Below are positions 1-64,000 of a DNA stretch of 64,000 nt, piece after piece. The DNA comes from Pseudomonadota bacterium. GTDB lineage: Bacteria > Pseudomonadota > Gammaproteobacteria > Burkholderiales > JAJZUU01. The first letter of the stretch is position 1. Every line of letters starts with the position of its first letter. Below the pieces are notes generated by a model that saw only the letters and a list, made by a program, of their open reading frames with translations, was not told where the DNA came from and ran no database searches. The stretch spans positions 1 to 64,000 of the forward strand of contig JAJZUU010000005.1 of NCBI GenBank assembly GCA_021848325.1, read 5' to 3'. A program made the translations under genes and the position numbers.

Positions 1-118
1 GGACAGATTTTGTCGATTTTGCAGGTCAATAGTCGTTCTATTGACCAAAAAAGCGGCGAAATATGGACCGGTCAGGCGGATTTGCAGCCGATTTCCTTTA
101 AGTCCGACAGGCTCCTAG
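1..118. mobile_element. MITE family 1, copy 1 (right part; left end outside window)
   Basis: The first 118 bases are the right-hand part of a short repeat that recurs at 20782-20988 and 29242-29409. It ends with the terminal inverted repeat AAGTCCGACAGGCTC followed by CTAG (115-118). A perfect internal hairpin, GGTCAATAG/CTATTGACC with a 5-nt loop, lies at 24-46. There is no credible protein. The element lies 25 bp beyond the dsrE2 stop codon, so it could affect what follows that operon. It is probably a non-autonomous transposon mobilised by an IS with the same ends. No such IS is in this window. Confidence 0.85.
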
Positions 119-143
119 GTCCGCCCCGGTCAGTGCGGCAGGG

Positions 144-653
144 CTACATGTACAGGCAGATGTCCGATTCTCCGGCAAAGTCGAAGAACATGGCCGCGCC
201 CGCATACTCCAGGCCGTCGATGAAGTCGCTGTGCTCGAAGCCGAACAGTTCCACGGTCATCTGGCAGGCGATGAACTTCACCTCCGCTTCCCGGCAAAGC
301 TCGCGCAATTCAGGGAGGGTGGCCACGCCGTTGTTCTTGATGGTTTGCTTCATCAAGCCGGTGGCAAGGGATTCGAAGCCGGGGACGATGGCCTGAATGG
401 CGTTTGGAATGTTCCAGTTGATGCCCCTGAACCACTTCGGCCCGAAAGGCATCTTCATCGGCATCCCCGGGTTGCCCAGCGGGCTGACCTTCAGCCCGTT
501 CATGTCCTTGCGCACCAGTTGCAGGCCGTAGAACGTGAAAAAGATCTGAACCTCATAACCCAGGGCGGCCGCCGTCGATGCCAGGATGAACGGCGGATAA
601 GCCCAGTCGAGCGTGCCCTTGGTGGCGATGATTGCAAGCTTCTTTGTCTCCAT
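144..653 (-). CDS. dsrE2: DsrE2-family sulfur-transfer protein (DsrE/DsrF/DrsH-like)
   Basis: 169 aa. DsrE2-type proteins are persulfide carriers that work with TusA and rhodanese to move sulfane sulfur towards the cytoplasmic oxidation machinery (Dsr or sHdr). The DsrE-type alpha/beta fold is recognisable from the N-terminal strand (residues 5-12) and the hydrophobic helix near 22-45. Two cysteines, C120 and C130 (in FIACQMTVELFGF), are the expected persulfide-carrying positions. It is last in the minus-strand order rhodanese, TusA, DsrE2, the standard rhd-tusA-dsrE cluster of sulfur oxidisers. The ATG at 653 follows an AGGAG sequence. Family assignment is firm; sulfur-carrier function is by homology. 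Confidence 0.92.
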   Translation of the reverse strand: METKKLAIIATKGTLDWAYPPFILASTAAALGYEVQIFFTFYGLQLVRKDMNGLKVSPLGNPGMPMKMPFGPKWFRGINWNIPNAIQAIVPGFESLATGLMKQTIKNNGVATLPELRELCREAEVKFIACQMTVELFGFEHSDFIDGLEYAGAAMFFDFAGESDICLYM

Positions 654-721
654 GTATCACTCTCCTAAATGGGGGTCACTTGCGGGACGCTCGTTTCTGT
701 TTTTTTATTTTATTTTTCGGG

Positions 722-952
722 TTATTTGTTCTTCTTCATAAAGAACACGTACTCCCCGCCGGACTCGGCGGAAGACAGCAACTCGTTGCCGGTTTGCTTG
801 GCGAAGGCCTGGAAGTCCTTCACCGAACCCGGGTCGGTGGCCATAATCTTGAGCACTTGGCCGGAGGTCAGTTCGACCAGGGCCTTCTTGGTGCGAAGGA
901 TGGGGAGGGGGCAGTTCAGTCCGCGCGCGTCGAGTTCTTTATCGAAATTCAT
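722..952 (-). CDS. tusA: TusA sulfur-carrier protein
   Basis: 76 aa, the normal TusA length. The hallmark CPxP motif is at residues 14-17 (C14 carries the persulfide). TusA receives sulfur from rhodanese and passes it to DsrE-type proteins. In sulfur oxidisers this feeds sulfite production, and elsewhere it serves tRNA thiolation. It lies between rhodanese (113 bp upstream) and dsrE2 (68 bp downstream) on the same strand. A GGAGT Shine-Dalgarno sequence precedes the ATG at 952. The gene neighbourhood favours the dissimilatory role. Confidence 0.95.
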   Translation of the reverse strand: MNFDKELDARGLNCPLPILRTKKALVELTSGQVLKIMATDPGSVKDFQAFAKQTGNELLSSAESGGEYVFFMKKNK

Positions 953-1065
953 TTTTTACTCCTTTCCGAGCCTGTGGGGTCAACATTAAAAAAGCTTAAT
1001 TTATAATCCAGCCACCGCAAGATTGCAACCCATTTTTTGGACACGGGCATCCTCAACACCGTCCC

Positions 1066-1389
1066 TCAGGCGACCGCCTGCAGCGTCTGGCCGGAGCGCA
1101 CCCAGGCCAGGATACCCCCCCGCAGGTTATAGGTGTTGCCGAAACCCCTGCCCGCCAGGTACATGCAGGCCTGGGCCGAGCGCGCCCCGGACTGGCAATA
1201 GAACACGATCGGGACATCGGGATCCAGTTCGTCCGCCTTGATCGGCAGCAGGTGCAAGGGAAGGTGCCGGGCGCCGTCGATCATGCCGCGGGCGACCTCG
1301 GCTTCGGTACGCACGTCGATCAGCAGGATCTCCTGCCCGGCCGCCAGAGACTTGAGGCCGGCGACTTCGATTTCTCTAAATCCGAACAT
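1066..1389 (-). CDS. Single-domain rhodanese sulfurtransferase
   Basis: 107 aa, a single rhodanese domain. The active-site loop CQSGARS starts at C65, and the LIDVRTEAEVARG motif is at about 23-35, as in GlpE-type enzymes. It has no signal peptide, so it acts in the cytoplasm, probably loading persulfide onto TusA. It is the first gene of the rhd-tusA-dsrE2 cluster. A GAGGAA ribosome-binding site and a convincing promoter lie upstream. The exact sulfur donor (for example a low-molecular-weight persulfide or thiosulfate) cannot be told from sequence. Confidence 0.93.
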   Translation of the reverse strand: MFGFREIEVAGLKSLAAGQEILLIDVRTEAEVARGMIDGARHLPLHLLPIKADELDPDVPIVFYCQSGARSAQACMYLAGRGFGNTYNLRGGILAWVRSGQTLQAVA

Positions 1390-1426
1390 AATGCGATTCC
1401 TCGGTACATTACATCATTAACATGTA

Positions 1427-1472
1427 CTTATATACAAACGCCACTATATTGCAAAACAAACTCATTTGCAAT
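1427..1472 (-). promoter_or_regulatory. Promoter with palindromic operator for rhd-tusA-dsrE2
   Basis: On the minus strand a TATAAG -10 box (1427-1432) and a TTGCAA -35 box (1449-1454) are 16 bp apart, about 38 bp before the rhodanese ATG. The -35 is inside a perfect dyad, ATTGCAAA (1448-1455) / TTTGCAAT (1465-1472), with a 9-bp spacer. This is a good size for a dimeric helix-turn-helix repressor. The regulator is unknown; ArsR-type or sHdrR-type control is only a guess from the gene content. Confidence 0.5.
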
Positions 1473-1541
1473 CAGCGGCGCTGACCGTTCCTGGCCGGAA
1501 GCCACCCCGGGGCATGAAGACGCCGTGCGGCCAGGAACGGC

Positions 1542-1579
1542 TCCCTCTCTCCCAACCCTCCCCCCGAGGGGGAGAGGGA
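1542..1579. repeat. GC-rich hairpin after the soe remnant
   Basis: TCCCTCTC (1542-1549) pairs with GAGAGGGA (1572-1579), with further C/G pairing inside. It resembles the pyrimidine/purine-rich intergenic hairpins dispersed in many betaproteobacterial genomes. It lies between the soe remnant and the rhd promoter. There is no U-run, so Rho-independent termination is not assured. Confidence 0.45.
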
Positions 1580-1597
1580 CGGTGGCGCTTCGCGGTT

Positions 1598-2512
1598 TCA
1601 CTGTATCCCGTGATACAGGTTCACCACGTGGCGCGCCTCGGCGAAGAACAACCAGCGCTCCGCCAGCAGGCCCAGGAAGGCCGCGGCCGCGAACACCAGC
1701 CCTTTCAGGACCCGTATCCGGCGCCGCGCCGCCTGGAAGCCGAACTCCCGGGTCAGGAAGGTGCCGTGGGTATGGCCGCTGTCGAACAGCGTCACCCGGT
1801 CCCGGGTGAAGCCGGTCGCGCTGCTGACGGTGGGGCCCACGCCGGGGCCGGCGATCCAGAAATAGTAGATCGCCTCGAGCGCGGCGGCGGCCAGTAGCAG
1901 CATCACGGCGACGATCAGATAGCCGTCGTAGCGCAGGGTTCCGGACGGCACCGCCGTCAGCAGCAGCAGGATGCCGGAAAAGTGGGCCAGGGCCAGATAA
2001 TTGGCCGGGACCAGCGGGGTGTTCCATTGCCGGCTGGTCTTGAGGCAGCCGTAAATCATGCCGGTGCTGAACAGCGTGGCCCAGGCCAGCACGGTGGCCA
2101 ATGCCCCGGCCGTCAGCCGCACCGGCTCCAGGCCCTGCATGTCCAGCCAGGTGAGTCCCAGGTAAGCGGCGGCAAAGGGGAAAAACAGCACGGCGAACAC
2201 CCCTTCCCGGGAAGGCCAGGAGGTCTTGAAGCGGCTGAAGGCGCGCCAGGCGTTCTTGGGATTGAAATGGAACATGGAAGCCGTGAGTCCGGCCGCGGTC
2301 AGCGCCAGGGCGAAAACGCCGGCGGCCAGGATGCGTCCGGGGCCGAGCGCGTCGCCCAGGCCCGCCGCCTCCGCCCCGGACGGCTCGGCCCCGTAGGGCT
2401 GGTAGTCGGAAAGCGGGCCGGTGGTGCCGGACACGTTCCACTCCTTGCGCGCCACGGCGCAGGCGTGGCAGCCCACGCAGGTGTCCAGGTCGATCACCAG
2501 GCCTAAACGCAT
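1598..2512 (-). pseudogene. Fused remnant of soeB (FeS subunit) and soeC (membrane anchor)
   Basis: A continuous 304-codon frame, but a chimera. Residues 1 to about 45 match the N-terminus of SoeB/DmsB-type ferredoxin subunits (MRLGLVIDLDTCVGCHAC), whereas from about residue 55 it is a DmsC/SoeC-type polytopic anchor that has lost its first helix. All later SoeB cysteine clusters are gone. Even the first cluster is damaged: C12, C15 and C18 are present, but the fourth ligand is R22. A deletion from within soeB into soeC explains this. SoeABC normally oxidises sulfite to sulfate at the cytoplasmic membrane face. This product could not carry electrons, so it is called a pseudogene although the frame is open. 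Confidence 0.85.
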
Positions 2513-2546
2513 GCCGAAACCTCAATTGGGTAATGGGCGGCCGCTC

Positions 2547-3540
2547 TTATCGTTCCTCGCCAAGCCGCGCATCGTAACGCAGCACCCACGGCCGCTCCCC
2601 GTCGTCGCCGGGCAGCGGCTTGAGGGGCGCGAATTCGGGCCAGCTGCCCGCCTCCCCCGGCTCGGCCCTGGTCACCTTGACCCGCAGGTCGAACCAGGCG
2701 GCCTGGCCGGTGACCGGATCGGAGTTGGTGAGGCGGCGCTCTCCCTGCCGCGGGGGCAGCAGTTCCGAGATCAGGTGGTTCATCAGGAAGCCCTTGGTGG
2801 CCTCGCTGGCGTTGGGCTTGAGGCCCCAACGATGGCGTTCCAGGTCCATACCGTGTCTTGCTGGGTGCCCTCCATGGTCTTGAGCTGGCAGCGGATCTTG
2901 CCGTTGTGGGATTCCACCCGCACCCAGTCGTAGTCCCTGAAGCCCAGGCGCCCGGCCCGCCCGCGGTTCATGTACAGGTAGTTCTGGGAGATGATCTGGC
3001 GCAGCCACGCGTTCTGGGAATCCCAGGAGTGGTACATCATCATGGGACGCTGGGTGAAGGCGTGGAACGGGTACTCCTCCCGGTCCACCCGCTGCATCTC
3101 CAGGGGCTCGTACCACATGGGCAGGGGGTCGAAGTAGGTGGCCAGGCGCTCCCGGTCGGTCTGGTGGTGAGGCATCGGCCCGTCGTACAGCCCCTGCCCC
3201 GCCAGGCGGAATTTCTGCAGCGGCTCCGAGTAGATCTGCATCACGATGGGCTTCGCCTTGCCGATGAAGCCGATCTCGCGTAGTCCCAGTCGGGGGCGCC
3301 GAATTCCCAGAAGGAGAAACCGATGGAATACAGCCCCGCGGCGGCCATGTTGACCGAGCAGAAGCCGCCATGGGCCGACCAGTTGGGGGTGCCGAACTGC
3401 TGCGCCCACAGCCCGCTGAGGGCCTGCATCTGGTCGCGCCCGGTGAAGAAGCCGAGCTTGGAAGGGTCGGTGGCGCGGATGTCGTCCAGCCGGGCGGTTA
3501 CGACCCGGGCAGCCTGGGACTGGGGGGGACGGGCCAGGAA
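2547..3540 (-). pseudogene. Decayed soeA (molybdopterin sulfite-oxidising subunit)
   Basis: Three SoeA-like pieces in three frames. From about 3540 to 3285: a segment with TARLDDIRATDPSKLGFFTG and GFCSVNMAAAGLYSIGFSFW, the early cofactor-binding region. From about 3285 to 2850: EIGFIGKAKPIVMQIYSEPL through DTVWTWNAIVG, from the C-terminal third. From 2829 to 2547: LKPNASEATKGFLMNHLISE to the C-terminus. The N-terminal FeS domain and roughly the middle half of the enzyme are missing, and a second small deletion shifts the frame near 2840. It ends 34 bp before the soeB start, so the ancestral order soeA-soeB-soeC is still visible. It cannot be functional. Confidence 0.85.
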
Positions 3541-3735
3541 AGGCTGCCCGGTTGCCGCTGGTTGTGCATGACGCGACGGCGTGCCTTACGCTGAATCCCA
3601 GCACGCCATTGTCGCACACGTGAAGTTTTTTGAGACATGTTCCGGCACGGCTCGATGATGTTGTTGCGTAAGCCCATTGTGCGGAAAAAGGCGAGGCGAG
3701 ACAAACGAGTATTTTTAATTCGCCGATAAAAACCG
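3541..3735. other. Non-coding junction upstream of the soeA remnant
   Basis: No coding match on either strand. It contains an inverted repeat, GGCGTGC (3578-3584) / GCACGCC (3601-3607), and is less GC-rich than its surroundings towards 3735. It lies exactly where the SoeA N-terminus should be, so it probably marks a deletion or replacement junction between batD and the soe remnant. No mobile-element ends were recognised. Confidence 0.4.
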
Positions 3736-5301
3736 CTAATTCTTGGCGCGGGCTGGGACGCCCGGGCGGGAGAAGCGGCCGGACGGCCTTGCCGCGGGGC
3801 GAAACAGCGCGCTGCGCCAAGACTCTTCCGATGCCCCCGCAGGCTCGCCCGGACCCAGCCCCTTCAGGGCCGCCGCGGCCTGCCGTTTCAGCCCGGCCAG
3901 CGACTCCCCCGGCCCGCCCGGGGCAAAGCGGGCAGCCTCCAGCGCCGTCACCAGCCCCCCCAGCCGGGCGTCGGCGCCGCGCCTGCCCTCCATGCGCCGC
4001 AGCCATTGTCCCAGCGTGGCGCAGGGGGCGCCGCCGGCCGGGTCGAATGCCCGCAGCGCCGTGCCCAGCGCCTGCGGGCTGTCGGCCCGCGCCACGCGCC
4101 CCAGGGCCGCCCGTCGGGCCAGTGCCCGGCGCAACCGCGCGCGCAGGCGGTAACCCAGACCCGCCGCAAGCAGCAGTCCCGCGGCCACCCCTGCGGCGAT
4201 GCGGATGCCGCGCCACAGGGGGTCCACCACTTCCAGGGAGGGCCCGGCAAAGGTTACCGCCTCCACCCGCCCAGCGGCGGGGTCGTAATAGGGCAGACTG
4301 ACTTCCGGCAGGCTGACCACCCCGCTGCGCACCGGGCGCAGGGGAAAGGCAACGCGCCAAACCTGCTGCGGCAAAGTCTGCGGCACCGGGTCCAGCCGGG
4401 ACACCAGGGGCGGGTAGAAACGCAGACCGTTCCCCGCCGCGGCCGGGGACAACAGTCGGGCCAACCCCTCCCGGCTGAGACCGGCGGCGCGCACCGTGAG
4501 GACCCACTCGATCGGCCGATCGACGACCAGCCGCGCGGGCAGCGGCGCCGCCGTCAGCGACGGCCTGCCCACCGGCACATAGACCGGCAGGTAGGCGGGC
4601 AGAGGCCGGGCGGAGAAGGAAAAGGGCGGTACCCGGTAGCGCAGGTGGGCGCCGAACTTGGTGGCGTCCAGGGTGGGGAAGGCCAGTTCCAGTTTGCCGT
4701 CCTGCAGCGGCATGACCTCCCAGCGGTAGCGGTGCACGGTGTAGCTCGCGCCGTCCAGGGTCTCCTCGCGCTGTTCTTCCCCCAGCCGCCGCAGGTGGAG
4801 CCCCGGGGTCTCCGGCAGGTCCGGCGGGGACCATTGCAGGCTGCCGTCGTCGTACACGTCCAGATGAAGGGTGGCCGCCTGGCGCACCAGGGGGGCCGCC
4901 GGATCGAGGCCGACCTTGAACGACACCCGCGGCACCCCCGGCCCCGCGGGCAGCACCCGGATCTCGATCGGCCGGCTGGACTGCCCGCCGAGGCTCAGGG
5001 CCGGCAGGCGCAGGCGCCCCGGGCGCAGGGGGTAGAGGGTGAGGGTCAGGGTCCGCTCGGTCTGTGTGCGCCCACTTCGCATCCGGCTGCTGGTGGCGGC
5101 GGATGCCCCGTAGACCTCGAAGTCCCCCTTGAGGGCGTCCAGCCCGATGGCGTCCAGGGACGGGCCCGCGCCCTGCGCCCGGACCTCCAGCGTCAGCGCC
5201 TGGCCCAAGGCAAGCTCCCGCCGGTCGGCGTGCACGGACAGGGCGAACGCCGGGTGCAGCGCCGCCGTCAACAGACAAAAGAGCGCCAAGCGCCTTACCA
5301 C
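3736..5301 (-). CDS. batD: BatD-like oxygen-tolerance protein
   Basis: 521 aa. It has an N-terminal signal peptide (to about residue 20), a beta-rich periplasmic region made of repeated Ig-like segments, and one membrane helix near 370-390, followed by a basic cytoplasmic tail. This is the BatD arrangement. It is the last gene of the moxR-to-batD operon and its start overlaps the end of the batB/C gene by 7 bp. Bat proteins are linked to aerotolerance and envelope stress in Bacteroides and spirochaetes. The molecular role here is inferred and probably concerns MoxR-assisted maturation of envelope or metal-dependent proteins. Confidence 0.85.
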   Translation of the reverse strand: MVRRLALFCLLTAALHPAFALSVHADRRELALGQALTLEVRAQGAGPSLDAIGLDALKGDFEVYGASAATSSRMRSGRTQTERTLTLTLYPLRPGRLRLPALSLGGQSSRPIEIRVLPAGPGVPRVSFKVGLDPAAPLVRQAATLHLDVYDDGSLQWSPPDLPETPGLHLRRLGEEQREETLDGASYTVHRYRWEVMPLQDGKLELAFPTLDATKFGAHLRYRVPPFSFSARPLPAYLPVYVPVGRPSLTAAPLPARLVVDRPIEWVLTVRAAGLSREGLARLLSPAAAGNGLRFYPPLVSRLDPVPQTLPQQVWRVAFPLRPVRSGVVSLPEVSLPYYDPAAGRVEAVTFAGPSLEVVDPLWRGIRIAAGVAAGLLLAAGLGYRLRARLRRALARRAALGRVARADSPQALGTALRAFDPAGGAPCATLGQWLRRMEGRRGADARLGGLVTALEAARFAPGGPGESLAGLKRQAAAALKGLGPGEPAGASEESWRSALFRPAARPSGRFSRPGVPARAKN

Positions 5302-7076
5302 GGGGCCATTCCCTGGGGCGCCGCCCAGCCGTCGGGGGTATCCTGCTTGATCAGTTCCCGTTCCACCGCCTGCGGCCGGTCGGCGAGCAGGTCCAGCTTC
5401 TTCAGCGCCGCCCGGTAGACCTTCTCGGTATCCCCCTTCGCCGGCCGCCGCGGGATTCCGGCCGCCCCCGCCGGCCGCTGCCGGGCCTGCCCATAGTCCG
5501 CCCCATCCTCCGGCAGGACCGCCATCGGGCCTTTCTCCTCCTTGTCCGGGGCCATGGTGACCGGCCGGTCGCGGATGTCCGCGCCGAGGGTGCCGCCGGT
5601 CTGGTGGCCCAGTCTCCCCAGCAGGGTCCCACGATGCCCGCGGGAGCGGGCGGCCTGGGCCAGCTTGCCGGCGGCCAGGGCCAGGTTGTCCCCGGCCCCG
5701 GGATCGCCGGGGCGGTAGCGCAGCACCCCCTGAAAGGCGTCGGCCGCCCCTTGGTAGTCCCCCGCCTGATAGCGGGCGTCGCCCAGGTCGAACAGGGCGG
5801 CGGCGCGCTGGGCGTCGCTGCCCGCCTGGAGCAGGGCGGTGGTGAACTGCCCCGTCGCGTGGGAATAGTCCCGGCGCCGGTAGGCGGCGGCCCCCTCCCC
5901 CATGCGCGCGGCGTAGCCGGGAAGCCGGGCGTATAGGGCCTGCGCCCCCGGGTAGTCACGGCGGAGCCAGGCGGCATAGGCCGCCTGCGCCCCTTCTTCG
6001 GCGGCGACCCCCGGCCGGGAATGGATCCCCGTCAGCAGCAGCAGGACCAGGCCGGCAGCGACGCCGGGGCCCGGCCGGGGCCGCGCCAGGGGGAAGCTGA
6101 TGCACCAGAACAGCAGCAGCGCCGGGGCCAGCAGCCAGGGGTACAGCTCGCGCCACGCCTGTCCCTCCGGTGCCCCCTGCCGCGGCGCCGGCAAGGCGAG
6201 CAGCCCGCGGTCGTACAGGGTGCGCCAGGCGGCAGGCCCGTCGCTGAGCGGGGCGAAGCGGCCCCCGGCAAGCCCGGCCAGTTCCCGGCCGGCCGCCGCG
6301 TCCATCCGGCTCGGCGGCGTCGCGCCGGGGCCGACCAGGGCCCCCGCCTCGCTCCCCAGGCCGAGAAAGTACAGCGGGATGCCGGCCGCCTTGAGCCGCT
6401 CCGCGGCCTGACCGGCGGCCGCCCCCGCCGGCCCGGACAGGGCGCTCGCCTCCCCGTCGCTCAGCAGCAACACCGCCTTGGCGCCGGGCCCGGTGCCGAG
6501 TTTGCGCCGCGCCAGGTCGAGGGCGGCGGCGATGTCGGTGCCGGGGGTGGCGAACAACCCGGGCCCGGCCAGCCCCAGATAATAGCGGAATGCGCCGTAG
6601 TCCCGGCTCGGCGGCATCAGCAGACCCGCCGTGCCGGAAAAGGCGATGAGGCCCAGGCGCTCGCCGTGCAGCCGGTCCAGCAGGTCGAGCAGTTCCAGCT
6701 TGGCCCGGACCAGACGCTGGGGCGAGACGTCCCGCGCCAGCATGGAGGGGGACACGTCCAGCAGCACCATCACGTCCAGCCCATGGCGCAGCCGGGCCTG
6801 CCCCTGCGGGCCGGCCCCGTCCAGCGGCAGGCGCGGGCCGGCCGCGGCGGCGGCGAGCAGGGCCCAGGCCGCGAACAGCACCGCCTTGCGTCCCCAGTCG
6901 CGCCCCTGCGCCGCCCCTTCGCGCACCGCCCACGGCAGCAGGTGCCCCTCCGCGTAGCGCAGGGCACGGCGGCGGCGCAGCCGCGGCGCCAGCGCCATGG
7001 CCAGCGGCTGGAGCGCCAGCAGGCCCCACCAGGGGGCGCGCCATTCCAGTTGGGCCAGTTCCCCCCAGCCGATCAC
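5295..7076 (-). CDS. BatB-BatC fusion: von Willebrand A domain plus TPR protein
   Basis: 593 aa. Two membrane helices near the N-terminus (about 17-30 and 62-80) are followed by a VWA domain with the MIDAS motif LLDVSPSML (about 104-112), then further helices near 310-350. A TPR region (about 370-480) and a charged C-terminal tail complete it. This joins what are often separate batB (VWA) and batC (TPR) genes. It overlaps batA by ATGA at its start and batD at its end, so the genes are translationally coupled. The TPR half probably recruits partner proteins to the VWA/MoxR complex. Confidence 0.85.
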   Translation of the reverse strand: MIGWGELAQLEWRAPWWGLLALQPLAMALAPRLRRRRALRYAEGHLLPWAVREGAAQGRDWGRKAVLFAAWALLAAAAAGPRLPLDGAGPQGQARLRHGLDVMVLLDVSPSMLARDVSPQRLVRAKLELLDLLDRLHGERLGLIAFSGTAGLLMPPSRDYGAFRYYLGLAGPGLFATPGTDIAAALDLARRKLGTGPGAKAVLLLSDGEASALSGPAGAAAGQAAERLKAAGIPLYFLGLGSEAGALVGPGATPPSRMDAAAGRELAGLAGGRFAPLSDGPAAWRTLYDRGLLALPAPRQGAPEGQAWRELYPWLLAPALLLFWCISFPLARPRPGPGVAAGLVLLLLTGIHSRPGVAAEEGAQAAYAAWLRRDYPGAQALYARLPGYAARMGEGAAAYRRRDYSHATGQFTTALLQAGSDAQRAAALFDLGDARYQAGDYQGAADAFQGVLRYRPGDPGAGDNLALAAGKLAQAARSRGHRGTLLGRLGHQTGGTLGADIRDRPVTMAPDKEEKGPMAVLPEDGADYGQARQRPAGAAGIPRRPAKGDTEKVYRAALKKLDLLADRPQAVERELIKQDTPDGWAAPQGMAPW

Positions 7077-8053
7077 ACGCCCCCCCTACCTATTCGGATC
7101 AGCCCGCCAAGGCTGAACAGCGCCGCGGCCAGCAGCAACGGCAGCCAATACCATTCCCGCACGGCGCGGCGCGTGGCCGGGCGCGGCACGGTCGGCTCCC
7201 GCGCACCGATATCGTCGATCACCCCCTGTAGCGCGCTACGGTTGCCGGCCTGGTAATAGCGCCCGCCTGTGAGCCGGGCGATGGCCTCCAGGCCCGGCTC
7301 GGCGGAGGCGGTTGCGGGGCTTTCCGGGCGGCCGGCGGCGAACAGGTCGCTACCGATCTGGACGGTGTAGACCGGCACCCCGGCGTGGCGCGCCAGACTC
7401 ACCGCCTCCCGGGGAAGGATGTCCCCGGTGTTGCTGTCGCCGCCGTCGCTGAACAGGATCAGGGCGGGCCGCAGCCGCGGCCGCTCTCCCAGTTGCTTGA
7501 GGGCCAGCCCGATGGCGTCGCCCAGGGCCGTGTCGTCCCCGGCGATCCCCACCTGCACCCGGTCGATCACGCCGCTCACCAAGCCGCTGTCGAAGGTGGG
7601 CGGCACCAGGGTCGCCGCCCGGGAGGCGAACACGATCACGCCGAAGCGGTCCCCGCGGCGCGCCCGCACGAACCGCGCCACCAGCGACTTCAGTACCGAC
7701 AGGCGTTCCGCCGGACGGCCGTGCAGCTCGAAGTCGCCGATACTCATGGTCTTGGAGGTGTCGATCAACAGCACGATCTCCCGCCCCTGGGGGGCCTCCG
7801 GGATCCAGTCGCCGATCCAGCGGGGCTGGGCCAGGGCCAGCAGCAGCAGGGCCAGGGCGAGGCCTTCCAGCATCAGGGGGAGGGCGACGCCAGGGGCGGA
7901 CGGACCGCCTCCTTGCGTCAGCGGCTCCAAATTGCCGTGGACCAGCACCAGGCCGTCGTCACGGCCGGCGCGCATGGTCCGCCTGGCATGCCAGCCCGCC
8001 AGGGGCAGCAGGGCCACGAGCAGCAGCCAGGCGGGGTGGGCCAGGGTCCACAT
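7073..8053 (-). CDS. batA: BatA-like von Willebrand A membrane protein
   Basis: 326 aa from the ATG at 8053 (MWTLAHPAWLLL), which overlaps the stop of the preceding gene. It has an N-terminal membrane helix, a second at about 60-78, a VWA domain with MIDAS residues in LLIDTSKTMS (about 95-104) and a C-terminal helix (about 303-320). It is paralogous to the VWA half of the next gene. VWA proteins of this type form complexes with MoxR AAA+ ATPases and bind a metal through the MIDAS site. Longer upstream starts are rejected because they read through the DUF4381 gene. Confidence 0.87.
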   Translation of the reverse strand: MWTLAHPAWLLLVALLPLAGWHARRTMRAGRDDGLVLVHGNLEPLTQGGGPSAPGVALPLMLEGLALALLLLALAQPRWIGDWIPEAPQGREIVLLIDTSKTMSIGDFELHGRPAERLSVLKSLVARFVRARRGDRFGVIVFASRAATLVPPTFDSGLVSGVIDRVQVGIAGDDTALGDAIGLALKQLGERPRLRPALILFSDGGDSNTGDILPREAVSLARHAGVPVYTVQIGSDLFAAGRPESPATASAEPGLEAIARLTGGRYYQAGNRSALQGVIDDIGAREPTVPRPATRRAVREWYWLPLLLAAALFSLGGLIRIGRGGV

Positions 8054-8490
8054 CAGCGACAGCGGCGCAGCCAGGCCCGGGCCCGGGCGAAAAGTTGCTC
8101 GATCTCCGCTGCACACACCGGCGGCGGCTGATAGCGCAGGGCGTCGAGGCGCCCCACGAAATCGGGCCACGCCGCCCGCTCCCCCTCGTCGAGAAAAGGC
8201 GGGGGCCGATCGGCCGCAAGGCGCTCCGTCCCCAGCGCGCGGCGCAGCTCCAGGGCGAGCAGATAGGCGGCGTCGCGATCGGCCAGGGTGCCGGCGCGGA
8301 ACGCCGCCCGGATCTGATCCAGGCGCCGCAGCGACCGCCGGGCCCGCCCGCCCCTGAGCCGCCAGCCGAGCAGCGCGGCCCCGACCAGCAGCGCCACCAT
8401 CGCGGCCGTCCACAGCCAGCCGTGACCGACGGCCGCGGCGGCCAGCGGGGCCGACGGCCCGACGATGTCCACCAGGGCGCCGTCACCCAT
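8053..8490 (-). CDS. DUF4381 small membrane protein
   Basis: 145 aa from the ATG at 8490. One membrane helix (about 26-46: LWTAAMVALLVGAALLGWRL) is followed by an arginine-rich helical cytoplasmic part with the ADRDAAYLLALELRRAL motif typical of DUF4381. This family lies between DUF58 and batA in proteobacterial MoxR operons, as here. It overlaps DUF58 by 8 bp and batA by 1 bp. Function is unknown; it is probably a scaffold of the complex. Confidence 0.8.
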   Translation of the reverse strand: MGDGALVDIVGPSAPLAAAAVGHGWLWTAAMVALLVGAALLGWRLRGGRARRSLRRLDQIRAAFRAGTLADRDAAYLLALELRRALGTERLAADRPPPFLDEGERAAWPDFVGRLDALRYQPPPVCAAEIEQLFARARAWLRRCR

Positions 8491-9475
8491 GGCCGGCCGC
8501 CTGCTGGAACACGGGGAACGGGTCGGCATCCGCGGTGCAGCGGTAGAACGGCACGGCGAGACGCCGGAACCAGGCCTCCTGGGCCCGATGCAGGGCGTCG
8601 GCGCGATCGCGGAAAGCGTCGCGCACCGCCCCGCTGCCGGTGTCGATCCAGCGGATGCCGCCGCCCGCGGCGTCCTGGAAGCGCGCCAGCCCCACATCCG
8701 GCAGCGCCTCCTCGGCCCGGTCCAGCACCTGCACCACGATCAACTGGTGACGCTCGGCAAGCCGCGCCAACAGCGGCAGATCCCCTTCTCCCAGGTGGCG
8801 CAGGTCGCTGATGAGCACCAGCCGGGAGCCCCGGGGCGACAGTTCGTCCACCTGCCGCAGCATCTCGGCAAACGGCCATGCCTGCTCCTGCTGCGCCCGT
8901 TCCAGGGGAGGGCAGGGGGCGATCGCCGCCCGCACCAGTTCCATGGCCCCCCGTTCGCCGCTGCGGCAGGGCAGCATGCGCCCCCCCGGCTGCCACACGG
9001 TGCCGCCGACGCAGGTGTTGCCGCCCGCGGCGCCGACCGCGAACATGGCCGCAAGGGAGGCCGCCTGGGCCGCCTTGAGCCGGCCCCGGGTGCCGAAGCG
9101 CATGCTGGCACCCCGGTCCAGCACAATGGAGAGCGCCGGCTGGTGCTCCTGGCGAAAGGTCTTGAGGTAGGGCCGTCCGGTGCGCGCGGTAGTGCGCCAG
9201 TCCATGTCCCGCACGTCGTCCCCCCGCTGGTAGGGGCGCACCTCTTCGAAGTCGAGGCCACGGCCCAGGTACCGCGAGCGCAAATCCCCGGCCTGCCGTT
9301 GCTGCACCTCCCGCCGGTGCGGAGCGGCCAGGCGCAGCGCCTCGACCCGCCGGATCAGCGCGGCCAGGGCGGCGTCGTCCAGCAGCGGGGCGTGCACCGC
9401 GGCGGAAGGGCGGCGCCCAAGCGCGCGCAGCTTGTTCAGGAGGGCAAACGGCATGAGGCCGGCATTATCTTGCAT
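8483..9475 (-). CDS. DUF58 family protein (MoxR-associated)
   Basis: 330 aa from the ATG at 9475; an in-frame TTG at 9511 is possible but has no ribosome-binding site. The DUF58 core motif is clear: SRYLGRGLDFEEVRPYQRGDD, DMDWRTTARTGRPYLKTF and then LDRGASM. The middle segment is VWA-like. It lies directly after moxR (55 bp gap) and shares the operon with bat genes. DUF58 proteins are constant partners of MoxR ATPases; the biochemical role is not established. Confidence 0.87.
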   Translation of the reverse strand: MQDNAGLMPFALLNKLRALGRRPSAAVHAPLLDDAALAALIRRVEALRLAAPHRREVQQRQAGDLRSRYLGRGLDFEEVRPYQRGDDVRDMDWRTTARTGRPYLKTFRQEHQPALSIVLDRGASMRFGTRGRLKAAQAASLAAMFAVGAAGGNTCVGGTVWQPGGRMLPCRSGERGAMELVRAAIAPCPPLERAQQEQAWPFAEMLRQVDELSPRGSRLVLISDLRHLGEGDLPLLARLAERHQLIVVQVLDRAEEALPDVGLARFQDAAGGGIRWIDTGSGAVRDAFRDRADALHRAQEAWFRRLAVPFYRCTADADPFPVFQQAAGHG

Positions 9476-9530
9476 GGGGGACAGGGGACGGTCATCGGGC
9501 GCGCGATTCAACTTCCGTGGCTTGGCGGGC

Positions 9531-10493
9531 TCAGGGTACCGGCACCGCCTCCAGCAGGCGGCGGATCACCCCGTCCCGGGAGACCTTTTCCACCCGCGCG
9601 GCAAATCCGAGCACGATGCGGTGGCGCAGGCAGTCCGGGGCGATCTCCAGGATGTCGTCCGGCACGACGTATTCCCTGCCGCACAAGTAGGCGTGGGCCC
9701 CGGCCGCCCGGGCGATGGCCAGGGAGGCCCGGGGGGACGCGCCCACTTCCACCAGTTCCCCGTATTCCCGGACCCATTTGCCCACCTCCCGCGTCGCGCC
9801 GACCAGGGCCACGATGTAACGTTCCAGCATGGGGTCGAGGTGGACCCGCTTCACCTCCTCCCGCGCCGCCAATACCGTGACCACGTCCACCACCGCGCTC
9901 GGCGCCGCACCCTGCGGAGCGGTGAGCCGGGCCCGGTCGCGCTGCAGGATTTCCAGCTCCTCCTCGGCGCTGGGATAATCCAGCGCCACGTGGAGCAGGA
10001 AACGGTCCAACTGGGCCTCCGGCAGGGGGTAAGTGCCCGCCTGTTCCAGAGGGTTCTGGGTCGCCATCACCATGAACAGGGGCGGCAGGGTCCGGGTGAC
10101 CCCGCCCACGGTGATCTGGTGCTCCTGCATCGCCTCCAGCAGCGCGGACTGAACCTTGGCCGGTGCGCGGTTGATCTCGTCGGCCAGGATGATTTCGTGA
10201 AACAGCGGGCCTTCGACGAAGCAGAATCCGGCCTCCCGGGGATCGTAGACGTCCGAGCCGGTCAGGTCCCCGGGCAGCAGGTCGGGGGTGAACTGGATTC
10301 GCTTGAAGCTGGCGTGCACCCCGGCCGCCAGGGTCTTGACCGCGGTGGTCTTGGCCAGTCCCGGCAGCCCTTCCACCAGGATGTGGCCGCCGGTCAGCAG
10401 CCCGATGACCAGGCGGTCCAGCAGGGCATGCTGGCCGACCACGACGGTTTCCAGTTGTCTGCGTAACGCGATGATGCTGGGCTGGTTATGCAC
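9531..10493 (-). CDS. MoxR-family AAA+ ATPase
   Basis: 320 aa from the GTG at 10493, chosen because GAGGGA lies 6 nt upstream; in-frame ATGs at 10547 and 10586 lack a ribosome-binding site and would add an atypical leader. Walker A GLPGLAKT, Walker B IILADEINRAPAKVQSALLEAMQE and sensor 1 MATQNPLE are all present, with the C-terminal AAA lid. MoxR proteins act as chaperones that activate metal or cofactor-containing proteins together with VWA partners. First gene of the moxR-DUF58-DUF4381-batA-batB/C-batD operon. Confidence 0.9.
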   Translation of the reverse strand: MHNQPSIIALRRQLETVVVGQHALLDRLVIGLLTGGHILVEGLPGLAKTTAVKTLAAGVHASFKRIQFTPDLLPGDLTGSDVYDPREAGFCFVEGPLFHEIILADEINRAPAKVQSALLEAMQEHQITVGGVTRTLPPLFMVMATQNPLEQAGTYPLPEAQLDRFLLHVALDYPSAEEELEILQRDRARLTAPQGAAPSAVVDVVTVLAAREEVKRVHLDPMLERYIVALVGATREVGKWVREYGELVEVGASPRASLAIARAAGAHAYLCGREYVVPDDILEIAPDCLRHRIVLGFAARVEKVSRDGVIRRLLEAVPVP

Positions 10494-10686
10494 CCTTCTT
10501 CCCTCGACGGGGCTGGCCGGCGGATCGGCTCGCGCCCGATATGTCATGAAATTGCACCACAAGGTCGGCGAAAGCGCGCTCGTCAAGCCACTTTCGCCGC
10601 TCCGTGAACTCGTGGCGGAAGTGCCCGAGACGGGCGGCGTTCCCTTCTCTAGGGATACCCGCCGACCGCGGGGTTCGCCGGCGAAA

Positions 10687-11181
10687 TCAGGGCAGCAGCT
10701 TGGTGATCTTGCCCAGGGGGTCGGGGTGGTCCCATTCCGTGGGGCCGAACAGGGCGTAACGGATCCTTCCCTGGGGGTCTACCACGAAACTGGTGGGGAA
10801 GGCGAACACCTTCCACCGCTTGAGGGCCGCGCCGTCCTTGTCCATGAGTATCGGGAAGCTCACCGGGATCTCCTTGAGGAAGGTGCGCACCGCCTCCTCC
10901 GATTCCCCCATGTTCACCGCCAGCACGGTGAACGGCTTGCCCGCGAGCTTTTGCTGCAGGCGCTCCATGGAAGGCATCTCCGCCCGGCACGGCGGGCACC
11001 AACTGGCCCAGAAGTTCACCAGCACCACCCGCCCCCGGTAGTCCGCAAGGTTGCGGGGCTTGCCGTTCAAATCCCGCAGCGCCAACGGGGGCGTGGCGCC
11101 ACCCGCGTACGGCTTGAGTTCCCGCGCCTGGGCCGGCGCAAACAACAACAGGCAGCATAGGGCGGCGATCAGCTTGTTCAT
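10687..11181 (-). CDS. TlpA/ResA-like periplasmic thiol-disulfide oxidoreductase
   Basis: 164 aa from the ATG at 11181, which overlaps the stop of the upstream gene (ATGA). It has a signal peptide (residues 1-19) followed by an AhpC/TSA-Redoxin-type thioredoxin fold. The redox motif is WCPPC in VNFWASWCPPCRAEMPSMER, and the cis-Pro loop is FPTSFVVD. Such proteins reduce apocytochrome cysteines or other periplasmic disulfides. Close to the sox cytochromes it may help c-type haem attachment, but the direct neighbour is a DUF3530 gene, so the substrate is unknown. Confidence 0.9.
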   Translation of the reverse strand: MNKLIAALCCLLLFAPAQARELKPYAGGATPPLALRDLNGKPRNLADYRGRVVLVNFWASWCPPCRAEMPSMERLQQKLAGKPFTVLAVNMGESEEAVRTFLKEIPVSFPILMDKDGAALKRWKVFAFPTSFVVDPQGRIRYALFGPTEWDHPDPLGKITKLLP

Positions 11182-11993
11182 CGGGTTCCTCCGGGCATCC
11201 GTTGCAACGCCTGCAAGGCGTCGAAGATCAGTTGGGGCAGCCGTTTGGCCATGGCCTGCTCGGAGGCCAGCGGGACCTTGGCCGCCCCCCGGCCGTAGAA
11301 GCGGTCCCTGGTCCCCGGCAAAGGGGTGATCTCGACCTTGCTGCCGCCCTGCCGGAGGGTGGCCTTGAGGGTGTCCAGATACCAGTACCAGGGCGAAAGC
11401 TCCCCTTGCAGAATCACGATGTCGAGCCGGGTATGGGAGGCGATGGGCAGATATTTCGCCTCCTCGCCGGGTTCCGGGGTCGCCACGTACAGGTCGGGAT
11501 AGAGCAGGATGGCGCCCCCCAGGCCGGGGCTTGAACCGCCGTGCCGTTCGCGCCACCGGGCCGCCCCGCGCAGAGCGGGCACGGCGCCCCTCCCCGCCGC
11601 CACCAGGTATACGGTCTTGCCGCTATCGTGCCGGGCCGCCTCCACCAATTGGGTCACGTCGCCGGCGGGGATTTTTTCCAGGCTGCTGGGCAAGGGTGGC
11701 AAGAAGCGGGCGGACAGGGTGTCGGCCAGCCACACCTCCACGCCCCGACGGGCCAGTCGGGCCGCCGCGTCCGCCTCCGCCGGCACCAGCCCCATCTCGG
11801 AGGGCAGCCACAACAGCAAGGCCTTCCCCGCGGCCGGGAATACGGTCACCGGCACCCCGGTCCCATCCTTCAGGGTGATGGTCCTGGCCTGCCCATCCGG
11901 GCTCGCGGCCCAGGCGGCGGAGGCGAGTCCCAAGGCCAGGGCGGCAAGCCCGGCGCGCAGCCCGCGCAGTGTCATCGTGCCTACCCCCCTCAT
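11178..11993 (-). CDS. DUF3530 family secreted protein (alpha/beta-hydrolase-like)
   Basis: 271 aa from the ATG at 11993, preceded by AAGGAGG at good spacing. A signal peptide runs to about residue 29 (ALGLASAAWA). The remainder resembles DUF3530/alpha-beta hydrolase proteins, with a strand-turn typical of the fold near KALLLWLPSE and AAGRGAVPAL replacing a canonical GxSxG nucleophile motif. Loss of that motif makes esterase activity doubtful. It is coupled to the TlpA-like gene downstream. Function unknown. Confidence 0.7.
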   Translation of the reverse strand: MRGVGTMTLRGLRAGLAALALGLASAAWAASPDGQARTITLKDGTGVPVTVFPAAGKALLLWLPSEMGLVPAEADAAARLARRGVEVWLADTLSARFLPPLPSSLEKIPAGDVTQLVEAARHDSGKTVYLVAAGRGAVPALRGAARWRERHGGSSPGLGGAILLYPDLYVATPEPGEEAKYLPIASHTRLDIVILQGELSPWYWYLDTLKATLRQGGSKVEITPLPGTRDRFYGRGAAKVPLASEQAMAKRLPQLIFDALQALQRMPGGTR

Positions 11994-12025
11994 GCGTCCC
12001 CTCCTTGATTGGTGCCGCGGCACTC

Positions 12026-12170
12026 AGAGGTTGTGAATAAACCTGCTGCGCGACCGGGTTGCTTCGTTGCTCGCTCGCTCACTCCTCACCTATCCATTCG
12101 ATATGTCTCGTCGTTCGCAGCGGTCGCGCCTCGCACCCCGGCCACTCGCGACAGTTTCTTCACAACCTCT
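12026..12170. mobile_element. Short inverted-repeat-bounded element abutting moaC
   Basis: 145 bp flanked by AGAGGTTGTGAA (12026-12037) and its complement TTCACAACCTCT (12159-12170). The match continues imperfectly inwards (TAAAC versus GAAAC). The inside holds no protein-like frame. The right end reaches the first base of the moaC stop codon complement. No clear target duplication is seen. The size and ends resemble a MITE, but only one copy is present here. Confidence 0.5.
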
Positions 12171-12655
12171 CAGCGCCCTTGCCAGTGCCCGGACTTGCCG
12201 CCCGCTTTTTCCAGGAGGCGGATTCCTTCCATGCGCATGCCCCTGTCCACCGCCTTGCACATGTCGTAGATGGCGAGAAGGCCGACGCTCACCGCGGTCA
12301 GCGCCTCCATCTCCACCCCGGTGCGCCCCACCGTCTCCGCGGTAACCACGCACTCTATGGCCGAACTGGCCTGGTCGATATTGAATTCCACCCCGACCCG
12401 GGTCAGATGCAGCGGATGGCACAACGGAATCAGTTCGGCAGCGCGCTTGGATGCCTGGATCGCGGCGATGCGGGCAATTCCAAGCACGTCCCCTTTCTTG
12501 GCGTCGCCCTCGACGATCATGCGCAGCGTCCCGGGCTCCATGCGGATCGCCCCGGCGGCCCGGGCCACGCGGCGGGTCTCCGCCTTGGCCGCCACATCCA
12601 CCATATGGGCCTGCCCCCGGGCATCGAAATGGGTCAGTCCTTCGGCATCCGCCAT
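12170..12655 (-). CDS. moaC: Cyclic pyranopterin monophosphate synthase MoaC
   Basis: 161 aa, normal length. MoaC forms cyclic pyranopterin monophosphate with MoaA, the first step of molybdenum cofactor synthesis. Conserved segments include [40 protein letters not shown] and the catalytic-region [12 protein letters not shown]. An AAGGAG ribosome-binding site precedes the ATG. It is divergent from the M48 protease gene (38 bp apart). It remains intact although the molybdoenzyme SoeA nearby is dead, so other molybdoenzymes probably exist. Confidence 0.96.
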
Positions 12656-12693
12656 CGGTAGGAACTCTCCTTCAAAGGGATTATCATAGCACC

Positions 12694-14166
12694 ATGCGTT
12701 TGCTCTATCTATTTGCCCTGCTGTGCTGCCTGCTGCCCGTAGCGCTGGCCGACGACCTGCCGGACCTGGGGGACGCCTCCCAAGCGGTGCTGTCGCCCCA
12801 GCAGGAGCGCACCCTGGGTGACACCATCATGCGGGAGATCCGCAGCGACCCGAAATACCTGGACGATCCCGAGCTGACCCAATACCTCAACGACCTCGGC
12901 TACCGCCTGGTGTCCCACAGCCCCAACGACCGGCAGAGTCTGCAACTGTTCGCCCTCAAGGACAACACCATCAACGCCTTCGCCCTGCCGGGGGGCTTCA
13001 TCGGGGTCCACACCGGCCTGATTTTGGCCGCCCAGAGCGAATCCGAACTGGCCGGGGTGCTGGCCCACGAAATCGGCCACGTGGTGCAGCACCACATCGC
13101 GCGCACGGTGGCCCACGAGCAGGAAAGCGTCCTGCCTTCCCTGGCCGCCCTGGCGGTGGCCATCCTGGCGGCGCGGTCCAACCCCGACGTGGCCAGTGCG
13201 GCAATCGCCACCACCCAGGCGGCGAGCATCCAGACCCAACTGAACTTCAGCCGGAACCACGAACGCGAGGCGGACCGGATAGGGCTGCAGATACTGGAGA
13301 AATCCGGCTTCGACCCGCGGGCCATGGTGACCTTCTTCGAGCGCCTGCAGAAAGAAAACCGGCTGTACGAAAGCGCGGCCCCGGAATACCTGCGCGACCA
13401 CCCCCTTACCTCGGAACGCATCGCCGACCTGGAAAACCGGGTGGCCAACCTTCCCTACCGCCAGGTGCCGGACAGCATCGAGTTCCAACTGATCAGGGCG
13501 AAGCTGCGAGCCAGCCTGGAGCCGGCCGACCAGGCGGTCGCCCGGTTCGAGGCCGCCCTGCGGGACAAGAAATACAATAGCGAGGCCGCCACCCGTTACG
13601 GTCTGGCCTACGCGCTGATGCGCGCCGGCAAGTATGCCGAGGCCGAACAATCCCTCGCCTTGCTGCGCAAGGCCGTGCCGCCGAACGCCATCGTGGAGAC
13701 CCTGGCGGCGCAGTTGAAAGAGCGGGAAGGGGATCAGACGGCCGCCCTGGCCCTGTACCGCAGCGCCCTGGAGCGTTTTCCCAGCCACCGGGCCTTGATC
13801 TACGGCTACGCCCAGGCGCTGTTGCGGGGCAAACGCAACGGCGACGCCCTCAAGTTCCTGGCCGATCAACTGCAATATTATCCGGACAACCCCCGCCTCT
13901 ACGAGCTGCAGGCTCAAGCCTATGCCGCCCAGGGCAAGAACCTGCTGCAGCACCAGGCCCAGGCGGAGGCCTATGTCCGGCTCGGCAACATGCCGGCGGC
14001 CATCGAGCAATTGCAGATCGGCCTCAAAAGCGGGGATGGCGATTTCTACCAGCTTTCCAGCGCAGAAGCCCGGCTGCGGCAGCTTCGAGCCCTCAGCGGG
14101 CATGCCCATGACGACAATGGCAATGAGCGCGCGCGCGGAGGCGGCAAGTCGGGCAGCGCCCCGTGA
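12694..14166 (+). CDS. BepA/YfgC-like periplasmic M48 metalloprotease with TPRs
   Basis: 490 aa from the ATG at 12694. A signal peptide (1-19) is followed by an M48 domain with zinc motif HEIGH (in [15 protein letters not shown]) and the third ligand in [12 protein letters not shown] region (about 310-460) follows. BepA-type proteins act in outer-membrane protein assembly, chaperoning or degrading stalled LptD and other beta-barrels. Stand-alone gene, divergent from moaC. All catalytic residues are present. Confidence 0.93.
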
Positions 14167-14293
14167 GGCATGCCCCTGGGGAACCGTGGAAAATGGGAAC
14201 GCGGCGCGTTGTTCGGGCCATGATCGGGGCCGTCCGAAAGGCTTGCCGCTCCCGGTTCGTCCCACGTCCTCCCTGGTGCGCCGCGACAAACGT

Positions 14294-14321
14294 TTGACAT
14301 CCCGCCTCGCCATTCTACAAT
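14294..14321 (+). promoter_or_regulatory. Sigma-70-like promoter upstream of soxXYZAB
   Basis: TTGACA (14294-14299) and TACAAT (14316-14321) with a 16-bp spacer, close to consensus and pointing towards soxX. The soxX start is 311 bp downstream, so this would give a leader of about 300 nt. A nearer promoter was not convincingly found in the AT-rich stretch that follows. Confidence 0.45.
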
Positions 14322-14632
14322 TCCATTAGACACCACCGTGCTGCCGGCTTCCTCCGACATCGGCGGGCGGCAAATGAGCGCCATTTCGTTCTCTCGCAGC
14401 AGGATAAACCCCGCTCCTCCTGATATATTAGTTTTATCTAATGTTTCATATCTTTAGTACGATCATACTAGCCATTGAAACTTATAAGAAAATGGGCAAA
14501 AAAAATTTGGACAACCATGGCAATATTGAGTATGCTTTTTCCATCCACTGACGGATAGACGCTCCGGCCCCCCGCTCCCAGCAACATCATGCCGGAATTA
14601 GGAAAAAAACCCACAAAGAGAAGGAGGATGGT
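14322..14632 (+). promoter_or_regulatory. AT-rich sox upstream region with inverted repeat
   Basis: No gene is visible. An unusually AT-rich block (about 14410-14540) in an otherwise GC-rich genome contains the dyad ATTAG (14427-14431) / CTAAT (14438-14442), a plausible site for an ArsR-type SoxR/BigR regulator or for DNA bending. AGGAGG just before 14633 is the soxX ribosome-binding site. The motif TATTAGTTT seen here also occurs upstream of the yeeE transporter (about 33420). Confidence 0.4.
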
Positions 14633-15010
14633 ATGCGAAGAAAACAGACTTCCCTCATGCTCGCTGCCAGCTTGGCAAGCTTGTTGAGCATCGGTTCCGT
14701 GCATTTCGCTGCGGCCGCCGACGGAGCCAAGAAAGACATGACGGGCGAAGAACTCGCATTTGACAAGAGCAAGGGCAACTGCCTGGCGTGCCACGCCATG
14801 CCGAATGTACCCGGCGCCGAGGCCCCAGGCAACATAGCGCCGCCCTTGGTGGACATGAAGGCCCGCTTTCCGGACAAGGCGAAACTGCGCGAGAGGATCT
14901 GGGACGAGATGAAGTTCAACCCCAACACCTCGATGCCGCCCTTCGGTCTGCATAAAATCCTGACCGAGCAGGAAATCGACAAAGTAACCGACTTCATTTA
15001 CGGTATTTAA
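14633..15010 (+). CDS. soxX: SoxX, monohaem c-type cytochrome subunit of SoxAX
   Basis: 125 aa. A signal peptide (to about residue 29) leads to a single haem c motif CLACH (C50-H54). M101 in NTSMPPFG is the likely sixth ligand. SoxX with SoxA oxidatively couples thiosulfate to the SoxY cysteine in the periplasm. Strong AGGAGG ribosome-binding site. First gene of soxXYZAB; soxY begins 30 bp later. Compact size is typical of SoxX from Thiobacillus-like bacteria. Confidence 0.96.
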   Translation: MRRKQTSLMLAASLASLLSIGSVHFAAAADGAKKDMTGEELAFDKSKGNCLACHAMPNVPGAEAPGNIAPPLVDMKARFPDKAKLRERIWDEMKFNPNTSMPPFGLHKILTEQEIDKVTDFIYGI

Positions 15011-15039
15011 TTTTTGTACATTTGGAGGAGAAGCAACTC

Positions 15040-15510
15040 ATGAATCACCTGCGTAGAAATTTGCTGAAGGGGACGGGCGCTGCCGGGACGGTGGCCGTTG
15101 CCATCGCCGCCGGGCTGCTCAAGCCATCCCAGGTGCTGGCGGCGGAATGGAACAAGGCGGCCTTCAACGCAAAAACCATGGCGGATGCGATGAAGAGCAT
15201 CGGCGCCGGGGCCCCCCTCGACAGCAAGGACATCAAGATCAAGGCGCCGGACATCGCCGAGAACGGCGCAGTGGTCCCGATCGAGGTCATCAGCAACATC
15301 CCCGGCACCGAGTCCATCGCCATTTTCGTGGAAAAGAACGCCACCCCGCTGGCCGCCGAATTCAAGTTCTCCAATGGTACGGAAGGTTACGTCTCCACCC
15401 GAATCAAGATGCTGAAGTCCTCCCTGGTGCGCGCGGTGGTCAAGGCCGGCGGCAAGACCTACACCGCCGCGAAGGAAGTCAAGGTCACCATCGGCGGTTG
15501 CGGCGGTTAA
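15040..15510 (+). CDS. soxY: SoxY, sulfur-substrate carrier
   Basis: 156 aa from the ATG at 15040, which follows GGAGGAG; an upstream in-frame ATG at 15022 overlaps that ribosome-binding site and is rejected. It has a Tat-type signal (RRNLLKGTGAAG) and the mature domain ends in GGCGG, whose cysteine (residue 154) carries the sulfur intermediates on a swinging arm. It works as a heterodimer with SoxZ. Tat export suggests that the complex folds before secretion, SoxZ riding with SoxY. Confidence 0.97.
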   Translation: MNHLRRNLLKGTGAAGTVAVAIAAGLLKPSQVLAAEWNKAAFNAKTMADAMKSIGAGAPLDSKDIKIKAPDIAENGAVVPIEVISNIPGTESIAIFVEKNATPLAAEFKFSNGTEGYVSTRIKMLKSSLVRAVVKAGGKTYTAAKEVKVTIGGCGG

Positions 15511-15550
15511 TCGACACCCGGCAAATAGGAACTATAGAGAGGAATACGAA

Positions 15551-15865
15551 ATGGCATACCCGATCAAGATTCGCGCAACAATGGAAGGCGACGTCGCCGA
15601 CATCAAAAGCCTGATGAATCACCCGATGGAAACCGGCCTGCGCAAGGACGCCAAGACCGGCAAGGTGATCCCGGCCCACTACATTCAGCAAGTGACCGCC
15701 ACCGTCAACGGTAAGGTGGTGCTGGAATGCGAATGGAGCATCGCCATCTCCCAAAACCCGTTCCTGGGGTTCAAGGTGAAGGGCGCCAAGGCGGGCGACA
15801 AGGTTACAATCAGTTGGCAAGACAATCTAGGCGAGAAAAACTCGGCTGATGCCACCATCAGCTAA
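15551..15865 (+). CDS. soxZ: SoxZ, partner of SoxY
   Basis: 104 aa, with no signal peptide, as expected because SoxZ is co-exported with SoxY. Immunoglobulin-like fold with the conserved MNHPMETGLRKD and ISQNPFLGFKVKG segments. GAGAGGA precedes the ATG. It lies 40 bp after soxY. A hairpin directly downstream may set different expression for soxXYZ and soxAB. Confidence 0.97.
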   Translation: MAYPIKIRATMEGDVADIKSLMNHPMETGLRKDAKTGKVIPAHYIQQVTATVNGKVVLECEWSIAISQNPFLGFKVKGAKAGDKVTISWQDNLGEKNSADATIS

Positions 15866-15873
15866 AGCTCGGC

Positions 15874-15899
15874 AGGCGGGCGCACGGGAACGCCCGCCT
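15874..15899 (+). terminator. Intercistronic hairpin between soxZ and soxA
   Basis: Perfect 9-bp stem AGGCGGGCG (15874-15882) / CGCCCGCCT (15891-15899) with an 8-nt loop, 8 bp after the soxZ stop. No U-run follows, so it is more likely an RNA-processing/stability element or weak attenuator than a full terminator. Confidence 0.5.
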
Positions 15900-15926
15900 T
15901 CAAACACCAAGGATTAGGAGGATAGT

Positions 15927-16757
15927 ATGAAAAAAATACTAATGGCCTTTGTCAGTGCGGGTGTACTGGTCGGCGCCGTAAGCGCCCACGCGACCCCCGA
16001 GCAGGACCGCGAGCACGCCATCCAATACTTCAAGAACAAATTTCCCAACCTGAAATGGGGAGACTACACCAAGGGGGCGCTGGCCTTCAACAAGGACGCG
16101 TGGGACCAATACGAGAGCATCATGAGCTTCCCCCCCTTCGAGTCCCAGATCGAGCAGTCCAAGAAGATGTGGGAAACCCCCTTCAAGAACGGCAAGACCT
16201 ACGCCAGTTGTTTCCCGAACGGAGGGAAAAACGTCGCCGGCAACTACCCCTATTTTGACGACAAGCTGGGCAAACTGGTCACTTTCGAGATGGCCCTCAA
16301 TCAGTGCCGCGAAAAGAACGGGGAGCAGCCGTACAGCTACAGCGACATGAAGACCATGGGCCTGCTGACGGCATACGCGCGTAGCCTGTCCGACGGCATG
16401 CTGATGAACGTCGAGGTGGTCGGCCCTGGTGCCACCGCGGCGTACGAGGCCGGCAAGGAGATGTTCTTTTCCCGCCGCGGCCAGCTCAATTTCTCCTGCG
16501 GCACCTGCCACTACGATAACGCCGGCAACCGTGTCCGCTCCGAGCTCCTTTCCCCCCTCATCGGCCAGGCGACCCATTGGCCCGCGTTCCGCGCCGGCGA
16601 AAACGTGTCGACCTTGCAGAACCGTTACAAGGGCTGCAACCAGAACGTCCGCGCCCAGCCGTTCAAGGAGGGCAGCGATGAGTACAACAATCTGGAATAC
16701 TTCGAGTCCTACATGAGCAACGGCCTGCCCATGGAAGCCGCGGTGTTCCGCAAATAA
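15927..16757 (+). CDS. soxA: SoxA, monohaem catalytic subunit of SoxAX
   Basis: 276 aa with a signal peptide (1-22). There is one haem c motif, CGTCH (C191-H195), and the catalytic haem-ligand cysteine C237 in RYKGCNQNVRAQPF, which forms the cysteine persulfide. The N-terminal half has the SoxA fold but no first CxxCH; C95 and C127 may form its disulfide. It is therefore the single-haem SoxA type rather than the dihaem form. AGGAGG ribosome-binding site. A soxK is not visible. Confidence 0.96.
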   Translation: MKKILMAFVSAGVLVGAVSAHATPEQDREHAIQYFKNKFPNLKWGDYTKGALAFNKDAWDQYESIMSFPPFESQIEQSKKMWETPFKNGKTYASCFPNGGKNVAGNYPYFDDKLGKLVTFEMALNQCREKNGEQPYSYSDMKTMGLLTAYARSLSDGMLMNVEVVGPGATAAYEAGKEMFFSRRGQLNFSCGTCHYDNAGNRVRSELLSPLIGQATHWPAFRAGENVSTLQNRYKGCNQNVRAQPFKEGSDEYNNLEYFESYMSNGLPMEAAVFRK

Positions 16758-16811
16758 CACCCTGGCGAGTTCGGAGCGGCCCGCCGCTGAGGCCGCACCC
16801 CGCCTGCCCAT

Positions 16812-16837
16812 CCGGCGGGCTTGGATCTGCCCGCCGG
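16812..16837 (+). other. Hairpin between soxA and soxB
   Basis: Perfect 9-bp stem CCGGCGGGC (16812-16820) / GCCCGCCGG (16829-16837) with an 8-nt loop, inside a 216-bp GC-rich gap that also contains a second, imperfect GC dyad near 16845-16890. No U-run. Probably an mRNA stability or partial termination element within the sox operon. Confidence 0.4.
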
Positions 16838-16973
16838 CCCTGACCCGCGCTGCGCGGGCAGCGCCCGCCCCGGCCCGCGCCGGGCAATGGGAGGTCCGGC
16901 ATGCCGGCGTGGCGCAACGCGCCGACGCGCCTCTCCGGGCACCCGCCATAATCATTGAGGAGTGTCACCAGAA

Positions 16974-18689
16974 ATGTCCATGACCCGTCGCGAATTCCTG
17001 CAAGTCCTGGCCGTGGCAGCGGCTTCCGGCTTTGCGCTGGACAGCAAACAGGCCCTTGCCGGGGACATCCCAGGCAACTTCTATAACCTGCCGAAGTTCG
17101 GCAACGTCTCGCTGCTGCACTTCACCGACTGCCACGCCCAGTTGTTGCCGATCTATTTCCGCGAGCCCAACGTCAATATCGGCGTGGGCAAGAGCGAGGG
17201 CAAGCCGCCGCATCTGGTGGGCGAGCACCTGCTGAAGTATTTTCACATCAAGCCCGGCACCGCCGATGCTTATGCATTCACCTATCTTGATTTCGAACGG
17301 GCCGCGCGCACCTATGGCAAGGTCGGCGGGTTCGCCCACTTGTCCACCCTGATCAAGAAGGTCCGCGCGCAACGTCCCGGCGCCCTCCTGCTGGACGGCG
17401 GCGACAACTGGCAGGGCTCGGCCACTTCCCTTTGGACCAATGGCCAGGACATGGTGGACGCCAGCAAACTGCTGGGCGTCAACGTCATGACCGGCCATTG
17501 GGAATTCACCTTCGGCGCCGATCGGGTCAAGCACGTGGTGGACAACGACTTCAAGGGCCACATCGATTTCGTCGCCCATAACGTCAAGACCAAGGATTTC
17601 GGCGACCCGGTATTCAGCCCCTACACCATCAAGAACCTGAACGGGGTGCAGGTCGCCGTTATCGGCCAGGCCTTCCCCTACACCCCGATCGCCAACCCCG
17701 GCTTCCTGGTCCCCGACTGGACCTTCGGCATCCAGGACGATCACCTGCAGCAAATGGTGAACGAGGCGCGCGGAAAAGGCGCCCAGGTGGTGATCGTGCT
17801 GTCCCACAACGGCATGGACGTGGACCTCAAGATGGCGAGCCGGGTCACCGGCATCGACGCCATCATGGGCGGCCACACCCACGACGGGATACCCGCCCCC
17901 AGCATCGTCAAGAACGCCAAGGGCCAGACCCTGGTGACCAACGCCGGCTCCAACGGCAAGTTCCTGGGCGTGCTGGACCTCGACGTCAAGGGCGGCAAGG
18001 TGGCGGGCTACAAGTACAAGCTGCTGCCGGTGTTCTCCAACATGCTGGAGCCCGATGCAGAGATGGCCGCCCTGATCAAGAAAGTCCGGGCGCCCTACGA
18101 GGCAAAACTCAACGAAAAGCTCGCGGTGACCGAGGAGGTGCTGTATCGCCGCGGCAACTTCAACGGCACCTTCGACCAGGTGATCCTGGACGCCATGCTG
18201 GAGGTGCGGGGTGCGGATCTCGCCTTCTCCCCCGGCTTCCGCTGGGGCACGTCCCTGCTTCCGGGCGACCCCGTCACCATGGAGCGGGTGATGGACCAGA
18301 CCGCCATCACCTACCCCACCAGCACCCTGAACGAAATGACGGGCGAGATGGTCAAGATGGTGATGGAAGACGTCTGCGACAACCTGTTCAACCCGGACCC
18401 CTACTATCAGCAAGGGGGAGACATGGTGCGCGTGGGCGGGCTGACCTATACCTGCGATCCCGTGCAGAAAATGGGCAAGCGCATCAGCAACATGATGCTG
18501 AAGGGCAAGCCCATCGACCCGAACAAGAAGTACAAGGTCGCGGGCTGGGCCTCGGTGCAGGAAGGGGTGACCGGCGAGCCGATTTGGGACGTGGTGGCCA
18601 CCTACCTGCGGGACAAGAAGGTGATCAAGTCGGTCAAGCTCAACACCCCGAAACTGATCGGCATGAAAAACAATCCCGGCATTGCGTAG
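16974..18689 (+). CDS. soxB: SoxB, thiosulfohydrolase
   Basis: 571 aa from the ATG at 16974 (MSMTRREFLQ). It has a Tat signal and belongs to the dimanganese metallophosphatase/5-nucleotidase fold. Metal-site motifs include HFTDCHAQ, GGDNWQGS, LSHNGMD and GGHTHDG. SoxB hydrolyses the terminal sulfone from SoxY-bound thiosulfate to release sulfate. GAGGAG lies 11 nt upstream. Last gene of the sox cluster; a strong terminator follows, so there is no soxCD downstream. Confidence 0.97.
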   Translation: MSMTRREFLQVLAVAAASGFALDSKQALAGDIPGNFYNLPKFGNVSLLHFTDCHAQLLPIYFREPNVNIGVGKSEGKPPHLVGEHLLKYFHIKPGTADAYAFTYLDFERAARTYGKVGGFAHLSTLIKKVRAQRPGALLLDGGDNWQGSATSLWTNGQDMVDASKLLGVNVMTGHWEFTFGADRVKHVVDNDFKGHIDFVAHNVKTKDFGDPVFSPYTIKNLNGVQVAVIGQAFPYTPIANPGFLVPDWTFGIQDDHLQQMVNEARGKGAQVVIVLSHNGMDVDLKMASRVTGIDAIMGGHTHDGIPAPSIVKNAKGQTLVTNAGSNGKFLGVLDLDVKGGKVAGYKYKLLPVFSNMLEPDAEMAALIKKVRAPYEAKLNEKLAVTEEVLYRRGNFNGTFDQVILDAMLEVRGADLAFSPGFRWGTSLLPGDPVTMERVMDQTAITYPTSTLNEMTGEMVKMVMEDVCDNLFNPDPYYQQGGDMVRVGGLTYTCDPVQKMGKRISNMMLKGKPIDPNKKYKVAGWASVQEGVTGEPIWDVVATYLRDKKVIKSVKLNTPKLIGMKNNPGIA

Positions 18690-18709
18690 CCCCCCGCCAC
18701 GGCGGGCTG

Positions 18710-18740
18710 AAAAGGGGGCCTTGCGGGCCCCTTTTTCTTT
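18710..18740 (+). terminator. Rho-independent terminator after soxB
   Basis: Stem AAAAGGGGGCC / GGGCCCCTTTTT with a short loop, followed by a T-rich tail (CTTTTTCTTT), 20 bp after the soxB stop. Closes the sox operon before macA. Confidence 0.85.
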
Positions 18741-18766
18741 GTCGCCACGGCTGCAGCGCGCCCCCT

Positions 18767-18792
18767 GCATGCCCGGCCCGGCATGCTAAAAT
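18767..18792 (+). promoter_or_regulatory. Possible promoter/operator for the macA-like operon
   Basis: A dyad GCATGCC (18767-18773) / GGCATGC (18780-18786) lies directly before a TAAAAT -10-like box (18787-18792). No good -35 is visible, which fits an activator-dependent or weak promoter. The macA-like gene starts 107 bp downstream. Confidence 0.3.
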
Positions 18793-18899
18793 AGGTCCTT
18801 TCGCGCGCCCGCCCGGGGCGGGCGGCCGCAGCAGGAACTAATTCCCGCCTTCGAACTCAATAAACACGCATTTCTTATCGGAATCCAACTGGCCATCCC

Positions 18900-20041
18900 A
18901 TGACGCAAACCCACTCCCGGCGCGGCAAGCTGCTGACCCTCCTGCTGCTTGCCGCTGCCCTGGGCACCGGCTGGCACTTCTGGTCCAAGGATCGCGGGGC
19001 GCAGCAGGCCCAGTACCGCACCCAGCCGGTGGACCGGGGCGACATCGTCCAGACCATTGCCGCCAACGGCACGCTTAACCCGGTGGTGCTGGTCAACGTG
19101 GGCACCCAGGTCTCCGGAACGGTCAAGCAACTCCATGCGGATTTCAACGACCGCGTGGCCAAGGGGCAAATCCTGGCCGAGCTGGACCCCTCCCTGTTCC
19201 TCGCCCAGCAGGCCCAGGACCAGGCAAGTCTGCTGAGCGCCCAGTCCAGCCTCAAGCTGGCCCGCATCAAGGAGCGGCAGCAACGCGCCCTTCAGCACCG
19301 GGGCTTCGTCTCGGAGGTGGACCTCGATCAGGCCGCGCAGGCGGTGGAGGCCGCCCGGGCCCAGGTCGCCCAGGCCCAGGCCCAACTGAAAAGAGACGAG
19401 ACCAACCTGCGCTATACCGTCATCCGCTCCCCGATCTCCGGCGTGGTGGTGGCGCGCAATGTGGACCTGGGGCAGACCGTCGCCGCCAGCTTCCAGACCC
19501 CCACCCTGTTCCAGATCGCCCAGGATCTGCGCCAGATGCAAATCGACACCAGCGTGGCGGAGGCGGACGTGGGCGACATCCACATCGGGCAGCCGGTGCG
19601 GTTCACCGTGGACGCCTTCCCCGATGCGACCTTTTTCGGCACCGTGAAGCAGGTCCGCCTCAACCCCACCATCCAGCAGAACGTCGTCACCTACAACGTG
19701 GTGGTGGCCGTGAACAACGCCGAGGGCAAACTCATGCCGGGCATGACCGCCCATGTGCACATCACCGTCGAAAGCCGCAAGAACGTGCTGCGCATCCCCA
19801 ACGCAGCATTGCGGTTCGAGCCCAAGCAGGGAGCGGAAACCGACGGAGGCGAACCGGGAACCTCCGTTTATCGCCTGGGGGCGGACAACAAGCTGACCTT
19901 GGTCAAGGTCAAAACAGGCATCACCGACAACACCTTCACCGAACTTGTCGGCGGCGACCTGCGGCCCGGCGACAAGCTGGCAGTCCGGCAGGTCGGCCAG
20001 GACCGGGACAAGGACTCCGGCGGCTTCAAGTTCAGGCTGTG

Positions 20042-20042
<1 letters not shown>
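18900..20042 (+). CDS. MacA-like periplasmic adaptor (membrane fusion protein)
   Basis: 380 aa. An N-terminal membrane anchor (about 11-25), biotinyl-lipoyl-like half-motifs (GTQVSGTVKQL and IRSPISGVVVARNVDLGQTV) flanking a coiled coil (about 98-155), then beta-barrel and membrane-proximal domains. Adaptor of a MacAB-type exporter that links the ABC permease to a TolC-like outer-membrane channel. Its stop overlaps the ATPase start (TGATG). Substrate unknown; macrolides, peptides or lipids are possible for the family. Confidence 0.9.
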
Positions 20043-20779
<737 letters not shown>

Positions 20780-20781
20780 TC

Positions 20782-20988
20782 CTAGGAGCCTGTCGGACTT
20801 GAAGAATCGAAGCGAAGCGGGTCAGGCAGGCAAGCCGCGTAGCGGCTGCTCGCAAAATTCGGCTGGCCGAGGACAGATTTTGTCGATTTTGCAGGTCAAT
20901 AGTCGTTCTATTGACCAAAAAAGCGGCGGAATATGGACCGGTCAGGTGGATTTGCAGCCGATTTCCTTTAAGTCCGACAGGCTCCTAG
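20782..20988. mobile_element. MITE family 1, copy 2 (longest copy, 207 bp with CTAG ends)
   Basis: Bounded by CTAGGAGCCTGTCGGACTT (20782-20800) and its perfect complement (20970-20988). Read as a transposon it is a 15-bp inverted repeat, GAGCCTGTCGGACTT, flanked by CTAG target duplications. It carries 39 bp in the left half that copy 3 lacks, and the same GGTCAATAG/CTATTGACC hairpin. No coding capacity. It lies 2 bp after the ABC ATPase stop codon. Confidence 0.9.
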
Positions 20989-21276
20989 ATTCCTCAGTTG
21001 GACGGGGTGGAGTGTGCGGTTTTTGGGGTGCATGGCAAGGCGCAACGACGAGGAATGGTTGTTCCATTCCAAGGAGTTGCACCCGTAAAGGGTGTCCCCG
21101 CCGGGAGCGGCAGCAAAGCTGCTCGCTCCGGCGAGACAACGCCGCCATGCGCTCCAAAAACCGTGCAATCTACCCCGTAGCGAACTCACCCAGTAGGTGC
21201 GACGGTAAAACTGCACATAAAGCCAGTGAAGTTATTGCGCTACGCCTTTCGATGAGCGGTCAACTGAGGAATCTAG
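20985..21276. mobile_element. MITE family 2 inserted back-to-back with family 1
   Basis: Bounded by CTAGATTCCTCAGTTG (20985-21000) and its perfect complement (21261-21276); it shares its left CTAG with the right CTAG of the preceding element. The inside can fold into a long imperfect hairpin (GGTTTTTGGGGTGCATGGC near 21019 pairing with a complement near 21145-21165) and a smaller one (GGAATGGTTGTTCCATTCC). No transposase. Its right inverted repeat contributes GAGGA at 21266-21270, 7 nt before the permease ATG. Confidence 0.85.
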
Positions 21277-21277
21277 G

Positions 21278-22501
21278 ATGATCTGGGCCTCCATCGTCTC
21301 CGAAGCTTGGCGCGCCATGTCCACGAACCGGCTGCGCGCCGGCCTGACCATGCTCGGCATGATCATCGGCGTGGCCTCCGTGGTGCTGATGCTCGCCATC
21401 GGCCAGGGCGCCCAGTCCATGGTCAACCAGTCCATCGCCAGCATGGGCAGCAACCTGTTCATCATCCTGCCGGGCGCCACCACCTCCGGCGGCCTGCGCT
21501 TCGGCGCCGGCACCGCGCCCACCTTGACCCTGGACGACGCCCGGGACATCGCCCGGCTGCCTTCCATCAAGGCCGTGGCCCCCATGTTCCCAGGCAACGC
21601 GCAACTGGTCTACGGACCCAACAACTGGAGCACCCTGGTCTACGGCACCACCCCGGCGTACCTGGAAGTACGCAGTTGGAGCATCGCCGCCGGCCGGGCC
21701 TTCAGCGACAGCGACGTGCGTTCCGCATCAAGGGTGGTGATCCTCGGCCAGACCGTGGCCAAGAAGCTGTTCGGCAGCCTCGACCCGGTCGGCAAGACCG
21801 TGCGCATCAAGGACAGCCCGTACCTGGTCATCGGCCTGCTGGGGGCCAAGGGACAAAGCCTCGATGGACGCGACCAGGACGACAGTGCCCTGGTGCCGGT
21901 GACCACCGCCCAGACCAAGCTGTTCGGCAACCCGTTTCCCGGCACCGTGCGCTTCATCATGGCCCAGGCCAGGTCGGACAGGGAAATGGCCGAGGCGGAG
22001 CAGGACATCACCCGGTTGCTGCATAGCCGCCACCGCATCCCGCAAGGCGGGGAGAACGACTTCAGCGTGACCAACCTCACCGCCCTGGCCCAGTCCGCGG
22101 CCAGCGCCACCCGCGTCCTGTCCCTGCTGCTGGGGGCCATCGCCTCCATCTCCCTCATCGTAGGCGGTATCGGCATCATGAACATCATGCTGGTGTCGGT
22201 CACCGAACGCACCCGGGAGATCGGCATCCGCATGGCCATCGGCGCGCGCCGCCGCGACATCCTGCTGCAGTTCCTGGTGGAGGCGCTGATGATCTGCATC
22301 ATCGGCGGGCTGGCGGGGGTCGTCATCGGCGTCGGCGGCGCCTGGCTGGTCAGCCGGATCGCCGACATGACCGTGGTCGTCACCCTGGGGGCGATCGGCG
22401 TCTCGTTCCTGTTCGCCGCCGCCATCGGCATCTTCTTCGGCTGGTACCCCGCGCGCAAGGCGGCCTGGCTGAAGCCGGTGGAGGCATTACGCTATGAATA
22501 G
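21278..22501 (+). CDS. MacB-type ABC transporter permease
   Basis: 407 aa with the MacB/FtsX-type layout: one N-terminal helix (about 20-45), a large periplasmic MacB_PCD domain (about 45-250), then three C-terminal helices with GGIGIMNIMLVSVTERTREIGIRMAIGA. Partner of the ATPase at 20042 and the adaptor at 18900. Before the two MITE insertions the ATPase stop and this ATG would have been only about 7 bp apart. It is now separated by roughly 500 bp, yet the frame is intact, so the gene is probably still used. Confidence 0.93.
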   Translation: MIWASIVSEAWRAMSTNRLRAGLTMLGMIIGVASVVLMLAIGQGAQSMVNQSIASMGSNLFIILPGATTSGGLRFGAGTAPTLTLDDARDIARLPSIKAVAPMFPGNAQLVYGPNNWSTLVYGTTPAYLEVRSWSIAAGRAFSDSDVRSASRVVILGQTVAKKLFGSLDPVGKTVRIKDSPYLVIGLLGAKGQSLDGRDQDDSALVPVTTAQTKLFGNPFPGTVRFIMAQARSDREMAEAEQDITRLLHSRHRIPQGGENDFSVTNLTALAQSAASATRVLSLLLGAIASISLIVGGIGIMNIMLVSVTERTREIGIRMAIGARRRDILLQFLVEALMICIIGGLAGVVIGVGGAWLVSRIADMTVVVTLGAIGVSFLFAAAIGIFFGWYPARKAAWLKPVEALRYE

Positions 22502-22601
22502 TGGGGACACCGCTATACCTGGCGGCCCTAGACCGCTAGAATCCCGCACTTGGCTACCCCCTTTGATCCCTCCAACATAAAATCGGCCCAATCCCTCTGT
22601 C

Positions 22602-23555
22602 ATGCACCATCGTCTTATCAAGATCATAAAGCGTACCTGGGGGGCGGTCTTTCTAGTCTTTGGCCTCTCCTTCATGGTGCGCTATTTCACGCAAGAAACG
22701 CAGCACCTGGGGCGGCCGTTGAATTTTTCACTGGATTTCATCGGGATAACGGCCTTGTTTCAGATGGGGTTCTGGCTACTGGCAAGTGTGATCTGGAAGC
22801 AAATCGTCCGATCGACGTCCGGGGCCGGTATTTCCCTTTTGGATAGTTTTGCGCAAATAGCCGCCGTGAGCATCGGCAAGTATCTGCCGGGCAAGGTGTG
22901 GGGCATGGTGGTCAGAGGCGCCCACATGAAATCGAGGGGAGCGAACGTCGGTGACGTGCTCGTCGCCACATTCCACGAACAGTACTTGTTGCTCGGCAGC
23001 GCCCTGGCCCTGAGCACTCTGCTCGGCGTCTTCCTATTCCATGAACGCTGGGCCTGGGGGGTAATAGCCCTCGTAATCGTCGGCGTGCTGCTGGGCAAAC
23101 CGGTGCAGCATTTCGGCATTCGGCTATTCTTCTACTTCTGGCGAAAAGCGGGGCGTACCGTTCCTGAGAACTACGCACTGGCAATGCCGACGGCCACCTA
23201 TCTCAAGCTCTTTCTCGAATTCCTTCTGCTGTGGGTCTTGAACGGTTGTGTGTTCGCCTCACTATATTTTGCGTTCTTTCACAATCCCTACCCGGCCAGT
23301 CTTCCTCTCACCATGATTCTCGCAAACACCGTCGGAATCACAGCCGGGTTCCTTGCACTGTTTGCCCCCGGCGGAATCGGGGTACGGGAAGCCGTTGCCA
23401 GCGCCATTCTGGCTCACAGCATGCCGCTGAACGACGCCGTCTTCCTTACCCTGATCTATCGTTTATGGGTGGTGGCAATGGAAATGCTGAGCGGGCTCGC
23501 TTTCATTGCTAGCGCCGCACGTCTCCGGCGCAGCTCCCGGACGGAAGAAATTTGA
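22602..23555 (+). CDS. Flippase-like integral membrane protein (LPG synthase TM/UPF0104 family)
   Basis: 317 aa with about eight predicted membrane helices. The motif LFAPGGIGVREA (about 258-269) is characteristic of the lysylphosphatidylglycerol synthase TM-domain family, which includes AglD-like and other glycan-related membrane proteins. Such proteins often accompany polyprenyl-linked sugar pathways. It is translationally coupled (TGATG) to the methyltransferase that follows. Substrate unknown; a role in glycan or lipid-linked sugar transport is inferred. Confidence 0.8.
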   Translation: MHHRLIKIIKRTWGAVFLVFGLSFMVRYFTQETQHLGRPLNFSLDFIGITALFQMGFWLLASVIWKQIVRSTSGAGISLLDSFAQIAAVSIGKYLPGKVWGMVVRGAHMKSRGANVGDVLVATFHEQYLLLGSALALSTLLGVFLFHERWAWGVIALVIVGVLLGKPVQHFGIRLFFYFWRKAGRTVPENYALAMPTATYLKLFLEFLLLWVLNGCVFASLYFAFFHNPYPASLPLTMILANTVGITAGFLALFAPGGIGVREAVASAILAHSMPLNDAVFLTLIYRLWVVAMEMLSGLAFIASAARLRRSSRTEEI

Positions 23556-24367
23556 TGAACAACGAAAAATTCGACCAAGCGAGTTATTGGCAGCAACGGG
23601 TAACAGGGCAGATCGATCTGGGCGTGGTCGGGCACCGATCCCTGGGACGGGCTTATAACGAATTCATCTACCGGCGGCGCGTCGAAGTGCTGACCGCCAC
23701 GCTCGCGTCTTTGAACCTTGATCCGACCCAATTGAGTGTGCTGGATATCGGCTGCGGCAGCGGATTCTACGTGGAGTTATGGCGGAGCCTGGGCGTTTCG
23801 ACGCTTACCGGGATCGACATATCCCAAGAGAGCGTGAACCGGATGGCATCGAAATACCCCGGCTACACGTTCATGCAAGCGGACGTGACCCAGACCTCCG
23901 CCGTGGGAGAAATCAAAGAAAAGTTCTCGGTCGTCACCATTTTTGACGTTCTGTACCACATCACCGACGACCACGCCGCCCGGGCAGCCTTGAGGAACGC
24001 CTCGAACGCCCTTGCAGAAGACGGTCATCTTTTGATCTTCGATCAGCTTCTCGACAAAGACTACTCCTTGCGCCCCCATGTCAAATTCCGCGGCAGGGAA
24101 AATTTCAATCGTCTTTTGCAGGATGCGAATCTTGAACTTATTGGCGCCAAAGGGCTATTCGTTCTGCTGGAACCCCCGGTTTTCGGTTGGAAGCCTCTCG
24201 ATTATTCGATAGCGGGCGCGTATAAGCTGCTGGGCGCCGCCATGCGCCGCTCGGAGCCGCTGGGACATGCAATCGGCCACGTAGCGTACAAACTGGACAA
24301 CGCATTGCGGAAATTGGGAATATCAACGCCGAACCACGAGCTTATCATCGCAACGAGGCGCAAATGA
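23555..24367 (+). CDS. Class I SAM-dependent methyltransferase
   Basis: 270 aa from the ATG at 23555. Motif I VLDIGCGSGFYVELW (about 65-79), the acidic residue in GIDIS (about 90) and motif IV VVTIFDVLYHI are present. The C-terminal part is extended and family-specific. Placed between a flippase-like gene and a UDP-GlcNAc 2-epimerase homologue, with overlaps on both sides, so it may methylate a sugar or lipid-linked glycan. Substrate not predictable. Confidence 0.85.
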   Translation: MNNEKFDQASYWQQRVTGQIDLGVVGHRSLGRAYNEFIYRRRVEVLTATLASLNLDPTQLSVLDIGCGSGFYVELWRSLGVSTLTGIDISQESVNRMASKYPGYTFMQADVTQTSAVGEIKEKFSVVTIFDVLYHITDDHAARAALRNASNALAEDGHLLIFDQLLDKDYSLRPHVKFRGRENFNRLLQDANLELIGAKGLFVLLEPPVFGWKPLDYSIAGAYKLLGAAMRRSEPLGHAIGHVAYKLDNALRKLGISTPNHELIIATRRK

Positions 24368-25461
24368 TCACGTGCTTTATCGGTACGCGGGCGCAGTTGA
24401 TCAAGATGGCGCCCGTGATCCTGGAGATCGAGCGCAGAAAGCTGGATCTCAACCTCGTGTTCACCGGCCAGCACAAGGAAACCATGGAGCAGTTGGTCAG
24501 CGATTTCGGTATCCGAACTCGCGCAATATATCTATACCAGGGCAGGGAAATCACGGGGATCACCCAGATGGCAAAATGGTTCCTGGCCTGTCTGTGGAAA
24601 GCGCTTCGCCATCCGGATGCCTTCGTGCCGAAAACCGCGCCGCCGAACATCACGCTGGTGCACGGCGACACCTTCTCGACGCTCCTTGGGGCCGTCGTCG
24701 GCAGGTTGAAGGGCATCCCCGTCGCCCATATCGAGGCCGGGCTCCGTTCCCACAACGTGTTCCACCCCTTCCCGGAGGAATTGACCCGGCTCATCGTCTT
24801 CCGGCTATCCCGGGTCGCGTTCTGTCCCGGCCCCTGGGCTTATGACAACATGCGACGGTACCGGTCAATTCGCATAGACACCGGGCACAATACCTTGAGG
24901 GATGCCATCGAAATCGCAAAGGCGGCGCCCCCGAAAGCCGACCCGGGTCTTACCGCGGGGGACTACGGCATCTGCTCCATTCACCGCTTCGAAAACATCT
25001 TCGACAGGAAGAGGCTGGCGAAAATATTGGCACTGGTTGAAAAGGCCGCAGCCCGATACCGACTGCTCTTCGTGCTGCACCCGGCGACCCGGAAGAAACT
25101 GGAGCAATTCGGCTTCATGAGCCGGCTGGAAGCCAATCCGAAAATAAAGCTGCTACCGCGCATGGGATACGTCGAATTCGTTCAGCTCATGCAACGGGCC
25201 CGGTTCGTCGTGACGGACGGGGGAGGTAATCAGGAGGAACTATCCTATCTCGGCATCCCTACCCTGTTGATGCGCAAGGCCACGGAGCGCCGGGAAGGTT
25301 TGGGGTCGACCGCCATCCTGAGCGGCTACGACGAAGGCGTGATGGAATTTTTTTTGGCCGGCCTCGATAACAAAGCGCCCACGCCGACAAGTGATCTCGC
25401 GGCCGGCACGGCCTTGCCCTCAAGGCAGATCGTGGACTACATCGAATCCCTGCAATCCTGA
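24364..25461 (+). CDS. UDP-N-acetylglucosamine 2-epimerase (WecB-like, non-hydrolysing)
   Basis: 365 aa. The family would interconvert UDP-GlcNAc and UDP-ManNAc. Conserved catalytic positions are visible: D102 (VHGDT), E124 (HIEAGLRS), the FPEELTR region (E138/E139) and H207 (HRFEN). The usual N-terminal GTRPEAIKMAP motif is GTRAQLIKMAP, keeping R9 and K14 but losing Pro and Glu, and HRRENF is HRFENI. These changes suggest a divergent subfamily or altered sugar nucleotide. Overlaps the methyltransferase gene by ATGA. Ends 15 bp from the convergent GT2 gene. Confidence 0.88.
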   Translation: MITCFIGTRAQLIKMAPVILEIERRKLDLNLVFTGQHKETMEQLVSDFGIRTRAIYLYQGREITGITQMAKWFLACLWKALRHPDAFVPKTAPPNITLVHGDTFSTLLGAVVGRLKGIPVAHIEAGLRSHNVFHPFPEELTRLIVFRLSRVAFCPGPWAYDNMRRYRSIRIDTGHNTLRDAIEIAKAAPPKADPGLTAGDYGICSIHRFENIFDRKRLAKILALVEKAAARYRLLFVLHPATRKKLEQFGFMSRLEANPKIKLLPRMGYVEFVQLMQRARFVVTDGGGNQEELSYLGIPTLLMRKATERREGLGSTAILSGYDEGVMEFFLAGLDNKAPTPTSDLAAGTALPSRQIVDYIESLQS

Positions 25462-25476
25462 TGCGGCCATTTTTCG

Positions 25477-26364
25477 CTAGTCTGGCCGCCGACTCTCGGG
25501 AAAATAGGACTCATCCCGGTCGCTTTCCTTATAGTTCAGCGCGCTCACCTGCTCCGAAACAAGGCCGATCAGGAACACCAACATCGCAGTGATGAACAGC
25601 AGCGCACTCATGTTGGTAAAACGGTGCTCCGTCAGAAAGGTAAACAGGTAATACCCCGCGCCGGTTGCGAAAAAAACCAGACTGATGGGCAAAAACAGCT
25701 TCAGCGGCGAATATAGGGTCCCTATCTTGAAGATAATCAGCAGAAACCGTACCCCGTCCCGGAACACCCGTATATGGCTTTTCCCGACGCGCTGCGGCGC
25801 GAATATCGGCACATAGGCGACGGGAAAACCGGCCCGGAAAAAGCTCATGGTGATCGTGGTCGGGTAGGAAAAGCCGTTCGGCAACAGATAGAGGAATTTC
25901 CGAAACCTGGTCGCCTTCACCGCCCGAAAGCCGGACGTCAGGTCCAAAACCGGCTGATTGACCATCCACGACGCAAGACGGTTGTAGAAACCATTTGCGG
26001 CCGCTCGATGCAGCCCCGCCTGGGAGCCCTTCATCCGGGCCCCGACCGCCATGTCGAACCCTTCGTCCAGCTTTGCCAGCAAGCGCGGGATGTCTTCGGG
26101 CTGGTGTTGGCCGTCCGCATCCATGAACACGAGGACGTCCCCTCTCGCCGCCCGGGCGCCGGTTTTTATCGCCGCACCGTTTCCGAGGCTCACCGGATGG
26201 GAAACTATCCGCACATGATTGGCTTGGCATACGGATGGAGTGTCATCCATAGAGCCGTCATCGACGACCAAAATCTCGGCCTCCGGAAACCGCTGCCGCA
26301 GTTGCGGCAGCAGTCGCTCCAACGAACGGCCTTCGTTCTTTGCGGGAAGAATAATGCTCAGCAT
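25477..26364 (-). CDS. GT2 polyprenyl-phosphate glycosyltransferase (DPM1/GtrB-like)
   Basis: 295 aa. GT-A fold with ILPAKNEG, VVDDGSMDDT and the DxD motif in FMDADGQHQPED (D82/D84), then two C-terminal membrane helices (about 225-245 and 252-272). These enzymes move a hexose from a nucleotide sugar to polyprenyl phosphate on the cytoplasmic face. The start codon directly abuts the stop of the GT-C-like gene upstream, so both are co-transcribed. It probably makes the lipid-linked donor for that enzyme. Sugar identity unknown. Confidence 0.9.
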   Translation of the reverse strand: MLSIILPAKNEGRSLERLLPQLRQRFPEAEILVVDDGSMDDTPSVCQANHVRIVSHPVSLGNGAAIKTGARAARGDVLVFMDADGQHQPEDIPRLLAKLDEGFDMAVGARMKGSQAGLHRAAANGFYNRLASWMVNQPVLDLTSGFRAVKATRFRKFLYLLPNGFSYPTTITMSFFRAGFPVAYVPIFAPQRVGKSHIRVFRDGVRFLLIIFKIGTLYSPLKLFLPISLVFFATGAGYYLFTFLTEHRFTNMSALLFITAMLVFLIGLVSEQVSALNYKESDRDESYFPESRRPD

Positions 26365-28320
26365 CTAACGTTTCTTTTGTTGATCCTTCATCAGGGCTTC
26401 CAGCGACCGCTCCTCGTTGAGGATCTGATTCCCATACTCGCCCACGCGATCGAGCGCCTTCGCCGCCCTGATCTGTGCCCGGCTCTGGTCGAACTGACCG
26501 TCGGCGGCGTACCAATGCGCCAATGCAATGCGTCTCACCGCCAGGTTGGGCTCGACCTCCGCCGCAGCCTTATAGCATTCGCCGGCCTTCACCCTGTCGC
26601 CCAGCTTGGTTCCATAGTAATTTCCCAGCAGGGTGTTGGCGTCCCCGATTGTTCGCGGGGCGGCTTTCGGATTCTCCAGCATGGCCTTGAGGATCGCAAT
26701 CATATCCCGATCCGGCAACTTGCAATAGGCGTTCATCTGACAATTCACCAGATTTTCGATGGCCACCACGTTTGGAACGCGAGGCGGCAGCGCGGACAAC
26801 CGATGCTCCAAGTCCGCCACCCAATCGGGATTTACCGGCTTCTGTGCCTTGTAGACCAATTCGATCAGACCCACCAGCGGGCTGATGTCGGGTCCGCTCA
26901 ACTTGGCGGCCTGCCGAAAGTAGGCCATCCCATTCGAGTAGTCCGATTCACTGGCTTTTCCCGCATAGCGCATGAAAAACATTCTTCCCATCTGGTAGTT
27001 CGCACGGGTAGACAAGGGATGATTGCGCACTTCGGCCCGGGCGTGACCAAACTCGGTAGACCACTGGTCCGCCCGCAGGCCCGTGATCACTGCAAGCCCG
27101 CCCAGGGCGAGAATGGCGAGGCCGGCCCTCCACCTGATCGAAAAAAAATCGACCCCGGGATGCAGGAAATAATAAAACCCTGCAAAAAGGAGGCCGTATA
27201 GGGGAACGTAATTGCGGTGCTCATACACCATGTCCAGGGGAATAATCGTCGATTCGATGCTCTGTCCAACGAAAAACCACAGCAGACCGAAGGACAGCAC
27301 GGGGGCACGGCGCACGGCCGTTGCCGCCACTAGAAGAAGGGAGACAATGCCAAGAATAGCGGGCAACGTAGTCCAGGGATCGAGCAAATCCCGGGATACG
27401 GGAAAGTCGTCATGGAATATCCCCATGGAGGAGATAGTCGGAAAAACCGCCCATCTCAGATAGAGGAACAACACCCGCGCCTGGGTCAATACCCGCTCTG
27501 TCAGGGTGAAGTCTCGCCCCTCGTAGGCCGCCGCCAGCCAGTGGGGATCGAGGGACAAGAACGCGACCCCCGCCATAGCCGGCAACACGGCAAAGACCAA
27601 AAAGAAGCCCACCAGGAAGCGCTTGGCAGAGGGCGTTGCCGCCGAAAACCGGAATAGCGTGGCTTCCGTAACCAGCATGAAGAACGGCACCAGTGCGCCG
27701 TTCTCCTTGCTCAACACGGAAAGGCCCCCGAATAAGAAGAAGCCAACGAGGATCATGACGATCCCGCTACGGGTCGAGCCTGCCATCAGACGCAGCCGGC
27801 CAAGCGCATACAGGGCCAGGGCCCAGAAGGTGAACAGCCCGGACAAGCTGGTCATGCGCTGCACCACGTACAGCACGCTGGTCAAGTTCAGCGGGTGAAA
27901 CAGCCATGCCGCGGTGACCGTCAAGGCGATCCAGCCGGCCCGGGGTTCCGTCAAGCGGGACCCGCCGCTTCGCCGCACACCTTCCAGCAAGTATCGGGTC
28001 AGGAAATACACACCCAGCCCCGCCAGCAGATGGATGACTAGATTAGTGAGTTTAAAATAGAACGGATCGAAACCGGAAAAATAATAATTCAGCGCGAAGC
28101 TCGCCATGCTGAGTGGTCGTTTCAGGGGGCCCGAAAAGCCGGATAGGGCGGCGCCTCGCAACGAATCGACGCTAACCGTGTTAATCCTGAGTTGGGGGTT
28201 GCCGAGAATGTTTGAAACGTCGTCGAATTCGAAAGCGCCGTGCAAACCGGGAGCATATGCAAACAACGCGATGATTAGCGCCAGGAGAAGAAGGTACAGG
28301 GACCTAGGCTTATGCGCCAT
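26365..28320 (-). CDS. TMTC/GT-C-like membrane protein with C-terminal TPRs, putative O-glycosyltransferase
   Basis: 651 aa from the ATG at 28320; an in-frame TTG at 28362 lies in the terminator stem and is rejected. An N-terminal helix is followed by an acidic first loop FEFDDVSNILGNPQ (D33/D34), the position of the catalytic or metal-binding acidic pair in GT-C enzymes. About ten further helices follow to about residue 450, then soluble TPR-type repeats. This is the architecture of TMTC-like and related bacterial O-mannosyltransferases that use polyprenyl-phosphate sugars. It lies between the pilin gene and a DPM-like GT2, which suggests pilin as an acceptor. Function is inferred. Confidence 0.75.
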   Translation of the reverse strand: MAHKPRSLYLLLLALIIALFAYAPGLHGAFEFDDVSNILGNPQLRINTVSVDSLRGAALSGFSGPLKRPLSMASFALNYYFSGFDPFYFKLTNLVIHLLAGLGVYFLTRYLLEGVRRSGGSRLTEPRAGWIALTVTAAWLFHPLNLTSVLYVVQRMTSLSGLFTFWALALYALGRLRLMAGSTRSGIVMILVGFFLFGGLSVLSKENGALVPFFMLVTEATLFRFSAATPSAKRFLVGFFLVFAVLPAMAGVAFLSLDPHWLAAAYEGRDFTLTERVLTQARVLFLYLRWAVFPTISSMGIFHDDFPVSRDLLDPWTTLPAILGIVSLLLVAATAVRRAPVLSFGLLWFFVGQSIESTIIPLDMVYEHRNYVPLYGLLFAGFYYFLHPGVDFFSIRWRAGLAILALGGLAVITGLRADQWSTEFGHARAEVRNHPLSTRANYQMGRMFFMRYAGKASESDYSNGMAYFRQAAKLSGPDISPLVGLIELVYKAQKPVNPDWVADLEHRLSALPPRVPNVVAIENLVNCQMNAYCKLPDRDMIAILKAMLENPKAAPRTIGDANTLLGNYYGTKLGDRVKAGECYKAAAEVEPNLAVRRIALAHWYAADGQFDQSRAQIRAAKALDRVGEYGNQILNEERSLEALMKDQQKKR

Positions 28321-28363
28321 GCTGGCAAAAAGTAGCTGAGCGGAGGAAATCCAAATGACCAAA

Positions 28364-28396
28364 AAGGCCGGGGCGGCTTCGCGCCGCCCCGGCCTT
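28364..28396 (-). terminator. Strong terminator after pilA
   Basis: Perfect 14-bp stem AAGGCCGGGGCGGC (28364-28377) / its complement (28383-28396) with a 5-nt loop. On the minus strand it runs into a short U-run, so it ends most pilA transcripts. Read-through would feed the GT-C and GT2 genes, giving high pilin and low transferase levels. The sequence could also work on the plus strand. Confidence 0.85.
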
Positions 28397-28419
28397 ACTT
28401 TTACACCTGCCTTGGAGAC

Positions 28420-28911
28420 TTAACGGCAGTTCGCCGGGGCGTACTTGGCCGGGAGGTTCCCTGCGGTCCCAACGGTGAGGCCGGCAGTAGTCGCGAAGCT
28501 ATTAGTCGCTGAGGCGCACGCCCATTCCATCGGACCCGTGTTGGTCGAGGGAAGGGCTGCTTTACCAATATTGGGGGTAAGAGTTATATAGTCCCCGGAA
28601 ATTTGGGTAGGTGTAGCAGCGCCAGTGTATGTGATGGTGATAACACCAGTCGTATCAGCCACATCCACACTAACCATTGCCGTTGTGATCGGCAAAGTCA
28701 ATCCAGACGAAGCTTTGGTAAATGTGCCGTTAGACTGATAGGTTTCGGCCACTGCGGTCTTAACCGCGTCCGCCACGGACAAACCCTCCGTCACTTTTGC
28801 GCGAATCGTGTAATCCTGATACGCCGGAATCGCGATGGCCGCCAGAATGCCAATGATGGCCACCACGATCATCAGTTCGATCAGGGTAAAGCCTTGTTGT
28901 ATTCGTTTCAT
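28420..28911 (-). CDS. pilA: Type IVa major pilin (PilA-like)
   Basis: 163 aa from the ATG at 28911 after AAGGAG. A short leader MKRIQQG precedes the class III cleavage site G7/F8, with [20 protein letters not shown] and the conserved E12 (E5 of the mature pilin). The C-terminal disulfide loop is C132-C162. The globular part is Ser/Thr-rich, offering O-glycosylation sites. Assembled into type IV pili for twitching, attachment or DNA uptake. Followed by a terminator and then by candidate glycosyltransferase genes. Minor pilins and assembly genes are elsewhere. Confidence 0.96.
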
Positions 28912-28970
28912 GATGTTGCTCCTTTTCAGGTTGGTCACGATGCAAACACGGATGTGTCTGGCAATTGTCG

Positions 28971-28986
28971 AGCAAGCTTTGTGCCA
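28971..28986 (-). promoter_or_regulatory. Sigma-54 promoter of pilA
   Basis: TGGCAC-N5-TTGCT on the minus strand, an exact match to the -24/-12 consensus, about 60 bp before the ATG and upstream of AAGGAG. Known type IV pilin genes use RpoN with the PilS/PilR two-component system, so the same control is likely here. A PilR site was not identified. Confidence 0.85.
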
Positions 28987-29241
28987 GTTATCGGCATGGG
29001 GGGCGGCACACCCGGCGAACCGGCCGCCGGGGCCGCACGCCGCGGCATTCGAAGGGCACCGGCCGCGCGGCCTGGGGTACGCCCGCCGGGCGGACGGCAC
29101 TCACCCTGAGGGCAGAAAGTGACGTTTTTCGTCACCCCGGATAGGGGCAGCGGTCTTCTCCGGGCAATCGAAGGGGAAAGGCGGGGCCGGCCGTCCTGCG
29201 CGCGGCGCTGCGCCGGCTATTCCTCGCCCGCTCATTGCCGT
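28987..29241. other. Non-coding region upstream of pilA
   Basis: No protein-like frame or RNA gene was recognised. As the stretch between a sigma-54 promoter and a mobile element it is where activator (PilR-type) sites would be expected. It includes a GC-rich tract near 29020-29100. Confidence 0.4.
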
Positions 29242-29409
29242 CTAGGAGCCTGTCGGACTTGAAGAATCGAAGCGAAAATTCGGCTGGCCGAGGACAGATT
29301 TTGTCGATTTTGCAGGTCAATAGTCGTTCTATTGACCAAAAAAGCGGCGAAATATGGACCGGTCAGGTGGATTTGCAGCCGATTTCCTTTAAGTCCGACA
29401 GGCTCCTAG
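29242..29409. mobile_element. MITE family 1, copy 3 (168 bp)
   Basis: CTAGGAGCCTGTCGGACTT (29242-29260) and its perfect complement (29391-29409), flanked by CTAG on each side. Identical in layout to copy 2 except for a 39-bp internal deletion in the left half. Sequence identity to copies 1 and 2 in the right half is nearly complete, implying recent spread. Located at the boundary between the pilA region and the tRNA-Lys-linked mobile region. Confidence 0.9.
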
Positions 29410-29549
29410 GACATCTCCCGGTGCAGTAGTTGTCCGAGGAGCCAGAAGATGAGGGCCTTAACCGCCCACAGCGCCACGAAGACCACGGTGCCGGTCGCCG
29501 CCGCGGAGCTGATCTGGGCGCAGAGGAACAGGATGTCGCTGAGTAGCAT
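29406..29549 (-). CDS. Small single-helix membrane protein, hypothetical
   Basis: 47 codons from the ATG at 29549, too short to be called by most methods. It contains a clear membrane segment (about 18-42: TVVFVALWAVKALIFWLLG). Its TAG stop is part of the CTAG at the MITE copy 3 boundary, so the mobile element inserted exactly at the gene end. No obvious ribosome-binding site, so translation is uncertain. Confidence 0.35.
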   Translation of the reverse strand: MLLSDILFLCAQISSAAATGTVVFVALWAVKALIFWLLGQLLHREMS

Positions 29550-29779
29550 AGGCTATGGCGCTCGAACTCGGGCCTGCTGCCGCTTTGGCGTGCAGGGCGG
29601 TGTTGGTAATCAGGGGGAGCCGAAACCGCACCGGTTTAACCAGGGGCTCCCCGTGGCTGTCAAGCACTGTATCGGCAAATTCCCGTCCGGGTTTACGTTA
29701 TAATGGCACGGAAACCCTCCAGCCCGATCGGCACACCTTTGGACGAGGCGCCGGAAATTGATCGTACGGATTCTCTACC
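29550..29779. other. Non-coding stretch before the IS remnant
   Basis: No gene recognised. It contains a TATAAT box near 29698 without a matching -35. Probably degraded sequence between the MITE and the IS5-type remnant. Confidence 0.3.
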
Positions 29780-30212
29780 GGGCACCTCTATAAATCACTA
29801 TTTCCGCTCCACTCCCGATCTTAGCGGTTGATTTTTTTTTGGCGCACCGGGGTTTGCCTAAATATTGAGCAGAATATCCCGGTAGAGTTGTACAGGTGCT
29901 GGAGAACCAGCATCTTGAACATGAGCACCACGTCGATGGGCTTGGCTCCGGCGTTGCTCTTCCTTTCCCTTTCATGCACCCGCGCCAAATCGGGTCGAAA
30001 GGCTTCCCAGTTGATCTGGGCGTTGAGTTTCACCAGCGGGTCGCCCATCGCCGTTAACTTGGCGGTGCGCGTCTCGATATCAAAAAAACCGGGGGGGTGA
30101 GGTGCGGGCATTGGGGGATGGGGCGGTTGTAAGGGGGCTGCGTATTATCTCAAAATTCAGCTGCCGGCTGGTGCCTCCGGCGCGGCGGGAGGGTGAATTT
30201 TTAGAGGTGCCC
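29780..30212. mobile_element. Internally deleted IS5-type element with both ends
   Basis: Ends are GGGCACCTCTATAAAT on the left (29780-29795) and a matching inverted copy on the right (ATTTTTAGAGGTGCCC, to 30212), differing at one or two positions. Only 433 bp remain of a parent that would be over 1 kb. It contains the N-terminal part of an IS5-family transposase on the minus strand; the middle and catalytic DDE residues are lost. Both ends survive, so it could be mobilised in trans by a related IS. Confidence 0.75.
29821..30111 (-). pseudogene. Truncated IS5-family transposase
   Basis: The first about 75 residues (FFDIETRTAKLTAMGDPLVK, then FRPDLARVHERERKSNAGAK and DVVLMFKMLVLQHLYN) match the IS5-family N-terminal domain. 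The frame then continues into about 20 unrelated-looking residues through an internal deletion. The DDE catalytic core is absent, so it is inactive. It lies inside the IS remnant at 29780-30212. Confidence 0.8.
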
Positions 30213-30215
30213 TGA

Positions 30216-30404
30216 ATGACCTCCACGACATCATCCACCGCGGGCATCATCCCGCCGCGCATGCGCTGCCCGGCCTGCGGGCACGTTGGCCCGGTCGGGC
30301 TATTCTGGCGCCGTTTCGGTTATATCAGACAGGCGGGCGCGGGCTGCAAGGCGTGCGACACCACGATTGCGTGGCTATTTAAGGAGTGGAATATTCGGCG
30401 CTGA
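30216..30404 (+). CDS. Hypothetical small zinc-ribbon-like protein
   Basis: 62 aa starting 3 bp after the IS remnant. It has two CxxC pairs (CPACGH near 18 and CKACD near 44) that could bind zinc. No ribosome-binding site is obvious and no relative is recognised. It could be a scrap of a gene cut by the IS. Low confidence. Confidence 0.3.
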   Translation: MTSTTSSTAGIIPPRMRCPACGHVGPVGLFWRRFGYIRQAGAGCKACDTTIAWLFKEWNIRR

Positions 30405-30566
30405 CGCGACCTGACGTAAGACCATCAACCACCCCTCGGAGACGCAACCGCGGCCTTCCTGGCGAGCCTTAAATGCTGTTTCGGCGATTCCCTGGGCCAG
30501 CGCCGCCGGTTTCTGCGCGATGGATGAGGTTTTCTTGTCGAGGCCCATGTCGGCAAGGGTGGGCAT
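30375..30566 (-). pseudogene. Fragment of a plasmid/phage-type gene
   Basis: The piece MPTLADMGLDKKTSSIAQK is reminiscent of proteins encoded on phages and integrative elements, ahead of ParB/methyltransferase-type domains. The rest is degraded. It has no neighbours to support a function. Treated as a remnant of an integrated element beside tRNA-Lys. Confidence 0.3.
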
Positions 30567-30842
30567 TTCTTCCCGTGGTTCCTCTCGGGCACCACGGGAA
30601 AACTCATTTCCCTTTTTTGAGTTTTCCTTTATTCCGCGGCGTTTCCGCCAGCATCGCGCCTGGTTGCCGTAAGGCATCGATTTTGATGGTGTGCGCGATT
30701 AGGCATCAAAGTACATCAACCCCCAGCAAGAAATGCAGCCTGGAGCTTCCTGGCAAGCCGCAACGGCAATTTTGTGTCTGGCTGATTCAGAGCAAGGCGC
30801 TGGCCTAACAAAAACTAATCCAATGGGTTACAATCATACTTC

Positions 30843-31178
30843 ATGATTACCGTGGCCGAACTCCCCGAATACATCCGCCGAGCTGAAAAGCTGCTCTCGG
30901 ATGCCGAGCGCCGGGATGTGGTGGATTACCTCGCCATTCATCCCAAGGCGGGCAATGTGATGGAAGGAACGGGCGGAGTTCGCAAACTTCGATGGGGCCG
31001 TGGCGGGCGCGGTAAGAGCGGTGGCGTCAGGGTGGTCTACTATTTCCATAGCGGGGCCATGCCGCTTTATCTGCTGACCCTTTCCGCCAAGAACGAACAG
31101 GCGAACCTGAGCAAGGCAGAGCGAAACGAACTGGCGGGGCTGGTAGATATTTTGGTTTCCGTATGGCTGGAGAAATAG
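30843..31178 (+). CDS. RelE/HigB-like toxin of a toxin-antitoxin pair
   Basis: 111 aa. Matches the RelE/ParE superfamily: GGVRKLRWGRGGRGKSGGVR then VVYYFHSGAMPLYLLTLSAK, the basic core strand and the YL(L)T segment of HigB-type ribosome-dependent mRNA interferases. It precedes its antitoxin (toxin first, HigBA-like order) by 2 bp. The pair is in the tRNA-Lys-linked mobile region. Confidence 0.88.
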   Translation: MITVAELPEYIRRAEKLLSDAERRDVVDYLAIHPKAGNVMEGTGGVRKLRWGRGGRGKSGGVRVVYYFHSGAMPLYLLTLSAKNEQANLSKAERNELAGLVDILVSVWLEK

Positions 31179-31180
31179 AT

Positions 31181-31474
31181 ATGGGAAAAGCATTCGAGAG
31201 TATCAAGCAAGGTCTGGATGAGGCGATAACCCACGCCAAGGGAGGGGCGGTAGCGGCAAGAATGCATGAGGCCGGGCCGGTGGATGTGGCAAAGCTGCGC
31301 CACCGCCTGGGGCTGACGCAAGAGCAATTCGCCGCCCGCTTCGGTTTTTCCGTGGCAACGCTGCGCCATTGGGAGCGGGGCGACCGCTCCCCTCACGGCC
31401 CGGCCCGCGTATTCCTCAACGTCATAGACCGCGATCCGCAAGCCGTCATGAAGGCATTGGAAATGGCGGCATAA
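31181..31474 (+). CDS. HTH (Xre-type) antitoxin
   Basis: 97 aa from the ATG at 31181 (GGAG 7 nt upstream); an alternative ATG at 31163 overlaps the toxin gene. The helix-turn-helix is RLGLTQEQFAARFGFSVATL (about residues 43-62), followed by RHWERGDRSPHGPARVFLNV typical of HigA/NadS-type antitoxins. It should neutralise the RelE-like toxin and repress the operon. Confidence 0.88.
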   Translation: MGKAFESIKQGLDEAITHAKGGAVAARMHEAGPVDVAKLRHRLGLTQEQFAARFGFSVATLRHWERGDRSPHGPARVFLNVIDRDPQAVMKALEMAA

Positions 31475-31804
31475 TGATGGGCGGCGGGCTACGGATGGAA
31501 CGATAAGCGTTGGCGGCTGTGTTCTCATGGAACAGCATGCCCGCAGCCTGGGCCGCGCGGCCGATAACGACCCTATCTACCGTTCCGCGCCATCTTTTAG
31601 CCGCCTTTTTTGTGCCATTTATCGCGCAAAAACCGCTGTATTCCGATTAATCCGCGCCATTCCGTTCCAAATCGCCCCCACCCCCGCAAAGTTCCGTAAG
31701 GCCGCGTCCCGTCTGGCGTTGTCCCGTTATTTCCCGCTTTTTTCCGCCCTATCCCGTGTTCCAAATATCCCGCTACCCCACATAACCCCGGCCCGAAATC
31801 GAAA
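31475..31804. other. Non-coding stretch between the toxin-antitoxin pair and tRNA-Lys
   Basis: No gene supported. The plus strand is pyrimidine-rich, with repeated CCGTTCC/TTCCG-like words at irregular spacing. A frame on the plus strand runs into the antisense of the tRNA and is spurious. This may contain the attachment-site side of a lost integrative element. Confidence 0.35.
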
Positions 31805-31805
31805 A

Positions 31806-31827
31806 GGGCTTCCATCGCTGGAAGCCC
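31806..31827 (-). terminator. Terminator after tRNA-Lys
   Basis: Stem GGGCTTCC (31806-31813) / GGAAGCCC (31820-31827) with a 6-nt loop; on the minus strand a TTTT run follows. It lies 9 bp past the tRNA 3-prime end. Confidence 0.8.
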
Positions 31828-31836
31828 CTTCTTTAC

Positions 31837-31912
31837 TGGTGGGTCGTGGCAGGCTCGAACTGCCGACCAACGGATTAAAAGTCCGCTGCTCTACCGACTG
31901 AGCTAACGACCC
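31837..31912 (-). tRNA. tRNA-Lys (anticodon UUU)
   Basis: 76 nt with an encoded CCA end. The 7-bp acceptor stem GGGTCGT pairs with ACGACCC. The D-loop AGCTCAGTCGGTAGAGC, the anticodon loop with TTT (CTTTTAA) and the T-arm GTTCGAGCC are all present. Reads lysine AAA/AAG codons. Its 3-prime end faces the mobile remnants at 29.2-31.5 kb, a common integration arrangement. Confidence 0.97.
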
Positions 31913-32027
31913 ACGGAAAGCGTGCAATTATACATCATCCCCCATGCCGGTCAAGGAGAAACCCGCTAATCCAGGGGTTCTTGCGCCTCTGGCGGCCACT
32001 GCGCCCGCCAATTCCAACGACGCCGGT

Positions 32028-32055
32028 CTTGCCCGGCCGCGGGCGGCCGGGCAAG
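32028..32055 (-). terminator. Near-perfect palindrome downstream of yeeE
   Basis: 13-bp arms CTTGCCCGGCCGC (32028-32040) and GCGGCCGGGCAAG (32043-32055) with a 2-nt centre, 3 bp beyond the yeeE stop codon. As RNA it gives a very stable hairpin; no U-run follows. Probably a transcript 3-prime end or stability element. Confidence 0.5.
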
Positions 32056-32058
32056 GCC

Positions 32059-33324
32059 TTACACCGCTTCCAGCTTGCGCATGCTGGCGGGCAGCAGCTT
32101 GAGATCAACCAGGCCGGTGATGAGCGCCTTGGAGAAGGTGGCCTCGTCCTCGTACACCATCTTGTAGTACTGGACCTTCATGGTGAGCGCGCTGCCCAGC
32201 ACGATGCCGCCGAGGGCGATGAAGGAACCGATCGCCAGGGTGGAGACGCCGGTCACCCCCTGGCCGATGGTGCAGCCCATGGCCAGCACGCCGCCGAAGC
32301 CCATCAGGATGGCGCCTATCAGGTGATTGAGGAAGTCCTTGCCGGAGGCGAACCACTCGATGCGGAAGCTCCTGCTGACCAGGGACCACAGGAATGAACC
32401 GAGGATCACGCCCGCCAGGGCCATCACGCCGAAGGTCAGCATCGAGACCTTGAGGCCGGACGCCACATAGCCCAGGGTCTGCCCCATGGGATTGACGAAG
32501 GTGAAGGACTGGGGCGAGAGCGGCCGGCTGTCGGCAGGCTTGACCGCGTTGTCCGGGGCGTAGAAATCCCATTGCTGCGCATAGCTCGCCAGGGTCAGGT
32601 GATCACTGTCCACCTTCACCGCCACGTTGCTGCTCACATACCAGGCCGCCACCACGGCGAGCCCCACCACCAGGCCGCCCAGGATATTGTCGAAGTTGCC
32701 GCGGAAATCGCGGGACTTGAAGACGAAGGCCAGCAGCCCCACCCCCAGGATGATGCCGATGACCAGGCGGGCGCTAACCGCCTTGGCGTTGCCGGCGATC
32801 ACGGCGCCCAGGTCCTGGTTGGTCTTCAACTGGATGGCGAGAGGCCGGATCCAGTCGTAGAACAGCACGGTGAACAGGGTCTTGTCGGACCCCGGGAAGG
32901 GGTTCACCATGAAATAGGCGATCACCGCGATGACGAGCAGCACCACGATGGACTTGATGTTGCCGCCGCCGATACGGACCAGAGCCTTGTTGGCGCAACC
33001 GGAAGCGAGGGTCATGCCGACCCCGAACATGAGACCGCCGAGCAGATTCTCGGCCCACACCAGTTGGCTGGCGCGGTAGGGCGGGAAGGCGGCATTGGCG
33101 TTGACCAGCCCGGCGGACTCCAGCACCACCACCCCCAGAACCGCGATGGCGATGGCGAACAGCCAGGCGCGCATGCGGCCGGTATCGCCCATGTTCACCC
33201 AGTCGGACACCGCACCCATGGTGCAGAAGTTGGTCTTGTTGACCAACACCCCCATGACAAAGGCGACGGCGAACGTCGCCCACAGAAAGAAAGATTGTGC
33301 CTTGGCAAAACTCTCGAAAAGCAT
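32059..33324 (-). CDS. YeeE/YedE (TsuA-type) sulfur-compound transporter
   Basis: 421 aa polytopic membrane protein. Conserved pore cysteines typical of TsuA-like thiosulfate transporters occur at C34 (NKTNFCTMG), C110 (TLASGCANKAL) and C351 (GGVLAMGCTIGQG), in internally repeated halves. The family passes thiosulfate or other sulfane compounds across the inner membrane. It fits a sulfur-oxidiser that must import sulfane sulfur made by Sox. Has its own promoter upstream, AGGA ribosome-binding site, and a hairpin after the stop. Substrate here inferred. Confidence 0.9.
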   Translation of the reverse strand: MLFESFAKAQSFFLWATFAVAFVMGVLVNKTNFCTMGAVSDWVNMGDTGRMRAWLFAIAIAVLGVVVLESAGLVNANAAFPPYRASQLVWAENLLGGLMFGVGMTLASGCANKALVRIGGGNIKSIVVLLVIAVIAYFMVNPFPGSDKTLFTVLFYDWIRPLAIQLKTNQDLGAVIAGNAKAVSARLVIGIILGVGLLAFVFKSRDFRGNFDNILGGLVVGLAVVAAWYVSSNVAVKVDSDHLTLASYAQQWDFYAPDNAVKPADSRPLSPQSFTFVNPMGQTLGYVASGLKVSMLTFGVMALAGVILGSFLWSLVSRSFRIEWFASGKDFLNHLIGAILMGFGGVLAMGCTIGQGVTGVSTLAIGSFIALGGIVLGSALTMKVQYYKMVYEDEATFSKALITGLVDLKLLPASMRKLEAV

Positions 33325-33375
33325 CTGCTTATCCTCTTCAGTGAATGGCCGGAACCGCGCGGGTTTAACTTCTGT

Positions 33376-33403
33376 ATTTTAATCGAACGGGGCCGAATCT
33401 CAA
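33376..33403 (-). promoter_or_regulatory. Promoter of the yeeE transporter
   Basis: On the minus strand TTGAGA (33398-33403) and TAAAAT (33376-33381) with a 16-bp spacer, 51 bp before the ATG. An AT-rich block with TATTAGTTT follows upstream (about 33420-33428), a motif also found upstream of soxX. Confidence 0.45.
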
Positions 33404-33484
33404 TAAAAATCTGCCAATTTTATTAGTTTAATTCGATAGTTAGTACAAATGAACTAGGGATGGGCAACCCGTTTGGACCGTACC

Positions 33485-34180
33485 TCACCGGCCGCCCGGA
33501 GTTGTGGGGGGCGAGCGGTAGCGGGTGGGGTCCGCGATGCGGGCTTCCAGAAAACCTTGCCTGCGCAGCCGGCACGAATCGCAGCGGCCGCACGCCGCGC
33601 CGTTCTCGTCCGCCTGGTAACAGGAGACCGTGAGGCCGTAATCCACCCCGAGGTCGCTGCCCAGCCGGATGATTTCAGCCTTAGTGAGGGCGATCAAGGG
33701 CGCGTGGATCTGCGTCCTTGCCCCCTCCACCGCGGACTTGGTGGCCAGATTCGCCATCGCCTCGAACGCGTGGATGTATTCCGGGCGGCAATCGGGATAA
33801 CCCGAATAGTCCACCGCATTGACGCCGATAAATATGTCCCGGCTGCCCAGCACCTCGGCCCAGGCCAGGGCAAGGGACAGCATGATGGTATTGCGCGCCG
33901 GGACGTAGGTCACGGGGATGCCGCCGGACGGCTCGGTGGGTACCGCAATCGCCGCGTCGGTCAAGGCCGAGCCGCCGAATACGGTAAGGTCCAGGGCGAG
34001 AGTCCGGTGCTGCACCGCGCCCAGCGACCGGGCCACGCGCTCGGCTGCGTGCAGTTCGCTGCGGTGACGCTGGCCGTAGTCGACGCTCAGGGCATGGCAC
34101 GCGAAGCCCTGATGCGCGGCCAGGGCCAGGGTCGTGGCGGAATCCAGGCCGCCGGAGAGCAAAACCACTGCGTTTTTCAT
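33485..34180 (-). CDS. queC: 7-cyano-7-deazaguanine synthase QueC
   Basis: 231 aa from the ATG at 34180. The PP-loop ATP motif SGGLDS is at residues 9-14, and the zinc cysteines are C187, C197, C200 and C203 near the C-terminus. It converts 7-carboxy-7-deazaguanine to preQ0 for queuosine in tRNA. Immediately downstream of queE (41 bp). Confidence 0.95.
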
Positions 34181-34221
34181 GGTCTGGAAATTACCGAGGC
34201 TTTGCGGCGGGAAGGGCCGTC

Positions 34222-34905
34222 CTACCTGCCGGGTCCCTCGCCCCACAGATACCTGTGCAACTGAATCTGCATCCGCACCGGCAGGCGGTCGCGCAATATC
34301 CACTCCGCCAGCCGGGCGGGCTCGATCCGGCCGGCCGCGGGGGAGAACAGCACGGGGCAACGCTCGGCCAGATTGCGCTCCGCCAGTTGGCGGCTGGCCC
34401 ACAGGTAGTCCGCCTCGTCGCACAGGACGAACTTGATCTCGTCCCCCGGCGAGAGATGGCCGAGGTTCTCCCAGAGGTTCTTTCCCGCTTCGCCCGAGCC
34501 CGGGGTCTTGATATCGACGATCTTGGAGACCCGGGCGTCCACGGCGGAGATGTCCAGCGCCCCGCTGGTTTCCAGAGACACCGAGTATCCCGCATCGCAC
34601 AAGGCCCGCAGCAGCGGGATGCAATCCTTCTGCGCCAGCGGTTCGCCGCCGGTCACCGTGACGTAGTGCGCCCGGTAGGCCATCACCCGTCCCATCACGG
34701 ACGGCAGCGACATGGTCTCGCCCCCGGAAAAAGCGTAGCCGGTGTCGCAGTAATCGCAGCGCAGCGGGCACCCGCTCAGGCGCACGAACACGGTGGGCAA
34801 GCCGCTGCGGCTGGTTTCGCCCTGCAGGGAGTAAAAAATTTCGGAGATGCGCAACCTCAGGGCTCGTCCGGGAGGGGCCAAGCGCCGAGGCAGTTCGAGT
34901 TCCAT
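34222..34905 (-). CDS. queE: 7-carboxy-7-deazaguanine synthase QueE
   Basis: 227 aa from the ATG at 34905. Radical-SAM CxxxCxxC cluster at C46, C50 and C53 (CPLRCDYC), with VTVTGGEPL following. It rearranges 6-carboxytetrahydropterin to 7-carboxy-7-deazaguanine. It follows the tol-pal-cpoB genes on the same strand and precedes queC, a common proteobacterial order. Confidence 0.94.
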
Positions 34906-34951
34906 GTTGCCTACCTGTCCGCCAGCCGGCCTGCCGCCGACCGGCACTGTC

Positions 34952-35812
34952 CTATTTGATGCTGCCGAGCCGTTGCTGCGCCAATTCCGCGGCGTTGCTG
35001 GCAGGATACTTCGCCACCAGGTCCTCCAGGGTCTTCCTGGCCGCATGGGTGTCGCCGATCTCCGTCTGGCTGCTGGCGATGTTGAGCATGGCATCGGGCA
35101 CCTTCGGGCTGGCGGGGTAAAGGTCCATCAGTTTCTGCTGGGCGGCGATGGCCGCCTTGAAATCGCGCAGGGCGAAATACGAATTCCCTATCCAGTACTG
35201 GGCGCTGGGAGCCAGATTGCTGCCGGGGTAATTCTTGATGAAATCCTCGAAGCCGACGATAGCCGCCGGATAGTTGCCGATTTTGAAGGTGTTGAGGGCG
35301 GCGGCATAATCCCGCGCTTCGGCCGCGCGGTCCACGGGGGTGGCGGCCACCGGCTGCGCCTGGGTTGCGGGCTTCTGCTGGGCTCCGGCACCCCCCTTCG
35401 GGAGCGCGGCCGGGGGCGCAGCGGGTGCGCTCCCGGCAACCGCCGCTCCGGCGCCCGCGCTTTCCAGGCGCCGCAAGCGTGTATCCAGGTCCACGTAGAA
35501 GTCCTTCTGCCGCTTCTGGTTGCTCTCGATGTCGTGGGACTGCACCTCCATCTGGCCGCGCAGCTTGGCCACGTCGGCCTTGAGGGACTCCAACTGCGAC
35601 AGGAGGTCAACCAGCCCCTGGCCCTGCTGCATGCTTTCCAGCTTGGCCACGCGGGCCTCAAGGGCCTGCTCCTGCTGTTGCAACTGGCTGGTCTGTTGCT
35701 GCAGTTCGGCGATCTTCCTCTGCGCATCGTCGTCGGTGAACAGACCGGCGCTGGCCGCGCCGGTCCCGATCGCCAGCAGCAACAGTGCCAAGGCGAGCCT
35801 ACGCGCCATCAT
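34952..35812 (-). CDS. cpoB: CpoB/YbgF, TPR protein coordinating cell constriction
   Basis: 286 aa. Signal peptide (1-22), a coiled-coil trimerisation region (about 30-95), a Pro/Ala-rich linker, and a C-terminal TPR domain (about 165-280). CpoB couples PBP1B peptidoglycan synthesis with Tol-Pal-driven outer-membrane constriction. It overlaps the pal stop codon (ATGATGA). Standard last member of the tol operon. Confidence 0.93.
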   Translation of the reverse strand: MMARRLALALLLLAIGTGAASAGLFTDDDAQRKIAELQQQTSQLQQQEQALEARVAKLESMQQGQGLVDLLSQLESLKADVAKLRGQMEVQSHDIESNQKRQKDFYVDLDTRLRRLESAGAGAAVAGSAPAAPPAALPKGGAGAQQKPATQAQPVAATPVDRAAEARDYAAALNTFKIGNYPAAIVGFEDFIKNYPGSNLAPSAQYWIGNSYFALRDFKAAIAAQQKLMDLYPASPKVPDAMLNIASSQTEIGDTHAARKTLEDLVAKYPASNAAELAQQRLGSIK

Positions 35813-36339
35813 TCACCCTGATACACGATATCCGTCCGCCGGTTCTGCTTCCAGCACGATTCGTCGTGACAGGTCGCCTTGGGCTTTTCTTCGCCGAAAC
35901 TGACCGTTTCGATCTGCTTGCCGGGCACCCCCAATACCGTCATGAATTGCTTGACGCTGTCGGCGCGGCGCTGTCCCAGGGCCAGGTTGTACTCGCGGCT
36001 GCCGCGCTCGTCGGTATTGCCCTGCAGGGTCACCTTGGCGTCAGGATGCGCTATCAGGTACTTGGCGTGGGCCTCGATCATCGGCTTGTACTCGTCTTTC
36101 ACTGCGGAGCTGTCGAAATCATAATAGACGCTGCGCTTGGACAGGATGTTGTTGGGGTCGGTGAGCGGATTGACAGCCACTTCCTGGCTAACGGCGGCCT
36201 GGGCCTGCGCGGGGGCGGGGGCTTCGGCTGCGGTTGCCGGAACGCTCTTGTCCTCCACCGCGGCTTTTTCCTTGGTGGGGGTGCTGGCACAGGCTGCCAG
36301 GAAGCTCAGCAGCAACGCACTTAGCATCAGTTTCTTCAT
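35809..36339 (-). CDS. pal: Peptidoglycan-associated lipoprotein Pal
   Basis: 176 aa with a lipoprotein signal ending in LAAC (C17). An Ala/Pro-rich linker is followed by an OmpA-like domain (YYDFDSSAVKDEYKP, then GNTDERGSREYNLALGQRRA), which binds meso-diaminopimelate in peptidoglycan. It tethers the outer membrane and interacts with TolB. Last-but-one in the tol operon. Confidence 0.97.
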   Translation of the reverse strand: MKKLMLSALLLSFLAACASTPTKEKAAVEDKSVPATAAEAPAPAQAQAAVSQEVAVNPLTDPNNILSKRSVYYDFDSSAVKDEYKPMIEAHAKYLIAHPDAKVTLQGNTDERGSREYNLALGQRRADSVKQFMTVLGVPGKQIETVSFGEEKPKATCHDESCWKQNRRTDIVYQGE

Positions 36340-36352
36340 TCAAGTACTCCTT

Positions 36353-37666
36353 TCATTGGTTTTTTGACAAAGGTCCCCAAGCGGGCTCTCGCACATCACC
36401 CGATTGTACGTACAGCCGCTGTTTCGTTCCGCCGTCGACCGAAACCGCAGCCAGAATACCACGCCCGCCGCTCTCCGTGGCGTAAAGAATCATCCTGCCG
36501 TTGGGAGCGAAACTGGGCGATTCGTCCAACGGGGTATCGGTCAACACCTGCATCTGACCGGTAGCAATATCCTGCACGGCGACATGGAAGCCGCTGCCGC
36601 TGCGGTGAACGAAGGCGAAGCTCTGGCCGTCCGGACTGAAATTCGGCGACACGTTGTAGCTGCCTTCGAAAGTCAGGCGCTGCGCATCGCCGCCGGTCGC
36701 GGGCATGCGGTAGATCTGAGGGCTGCCGCCGCGGTCGGAGGTAAAGGCGATCCATTTCCCGTCCGGGGACCAATTGGGCTCGGTATCGATGGCCGGGCTA
36801 TGGCTCAGGCGCCTGAGGCCAGTGCCGTCGGCGTTGATCAGGTACAGTTGGGAGCGCCCGTCCCGGGTCAGGACGATGGCCAGGCGGGTGCCGTCCGGCG
36901 ACCACGCGGGCGCGCTGTTGCTGCCCTTGAAATTGGCCAGCACCCGGCGCCCGCCGGTCGCCAGGGACTGGATGTAGATGACCGCTTTTCCCGTCTCGAA
37001 GGAGACGTAGGCCAGGCGGGTGCCGTCCGGCGACCACGCGGGAGAGATGATGGGTTGGCTGGAACTGACGATGGTCTGCGCCCCGTAGCCGTCCGCGTCG
37101 GACACCTGCAGTTCGAAGCGCTTGCCCTGCTTGACCACGTAGGCGATGCGGGTGCTGAAGACGCCGGGAATCCCGGTCAGTTTCTGGTAGATGACGTCCG
37201 CGATCTTGTGCGCCGTCGCGCGCAACTGAGTCGGGGCGATGGTGTAGCTGAATCCGGCCAACTGGCTCTGGGTCAGCACGTCGAGCAGGCGGAATTTGAT
37301 GTCCAGCCGCCCATCGGGCAGTTGCGCGATGCTGCCCACCACCAGGGCGTCCGCGCCGCGCCCTTTCCAATCCGGGTAGATCACGTCGCCGGGCGAATGA
37401 GGTAGGGGTGTCACGCCGGAGGTATCCACCAGCCTGAATTGGCCACTGCGCTGCAGGTCGGCGTCCACCACGCCGGTCAGGCTTTGCGGCTGCGGGATTT
37501 CCCCGGCGAAGGGAACGATGGCGATCGGGATTTGGGAGGCCGCGCCGCCGGTGATCTCGATGGTCAGCGCCGCCCGCGCCGGAGACGCCAGCAACGCGAG
37601 CCCCAGCAGGAATAGCGGAACCAGATAGGGGCCGATTCGGCCGAAAAAAGAATTTTTCATGTTCAT
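36353..37666 (-). CDS. tolB: Tol-Pal system protein TolB
   Basis: 437 aa from the ATG at 37666. A signal peptide (about 1-30), a TolB N-terminal domain and a six-bladed beta-propeller with repeated WSPDGTRLA motifs. Periplasmic; it shuttles between Pal and the TolA C-terminus. 13 bp separate it from pal. Confidence 0.97.
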   Translation of the reverse strand: MNMKNSFFGRIGPYLVPLFLLGLALLASPARAALTIEITGGAASQIPIAIVPFAGEIPQPQSLTGVVDADLQRSGQFRLVDTSGVTPLPHSPGDVIYPDWKGRGADALVVGSIAQLPDGRLDIKFRLLDVLTQSQLAGFSYTIAPTQLRATAHKIADVIYQKLTGIPGVFSTRIAYVVKQGKRFELQVSDADGYGAQTIVSSSQPIISPAWSPDGTRLAYVSFETGKAVIYIQSLATGGRRVLANFKGSNSAPAWSPDGTRLAIVLTRDGRSQLYLINADGTGLRRLSHSPAIDTEPNWSPDGKWIAFTSDRGGSPQIYRMPATGGDAQRLTFEGSYNVSPNFSPDGQSFAFVHRSGSGFHVAVQDIATGQMQVLTDTPLDESPSFAPNGRMILYATESGGRGILAAVSVDGGTKQRLYVQSGDVREPAWGPLSKNQ

Positions 37667-37695
37667 CAATAGCTTGTCATTCTAGCACAAGAAAT

Positions 37696-38505
37696 TCAGT
37701 TGTCATCCTTGGGGCGGAACTGCAAATGCAGCTCCCTGAACGCGCTGAACAGCTCCCCCCCGGGCGGTAGCGGCAGCGGCACCGCCTTGTAGATCGCGCG
37801 TTTGACCGCCTCGTCGTAGGCGGCATTGCCGCTGCTGCGGGTCAGCTTGACGTCGAGCACGTCGCCGCCAGGCAGCAAGGTCACGTCGAACTCCGCCTGG
37901 GGGTTGCCCTGGATGTCCGGCGGCAGGATGACGTAGCGCTTGATCTTGGCCCTGATCCTGCTCTTGTAGTCACTGACCGTCCTGGCCTGGGCGGCCGACT
38001 GCTGCGCCTGCAACTGTTGCTGGAGCGCCAGTTGTTGCTGCCGCAACAACTCCGCCTCCATGGTCTGCTGTTGCTGCAGCAGCTGCTTAAGGGCGTCCGC
38101 CTGCTGCTTGCGCTTGAGCGTCTGTTCCTTCTTGCGCTCCTCTTCCTTGCGCTTCTCCTCTTCCCGCCGCTTTTGCTCTTTCTGCTTGAGCTCTATGTCC
38201 GCCTTGGCCACCTTTGGCTTGGGCTCGGGCTTCGGCTCCTGTTTCACCGGCTTGGGCTTCACCGGCTCCTGTTTTGGCTCCGGCTCCGGCTTTGGCTTCG
38301 GTTCCTGTTTCACCCGCTTCGGCTGCGGCGCTACCGCCCTGGGCTTGGGGACGGGGGGCAGGCTGCTCCACAGTTCCGCCTCCACCGCCTCGGGCTGTTT
38401 GGTGTGCCAATTCACCCCGAAGATCAGCAGGCCGAAAAACAAGACATGAACGATTACCGCCAGCACCCCGGCGGAAAACTTGCCGGGTTCTTCACGATCA
38501 TGCAT
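37696..38505 (-). CDS. tolA: TolA, energy-transducing protein of the Tol system
   Basis: 269 aa from the ATG at 38505. One N-terminal membrane helix (about 10-32), a long Pro/Lys/Glu-rich and helical region (about 50-175), and a compact C-terminal TonB-like domain (YKSRIRAKIKRYVILPPDIQ onward). It connects TolQR energy in the inner membrane to Pal/TolB. Overlaps tolR by one base. Confidence 0.94.
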   Translation of the reverse strand: MHDREEPGKFSAGVLAVIVHVLFFGLLIFGVNWHTKQPEAVEAELWSSLPPVPKPRAVAPQPKRVKQEPKPKPEPEPKQEPVKPKPVKQEPKPEPKPKVAKADIELKQKEQKRREEEKRKEEERKKEQTLKRKQQADALKQLLQQQQTMEAELLRQQQLALQQQLQAQQSAAQARTVSDYKSRIRAKIKRYVILPPDIQGNPQAEFDVTLLPGGDVLDVKLTRSSGNAAYDEAVKRAIYKAVPLPLPPGGELFSAFRELHLQFRPKDDN

Positions 38506-38924
38506 CAGCTTGTCCTGGGTTGGGCTAATAGACCGACCCGTTTGACCTGGTTCTGCTGCAAAATATCCATCACCTTGAGCACTTCCTCGTAGCGCACGCT
38601 CTTGTCCGCCGCGATTACCACCGGCTGGTCGGGATTGAGCGCCTGCTTTTCCTTGATCGCCTGAATCAGCTCCGGGCGCGTGACCACCACCGCCATCCCG
38701 GATTTTTCGCGATCGCGCAGCATCAGCGTCTTGTCGGCCTTGATCATGACCTCCAGGGGCGCCACCGGCGCTTTGAGGGACTGCCCAACCTGGGGCAGAT
38801 CGATCTGCCCGGGGTTGATCATGGGGGCGGTGATCATGAAGATGATCAGCAGCACCAGCATCACGTCGATATAGGGCACCACGTTGATCTGGTTCATCTG
38901 CTTGCGCGGCCGCCGCAGGATCAT
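38505..38924 (-). CDS. tolR: TolR (ExbD-family) proton-channel subunit
   Basis: 139 aa from the ATG at 38924 (overlapping the tolQ stop). A single helix near residues 12-33 with the proton-relay aspartate in NVVPYIDVMLVLLIIFMI, and a periplasmic domain. Works with TolQ to couple proton flow to TolA movement. Confidence 0.95.
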   Translation of the reverse strand: MILRRPRKQMNQINVVPYIDVMLVLLIIFMITAPMINPGQIDLPQVGQSLKAPVAPLEVMIKADKTLMLRDREKSGMAVVVTRPELIQAIKEKQALNPDQPVVIAADKSVRYEEVLKVMDILQQNQVKRVGLLAQPRTS

Positions 38925-39601
38925 GACCCCGCCTGGCGCTGCAATATGTTGGAGCATTCCTCCATGAAGCTCTCGAAGCGGATGGCGATCCGGTCCACGT
39001 CGTGGGTGTAGCGATTATAGGCCACCACCGCCGGGATGGCGGCGAACAGGCCCATGGCGGTGGCAACCAGGGCTTCCGCGATACCGGGGGCCACGTGGGC
39101 GAGGGTGGCCTGCACCACGTTCGACAGCCCGCGAAAGGCGTTCATGATGCCCCACACGGTGCCGAACAGCCCCACGTAGGGGCTCACCGAGCCGACCGTG
39201 GCCAGAAACGAGAGATGCGCCTCGAGGCGGTCCATTTCCCGGTGATAGGTCGCCCGCATGGCGCGGCGCGTGCCTTCCATCACCGCGCTGATATCCATGC
39301 CGGGCTGGCGCTTCAACTTGAGAAACTCGCGGAAGCCCGCCTCGAAGATGCGCTCCATGCCCCCGGTACTGTGGCGGCCGGAACTGGCGTGCTGGTATAG
39401 GGTATTCAGGTCGGCCCCGCCCCAGAAGTCGCGCTCGAACCCGTCGGACTGGCGCACCGCCTGCTTGAGGGAGAACAGCTTCAAGAAGATGTACCACCAC
39501 GATACGAACGAGCTCGCCAGCAGCAGCAGCAGCACCAGTTGCACCACGACGCTGGCGTTGGCCACCAGGCTGATGAAAGAAAGATTCTGCGACACGCCCA
39601 T
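38921..39601 (-). CDS. tolQ: TolQ (ExbB-family) proton-channel subunit
   Basis: 226 aa from the ATG at 39601. Three helices with the MotA/TolQ/ExbB signature in helices 2 and 3 (ATVGSVSPYVGLFGTVWGIM and ALVATAMGLFAAIPAVVAYN). Forms the pentameric channel around TolR. First tol gene after ybgC (12 bp gap). Confidence 0.95.
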   Translation of the reverse strand: MGVSQNLSFISLVANASVVVQLVLLLLLASSFVSWWYIFLKLFSLKQAVRQSDGFERDFWGGADLNTLYQHASSGRHSTGGMERIFEAGFREFLKLKRQPGMDISAVMEGTRRAMRATYHREMDRLEAHLSFLATVGSVSPYVGLFGTVWGIMNAFRGLSNVVQATLAHVAPGIAEALVATAMGLFAAIPAVVAYNRYTHDVDRIAIRFESFMEECSNILQRQAGS

Positions 39602-39612
39602 ATCCACTGTTT

Positions 39613-40164
39613 TCAGTCCGAATGTCCTGTGTCTCCCGGCCCGGCCTCGGCCACGGAAGCGGCCAGGACCTCCCTGACGACCTCCGGAATCCGCACCGGC
39701 CGGAACGACTCGCTGTTGACGCAAACCAACTCGATTTCGGCCTCGGCCAATACCTCTACCTCGTCCGGGCCAGCAAGCTCCTGACGCGGACGCAGCACGG
39801 CCTGCCGCACACCGATCCGGCTGCGGCCGACATCGATCGATTGCATGGTGATCCTGAGAAGATCGTTGAACAGCGCGGGCTTGAGATATTCTATGGCAAC
39901 CGACCGCACCACGAACATTACGTGATATTCATTCCGCAACGCCGTTTGCTCGAACCCCCCCGCACGCAACCATTCCGTTCTGGCCCGCTCCATGAACTTG
40001 AGGTAGTTGGCGTAATAGACCACTCCCCCGGCATCGCTATCTTCGTAGTAGACCCTGACGGGAATGGAAAAGGCCCCCGTTTCCCCGGCGATCGGCGAGT
40101 CCTTACCACCCCGGCCTATGCGACCGAAGGGGGAGGCGACGCCCTTGGCACGGATGGCATGCAT
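39613..40164 (-). CDS. ybgC: YbgC-type acyl-CoA thioesterase
   Basis: 183 aa from the ATG at 40164 (AAGGA 9 nt upstream); a nearly adjacent ATG at 40173 is the alternative. Hot-dog fold with catalytic D in VRVYYEDSDAGGVVYYANYLKFMERARTEWLR. About 40 residues precede the conserved core, more than in E. coli YbgC, and no internal start fits, so the N-terminal extension appears real. First gene of ybgC-tolQRAB-pal-cpoB. Confidence 0.92.
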   Translation of the reverse strand: MHAIRAKGVASPFGRIGRGGKDSPIAGETGAFSIPVRVYYEDSDAGGVVYYANYLKFMERARTEWLRAGGFEQTALRNEYHVMFVVRSVAIEYLKPALFNDLLRITMQSIDVGRSRIGVRQAVLRPRQELAGPDEVEVLAEAEIELVCVNSESFRPVRIPEVVREVLAASVAEAGPGDTGHSD

Positions 40165-40213
40165 GATAACCATTCCTTCTTACATCACGCTTACAGGGCG
40201 CATCCCGCGGCCC

Positions 40214-41254
40214 CTACTGCAAGTCTTGCCACAGGTCGCCGCCGGCCGGGGCGGGCCCCGCCAGCCCGAAATGCCGATAGGCAATCACGGTGGCGACCCG
40301 GCCGCGGGGCGTGCGCATGAGGTAGCCCTGCTGGATCAGGTAAGGCTCCAGCACGTCCTCGATGGTATCCCGGTCCTCCCCGATGGCCGCCGCCAGATTG
40401 TCGACGCCCACCGGGCCGCCGCCGAATTTCTCCATCATCGTTTGCAAAAGCTTCCGGTCCATCACGTCGAGCCCGGCCGCATCCACGTCCAGCATCCGCA
40501 GGGCGGCATCCGCCACCTCCACGCTCACGATGCCGTCGAGCTTCACCTCCGCGTAGTCGCGCACCCGCCGCAGCAGCCGGTTGGCGATGCGCGGCGTGCC
40601 GCGGGAGCGACGGGCGATTTCCAGGGCCCCTTGTTCGGAGACGTCCATACCGAGCAGTTGGGCCGAACGCCGCACGATCTGCTTGAGTTCCTCCGGATGA
40701 TAGAACTCCAGGCGCGCCACGATGCCGAAGCGGTCGCGCAGCGGGTTGGTCAGCATGCCCGCCCGGGTGGTCGCCCCCACCAAGGTGAAAGGGGGAAGGT
40801 CCAATTTGACCGAGCGCGCCCCCGGCCCCTCGCCGATCATGATGTCGAGCTGAAAATCCTCCAGGGCCGGGTACAGAATCTCCTCCACCACCGCGCTCAG
40901 GCGGTGGATCTCGTCGATGAACAGGACGTCGTGGGACTCCAGGTTGGTCAGCAGCGCCGCCAGATCCCCGGCGCGCTCCAGCACTGGCCCCGAGGTCTGA
41001 CGCAGATTGACCCCCATCTCCCGGGCGATGATATGGGCCAGGGTGGTCTTGCCCAGCCCCGGCGGGCCGAACAGCAGGACGTGATCCAGAGCCTCCGCGC
41101 GCCTCCTGGCCGCCTCGATGAAGATATGCAGCTGGGAGCGGGTTTTTTCCTGGCCGATGTATTCGGCCAGATGCCTCGGGCGCAGTGCCCGCTCCATGGC
41201 TTCCTCCTGGGAAGACACGGCATCGGCGGTAATCAGGCGGTCGGTTTCGATCAT
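40214..41254 (-). CDS. ruvB: Holliday junction branch-migration ATPase RuvB
   Basis: 346 aa. Walker [13 protein letters not shown], Walker [10 protein letters not shown], sensor 1 and the arginine-finger region GATTRAGML, and the C-terminal winged-helix domain. Drives branch migration with RuvA. 67 bp after ruvA. Confidence 0.97.
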
Positions 41255-41321
41255 GGTTTGTCTACCCAGGCGCGGAGACGCCGGCGGCTACGGCGGTTCA
41301 AGCGCCTGCGATCCCGGGCCG

Positions 41322-41903
41322 TCACGCCTTGGACAGCCATCTGAGCGCTTGGCGGATACCCTCCGAAACGTCCATGTCGGCGGCAATCTGCTTCACCGCC
41401 CCGGCGGCCTCGCGCTCATTATACCCCAAAGCCAGGAGCGCATTGAGGACGTCGTCGTTGCCCCGGGGCTGCGCGACGGCCCTCCCCCCGGCGGCGCCCT
41501 GGACGGCGATCTTGTCGCGCAACTCCAGGAGCAGGCGCTCCGCGGTCTTCTTGCCAACGCCGGGAACCTTGGTCAGCCTGGCGGCATCCTGCTCGGCCAC
41601 CGCCCGGGAAAGATCGGCGATGCTCAGCCCGCTCAGCACCGCCAACGCCATTTTCGCCCCCACGCCGTTGACCCTGAGCAGTTGACGGAACACCTGGCGC
41701 TCCCCTTCGCTGGCGAAGCCGTACAGCAGGTGGGCATCCTCGCGCACGATCAACTGGGTGTACAGGGTGACGCTGGTGCCGGTGGCGGGAAGCTGATAGA
41801 AGGTGCTCATGGGCACATCGATCTCGTAGCCCACGCCGTTCACGTCCACCAGGATCAACGGCGGCTGCTTTTCCGCGAGCTTACCCGAAATTCGCCCGAT
41901 CAT
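41322..41903 (-). CDS. ruvA: Holliday junction DNA-binding protein RuvA
   Basis: 193 aa. N-terminal OB-fold (IGRISGKL start), helix-hairpin-helix motifs ([17 protein letters not shown] and [19 protein letters not shown]), and a C-terminal domain that contacts RuvB. Follows the prenyltransferase gene rather than ruvC directly. Confidence 0.97.
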
Positions 41904-41936
41904 ATCTGTGTCATACCCTTTTCAAAGTTCCGGCCG

Positions 41937-42914
41937 TTAAATCGCCCCGCCCCGCATGCCGCTCAGCCCGATGCCGATGGCGAGCAGCAAACCGTGGATC
42001 AGGGCGGCGGCAATGGTCAACCGGATGGCCGGGGCCAGCGTCCGCGGCCGGTCCCAGTCGCGGTGCAGGCGACGCAACGCCCCCGCAGCCGGGACAAATG
42101 ACGCACAGGCCCCCAGCGCCGGAACCGGCAACACCCCCGCCGCCACGGCGCCCACGAGCCACAGGCCGGCCATGCCGGCTATCAAGCCGTAGCCCCACAC
42201 TGCCCGCCGGGCCCCCAGGCGAACCACCCAGTGGTGCTTCCCGGCGGCAGCGTCGGCCCGGAGATCCGGAAACTGGTTGATATACAGAATATTGGTCACC
42301 AGCAGCGCATAGGACAAACCAGCGAAAACGGGCCGCCAGGAAAACCCGTGGCGTTGCACGTAGTCCGCCCCCACCACGATCAGGAGAAAGCCGGTCGCCA
42401 CCGATAATTCACCCCACCCCCTGCTGCTCAATTTCAGCGGCGGCGCCGAGTAGCTCCACCCCACCGCAAGCCCGGCGGCCACGATCAGCAGCAGGCCCGG
42501 ACCGGAGCGAAGCACGAGGCCCAGGCCCGCCAGCGCCGCCACAGAGAGGAGGGTGAACCCGTAGGCGGCGGCCTGCCGCCGGCTAAACACGCCGTTTTGA
42601 ATGAAGCGGCTGCCACCGGTAAAGGGGAATATTCGGTCCGTGTTGATGTCGTCCGTCCCATTCAGGGCATCGTAGTAGTCGTTGAGCACGTTGATTCCGG
42701 CGTGGGCCACCAGGGCGGAAACAATGGTCAGCACTGCCGGCCAGGGGCTGACGAAGACCCGATCGTACATCGCGGCGGCCAGACCCAGCAGGCAGGCCAC
42801 GAGGCTGACGCTGAGAAAGGCCGGCCGGGTAGCCAGGAAATAGCGGAGGAAAGGGTTGGTGAGAGCCGCCGGTGTCGGCTCGGAAGCTGGCACCTCGGGT
42901 CCCTTGCCCATCAC
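41937..42914 (-). CDS. UbiA-family prenyltransferase (MenA-like)
   Basis: 325 aa with about eight membrane helices. The first aspartate-rich motif is [20 protein letters not shown], the second lies in [20 protein letters not shown]; both are typical of UbiA/MenA-type enzymes. It would attach a polyprenyl chain to a quinone ring precursor or similar aromatic acceptor. Overlaps the ruvC stop by ATGA and precedes ruvA, so it is embedded in the ruv operon. Whether it makes menaquinone, or something else, is open; no men genes are in the window. Confidence 0.85.
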
Positions 42915-43444
42915 ACCAAGCGCCCCCGCCGCACACGATAGCCGCTGGTTGCCAGGCGGCCCAATCCGAGCCCGCCGTGGGCGTGGCAGATGGCGCAGGC
43001 AAGGGCGTCGGCGGCGTCGGCCTGGGGCACCCCGGCCAGCGCCAGCAGACGGCGCACCATTTCCTGGACCTGTTCCTTGGCGGCGTGGCCGTTGCCCACC
43101 ACCGCCTGTTTGACCTGCAAGGCGGTGTACTCCGATACCGGTAGGTCCCGGGACACCGCCGCGCAGATGGCTGCCCCCCTGGCCTGGCCCAACAGCAGGG
43201 TGGATTGGGGGTTCACGTTGACGAATACCTGTTCGACGGCCACCTGCTCCGGCCGGTGGCTGGCAATGACCTCCCCCAGGTGGTCCAGAATGACCTTCAG
43301 ACGCTCGGGCAGCGCGCCGCCTTGCGTACGGATGCAGCCGCTGGCCACATAGTGCAGCTTGGCGCCGGATTTCTCTATCACGCCGAAGCCGGTCACGCGC
43401 AGCCCCGGATCGATGCCCAGTATTCGGATAGTCCAGCCCTCCAT
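42911..43444 (-). CDS. ruvC: Crossover junction endodeoxyribonuclease RuvC
   Basis: 177 aa. RNase-H-like fold with the active-site aspartate in [15 protein letters not shown] and downstream acidic residues (EQVFVN and the C-terminal [13 protein letters not shown]). Resolves Holliday junctions with RuvAB. 33 bp after yebC, overlapping the prenyltransferase. Confidence 0.97.
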
Positions 43445-43477
43445 CAGCCCAGCGGCATGGGCAGCCGCTTCAGGCCG

Positions 43478-44206
43478 CTATTCGGTGTCGAGCACCGCCG
43501 TGGTGTAGACCTCCTGGACGTCGTCCAGGCCCTCCAGGGCGTCCAGCAGCTTTTGCATCTTCGCCGCGTCCTCGCCGGCGAATTCATTCTCGGTGGAGGG
43601 CTTCATGGTCACCTCCGCGAACTCGGGCTTCAGGCCGGCCTGCTCCAGCGCCTCCCTGACCGCCACGAAATCCCCTGGGCCGGTGATCACCTCGATGCTG
43701 CCGTCGTCGTTGCCCAGCACGTCCTCGGCCCCCGCCTCCAACGCCGCCTCCATCAACTTGTCTTCGTCGGTCCCGGGCGCGAACACCAGTTGCCCGCAGT
43801 GCTTGAACAGGAAGGCCACCGAGCCGTCGGTGCCCAGATTGCCGCCATGCTTGGAGAAGGCGTGGCGCACATCCGCCACGGTGCGGGTCTTGTTGTCGGT
43901 CAGGCAGTCCACCATCACCGCGGCGCCCCCGATGCCGTAGCCCTCGTAGCGCACCTCCTCGTAGTTCACCCCTTCCAGGTCCCCGGTGCCGCGCTTGATG
44001 GCGCGCTCGATATTGTCCTTGGGCATGTTCTGCTCGTAGGCCTTGTCGATCGCCAGGCGCAGACGCGGGTTGGTCGACGCGTCGCCCCCGCCCAGCTTGG
44101 AGGCCACCGTGATCTCCTTGATCAGGCGGGTAAATATCTTGCCGCGCTTGGCGTCCGCCGCGGCCTTCTTGTGCTTGATGTTCGCCCACTTGCTATGACC
44201 TGCCAT
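43478..44206 (-). CDS. yebC: YebC/PmpR-family transcriptional/translational regulator
   Basis: 242 aa from the ATG at 44206 ([20 protein letters not shown]). Three-domain YebC fold of the usual length. YebC-family proteins act as transcription regulators and, in recent studies, relieve ribosome stalling. Classical neighbour of ruvC. Confidence 0.95.
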
Positions 44207-44326
44207 AATTCCCTCGATTTGCTGGGTAAACCACCCCACGGCGAGCGAGGCCCTCGCCCGCCGTCAACCATTGCCAGTTTATCATCGCCCCGCCCGCTTT
44301 ATAAAGCGCGCGCGGTGGCCGCCGCC

Positions 44327-45511
44327 TCAGGTGCGATGCCGCGGCCGCGCCCGGCTGTCCTCCCGGACATAGCTCGCCATGCCCATGAGAAAACGCACCA
44401 GCCCGTAACTCAGCCAACTCGCGAGGCGCAGCCGAAACGGCTGCTTCTTCCAATGCTCCCGCCGAAGCCGCCGCGCCCCTTCATTCATGCCGCGCATCAG
44501 GCTATCCCGCAATTGTCCGGCAAAGCCCGCATCCTGCACCATCACGTTGCCTTCCCGGGACAGCAGGAGGCTGAAAGGGTCGATGTTGGACGAACCCACC
44601 GTGGCCCAGTAGCTGTCCACCACTGCCACCTTGGCGTGCATGAAGCTGCGGTGATACTCGTAAATCTCGATGCCGGATTCGAGAAAGCTGCCGTAAAGCG
44701 CGCGGGATGCGTAGTGCAGCAGCAGGTATTCCACCCGCCCCTGCAGCAGCAGGATGACGCGGACGCCGCGCCGGGATGCCTCCATCAGGGCGTGGCGAAA
44801 ATTCAGGCCGGGCAGGAAATAGGCGTTTGCGATCACGATCTCCGAGCGGGCGTTGTCGATCGCCTCCAGGTACGCCTCCTCGATGTCCCGCCGGTGGCGG
44901 ATGGTGTCCCGTATCAGGAAGGCCGCACGCACCCGCCCCTTGGGCGGCGGCGGCACCGAATGTCCCCGCTCGCGGATCCATCCCGGGCGCAGCCGGGCCC
45001 ACGCCACCCGCGACCAGAGATGACGCACGGCGGCGTGGATTTCCGCCACCAGCGGCCCCTCCACCGCCACTGCGTAGTCGTAGCGAGGGGGGACCTGGCC
45101 GGGGGTGTCCATATCGTCGATGATGTTGATGCCGCCGACAAAGGCGATCGCCTGATCCACCACCACGATCTTCCGGTGCAGCCGTCGCAGCCGGTGACGC
45201 CTGAGTTTCCAGGGCGAGACCTCGGGACGAAACAGCAACAGCCGCACGCCCGCTGCCAACATGCCGTCGATCACGGCGCGGGGAAGGGAACGCGAGCCGA
45301 AGCCGTCGATCAGCAGATGCACCCGGACGCCTCTCATGGCGGCACGCCGCAGGGTCTCGCCGATCCTCCTGCCGGTGACGTCGTCCTCGAAGATGTAGGT
45401 CTCCAGGTAGATTTCGTGCTGCGCCTGGTCGCAGGCCCGTTCCAGTGCCGGAAAATATTGCTCTCCGTTGTGCAGCAGTATGAGCTGGTTACCGGGGATG
45501 AAGTGCGTCAT
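44327..45511 (-). CDS. clsB: Phospholipase D-type cardiolipin synthase ClsB
   Basis: 394 aa from the ATG at 45511. Two HKD motifs: HRKIVVVD (H112) and HAKVAVVD near residue 290. No N-terminal membrane helices, as in ClsB. Transfers phosphatidyl groups to make cardiolipin or related lipids. The start overlaps the stop of the EEP-phosphatase gene, matching the ybhP-clsB pair in E. coli. Confidence 0.92.
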   Translation of the reverse strand: MTHFIPGNQLILLHNGEQYFPALERACDQAQHEIYLETYIFEDDVTGRRIGETLRRAAMRGVRVHLLIDGFGSRSLPRAVIDGMLAAGVRLLLFRPEVSPWKLRRHRLRRLHRKIVVVDQAIAFVGGINIIDDMDTPGQVPPRYDYAVAVEGPLVAEIHAAVRHLWSRVAWARLRPGWIRERGHSVPPPPKGRVRAAFLIRDTIRHRRDIEEAYLEAIDNARSEIVIANAYFLPGLNFRHALMEASRRGVRVILLLQGRVEYLLLHYASRALYGSFLESGIEIYEYHRSFMHAKVAVVDSYWATVGSSNIDPFSLLLSREGNVMVQDAGFAGQLRDSLMRGMNEGARRLRREHWKKQPFRLRLASWLSYGLVRFLMGMASYVREDSRARPRHRT

Positions 45512-46260
45512 GCGCGGACCATGGTGGCGGACAAGGCCGCATGGTCGGATATCCTGGACCAGGGCCGGCCGTGCAGAACGCGCGCGGCCTGCACCCGGAA
45601 TCCACGCACGTAGATCCGGTCCAGATGCAGCAGCGGCAACGTGGAAGGGAAACTGCGCGCGGGTTTGCCATGGGCCAGTTGGAACACCTCCTCGACGTTG
45701 AGCGCGCCGGCCAGGAAACGGCAGGCCTCGATCCGCCAATCGTTGAAGTCACCGGCGATGATCAGGGGGTGATGAGGCGGCACCAGGCGCTGGATCCGGT
45801 CGCGCAGCGCCAAGAGTTGCTTGTTGCGCCCGCGGGCGAACAATCCCAGGTGCACATTGACGCAATGCAACGGATCTTTCCATCCCGGCACCTCCAGCTC
45901 GCAATGGAGCAGCCCCCGCCGTTCGAAGCGGTGGGCGGAAATGTCCTCGTTCTCCCAGCGCACGATGGGGAACCTGCTGAGGATCGCATTGCCGTGGTGG
46001 CCCTCGTCGTACACCGCGTTCCTGCCGTAGGCGAAATCGCTCCACACGGCATCGGCCAGGAATTCGTACTGCGGCGCGCGCGGCCAGTTCTGGTACCGCT
46101 CCGCGTGGCCCTCGTGGGTGCCCAGCACCTCCTGCAGGAACACCACGTCGGCGTCCATCGCGTGCAGGCCGTCCCGCAGCTCATGCAGCACCATGCGCCG
46201 GTTGAAGTGGGAAAACCCCTTATGGATATTGTAGGTGGCGACGTGCAGCGTGTTGTTCAT
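45508..46260 (-). CDS. Endonuclease/exonuclease/phosphatase family protein (YbhP-like)
   Basis: 250 aa. EEP fold with ATYNIHKG at the start, DVVFLQEV metal-binding glutamate, HLGLFARGR, IIAGDFNDW and the C-terminal SDHAAL histidine. All catalytic positions are present. It is coupled to clsB (ATGA overlap); the substrate is unknown but a phospholipid-linked role is often assumed. Confidence 0.88.
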   Translation of the reverse strand: MNNTLHVATYNIHKGFSHFNRRMVLHELRDGLHAMDADVVFLQEVLGTHEGHAERYQNWPRAPQYEFLADAVWSDFAYGRNAVYDEGHHGNAILSRFPIVRWENEDISAHRFERRGLLHCELEVPGWKDPLHCVNVHLGLFARGRNKQLLALRDRIQRLVPPHHPLIIAGDFNDWRIEACRFLAGALNVEEVFQLAHGKPARSFPSTLPLLHLDRIYVRGFRVQAARVLHGRPWSRISDHAALSATMVRA

Positions 46261-46468
46261 CGGGGCGTGGGTGGCGATCCCATGGCAGGGGATTACTAAA
46301 TGTTAGGGCACAATCGGCGCGTAGGAAAGATGTACCGATCCGGTCTCGCGATGACAAGAAAATGGGGGCGGGGCGGGCCCGCTTCAAGGAGGTCGCCGCG
46401 GCACGGCCGGGGAGAAAAGGACGCGACGGGTGCGGCCTGCGTCCCCGCCCAGCCCGCACGCTTCGACT

Positions 46469-47566
46469 TCAGGAGGCGTCCAGCATCCTCTGCAACGCCA
46501 GACGCGCGAGTTCGGCCTCGCCCCGGGGCACCCTGATCCGGTTGACGGCCTTGCCTTCCACCAGGTTGTCCAGGGTCCAGGCCAGATGCTGGGGATCGAT
46601 GCGCGCCATGGTGGAGCACATGCACGCAGTGGGGGCCATGAACTGCACGACCTTTCCTTCCGGCTTGAAGCGCTCCGCCAGGCGGTTGACCAGGTTGAGC
46701 TCGGTACCCACCAGCCAGCGGCTGCCGGGGGCGGATTCGGCCACGGTCTTGATGATGAACTCGGTCGAGCCCACGTAGTCGGACAACTGGCACACCTCGT
46801 GACTGCACTCCGGATGGGAGATCACTTGCCCGTCCGGATGCTGGTTGCGGAAGCGCAGCACATGCTGCGGCTGGAACATCTGGTGCACCGAGCAATAGCC
46901 CTTCCACAGGATGACCCTGGCCCGCCTGATCTGCTCGGAAGTCAGGCCGCCCAGGGGTTGATCGAAGTCCCACAGCACCATGTCCTCCAGGGGGATCCCC
47001 ATCCGGGCGCCGGTGTTGCGGCCCAGGTGCTGGTCCGGGAAGAACAGCACCTTTTCCCGCCTGGCGAAGGCCCACTCCATGATCTTCGCGGCATTGGAGG
47101 AGGTGCACACGATGCCGCCGTGCTCGCCGCAGAAGGCCTTGAGGTCCGCGCTGGAATTGATGTAGGTGACCGGGGTCACGGCCTGGTCCGGGTCCAGCAC
47201 CTCCGCCAGTTCGCGCCAGGCCCGCTCCACCCTGGCGAGGCTGGCCATGTCCGCCATGGAGCAGCCGGCGGCCAAGTCCGGCAGGATGGAAATCTGATCG
47301 GGACGCGACAGGATGTCCGCCACCTCGGCCATGAAATGGACCCCGCAGAAAACGATGTATTCCGCGTCCGAGGCCGCGGCCAGCCGCGACAGCTTGAGGG
47401 AGTCGCCGGTGAAGTCGGCGTGGCGGAAGACGTCCTCCCGCTGGTAGTGGTGCCCCAGGATCACCAGGCGTTTGCCCAGCCTGGCCTTGGCCGCCAAAAT
47501 GCGCTCCTGGCAGGCCTCGTCCTGCATCTGATCGAATCGCTCAAAAGCAATCGCGTTAACCCGCAT
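46469..47566 (-). CDS. nadA: Quinolinate synthase NadA
   Basis: 365 aa from the ATG at 47566 (GAGGG 6 nt upstream). [4Fe-4S] ligand cysteines lie in FCGEHGGIVCTS, SHPECSHEV and APTACMCSTM. Makes quinolinate from iminoaspartate and dihydroxyacetone phosphate, first committed part of NAD synthesis. Stands alone; nadB and nadC are elsewhere. Confidence 0.96.
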   Translation of the reverse strand: MRVNAIAFERFDQMQDEACQERILAAKARLGKRLVILGHHYQREDVFRHADFTGDSLKLSRLAAASDAEYIVFCGVHFMAEVADILSRPDQISILPDLAAGCSMADMASLARVERAWRELAEVLDPDQAVTPVTYINSSADLKAFCGEHGGIVCTSSNAAKIMEWAFARREKVLFFPDQHLGRNTGARMGIPLEDMVLWDFDQPLGGLTSEQIRRARVILWKGYCSVHQMFQPQHVLRFRNQHPDGQVISHPECSHEVCQLSDYVGSTEFIIKTVAESAPGSRWLVGTELNLVNRLAERFKPEGKVVQFMAPTACMCSTMARIDPQHLAWTLDNLVEGKAVNRIRVPRGEAELARLALQRMLDAS

Positions 47567-47704
47567 ATGGCCCTCGACTGAAGACAAGGATGATCGGTCG
47601 GCCGCGACAGGCAAGGCCTATGCCAGGCCGGCTATGCGCAGCGCCTTCCCCGCCGCGGCTATTGGCACGTGCGAACATTCTTATATTCTGACAAAACAGT
47701 AAGC

Positions 47705-48184
47705 TTAGGGTTTCCCGGCAATCTTGTCCAGTTTCTCGATGGCCTCGGCATTGCTGGGGGAAAACACCATTTTCATCGCCTCCTCCCGCGGCACCCAAAC
47801 GTATCTCAGGTGCTCGCGCGCCGACAGGGTGACCGGCACCGGGTGCGGCACCCGCAGGCCGAAGACGTGCTCGGTATTATGGCTGACCCCCGGCGCGTAG
47901 CGGTGCCGCCATTGCGGGTAGATCTCGTAGGTATTGGAAAGATTCCAGTCAGTGAGCACACACTCATCCGCCTCGATGCCGGTTTCCTCGCGCACTTCCC
48001 TAATCGCGGTTTGTTCCGGGGTTTCTCCCGGATTCCGGCTGCCGGTGACCGATTGCCAGTAACCGGGATGGTCGGCCCGCTCCAGCAACAGCACGCGCAG
48101 ATCGGGCGTGTGGATGACCACCAGCACGGATACCGGCTGCTTGTACGCCTTCACCGCAAGCCAACCGGCCAGCCCGCACCCCAT
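47705..48184 (-). CDS. nudB: Dihydroneopterin triphosphate pyrophosphatase NudB (Nudix)
   Basis: 159 aa from the ATG at 48184; a GTG at 48154 is an alternative closer to typical NudB N-termini. The Nudix box is GSRNPGETPEQTAIREVREE followed by TG. Dephosphorylates dihydroneopterin triphosphate in folate synthesis. Directly follows aspS, its usual neighbour. Confidence 0.92.
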   Translation of the reverse strand: MGCGLAGWLAVKAYKQPVSVLVVIHTPDLRVLLLERADHPGYWQSVTGSRNPGETPEQTAIREVREETGIEADECVLTDWNLSNTYEIYPQWRHRYAPGVSHNTEHVFGLRVPHPVPVTLSAREHLRYVWVPREEAMKMVFSPSNAEAIEKLDKIAGKP

Positions 48185-48192
48185 ACCCGTGC

Positions 48193-49983
48193 TCAGCCTT
48201 GGCTCACTTCCCGGACCGGGGACTGGCGCAGCCGGATGTGCAGTTCCCTGAGCTGCGCCTCGTCCACCACGTTGGGCGCCTGGGTCATGAGGTCGTTGGC
48301 CCGCTGGGTCTTGGGAAAGGCGATCACGTCGCGGATGGACTCCGCCCCCGCCATCAGCGCCACCAGCCGGTCCAGCCCGAAGGCCAGGCCGCCGTGGGGG
48401 GGCGCGCCGTACTGCAGCGCGTCCAGCAGGAAGCCGAATTTCTCCCGGGCCTCTTCGGCGCCGATGCGCAACGCCTCGAACACCTTGGACTGCACCTCCT
48501 GGCGATGGATGCGCACCGATCCGCCGCCCACTTCCCAGCCGTTCAGCACCAGGTCGTAGGCCTTGGACAGCGCCTTGCCGGGATCGCCCTGCAGCAGCTC
48601 CTCGTGGCCGTCCGCAGGCGAGGTGAAGGGGTGATGCAGCGCCTGCCAGCGCTGGTTGCCTTCGTCGTATTCGAACATGGGGAATTCCACCACCCACAGC
48701 GGCTTCCACTCGTTCACCGCGAGTCCGCGCTCGTGGCCCACCTTGGCGCGCAGCGCCCCCAGCGCGTCGTTGACGATCTTCGCCTTGTCGGCGCCGAAGA
48801 AGATGAGGTCGCCGTCGGATGCCCCGGTACGCTCGATGACGCGCAGCACTGCGGCCTCGGGCAGGAATTTCAGGATCGGGGACTGCAGCCCCGCCATCCC
48901 CTTGGCCAGTTCGTTGACCTTGATATAGGCCAGCCCCTTGGCGCCGTAGATCTTCACGAACTCGGTGTACTCGTCGATCTCCTTGCGCGACAGCGCGCCG
49001 CCCCCGGGGACCCGCAGCGCCGCGACCCGGCCTTCCTTCATGTCCGCGGCCTCGCGGAACACCTTGAACTCCACCTCCCGCATCAGGTCGGTGAGTTCGG
49101 TCAGCTCCAGGGCCACCCGCAGGTCCGGCTTGTCCGAGCCGTAGCGCGCCATAGCCTCGGCGTAGCTGAGCCGGGGGAAGGGTTGGGGCAGTTCTACGTC
49201 CAGCACCCGCTGGAACACCTCCCGCAGCATTTCCTCCGCCAGGCCCATGATCGCCGCCTCGTCCATGAACGAGACCTCCATGTCCACCTGGGTGAACTCC
49301 GGCTGGCGATCCGCTCGCAGGTCCTCGTCGCGGAAACACTTGGCGATCTGAAAATAGCGGTCGAAACCAGACACCATCAGCAACTGCTTGAACAACTGGG
49401 GCGACTGGGGCAGGGCGTAGAAATGGCCGGGGTGCACCCGGCTCGGCACCAGGTAGTCCCGCGCCCCTTCCGGGGTGGATCGGGTCAGCATGGGGGTCTC
49501 GATCTCGATGAAGCCGTGCCGGTCCAGATAGTCCCGCACCGTCTTCGCCACCCGGTAGCGCAGCTTGAGATTGGCCTGCATCACCGGCCGCCGCAGATCC
49601 AGGTAGCGGTGGGCAAGGCGCACGTTCTCGGAGAGCTGCTCGTCGTCCAGCAGGAAGGGCGGAGTGGCGGAGGGATTGAGGATCTCGATCTCGGCGGCGA
49701 CGACTTCGACCTCGCCGCTGGGCAGATTCGGATTCACCGTTCCCTCGGGGCGCGGGCGCACCGAGCCGACCACCTTCAGCACGAATTCGCTGCGGATCGT
49801 TTCGGCAGTCCGGAACGTCTCCGCCTGCCCCGGATCGCACACCACCTGCACCAGACCCGCGCGATCCCTCAGGTCGATGAATATCACCCCGCCGTGGTCA
49901 CGCCTGCGGTGCGCCCAGCCGCACAGGGTCACGACCCGGCCCAGGTGATCACGATTTACTTCGCCACAATGATGAGTACGCAT
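48193..49983 (-). CDS. aspS: Aspartyl-tRNA synthetase AspRS
   Basis: 596 aa, bacterial-type length with the GAD insertion domain. An N-terminal OB fold ([20 protein letters not shown]), class II motif 2 ([20 protein letters not shown]) and motif 3 ([13 protein letters not shown]) are present. Charges tRNA-Asp (possibly tRNA-Asn in a non-discriminating form). Preceded by a hairpin and by DUF502. Confidence 0.97.
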
Positions 49984-50011
49984 TCATGAATCCAGTGGTT
50001 AAATGTTCAGC

Positions 50012-50036
50012 ACACGCGGCGATACCTGCCGCGTGT
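50012..50036 (-). promoter_or_regulatory. Hairpin between DUF502 and aspS
   Basis: Perfect 9-bp stem ACACGCGGC (50012-50020) / GCCGCGTGT (50028-50036) with a 7-nt loop, 29 bp before the aspS start. No U-run on the minus strand. Could be an attenuation, processing or stability element between the upstream genes and aspS. Confidence 0.45.
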
Positions 50037-50118
50037 CGTTTAAAGAAGGGGAATTATAGCCCGAAGCGCGCCAAATGTTCAGGGCAACGCGCAGGAACGG
50101 AAGAGGGGAGGTCGCGAA

Positions 50119-50742
50119 TCAGTTGCCGGGATAGGCGGCTGCCTCCGGTCCCTTGACCGGGGGCGCGGCGACACCCATGGAGACAATGTATTTGAGCGCC
50201 ACGTCCACGCTCATATCCAGCTCGATCACGTCGCTCTTGCGCATCAGCAGGTAGTAGCCGGAGGTTGGGTTGGGGGTGGTAGGCACGTACACGCCCACAT
50301 AGTCCCCCTCCAGCTGGGCGGCCACCACTTTTCCCGGGAACGCGGTCTGGAACGCCAGCATCCAGGAGTCCTGATGGGGGAAACGCACCAGCAGCACCTT
50401 GCGGAAGGCCTCGCCGGTGCCGGAGAACAGCGTGTCGCTCACCTGCTTTACGCTGCTGTAGATGGACTTGACCACAGGGATACGCCCCAACAGGCCCTCC
50501 CAGAATCGCACCAGGCGCTGGCCGAGGATGTTGGCGGCAAACAGCCCGGTCAGGAAGATCACCAGCAGGGTCAGGATGGCCCCCAGCCCGGGGAGGTGGA
50601 AGCCGAGCCACGAGTCCGGCCGGAGGGAGAGCGGCAGGAGCAGCAGACTCTGATCCATGGTGCCGATCAGCAGGTCCAGCACCCATACGGTGATGCCCAG
50701 CGGCACCCAGATCAGCAGCCCTGTGATGAAATAGCGCTTCAC
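50119..50742 (-). CDS. DUF502 membrane protein
   Basis: 207 aa. Two membrane helices near the N-terminus (about 5-25 and 55-75) and a soluble domain with the family motifs GRIPVVKSIYSSVKQV and VPTTPNPTSGYYLLM. Function unknown. Commonly found between fmdB and aspS in betaproteobacteria, as here. Confidence 0.85.
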   Translation of the reverse strand: MKRYFITGLLIWVPLGITVWVLDLLIGTMDQSLLLLPLSLRPDSWLGFHLPGLGAILTLLVIFLTGLFAANILGQRLVRFWEGLLGRIPVVKSIYSSVKQVSDTLFSGTGEAFRKVLLVRFPHQDSWMLAFQTAFPGKVVAAQLEGDYVGVYVPTTPNPTSGYYLLMRKSDVIELDMSVDVALKYIVSMGVAAPPVKGPEAAAYPGN

Positions 50743-50745
50743 CCG

Positions 50746-50997
50746 TCAGCCTTGGCAGGCCGGGCAGGCGCCGGTACCGCAGGCGGGCGCGGGCTCCTCT
50801 TTTTTCGGTTTCGCGCCACCCTTGAAGTCGGTCTGGTACCAGCCGCTACCCTTCAGTTGAAACCCCGCGGCGGATACCATCTTGCCGAAGGTCTCCTTGC
50901 TGCACTCGGGGCAGGTGGTAAGGGGCGCATCGCTCATTTTCTGGATGTATTCCTTTTGAAAACCACACTCGGAACAGCGATATTCGTAAATGGGCAT
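50746..50997 (-). CDS. FmdB-family zinc-ribbon protein
   Basis: 83 aa from the ATG at 50997. A CxxC pair (CSEC, residues 8-11) and a second pair (CPEC, 29-32) make a zinc ribbon; the C-terminus is rich in Cys and Gly. Putative regulatory or nucleic-acid-binding protein. Four bp before DUF502. Confidence 0.87.
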   Translation of the reverse strand: MPIYEYRCSECGFQKEYIQKMSDAPLTTCPECSKETFGKMVSAAGFQLKGSGWYQTDFKGGAKPKKEEPAPACGTGACPACQG

Positions 50998-51100
50998 AGC
51001 AACCTCCAACGAAAAAGCGTCAGTGAACCGATATTTAAACCCTTGATCCGATATGGGGCCTGCACGGCCCATTTCAAGATCTCGCCGCTGCCGCGCGCAC

Positions 51101-51556
51101 TCAGAAGGGAATGTCGTCCTCGAAATCGTCAAATCCGCCCGCCCCTTTCTCCGGCCCGGCCGGGGCTTCCGCTCTGGGGGCACGCTCTTGGCCGCGGGGG
51201 CTTTCCGCGCTGTCCAAACCGCCGCCGCGCCCGCCCAGCATCTGCATCCGGTCGGCCACGATCTCGGTGGTATAGCGGTCCTGCCCATCCTTGTCCTGCC
51301 ACTTGCGGGTCTGCAGCCGGCCTTCCAGATACACCTGGCTGCCTTTCTTGAGGTATTCGCCGGCAATCTCCGCCAGTCTGCCGAAAAAGGACACCCGGTG
51401 CCATTCGGTGCGTTCCTGCTTTTCGCCGCTCTTGTCCTTCCAGGTGTCCGTGGTGGCCAGGCGGATATTGGTGATCGCATCGCCGCTGGGCATGTAGCGT
51501 ACTTCAGGATCGGCCCCCAGATTGCCGATCAGGATGACCTTATTCACTGATGCCAT
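51101..51556 (-). CDS. ssb: Single-stranded DNA-binding protein
   Basis: 151 aa. OB fold ([20 protein letters not shown] onward), a Gly/Pro/Ala-rich linker and the acidic tip DDFEDDIPF that recruits partner proteins. Its start overlaps the stop of the MFS gene upstream by 17 bp. Confidence 0.97.
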
Positions 51557-52937
51557 GTTCTTTCCTTTCCCCTATCAAATTCAGCGCACCCTGTTCGTCC
51601 CAGCCGCCCATCCTGACCTTGAGGTAGGCCACCCCCTCCTCGGCCACCACCACCGCCTCGGTTACGCCGTCCAGGGCAGCGAGCCGCTGCGACAACCACT
51701 TCGCCCGCTCCGCGTCCATTTCTTCAACATGATACATCATACTGCGCACCGCGGGCGGCGCCTTCATGCTCATGGCCAGCAGCAGCCATATGCCGATCAA
51801 CGCGCTGCCGAACGCGAACACGTAGGCGGCACCGTAATAGTGAGACAGGAGGCCGCCGGCCGCCCCGCCCAGGAACGCCCCGAAGAATTCGAAGCTGTTG
51901 TATACGCCGATGGCCGTGCCCTTGCTTCCCGCCGGGGCGATCTTCGAGATCAGCGAGGGCAGGGTGGCTTCGAGGATATTGAAGGCGACGAAAAACGCGA
52001 ACAGCAACGCCACGATGCCCCAAAAATCCCGAACCAGGAAGATCAACAGCAGTTGGGCCGCCAGCATCAGCCCGATCGCCGCCACGAACACCTGCTTCAA
52101 CTTGGCCTTCTTCTCGCCGTAGATTATCGCCGGCACCATCAGCACGAACGAAGCCAGCATCACCGGCAGGTAGACCTCCCAGTGATGGTTGACGTCCAGC
52201 CCGCTGGTCTTGATCAGCGCAAATGGAATCACCACGAACATGGACATCAGCACCACATGCAGGCTGAATATGCCGAAATTCAGACGCAGCAACTGGGTGT
52301 TGCGCAACACCGACATGAACTGCGCGGGCACCGCCTCGGCGTCCGAATGGAACCGGGTGATCTGCGGATTGGGGACCCCCGCGAACACCACCAGCATGCC
52401 CAACAGCGCCAGCACGCCGGTCAGCGCAAATATGCCGGGCACGCCGATCCATTGATTGAGGGCCGGCGCGAGGACCAGGGAAATGGAAAAAGTAACGCCG
52501 ATGGTCATGCCGATCAGGGCCATCGCCTTGGTGCGGTGTTCCTCCCGGGTAAGGTCGGCGGCCAGCGCGATCACCGCAGCGGCGATCGCCCCGGAACCTT
52601 GGATGGCGCGCCCCAGGATCACCATATGGATGCTGTGGGCGGAGGCGGCCACGAAGCTGCCCAGGGCAAACAGGAGCAGGCCGATATAGATGATGCGCTT
52701 GCGCCCGTAGCGGTCGGACAGCATCCCCAGGGGAATTTGCAGGATCGCCTGGGTCAGGCCGTATGTCCCCAGGGCCAGCCCGATCAGGGTGCGATTGTCG
52801 CCGCCCGGCAGATGGCTGGCATAGACCGCGAACACCGGCAGGATCAGGAACAATCCCAGCATGCGCAGGCCGAAAATGCTGGCCAGGCCGACACTCGCTC
52901 GCCACTCCAGGGGGGTCATTTTATACTTGTCGTTCAT
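51540..52937 (-). CDS. MFS transporter with C-terminal YajR-like domain
   Basis: 465 aa. Twelve membrane helices with MFS motif A ([11 protein letters not shown], about 71-81) and, after helix 12, a soluble domain of about 70 residues with the ferredoxin-like pattern of the YAM domain in E. coli YajR ([10 protein letters not shown]... to [10 protein letters not shown]). Drug/proton antiporter of unknown substrate. Divergent from uvrA and overlapping ssb. Confidence 0.85.
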
Positions 52938-53008
52938 CTAGGTTTCCTGAATGGGCAAGGGCGCAAAAAATGCGTATATTAGCAGGTTAGCCATTGAGAA
53001 GGTAGCAA

Positions 53009-55852
53009 ATGGATTTCATCAGGATACGCGGCGCGCGCACCCATAATCTGAAGGACATCAACCTAGACATCCCTCGTCAAAAGCTGGTCGTCATGACGGG
53101 CGTATCCGGTTCGGGGAAATCTTCCCTGGCGTTCGACACCCTGTATGCGGAGGGCCAGCGCCGCTACGTGGAATCGCTGTCCGCCTACGCCCGGCAGTTC
53201 CTGCAACTGATGGAAAAACCCGACGTGGACCTGATCGACGGGCTGTCCCCGGCCATTTCCATCGAGCAAAAGGCCACCTCCCACAATCCGCGCTCCACCG
53301 TCGGCACCATCACCGAAATCCACGACTATCTGCGCCTGCTGTTCGCCAGGGTGGGCGATCCCCATTGTCCCGAACACCACACCCTCCTTTCGGCGCAAAG
53401 CGTGAGCCAGATGGTGGACCACGTCCTGGCGCTACCCGAGGACACCAGGCTCATGGTCCTGTCACCGCTCATCGTCGGGCGCAAGGGGGAACAGCACGAC
53501 CTGATCGAGGAACTGCGCGCCCAGGGTTTCGTGCGCCTGCGCATCGACGGCCGGGTATGCGACATGGACAGCCTGCCCAAGCTGGAAAAGAACCGCAAGC
53601 ACAGCATCGATGTGGTGGTGGACCGGGTCAAGGTGCGTACCGACATCCAGCAGCGTCTGGCCGAATCCTTCGAAACCGCGCTACGGCATTCCGACGGGAG
53701 GGCGGTTGCCGTCGAGATGGACAGCGGCCGCGAGCATTCGTTCTCGGCAAAATTCGCCTGTCCGATTTGCAACTACTCCCTGCCCGAACTGGAGCCCCGC
53801 CTATTTTCCTTCAACAACCCGATGGGGGCCTGCCCGCGCTGCGACGGGCTCGGGCAGATCAGTTTTTTCGATCCCAGGCGCATTGTCGCCTTTCCCCACC
53901 TGAGCCTCGCCGGCGGGGCAATCAAAGGCTGGGACCGGCGCAACCAGTTCTATTTCCAGATGCTGCAGGGCTTGGCGCTGCATTACGGCTTCGACCTGGA
54001 GACGCCGTTCGAGGAGTTGCCCGAGCCGGTCCAGGACACCATCCTCTACGGCAGCGGCTCAGACCCCATCAAGTTCCATTACCTCGGGGATAAGGGGGGG
54101 CGGCAGGCACGCGCCCATCCGTTCGAGGGCATCGTGGCCAACCTGGAGCGGCGCTACCGGGAAACCGACACCACGGTGGTGCGGGAGGAATTGGGCAAAT
54201 ACCTCAACAGCCGCCCCTGCCCCGAGTGCGCCGGCACCCGGCTGCGCCGCGAGGCGCGGCACGTCCACGTGGCGCAAAAGGCGATCTACGAGATCAGCGC
54301 CATGCCTTTGAAGCAAGCGCTTACCTTCTTTCAGCGCCTCTACTTCGAAGGGCACAGGCAGGCAATCGCGGAAAAAATCGTGAAGGAGATCGGCAATCGG
54401 CTGCTGTTCCTTAACAACGTGGGACTGGGCTATCTGAGTCTGGACCGCTCCGCCGATACCCTCTCCGGGGGCGAAGCCCAGCGCATCCGCCTGGCCTCCC
54501 AGATCGGCTCCGGGCTGACCGGCGTGATGTACGTGCTGGACGAACCCTCCATCGGCCTGCACCAGCGCGACAACGACCGGCTCCTGGAAACCCTCAAACG
54601 CCTGCGGGATCTGGGCAACTCGGTGATCGTGGTGGAGCACGACCGGGACGCCATACTGACCGCGGACCACGTGGTGGACATGGGCCCAGGTGCCGGCGAG
54701 CACGGCGGGCGCATCATCGCGGAGGGGACCCCCCAGGAGATCAAGGACAATCCCGCTTCCCTCACCGGCCTTTATCTGAGCGGCAAGCGCGGCATCGAGA
54801 TCCCCGCCCGGCGGCATTCGCCCGATCCCGGGCGCATGCTGCGGCTGCTCGGCGCCCGCGGCAACAACCTCAAGCACGTCGACCTGGAACTGCCCGTGGG
54901 CCTGCTGGTGTGCGTCACCGGGGTGTCGGGCTCGGGCAAGTCGACCCTCGTCAACGACACCCTGTACCATGCCGTCTCCCGCCACCTGTACGGCAGCAGC
55001 ACGGAGCCGGCGGCCCACGAGGAAATTCACGGGCTGGAGTTCTTCGACAAGGTGATCAGCGTGGACCAGAGCCCCATCGGACGCACCCCGCGCTCCAACC
55101 CGGCGACCTACACCGGGCTGTTCACACCCATTCGCGAGCTGTTCGCCGGGGTGCCTCAGGCACGGGAGCGGGGCTACGGTCCGGGGCGCTTCTCGTTCAA
55201 CGTCAAAGGGGGACGCTGCGAGGCGTGCCAGGGAGACGGCGTGATCAAGGTGGAGATGCACTTCCTGCCGGACCTGTACGTGCCGTGCGACGTGTGCCAT
55301 GGCAAACGGTACAACCGGGAGACCCTGGAGATCCGCTACAAGGGTGTGAACGTGCATGAGGTCCTGCAAATGACGGTGGACCAGGCACACGCCTTCTTCA
55401 GCCCGGTGCCGGTGGTGGCGCGCAAGCTCCAGACCCTGCTGGACGTGGGGCTCGGCTATATCACCCTGGGCCAGAGCGCAACTACCCTGTCCGGCGGCGA
55501 GGCCCAGCGGGTAAAGCTATCCCTGGAACTGTCCAAGCGGGACACCGGACGCACCCTTTACATCCTGGACGAGCCCACCACCGGGCTCCACTTTCACGAT
55601 ATCGACCTGCTCCTCGGGGTGCTGCACCGGCTGCGGGATCACGGCAATACCGTGGTGGTGATCGAGCACAACCTGGACGTGATCAAGACCGCGGACTGGC
55701 TCATCGACCTCGGCCCCGAGGGCGGGGAGGGCGGCGGGCGGATCATCGCCCGGGGCACCCCCGAGGCAGTGGCCGCCACCGCAACCAGTTTCACCGGCCA
55801 ATACCTGCAGCCCGTGCTGCACGGCACCGGTCAGACGCGGCCCCGGGCATAG
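53009..55852 (+). CDS. uvrA: Excinuclease ABC subunit A
   Basis: 947 aa, standard length. Two ABC modules: Walker [13 protein letters not shown] (about 30-41) and [12 protein letters not shown] (near 640), two ABC signatures, and zinc modules CPICNYS...CPRC and CEACQGDG...CDVC. Damage-recognition subunit of nucleotide-excision repair. No SOS box was recognised in the 71-bp divergent promoter region shared with the MFS gene. Confidence 0.97.
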
Positions 55853-55862
55853 GCCGGAACCC

Positions 55863-56594
55863 TCAGTCCGCAAGCGGACGCACCCCGGTGCCCACCGCAA
55901 GCCCGAGCAGCCGCGCGGCGCTGTCCCGGTTCACGGCGATCTCCACCAGTCCGATGCTGTTGCGGTACCAGAACGCCTGGCCCGGCGCCACTTCCGAGAA
56001 CACCCGCGCGTAACCCACCGACCGGCTGCCCGTGCGGAGGCGGCTGTCGGCCCCGAGGCGGTTCCCCCGGAGGCCGGTCATGGCGTTGCCATAGTGGTCG
56101 ATGTACACGATTTCCGCCAGGTCCCCGGCCTCGAATTGCACGTTGAGCCCGCCTCGGACCTCCAGCCTGTCTTCCGGGAACTGCCCCAACGCGAGCCAGG
56201 CGCAAACCGGCGCGAACAGGTCTCTGCCGTGAAACGACGGGGAGACCCCGTCGGGACGCCAGGCGATGCGCCAGTGCCGAACTTCCGAGGCGCGCGCCGC
56301 TACCACCGAAAGAAGCCCGTTGTCCGGCCCCACGAACCATTTGCCGTCGGCCCGCAACACCGTCCCCTCGCGGGCGCCCCCCACCCCCGGGTCGATCACG
56401 CAAAAAAACACGGTCTCCGGGGCGAACTGCCGCGCCAAGGCAGGCAACAGGTGGGCGGCCGGAAGCACCGCGAAGCTTGGGGCGTCGTGCAACAGATCCA
56501 CGATGGGTACCTCGGGCGCATGCCGCAGGATGGAGGCCTTCACCTGGCCTACGTACACGTCTTGGGAACCGAAATCGCTAAATAGGGCGATCAT
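55863..56594 (-). CDS. SAM hydroxide adenosyltransferase (DUF62 family)
   Basis: 243 aa. Recognisable by IALFSDFGSQDVYVGQVKASI and the FCVIDPGVGGAREG segment (family DPGVG). Members hydrolyse S-adenosylmethionine to adenosine and methionine, relatives of fluorinase/chlorinase. No halide-binding specialisation is evident. Lies between uvrA (convergent, 10 bp) and rplQ. Confidence 0.88.
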   Translation of the reverse strand: MIALFSDFGSQDVYVGQVKASILRHAPEVPIVDLLHDAPSFAVLPAAHLLPALARQFAPETVFFCVIDPGVGGAREGTVLRADGKWFVGPDNGLLSVVAARASEVRHWRIAWRPDGVSPSFHGRDLFAPVCAWLALGQFPEDRLEVRGGLNVQFEAGDLAEIVYIDHYGNAMTGLRGNRLGADSRLRTGSRSVGYARVFSEVAPGQAFWYRNSIGLVEIAVNRDSAARLLGLAVGTGVRPLAD

Positions 56595-56668
56595 GCGCTA
56601 TTCTAAAACCTGTCGGCTGGAAGGGCAGCAATATCGGTACGGCCCGGCACCGACGGAAAGCCAGGCGC

Positions 56669-56695
56669 AAAAAAGGCCGGGCATGGCCGGCCTTT
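56669..56695 (-). terminator. Terminator of the rpoA-rplQ operon
   Basis: Stem AAAGGCCGG / CCGGCCTTT with a 6-nt loop, followed by a run of T on the minus strand, 22 bp past the rplQ stop. Confidence 0.85.
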
Positions 56696-56716
56696 CCGAA
56701 AACGATGGCAACCGCG

Positions 56717-57109
56717 CTATTCCCCGCCGCGCGTGCCTTCTTCTGGCACCTCCGGGCGATCCAGCAATTCGACCAACGCCATCGGGGCATTGTCCCCCAG
56801 GCGAAACCCGGACTTCAGGATGCGCAGGTAACCGCCGTTCCGGGTCTGGAAGCGCGGCCCCAGTTCGTCGAACAACTTCACCACCATGTCGCGGTCGCGC
56901 AGCCGGGCGAACGCCAGCCTGCGATTGGCCAGAGACGGCTTCTTGCCGAGGGTGATGAGGGGCTCGGCCACTCGCCGCAACTCCTTGGCCTTCGGCAAGG
57001 TGGTCTTGATCACCTCGTGGCGCAGCAGTGAATTGGTCATGTTTCGGAGCATCGCCAGACGGTGGCTGGTGGTCCGGTTCAGTTTTCTGTTAGCTAGACG
57101 GTGACGCAT
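56717..57109 (-). CDS. rplQ: 50S ribosomal protein L17
   Basis: 130 aa. N-terminal [20 protein letters not shown] and [19 protein letters not shown] mark L17; large-subunit protein near the exit tunnel. The C-terminal extension ends in a Glu/Gly-rich tail. Last gene of the alpha operon. Confidence 0.97.
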
Positions 57110-57123
57110 CTTAGATCCTTCCC

Positions 57124-58107
57124 TTACGGCTTCTCAAGTCCGGCAGGCGGCCAGTTTTCCAGCTTCATCCCGAGCGTCAGCCCCTTGGATGCCAGGACTT
57201 CCTTGATTTCGTTGAGCGACTTCCTCCCCAGATTCGGGGTCTTCAGCAATTCGTTTTCCGTCCGCTGAATCAGGTCGCCGATGTAGTAAATGTTCTCCGC
57301 CTTCAAGCAGTTCGCCGAGCGCACCGTTAACTCCAGGTCGTCCACCGGACGCAGCAGAATCGGATCCACCTGAGGCGTCCGCGGCTCCTCCAAGGCGGTC
57401 GGCGTGCCCTTGAGCTCGGCAAACACCGACAACTGGTCGACCAGGATGCGGGCCGCATAACGCACCGCCTCCTCCGGTTCGATCACGCCGTTGGTCTCGA
57501 TATCCATCACCAGCTTGTCCAGATCGGTGCGCTGCTCCACCCGCGCGCTCTCCACGGCGTAGCTCACCCGCATCACCGGACTGAACGAGGCATCCAGCAT
57601 AATGGAACCGATCGCCCGGCTTTCTTCCGGAACACGCCGCGAGGTGACCGGCTGATAACCGCGCCCCTGCTCCACCTTGATCTCGATTTCCAGCTTGCCG
57701 CCCTTGGTCACATGGGCAATCACGTGGTTCGGATTGATGATCTCGACGTCGTGCCCGCCCTCGATATCCCCGGCGGTCACCACCCCTTCCCCTTCCTTCG
57801 CAAGGGTAAGAACCGCGTCTGTCCGATTGTGCAGCTTAAGCGCCACCCCTTTCAGGTTAAGCAGGATGTCGACTACGTCTTCCTGTACGCCTTCCAGCGT
57901 GGAATACTCGTGCAGCACCCCTTGGATCTTCACCTCGGTAGGCGCGCAGCCCGGCATCGAGGAGAGCAGGATGCGCCTTAGGGCGTTGCCCAGCGTATGT
58001 CCGTAACCGCGCTCAAAAGGTTCCATAGTCACCTTGGCGTGGACCGGACTCAGATTGTCCACGTCTATGATGCGTGGTTTAAGAAATTCGGAAACACTGC
58101 TTTGCAT
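57124..58107 (-). CDS. rpoA: RNA polymerase alpha subunit
   Basis: 327 aa. N-terminal dimerisation domain ([20 protein letters not shown]) and C-terminal DNA-contacting domain ([20 protein letters not shown], then [16 protein letters not shown]). 14 bp before rplQ, 27 bp after rpsD. Confidence 0.98.
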
Positions 58108-58134
58108 GGTGCGTCCTCTTGTAACCTCTCAGAT

Positions 58135-58761
58135 TTACTTCGAATACAACTCGACAATGAGGCTTTCGTTGATGGTCGGGGGCAGTTCCGAACGCTGGGG
58201 TTTGGCCTTGAATACCCCTTTCAGACCCTTGGTGTCCATCTCGATCCACTCGGGATAGCCGCGTTGCTCGGCTGCCTCCACCGCACCTTTGATGCGCAGT
58301 TGCTGCTTCGCCGAATCCGCCACCTGCACCACGTCGCCCGGCTTGACCAGGTAGGACGGGATGTTTACGCGCCGGCCGTTGACCAGGATGCCATTATGGC
58401 GGACCACCTGGCGCGACTCACTGCGCGACGCCCCGAATCCCATCCGGTAGGCAACGATATCCAGCCTGCTTTCCAACAACTGCAACAGGCTCTCGCCGGT
58501 CACACCCCGCATCCTGTCAGCCTTTGTGTAATAGCCGCGGAACTGGCGTTCCAGCACGCCGTAGATGCGACGTACCTTTTGTTTTGCGCGCAACTGCCCG
58601 GCGTAGTCGGAAAGCCGCACGTTCTTTTGGCCATGTTGCCCGGGTGCATAGCTCCTGCGCTCAATGGAGCATTTATCGGTAAAGCACTTTTCTCCCTTGA
58701 GAAACAGTTTTTCGCCTTCCCGGCGGCACTGGCGGCATTTTGCGTCAAGATTTCTAGCCAC
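58135..58761 (-). CDS. rpsD: 30S ribosomal protein S4
   Basis: 208 aa. S4 RNA-binding domain ([20 protein letters not shown]) and an N-terminal zinc-like CxxC (CRQC). Primary 16S rRNA binder; in enterobacteria it represses the alpha operon translationally. Confidence 0.98.
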
Positions 58762-58790
58762 AGTTTAAGACTCCTGAATGATCGCGTTGC

Positions 58791-59180
58791 CTATATGCGA
58801 CGCTTCTTGGGTGGACGACACCCGTTGTGGGGAACCGGCGTCACGTCGGCGATACTGGTGATCTTGAAACCCACGGCGTTCAATGCGCGCACCGCGGACT
58901 CCCGACCCGGTCCGGGCCCCTTGATCCTCACCTCCAGGTTCTTCACTCCGAATTCCTGCGCCACTTTGCCGGCGTGTTCGGCCGCCACCTGCGCGGCGAA
59001 CGGCGTGCTCTTGCGCGAGCCTTTGAAGCCCGCGCCACCGGATGTAGCCCAAGCCAGCGCGTTACCCTGGCGATCCGTGATGGTCACGATGGTGTTATTG
59101 AACGACGCGTGAATGTGGGCGATGCCCTCCGCCACATTCTTCTTGACCTTCTTGCGCACCCGTGCGGTAGTCTTTGCCAT
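58791..59180 (-). CDS. rpsK: 30S ribosomal protein S11
   Basis: 129 aa. [31 protein letters not shown] and the [16 protein letters not shown]-terminus identify S11. Platform protein of the small subunit. Sits between rpsM (13 bp) and rpsD. Confidence 0.98.
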
Positions 59181-59193
59181 AAGCTATATCCCT

Positions 59194-59556
59194 TTACTTC
59201 CCGGCCCTGATCGCCTTGCGGGGACCTTTCCGGGTTCTCGCGTTCGTCCGCGTACGCTGTCCACGCACCGGCAAACCGCGGCGGTGCCGGACGCCGCGAT
59301 AGCAGCCCAGATCCATCAAGCGCTTGATGCTCATCGAAACCTCGCGGCGCAGGTCGCCCTCCACCGTGAATTTCGCCACCTCGTCGCGCAACTTCTCCAC
59401 CTCGGAGTCGCTGAGATCCTTGATCTTGGCGGACATATTGACGCCGACCGCCTGGCAAATCTTGCGCGCGCGGCTGCGGCCGATGCCGAAAATCGCGGTG
59501 AGCGCTATCTCGGCATGCTGATGGTTCGGAATATTTACGCCAGCTATGCGGGCCAT
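59194..59556 (-). CDS. rpsM: 30S ribosomal protein S13
   Basis: 120 aa. [20 protein letters not shown] start, helix-two-turns-helix, and basic C-terminus [20 protein letters not shown]. Head protein contacting the P-site tRNA and L5. Follows rpmJ on the minus strand. Confidence 0.98.
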
Positions 59557-59615
59557 ACAAGCACCCCAAAAAAGTGAAAATTCATAATAGTATCATCTCT
59601 ACGCCAGACGCACAA

Positions 59616-59729
59616 TCAACCCTGACGCTGCTTGTGGCGCGGATCATCGCAGATCACCCGAACCACGCCGCGGCGCCTGACTATCTTGCACTTGCGGCAG
59701 ATCTTCTTGACCGACGCTTGCACTCTCAT
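59616..59729 (-). CDS. rpmJ: 50S ribosomal protein L36
   Basis: 37 aa, found by reading the gap between infA and rps[21 protein letters not shown] then [14 protein letters not shown]11, C14, C27 and H32 form the zinc site (CxxC...C...H, the zinc-binding C+ form). Between infA and rpsM as in other betaproteobacteria. Confidence 0.95.
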
Positions 59730-59875
59730 CTTGTTCCCCCGACCGACGGCCACTGCCCGTTGACAGCCAACCGATGCAGTTACCGAGCGCGCTGTGCACG
59801 CTATTCTAACGACCGTGCAGCAATTGCTGCACCCCTCTTTTTCCCGGATTGGCGCCGGCGGTTCCGGTTCCGCCC

Positions 59876-60094
59876 CTACTTGGCGCGAAACGTGATCCGG
59901 GCCCGGCTCAGATCGTAAGGCGTGAGTTCCACCGTCACCTTGTCGCCCGGCAGGATGCGGATGTAGTGCATGCGCATCTTTCCGGAAATATGCCCGAGCA
60001 CCACGTGACCGTTTTCCAGCCTAACCCGAAAGGTCGCGTTGGGAAGGGTCTCCAGCACCTCGCCTTGCATCTGAATCGTATCTTCTTTAGCCAT
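59876..60094 (-). CDS. infA: Translation initiation factor IF-1
   Basis: 72 aa. OB fold: [20 protein letters not shown] start and [20 protein letters not shown]. Binds the 30S A site during initiation. Its place between secY and rpmJ supports a betaproteobacterial origin. Confidence 0.97.
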
Positions 60095-60132
60095 GCACTT
60101 TGTCTCAAATCCCTCTACGCCATGCCCCCGGC

Positions 60133-61461
60133 TTAGCGGGAAATGAAGCCGCCCTTAAAGTTGGCTTTTTTCAGCAGGCTCTCGTACTGGTGAGACATCA
60201 TGTACGCCTGTACCTGCGCCATGAAGTCCATGGTCACCACCACGATGATCAGCAGCGAGGTGCCCCCAAAATAGAACGGCACATTGAACTTCACGATCAG
60301 AAACTCAGGCAATAGACACACCGCCGTGATGTACAGCGACCCCACCAGGGTCAGGCGCGTCATGATGCGGTCGATATAGCGCGCAGTCTGTTCCCCGGGC
60401 CTGATGCCGGGCACGAAAGCTCCGCTCTTCTTCAGGTTGTCGGCCGTCTCCTTGGGGTTGAACACCAGCGCGGTGTAGAAAAAGCAGAAGAAGACGATGG
60501 CCATCGTGTACAACACCACATACGGAGGCTGCCCGGGAGAGAGGGCGGATCCGAAATCCTTGAGCCAGCTCATGTGCTCGTTACTGCCGAACCACCCCGC
60601 CAGGGTGGCCGGAAACAAAATAATGCTGGAAGCGAAGATGGGCGGAATCACCCCAGCCATGTTCAATTTCAGCGGCAGATGCGAACTCTGGGCTGCAAAC
60701 ACCTTGCGGCCCACCTGGCGCTTGGCGTAGTTGACCAGTATCTTGCGCTGGCCGCGCTCCACAAACACCACAAACCCGGTCACCGCGACGGCACCGACGA
60801 ACAGCATCAGCACCAGTGGTATCGAGAACGCGCCGGTCCTGGTCAACTCCAGGGTGCCGCCGATGGCGTGGGGCAAGCCGGCCACGATGCCGGAGAAGAT
60901 GATCATCGAGATGCCATTGCCAACCCCGCGCTCGGTAATCTGCTCGCCCAGCCACATCAGAAACATGGTTCCGGTGACCAGGGTGATCACGGTCGTCGCA
61001 CGGAACATCAAGCCGGGCTCCAGCACCAGGCCCGCCTGGGATTCCAGCGCGATCGCAATGCCGACCCCCTGAAACAGGGCCAGGACCACGGTCCCGTAAC
61101 GGGTGTATTGGGTAATCTTCTTGCGCCCGCTCTCCCCTTCCTTCTTGAGCTGCTCCAGTTGCGGGGAGACCACCGTCATCAACTGCATGATAATGGAGGC
61201 AGAGATATAAGGCATGATCCCCAGGGCGAACACCGTAAAGCGCGACAGCGCCCCCCCGGAAAACATGTTGAACATCCCCAGGATGCCGCCCTGCTGCGAG
61301 CGGAACAGCGACTCAAGCGCCACCGGGTCGATGCCCGGAACGGGAATGTGGGCGCCGACGCGGTAGACCACCAGTGCCAGCAGAACGAACCAGAGACGCT
61401 TCTTCAGGTCGCCCAGTTTGCCGGCCATGCCCAGCATGGAATTAGCGGCGGCCACGGTCAC
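60133..61461 (-). CDS. secY: Protein translocase subunit SecY
   Basis: 442 aa starting at GTG 61461. Ten membrane helices; conserved segments include [18 protein letters not shown] and the cytoplasmic loop [17 protein letters not shown]. Core of the Sec channel. Its start lies 2 bp after the rplO stop. Confidence 0.97.
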
Positions 61462-61463
61462 CC

Positions 61464-61898
61464 CTACTCGACAATGCTGCCACCGGCGGCCTCAACGGCC
61501 GCCCGCGCACCTTTGCTCACCAGCACCCCCTGCAACTTCACCGCGCGTTCGATCCCACCCGAGAGGAACACCTTGGCGCCGCTGGCCTTGGCAGGCACAA
61601 TCCCGGCCTGCTTCAGGGCCAACAGGTCGACGGTCTCGGCGCTCACCTTGGCCAGTTCGCCAAGTCGCACCTGGGCCACGTCACCCTTGGTAGTGGAAAC
61701 AAAGCCCCGTTTCGGGAGGCGGCGCTGCAACGGCATTTGCCCCCCCTCGAAGCCCACTTTATGAAAACCGCCGGTGCGGGACTTTTGCCCCTTGTGGCCG
61801 CGCCCCGCGGTCTTGCCGAGGCCGCAGCCGATACCGCGCCCAACGCGCTTTCTTGCGCGTGTGCTGCCTTCGCCGGGTTTCAGGTCATTCAGTTGCAT
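61464..61898 (-). CDS. rplO: 50S ribosomal protein L15
   Basis: 144 aa. N-terminal [20 protein letters not shown] and [13 protein letters not shown] are diagnostic. Late-assembly 50S protein. Directly follows rpmD (no gap). Confidence 0.98.
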
Positions 61899-62093
61899 TT
61901 AGCCCTCGCATTTCAACAGGTAGTTCACCTTGTTAATCATGCCTCGCACGGCGGACGTATCTTCCACCTCAACGGTGTCGTTCAGGCGGCGCAAGCCAAG
62001 TCCACGCACGCAGGCGCGGTGCGATTGTTTGGTCCCGATCACGCTCTTGACGAGCGTCACCTTGAGCTTCTTGCCTTGGTTTCCGGTAGCCAT
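61899..62093 (-). CDS. rpmD: 50S ribosomal protein L30
   Basis: 64 aa from the ATG at 62093. [20 protein letters not shown] and [20 protein letters not shown] are typical L30. Between rpsE and rplO; abuts rplO. Confidence 0.96.
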
Positions 62094-62096
62094 CAC

Positions 62097-62603
62097 CTAC
62101 TCCATGATCTCTTCGACGCTTTTGCCCCGCTTGGCCGCGATCTCGGAAGGCGTATTCATCGCCTCCAAACCGTTCAGCGTGGCGCGCACGACATTGTAGG
62201 GATTGGTCGAGCCGATGCACTTGGCCAGCACGTTATGCACCCCCATCACTTCGAACACGGCGCGCATCGGCCCGCCCGCGATAATCCCGGTACCCTCGGA
62301 CGCCGGCTGCATGTAGACCTTGGCGGCGCCATGCCGGCCCACCACCGCGTGGTGCAAGGTGCCGCCCTTGAGCTTAACCTTGAACATCTTGCGCCGCGCC
62401 TCGTCCATGGCCTTCTGCACCGCCACCGGAACCTCGCGCGACTTGCCCTTTCCCATGCCGACGCCGCCGTCGCCGTCGCCGACCACGGTCAGCGCCGCAA
62501 AACCGAGAATACGGCCGCCCTTGACCACCTTGGTCACGCGGTTAATGGAGACCATCTTCTCGCGCAGGCCGTCGCCCCGTTCTTCCGTATCAAATTTCGC
62601 CAT
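62097..62603 (-). CDS. rpsE: 30S ribosomal protein S5
   Basis: 168 aa. S5 N-domain ([20 protein letters not shown] then [20 protein letters not shown]) and C-domain. Accuracy-related protein at the mRNA entry. 3 bp before rpmD. Confidence 0.98.
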
Positions 62604-62615
62604 CGTTCACCCCGT

Positions 62616-62969
62616 CTAGAACACCAGACCGCTTTCGCGGGCGGCATCGGCAAGCGCCTTCACTCGGCCGTGATACCTAAATCCCGAGCGGTCGAACGCC
62701 ACCTTCTCGATCCCCAGCCCCTTCGCCTTCTCGGCGATGCGCTTGCCCACCGCAACCGCGGAGTCGACGTTCCCGCCGTGTGGCAGTTCCCCGCGCAACG
62801 TTTTCTCCACGGTGGAGGCGCTAGCCAGCACCTTCCCACCGCTGGCGTCAATAATCTGGGCATAGATGTGGCAATTGGTACGATGCACCAACATGCGCAC
62901 CACTTTCAACTCAGCGATTTTGGCACGGGTTTTGCGTGCTCTACGCAAACGAGCTTGTTTTTTGTCCAT
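62616..62969 (-). CDS. rplR: 50S ribosomal protein L18
   Basis: 117 aa. [20 protein letters not shown] and the C-terminal [20 protein letters not shown] identify L18, which binds 5S rRNA. 12 bp before rpsE. Confidence 0.97.
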
Positions 62970-62980
62970 GACTGACCCTA

Positions 62981-63514
62981 CTATTTCTTCTTGGTTTCCT
63001 TCAGGACCACCACCTCATCGGCATAACGCACACCCTTGCCCTTGTAAGGCTCGGGGGAACGGTACGCGCGCACTTCCGCGGCGACCTGACCCACCTGCTG
63101 TTTGTCGATACCCTTGATCACGATTTCCGTTTGACTGGGCGTTTCCACCTTGACCCCGGCCGGCATCTGATGCACCACCGGATGGGAGAAGCCAAGGGAA
63201 AGATTCAGCGCGTCGCCGCTTGCCTGGGCGCGGTAACCCACCCCTACCAGGGTCAATTTCCTCTCGTAGCCCTTGGTGACACCGTGCACCATGTTGGCCA
63301 CCAGCGCCCGGACGGTGCCCGACATCGCCACCGCACGCTGCGAATCGTTCGTGGCGGTGCACTTGATCTCATCGCCCTCCCGCTCGATCGTCACGTCCGC
63401 GCACAGCCCGCGCGTCAGCATGCCCAGCGGACCCTTTACCGAGATTTCCTCGCCCGAGAGCCCGACCTCTACGCCGGCGGGCACTTTGACCGGATTCTTA
63501 GCTACTCGTGACAT
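62981..63514 (-). CDS. rplF: 50S ribosomal protein L6
   Basis: 177 aa from the ATG at 63514 ([20 protein letters not shown]). Two L6 repeats and the C-terminal [18 protein letters not shown] motif. Near the GTPase centre. 11 bp before rplR. An upstream in-frame ATG at 63541 overlaps rpsH and is rejected. Confidence 0.97.
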
Positions 63515-63525
63515 CGTTCGCTCCA

Positions 63526-63921
63526 TCACGCCACTATACACAGAACTTCGCCACCCACCCCGGTAGCGCGCGCCTTGCGGTCAGTCATCACGCCCCGAGA
63601 CGTGGATACGATCGCAATCCCCAGCCCGTCCATTACGCGCGGGATGTCCTCGCTGCCCTTGTAGACGCGCAAGCCGGGGCGGCTCACGCGCTCGATCTTC
63701 TCGATGACCGGGCGGCCGGCGTAATATTTGAGGGCAATCTCGAGCATCGCCTTCGCGCCGTCCTGCCGTACGCTATGGCCTTCGATATAACCTTCTTCCT
63801 GCAACACCTGCGCGATCGCCGCCTTAAGCCGGGACGACGGCATCGTAACGGTACCTTTATCCGCCCGCTGCGCGTTTCGAATACGCGTCAACATATCGGC
63901 GATAGGATCACTCATGCTCAT
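63526..63921 (-). CDS. rpsH: 30S ribosomal protein S8
   Basis: 131 aa from the ATG at 63921 (GGAG 7 nt upstream); the ATG at 63915 is an alternative. [20 protein letters not shown] start and [20 protein letters not shown] end. Binds 16S rRNA helix 21; in enterobacteria S8 represses the spc operon. Confidence 0.97.
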
Positions 63922-63934
63922 TACTTCTCTCCCG

Positions 63935-64000
63935 CTACCAACTGGCCTTCGTCATGCCCGGGATCTCCCCGCGCATGGCCACTTCCCGCAGCTTGTTGCG
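63935..64000 (-). CDS. rpsN: 30S ribosomal protein S14, C-terminal part (5-prime end outside window)
   Basis: The last 21 codons before the TAG stop read [20 protein letters not shown] then W, the conserved C-terminus of S14. The rest lies beyond the window. 13 bp before rpsH, the usual spc order. Confidence 0.93.

Follow-up and report, generated by a model that had tools for sequence, protein, structure and literature searches.

A CTAG-flanked MITE family with IS1182-like ends and a hairpin interior probably kept by selection on its fold

Roughly 100 copies of a short, non-coding repeat are dispersed through a 3.0 Mb draft genome. With its terminal inverted repeats, target-site duplication and high copy number, the element is a MITE. 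Our preferred reading, given a probability of about 0.6, is that this MITE is put into CTAG by an IS1182-type transposase and carries a separate, older hairpin module that is selected for its fold and can be combined with other ends. From sequence, we infer both the movement by an IS1182 transposase and the action of the hairpin as RNA.

The window (the whole 64-kb stretch of DNA that was analysed) holds three copies, at 1-118 (partial), 20782-20988 and 29242-29409. Their ends, GAGCCTGTCGGACTT and AAGTCCGACAGGCTC, are perfect 15-bp inverted repeats that each touch CTAG, and an apical hairpin, GGTCAATAG/CTATTGACC, lies inside. A preliminary description of this DNA had reported the three CTAG-flanked copies with their repeats and hairpin, and all were present as described. 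The features are given below.

1-114, + strand (sense strand +): copy 1, partial element cut by the contig start, with an exact right end at 100-114
1-99, + strand: core of copy 1, covariance model match of 70.6 bits
115-118, no strand: CTAG flank of copy 1, from the sequence
20782-20785, no strand: left CTAG of copy 2 (target duplication), from the sequence; duplication seen at paralogous empty sites of other copies
20786-20800, + strand: left terminal inverted repeat of copy 2, exact 15-mer match
20786-20984, + strand: copy 2, a 199-bp class element in which a 39-bp stem-loop segment is added to the 160-bp form after about position 29
20840-20965, + strand: core of copy 2, covariance model match of 79.2 bits
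20970-20984, - strand: right terminal inverted repeat of copy 2, exact 15-mer match
20985-20988, no strand: right CTAG of copy 2, from the sequence
29242-29245, no strand: left CTAG of copy 3, from the sequence
29246-29260, + strand: left terminal inverted repeat of copy 3, exact 15-mer match
29246-29405, + strand (sense strand +): copy 3, 160-bp class element, from its ends, CTAG flanks and RNA fold
29261-29390, + strand: conserved hairpin core of copy 3, 114.5 bits on + and 19.5 bits on - with covariance model R1, of which it is one of the training sequences
29391-29405, - strand: right terminal inverted repeat of copy 3, exact 15-mer match
29406-29409, no strand: right CTAG of copy 3, from the sequence

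Ten matches to the 15-mer end, with up to 3 mismatches allowed, were counted in the window; shuffled sequences gave a mean of 1.56, and 0/100 shuffles reached 10. Five matches were exact, all belonging to the three copies. Only accidental ORFs cross the element. The CTAG of copy 2 begins 2 bp past the TGA of an ABC-transporter ATPase gene (20039-20779), and 25 bp separate that of copy 1 from the TAG that ends a DsrE2-family gene (144-653, - strand). The neighbour of copy 3 is a type IV pilin gene read leftward (within 28420-29100); the copy lies on its upstream side, where no credible gene ends. The initial placement of all copies at gene ends is therefore right for copies 1 and 2 and wrong for copy 3 (2/3). 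In none of the three copies does the target CTAG supply the TAG stop codon of a credible gene. The DsrE2-family gene matched Pfam DrsE_2 at 163 bits, which fits a sulfur-metabolising host.

Genome counts were made by pattern searches and from retrieved loci, and 69 complete copies were compared. The 19-bp end CTAG[GC]AGCCTGTCGG[AG]CTT was found 99 times forward and 100 times in reverse (199 exact matches; reversed control, 0). Allowing up to 1 mismatch in the 15-mer end gave 103 forward and 110 reverse matches, against 1 and 1 for the reversed-pattern control. The count of about 100 copies goes far beyond the three first described. Among the complete copies, 36 were 160 bp and 31 were 199 bp long, with one of 200 bp and one 48-bp remnant. 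The sole difference between the two main classes is one 39-bp insertion, able to form its own stem-loop. In the 160-bp class, 17/36 copies equal the consensus and the mean is 1.2 differences; in the 199-bp class the mean is 1.0 differences from the class consensus. The copies are thus nearly identical and their amplification is recent, and the recent activity first proposed from near-identity is upheld. Many contigs begin or finish within an element copy, and the family accounts for many contig breaks in carrier genomes. When plasmids, phages and E. coli genomes were searched, one partial plasmid match was obtained and nothing else.

Some copies depart from the common form. The 48-bp remnant (L026 1337-1384; G000:C40) keeps both perfect 15-bp ends and is flanked by CCAG and CCAA, with no CTAG. 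One copy (L077) carries the same base change at both ends, G to C at position 1, and another (L015) carries C to T at position 5 together with its partner (GAGCTTGTC/GACAAGCTC). These double-ended changes suggest either paired change or conversion between the ends. At three loci (L351, L387 and L092) the left flank of the copy is CCAG and the right flank CTGG. These are complementary instead of directly repeated, which looks like compensatory change in the flanking CTAGs.

CTAG was present on both sides in 67/69 complete copies, so that the family is neither confined to the window nor variable in its flanks. Insertion duplicates CTAG (or its TA); because CTAG is palindromic, a 4-bp duplication of CTAG and a 2-bp duplication of TA give the same product and are indistinguishable. 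The duplication was read from empty sites that are paralogous sites within the one genome. These are provided by a second MITE, with ends TNA|TCCTAGAAACGG...CCGTTTCTAGGA|TNA, TNA duplications and a CTAG in each end. At three loci (L153, L145 and L168) a terminal CTAG of this second MITE is occupied by the element, with the layout TGATCCTAG[element]CTAGAAACGG...GGATGA in L153. Excising the element and one CTAG in silico from these three loci exactly restored the end of the second MITE as it is in uninserted copies. The outer TNA duplications of L153 and L145 continue to agree across the insertion. The second MITE, a landing site for the CTAG element, is 123-286 bp long with inverted ends and has 27 end matches in the genome; its loci are L145, L146, L153, L159-L164, L168 and L170.

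CTAG is scarce: trinucleotide frequencies predict 63 background sites in the window, and 20 are present. The preliminary description had proposed that insertions use CTAG in stop-codon contexts and avoid gene bodies. By counts that are approximate, the simple codon-usage gene caller having overlooked the ABC ATPase ahead of copy 2, a predicted TAG stop was overlapped by 16/64 insertions and by 13/89 uninserted CTAGs (Fisher P = 0.14; P = 0.39 among non-genic sites only), and 13/64 insertions against 34/89 uninserted CTAGs lay within predicted genes (P = 0.02). The stop-codon preference was not borne out beyond what the scarcity of CTAG within genes would give. For the most part, insertions lie at gene ends because that is where CTAG is available, with a mild depletion from genes in addition. 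Orientation relative to genes was not biased (21 same, 18 opposite, P = 0.75).

A profile search that used three relatives was run on other genomes of the class and gave full-length IS1182-family transposases, 450-453 aa long from the first start codon and above the cut-off of NF033551 (IS1182). Two intact 452-aa transposases (L339 and L341) scored 375 and 362 bits against this cut-off of 270, and their elements have exact 15/15 ends with CTAG on both sides. Thus a gene with the same ends, for which IS5 and IS1182 types had been proposed, is found elsewhere and is of IS1182 type. Near-identical ends with CTAG surround L337, L338 and three copies in one genome (L340, L344 and L346). An exact-ended element of 1578 bp (L202) has a frameshifted transposase, and one of 1263 bp (L203) has a 5'-truncated transposase gene. 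In the element's own genome, an IS1182-family gene (L091/L115) has the left end CTAG CAGCCTGTCGGGCTT, which agrees with the element at 13/15 positions, and is truncated near its 3' end. An intact cognate IS1182 transposase was not found in that draft assembly, whose contigs are broken by repeats. At E 1e-8, a matching transposase was absent from 15/16 searched genomes, nearly all of them core carriers; one of these, the complete single-contig genome G519, has at least 18 core matches yet no such transposase at that threshold. Possible reasons are loss of the mover, its intermittent presence, or movement by a different enzyme. Even so, an IS1182-type transposase is the best candidate mover, and this is the best-supported inference from the ends.

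A 108-bp stretch is shared at 99% identity by window positions 29780-29887 and L091 2589-2695. It follows the truncation point of an ORF at 29821-30111 (- strand), IS5-like by eye with no Pfam match, and also that of the genome's IS1182 transposase gene. It is possibly a third repeat family.

Beyond this genome, a scan of named genomes for both ends 115-145 bp apart yielded at least 79 distinct elements, of which 74 of those listed were 159-161 bp long. Hosts included Burkholderiales, Pseudomonas, Endozoicomonas, Thioalkalivibrio, Halothiobacillus and Lysobacteraceae; a small number of records, mostly metagenome-assembled, were labelled Nitrospirae, Nitrospirales or Deltaproteobacteria. Extensimonas vulgaris is an example of a carrier in culture. 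Most listed elements align over their full length with a window copy at identities down to about 68%, and each aligned element folds end to end into one hairpin. The arms vary between hosts while complementarity is kept, RNAalifold giving two-sided changes in 35/37 pairs.

Covariance model R1 was built from the interior only, with the terminal repeats excluded, from 32 training sequences. In an alignment, itself fitted to R1, of 48 sequences outside the training set, 88.6% of cells were paired and two-sided changes were found in 48/56 pairs. Covariation in this set was 0.555. Shuffling lowered it to 0.180 (sd 0.008) and sliding the partners by 1-3 columns to 0.146 or less, these controls not being tree-aware. 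Three internal-loop regions are conserved in sequence: AGCGA opposite GCAG; GAGGACAG opposite TGGACCG; and, around the apical stem, GAGGCG opposite TAACGA, or a GC-paired variant in beta-type members. Several internal-loop positions are invariant across 25 representatives. At E 1e-6, the R1 core was detected in 36/185 genomes of the class. In Rfam no family scored above its gathering score, and a relaxed threshold gave only sub-gathering matches to miRNA and IRES families. No description of the element family turned up in the openly searchable literature (queried by end sequence and by IS1182 with CTAG; ISfinder and most subscription papers lay outside the search).

Although the ends were never shown to the model, most R1 matches lie inside CTAG[GC]AGCCTGTCGGACTT or close variants. 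The core also occurs within CTAGGAG[GC]CTGTCCGAGAA, TTTAGGGCGTGTCCCTAAAG, CTAGGGTCTGTTTACAATGGGTT and TTTAGTGCCTGACCGAGAAAG, and within both AGAGACTGTAAAAGTATTC and AGAGCCTGTGTAAAAAC ends in one genome; the end types other than the first are also written GAGGCTGTCCGAGAA, TTTAGGGCGTGTCCC, GGGTCTGTTTACAA and GAGACTGTAAAAGTATTC. The core is thus found with at least five sets of terminal repeats. Conversely, ends of the first type occur without a core match (L242, L265, L197/L204, L198, L201 and L218), so the elements of the end scan are not all one family, as L242 and L265 show. The IS1182 elements with matching ends have no core by R1. Ends and core assort separately, which is hard to square with a mere deletion remnant. 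Tentatively, the interior could be a mobile structured RNA or strand-specific hairpin module that swaps transposon ends, its fold conserved across much of the class and the module also present in a few records that are labelled as other phyla; we hold this broader view with less than even confidence.

The fold is not symmetrical between strands. On the sense strand, G.U outnumbered A.C by 142:53 in 34 representatives of less than 85% identity, against a ratio of mean 1.43 and maximum 1.62 in 300 column shuffles. In the 25 representatives that the model had not seen, the counts were 96:41 (ratio 2.34), which exceeded the shuffled maximum of 2.16 only slightly. Fold energy was better on the sense strand in 75/77. 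Copy 3 with its flanks gave -97.8 kcal/mol (z -12.3) on the sense strand and -69.5 kcal/mol (z -9.1) on the opposite strand, and + is the sense strand of both complete window copies. Within the own genome, the element has two common polymorphisms, at columns 43 and 123 of the 160-bp class. Both exchange C and T opposite G, turning G-C into G.U on the sense strand. The asymmetry therefore points to selection on a folded single strand. That strand would most likely, and most simply, be RNA, with single-stranded DNA as the alternative.

On the preferred reading, the element would be a non-autonomous transposon of two modules, ends and interior. The 15-bp inverted repeats would derive from a subgroup of the IS1182 family whose transposase acts in trans, putting the element into CTAG and doubling that palindrome. 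The interior, of about 130 bp, would be an older and independent module. It forms one long hairpin in which three internal loops are conserved, and selection on the fold of one strand would maintain it, most likely in a transcript and possibly in single-stranded DNA; in other bacteria it would pair with other ends. Possible roles of the hairpin are to stabilise or process host transcripts, to bind a host protein through its internal loops, or to serve the transposition complex. The last is disfavoured as its only role because the ends differ. Readings as a bridge RNA (IS110), as attC or as a single-strand origin were also considered, and a DDE-type partner with terminal repeats tells against the bridge RNA.

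The same observations can be read otherwise. The element might be an ordinary IS1182-derived MITE with a neutral interior, its arms held complementary by template switching or end-to-end conversion during replication. Long palindromes are corrected by such conversion, and the paired changes at both ends of L015 and L077 in the own genome are what conversion predicts. Such correction would, however, perfect the arms and erase the loops, which are instead conserved in sequence over distant hosts; nor is it expected to favour G.U over A.C on one strand, and it leaves the same core with unrelated ends unexplained. We consider this explanation unlikely.

Unlikely too is that the hairpin is read as single-stranded DNA, in replication or transfer, by a transposase, a recombinase or a host protein, as in REP or attC. 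The same strand-specific fold would be expected, with G.T pairs tolerated; the core is mobile and in high copy number, and the IS1182-family element IS1272 reportedly acts on stem-loop targets (PMC5678879). But the enzyme proposed as mover is a DDE-type transposase with terminal repeats of the usual double-strand kind. The core is missing from full IS1182 elements that share these ends and is thus dispensable for their mobility, and it is also found with different ends. As for the mover, a transposase outside IS1182 (for example of IS5 or IS630 type with a CTAG preference), the IS1182-like ends being convergent or borrowed, would accommodate the quite different ends in some core carriers and the lack of an A1-like IS1182 gene in most that were searched; MITEPsy1, with IS5-like ends, also targets CTAG or YTAA (PMC3189936). 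Against it stand the agreement at 15/15 end positions and the CTAG on both sides of intact IS1182-family elements (L339, L341), with several unrelated genomes involved. The IS5-type gene of the own genome (L090) was considered as mover and rejected, having no matching ends nearby. A mover outside IS1182 is judged highly improbable.

Bacterial MITEs are usually treated as decaying transposon remnants. An interior whose shape is kept over distant hosts while its ends are exchanged is what would be expected of cargo or of a read signal, not of a remnant. The family is common (36/185 genomes of the class) and present in many copies, its target is clear, and both empty sites and a candidate transposase are available, which makes its mobility and the function of its hairpin directly testable. 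The preliminary description was right in seeing a recent CTAG MITE and in naming IS1182 as one possible type of its partner, erred on the stop-codon preference, and missed the covarying interior that has different ends across the class.

Among known systems, the IS1182-family elements found here equal the MITE in terminal repeats and CTAG flanks, and its interior is not IS1182 sequence. Within that family, ISPsy36 reportedly has the palindromic 4-bp target GGCC (PMC8027508). IS1272 reportedly replaces stem-loops and makes no duplication (PMC5678879), whereas the MITE duplicates CTAG. MITEPsy1 of Pseudomonas syringae is likewise small and active and has CTAG or YTAA as its duplicated insertion site, but is 100 bp long with ends GGAAGGTCTGAAAAAGCC related to the IS5-family ISPsy2, and no such core is described for it (PMC3189936). 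ERIC, or IRU (RU-1), of enterobacteria resembles the element in being non-coding, palindromic, of near-constant length and present in many intergenic copies with a long stem-loop. Its published description sets it apart, with TA termini and a length of about 127 bp (PMC2229807, PMC2759123), where the present element has CTAG and 15-bp repeats. YPAL, or RU-2, of Yersinia (about 168 bp) is also palindromic and multi-copy, with internal inverted repeats and duplications of 3-26 bp (PMC2229807), and the element here measures 168 bp with both CTAGs. Identity with YPAL/RU-2 was weighed for this equal length and rejected: the published sequence (PMC2759123) has no CTAG-bounded repeat and, by eye, no core boxes. 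ERIC and YPAL/RU-2 are the nearest analogues in form; their termini and duplications differ.
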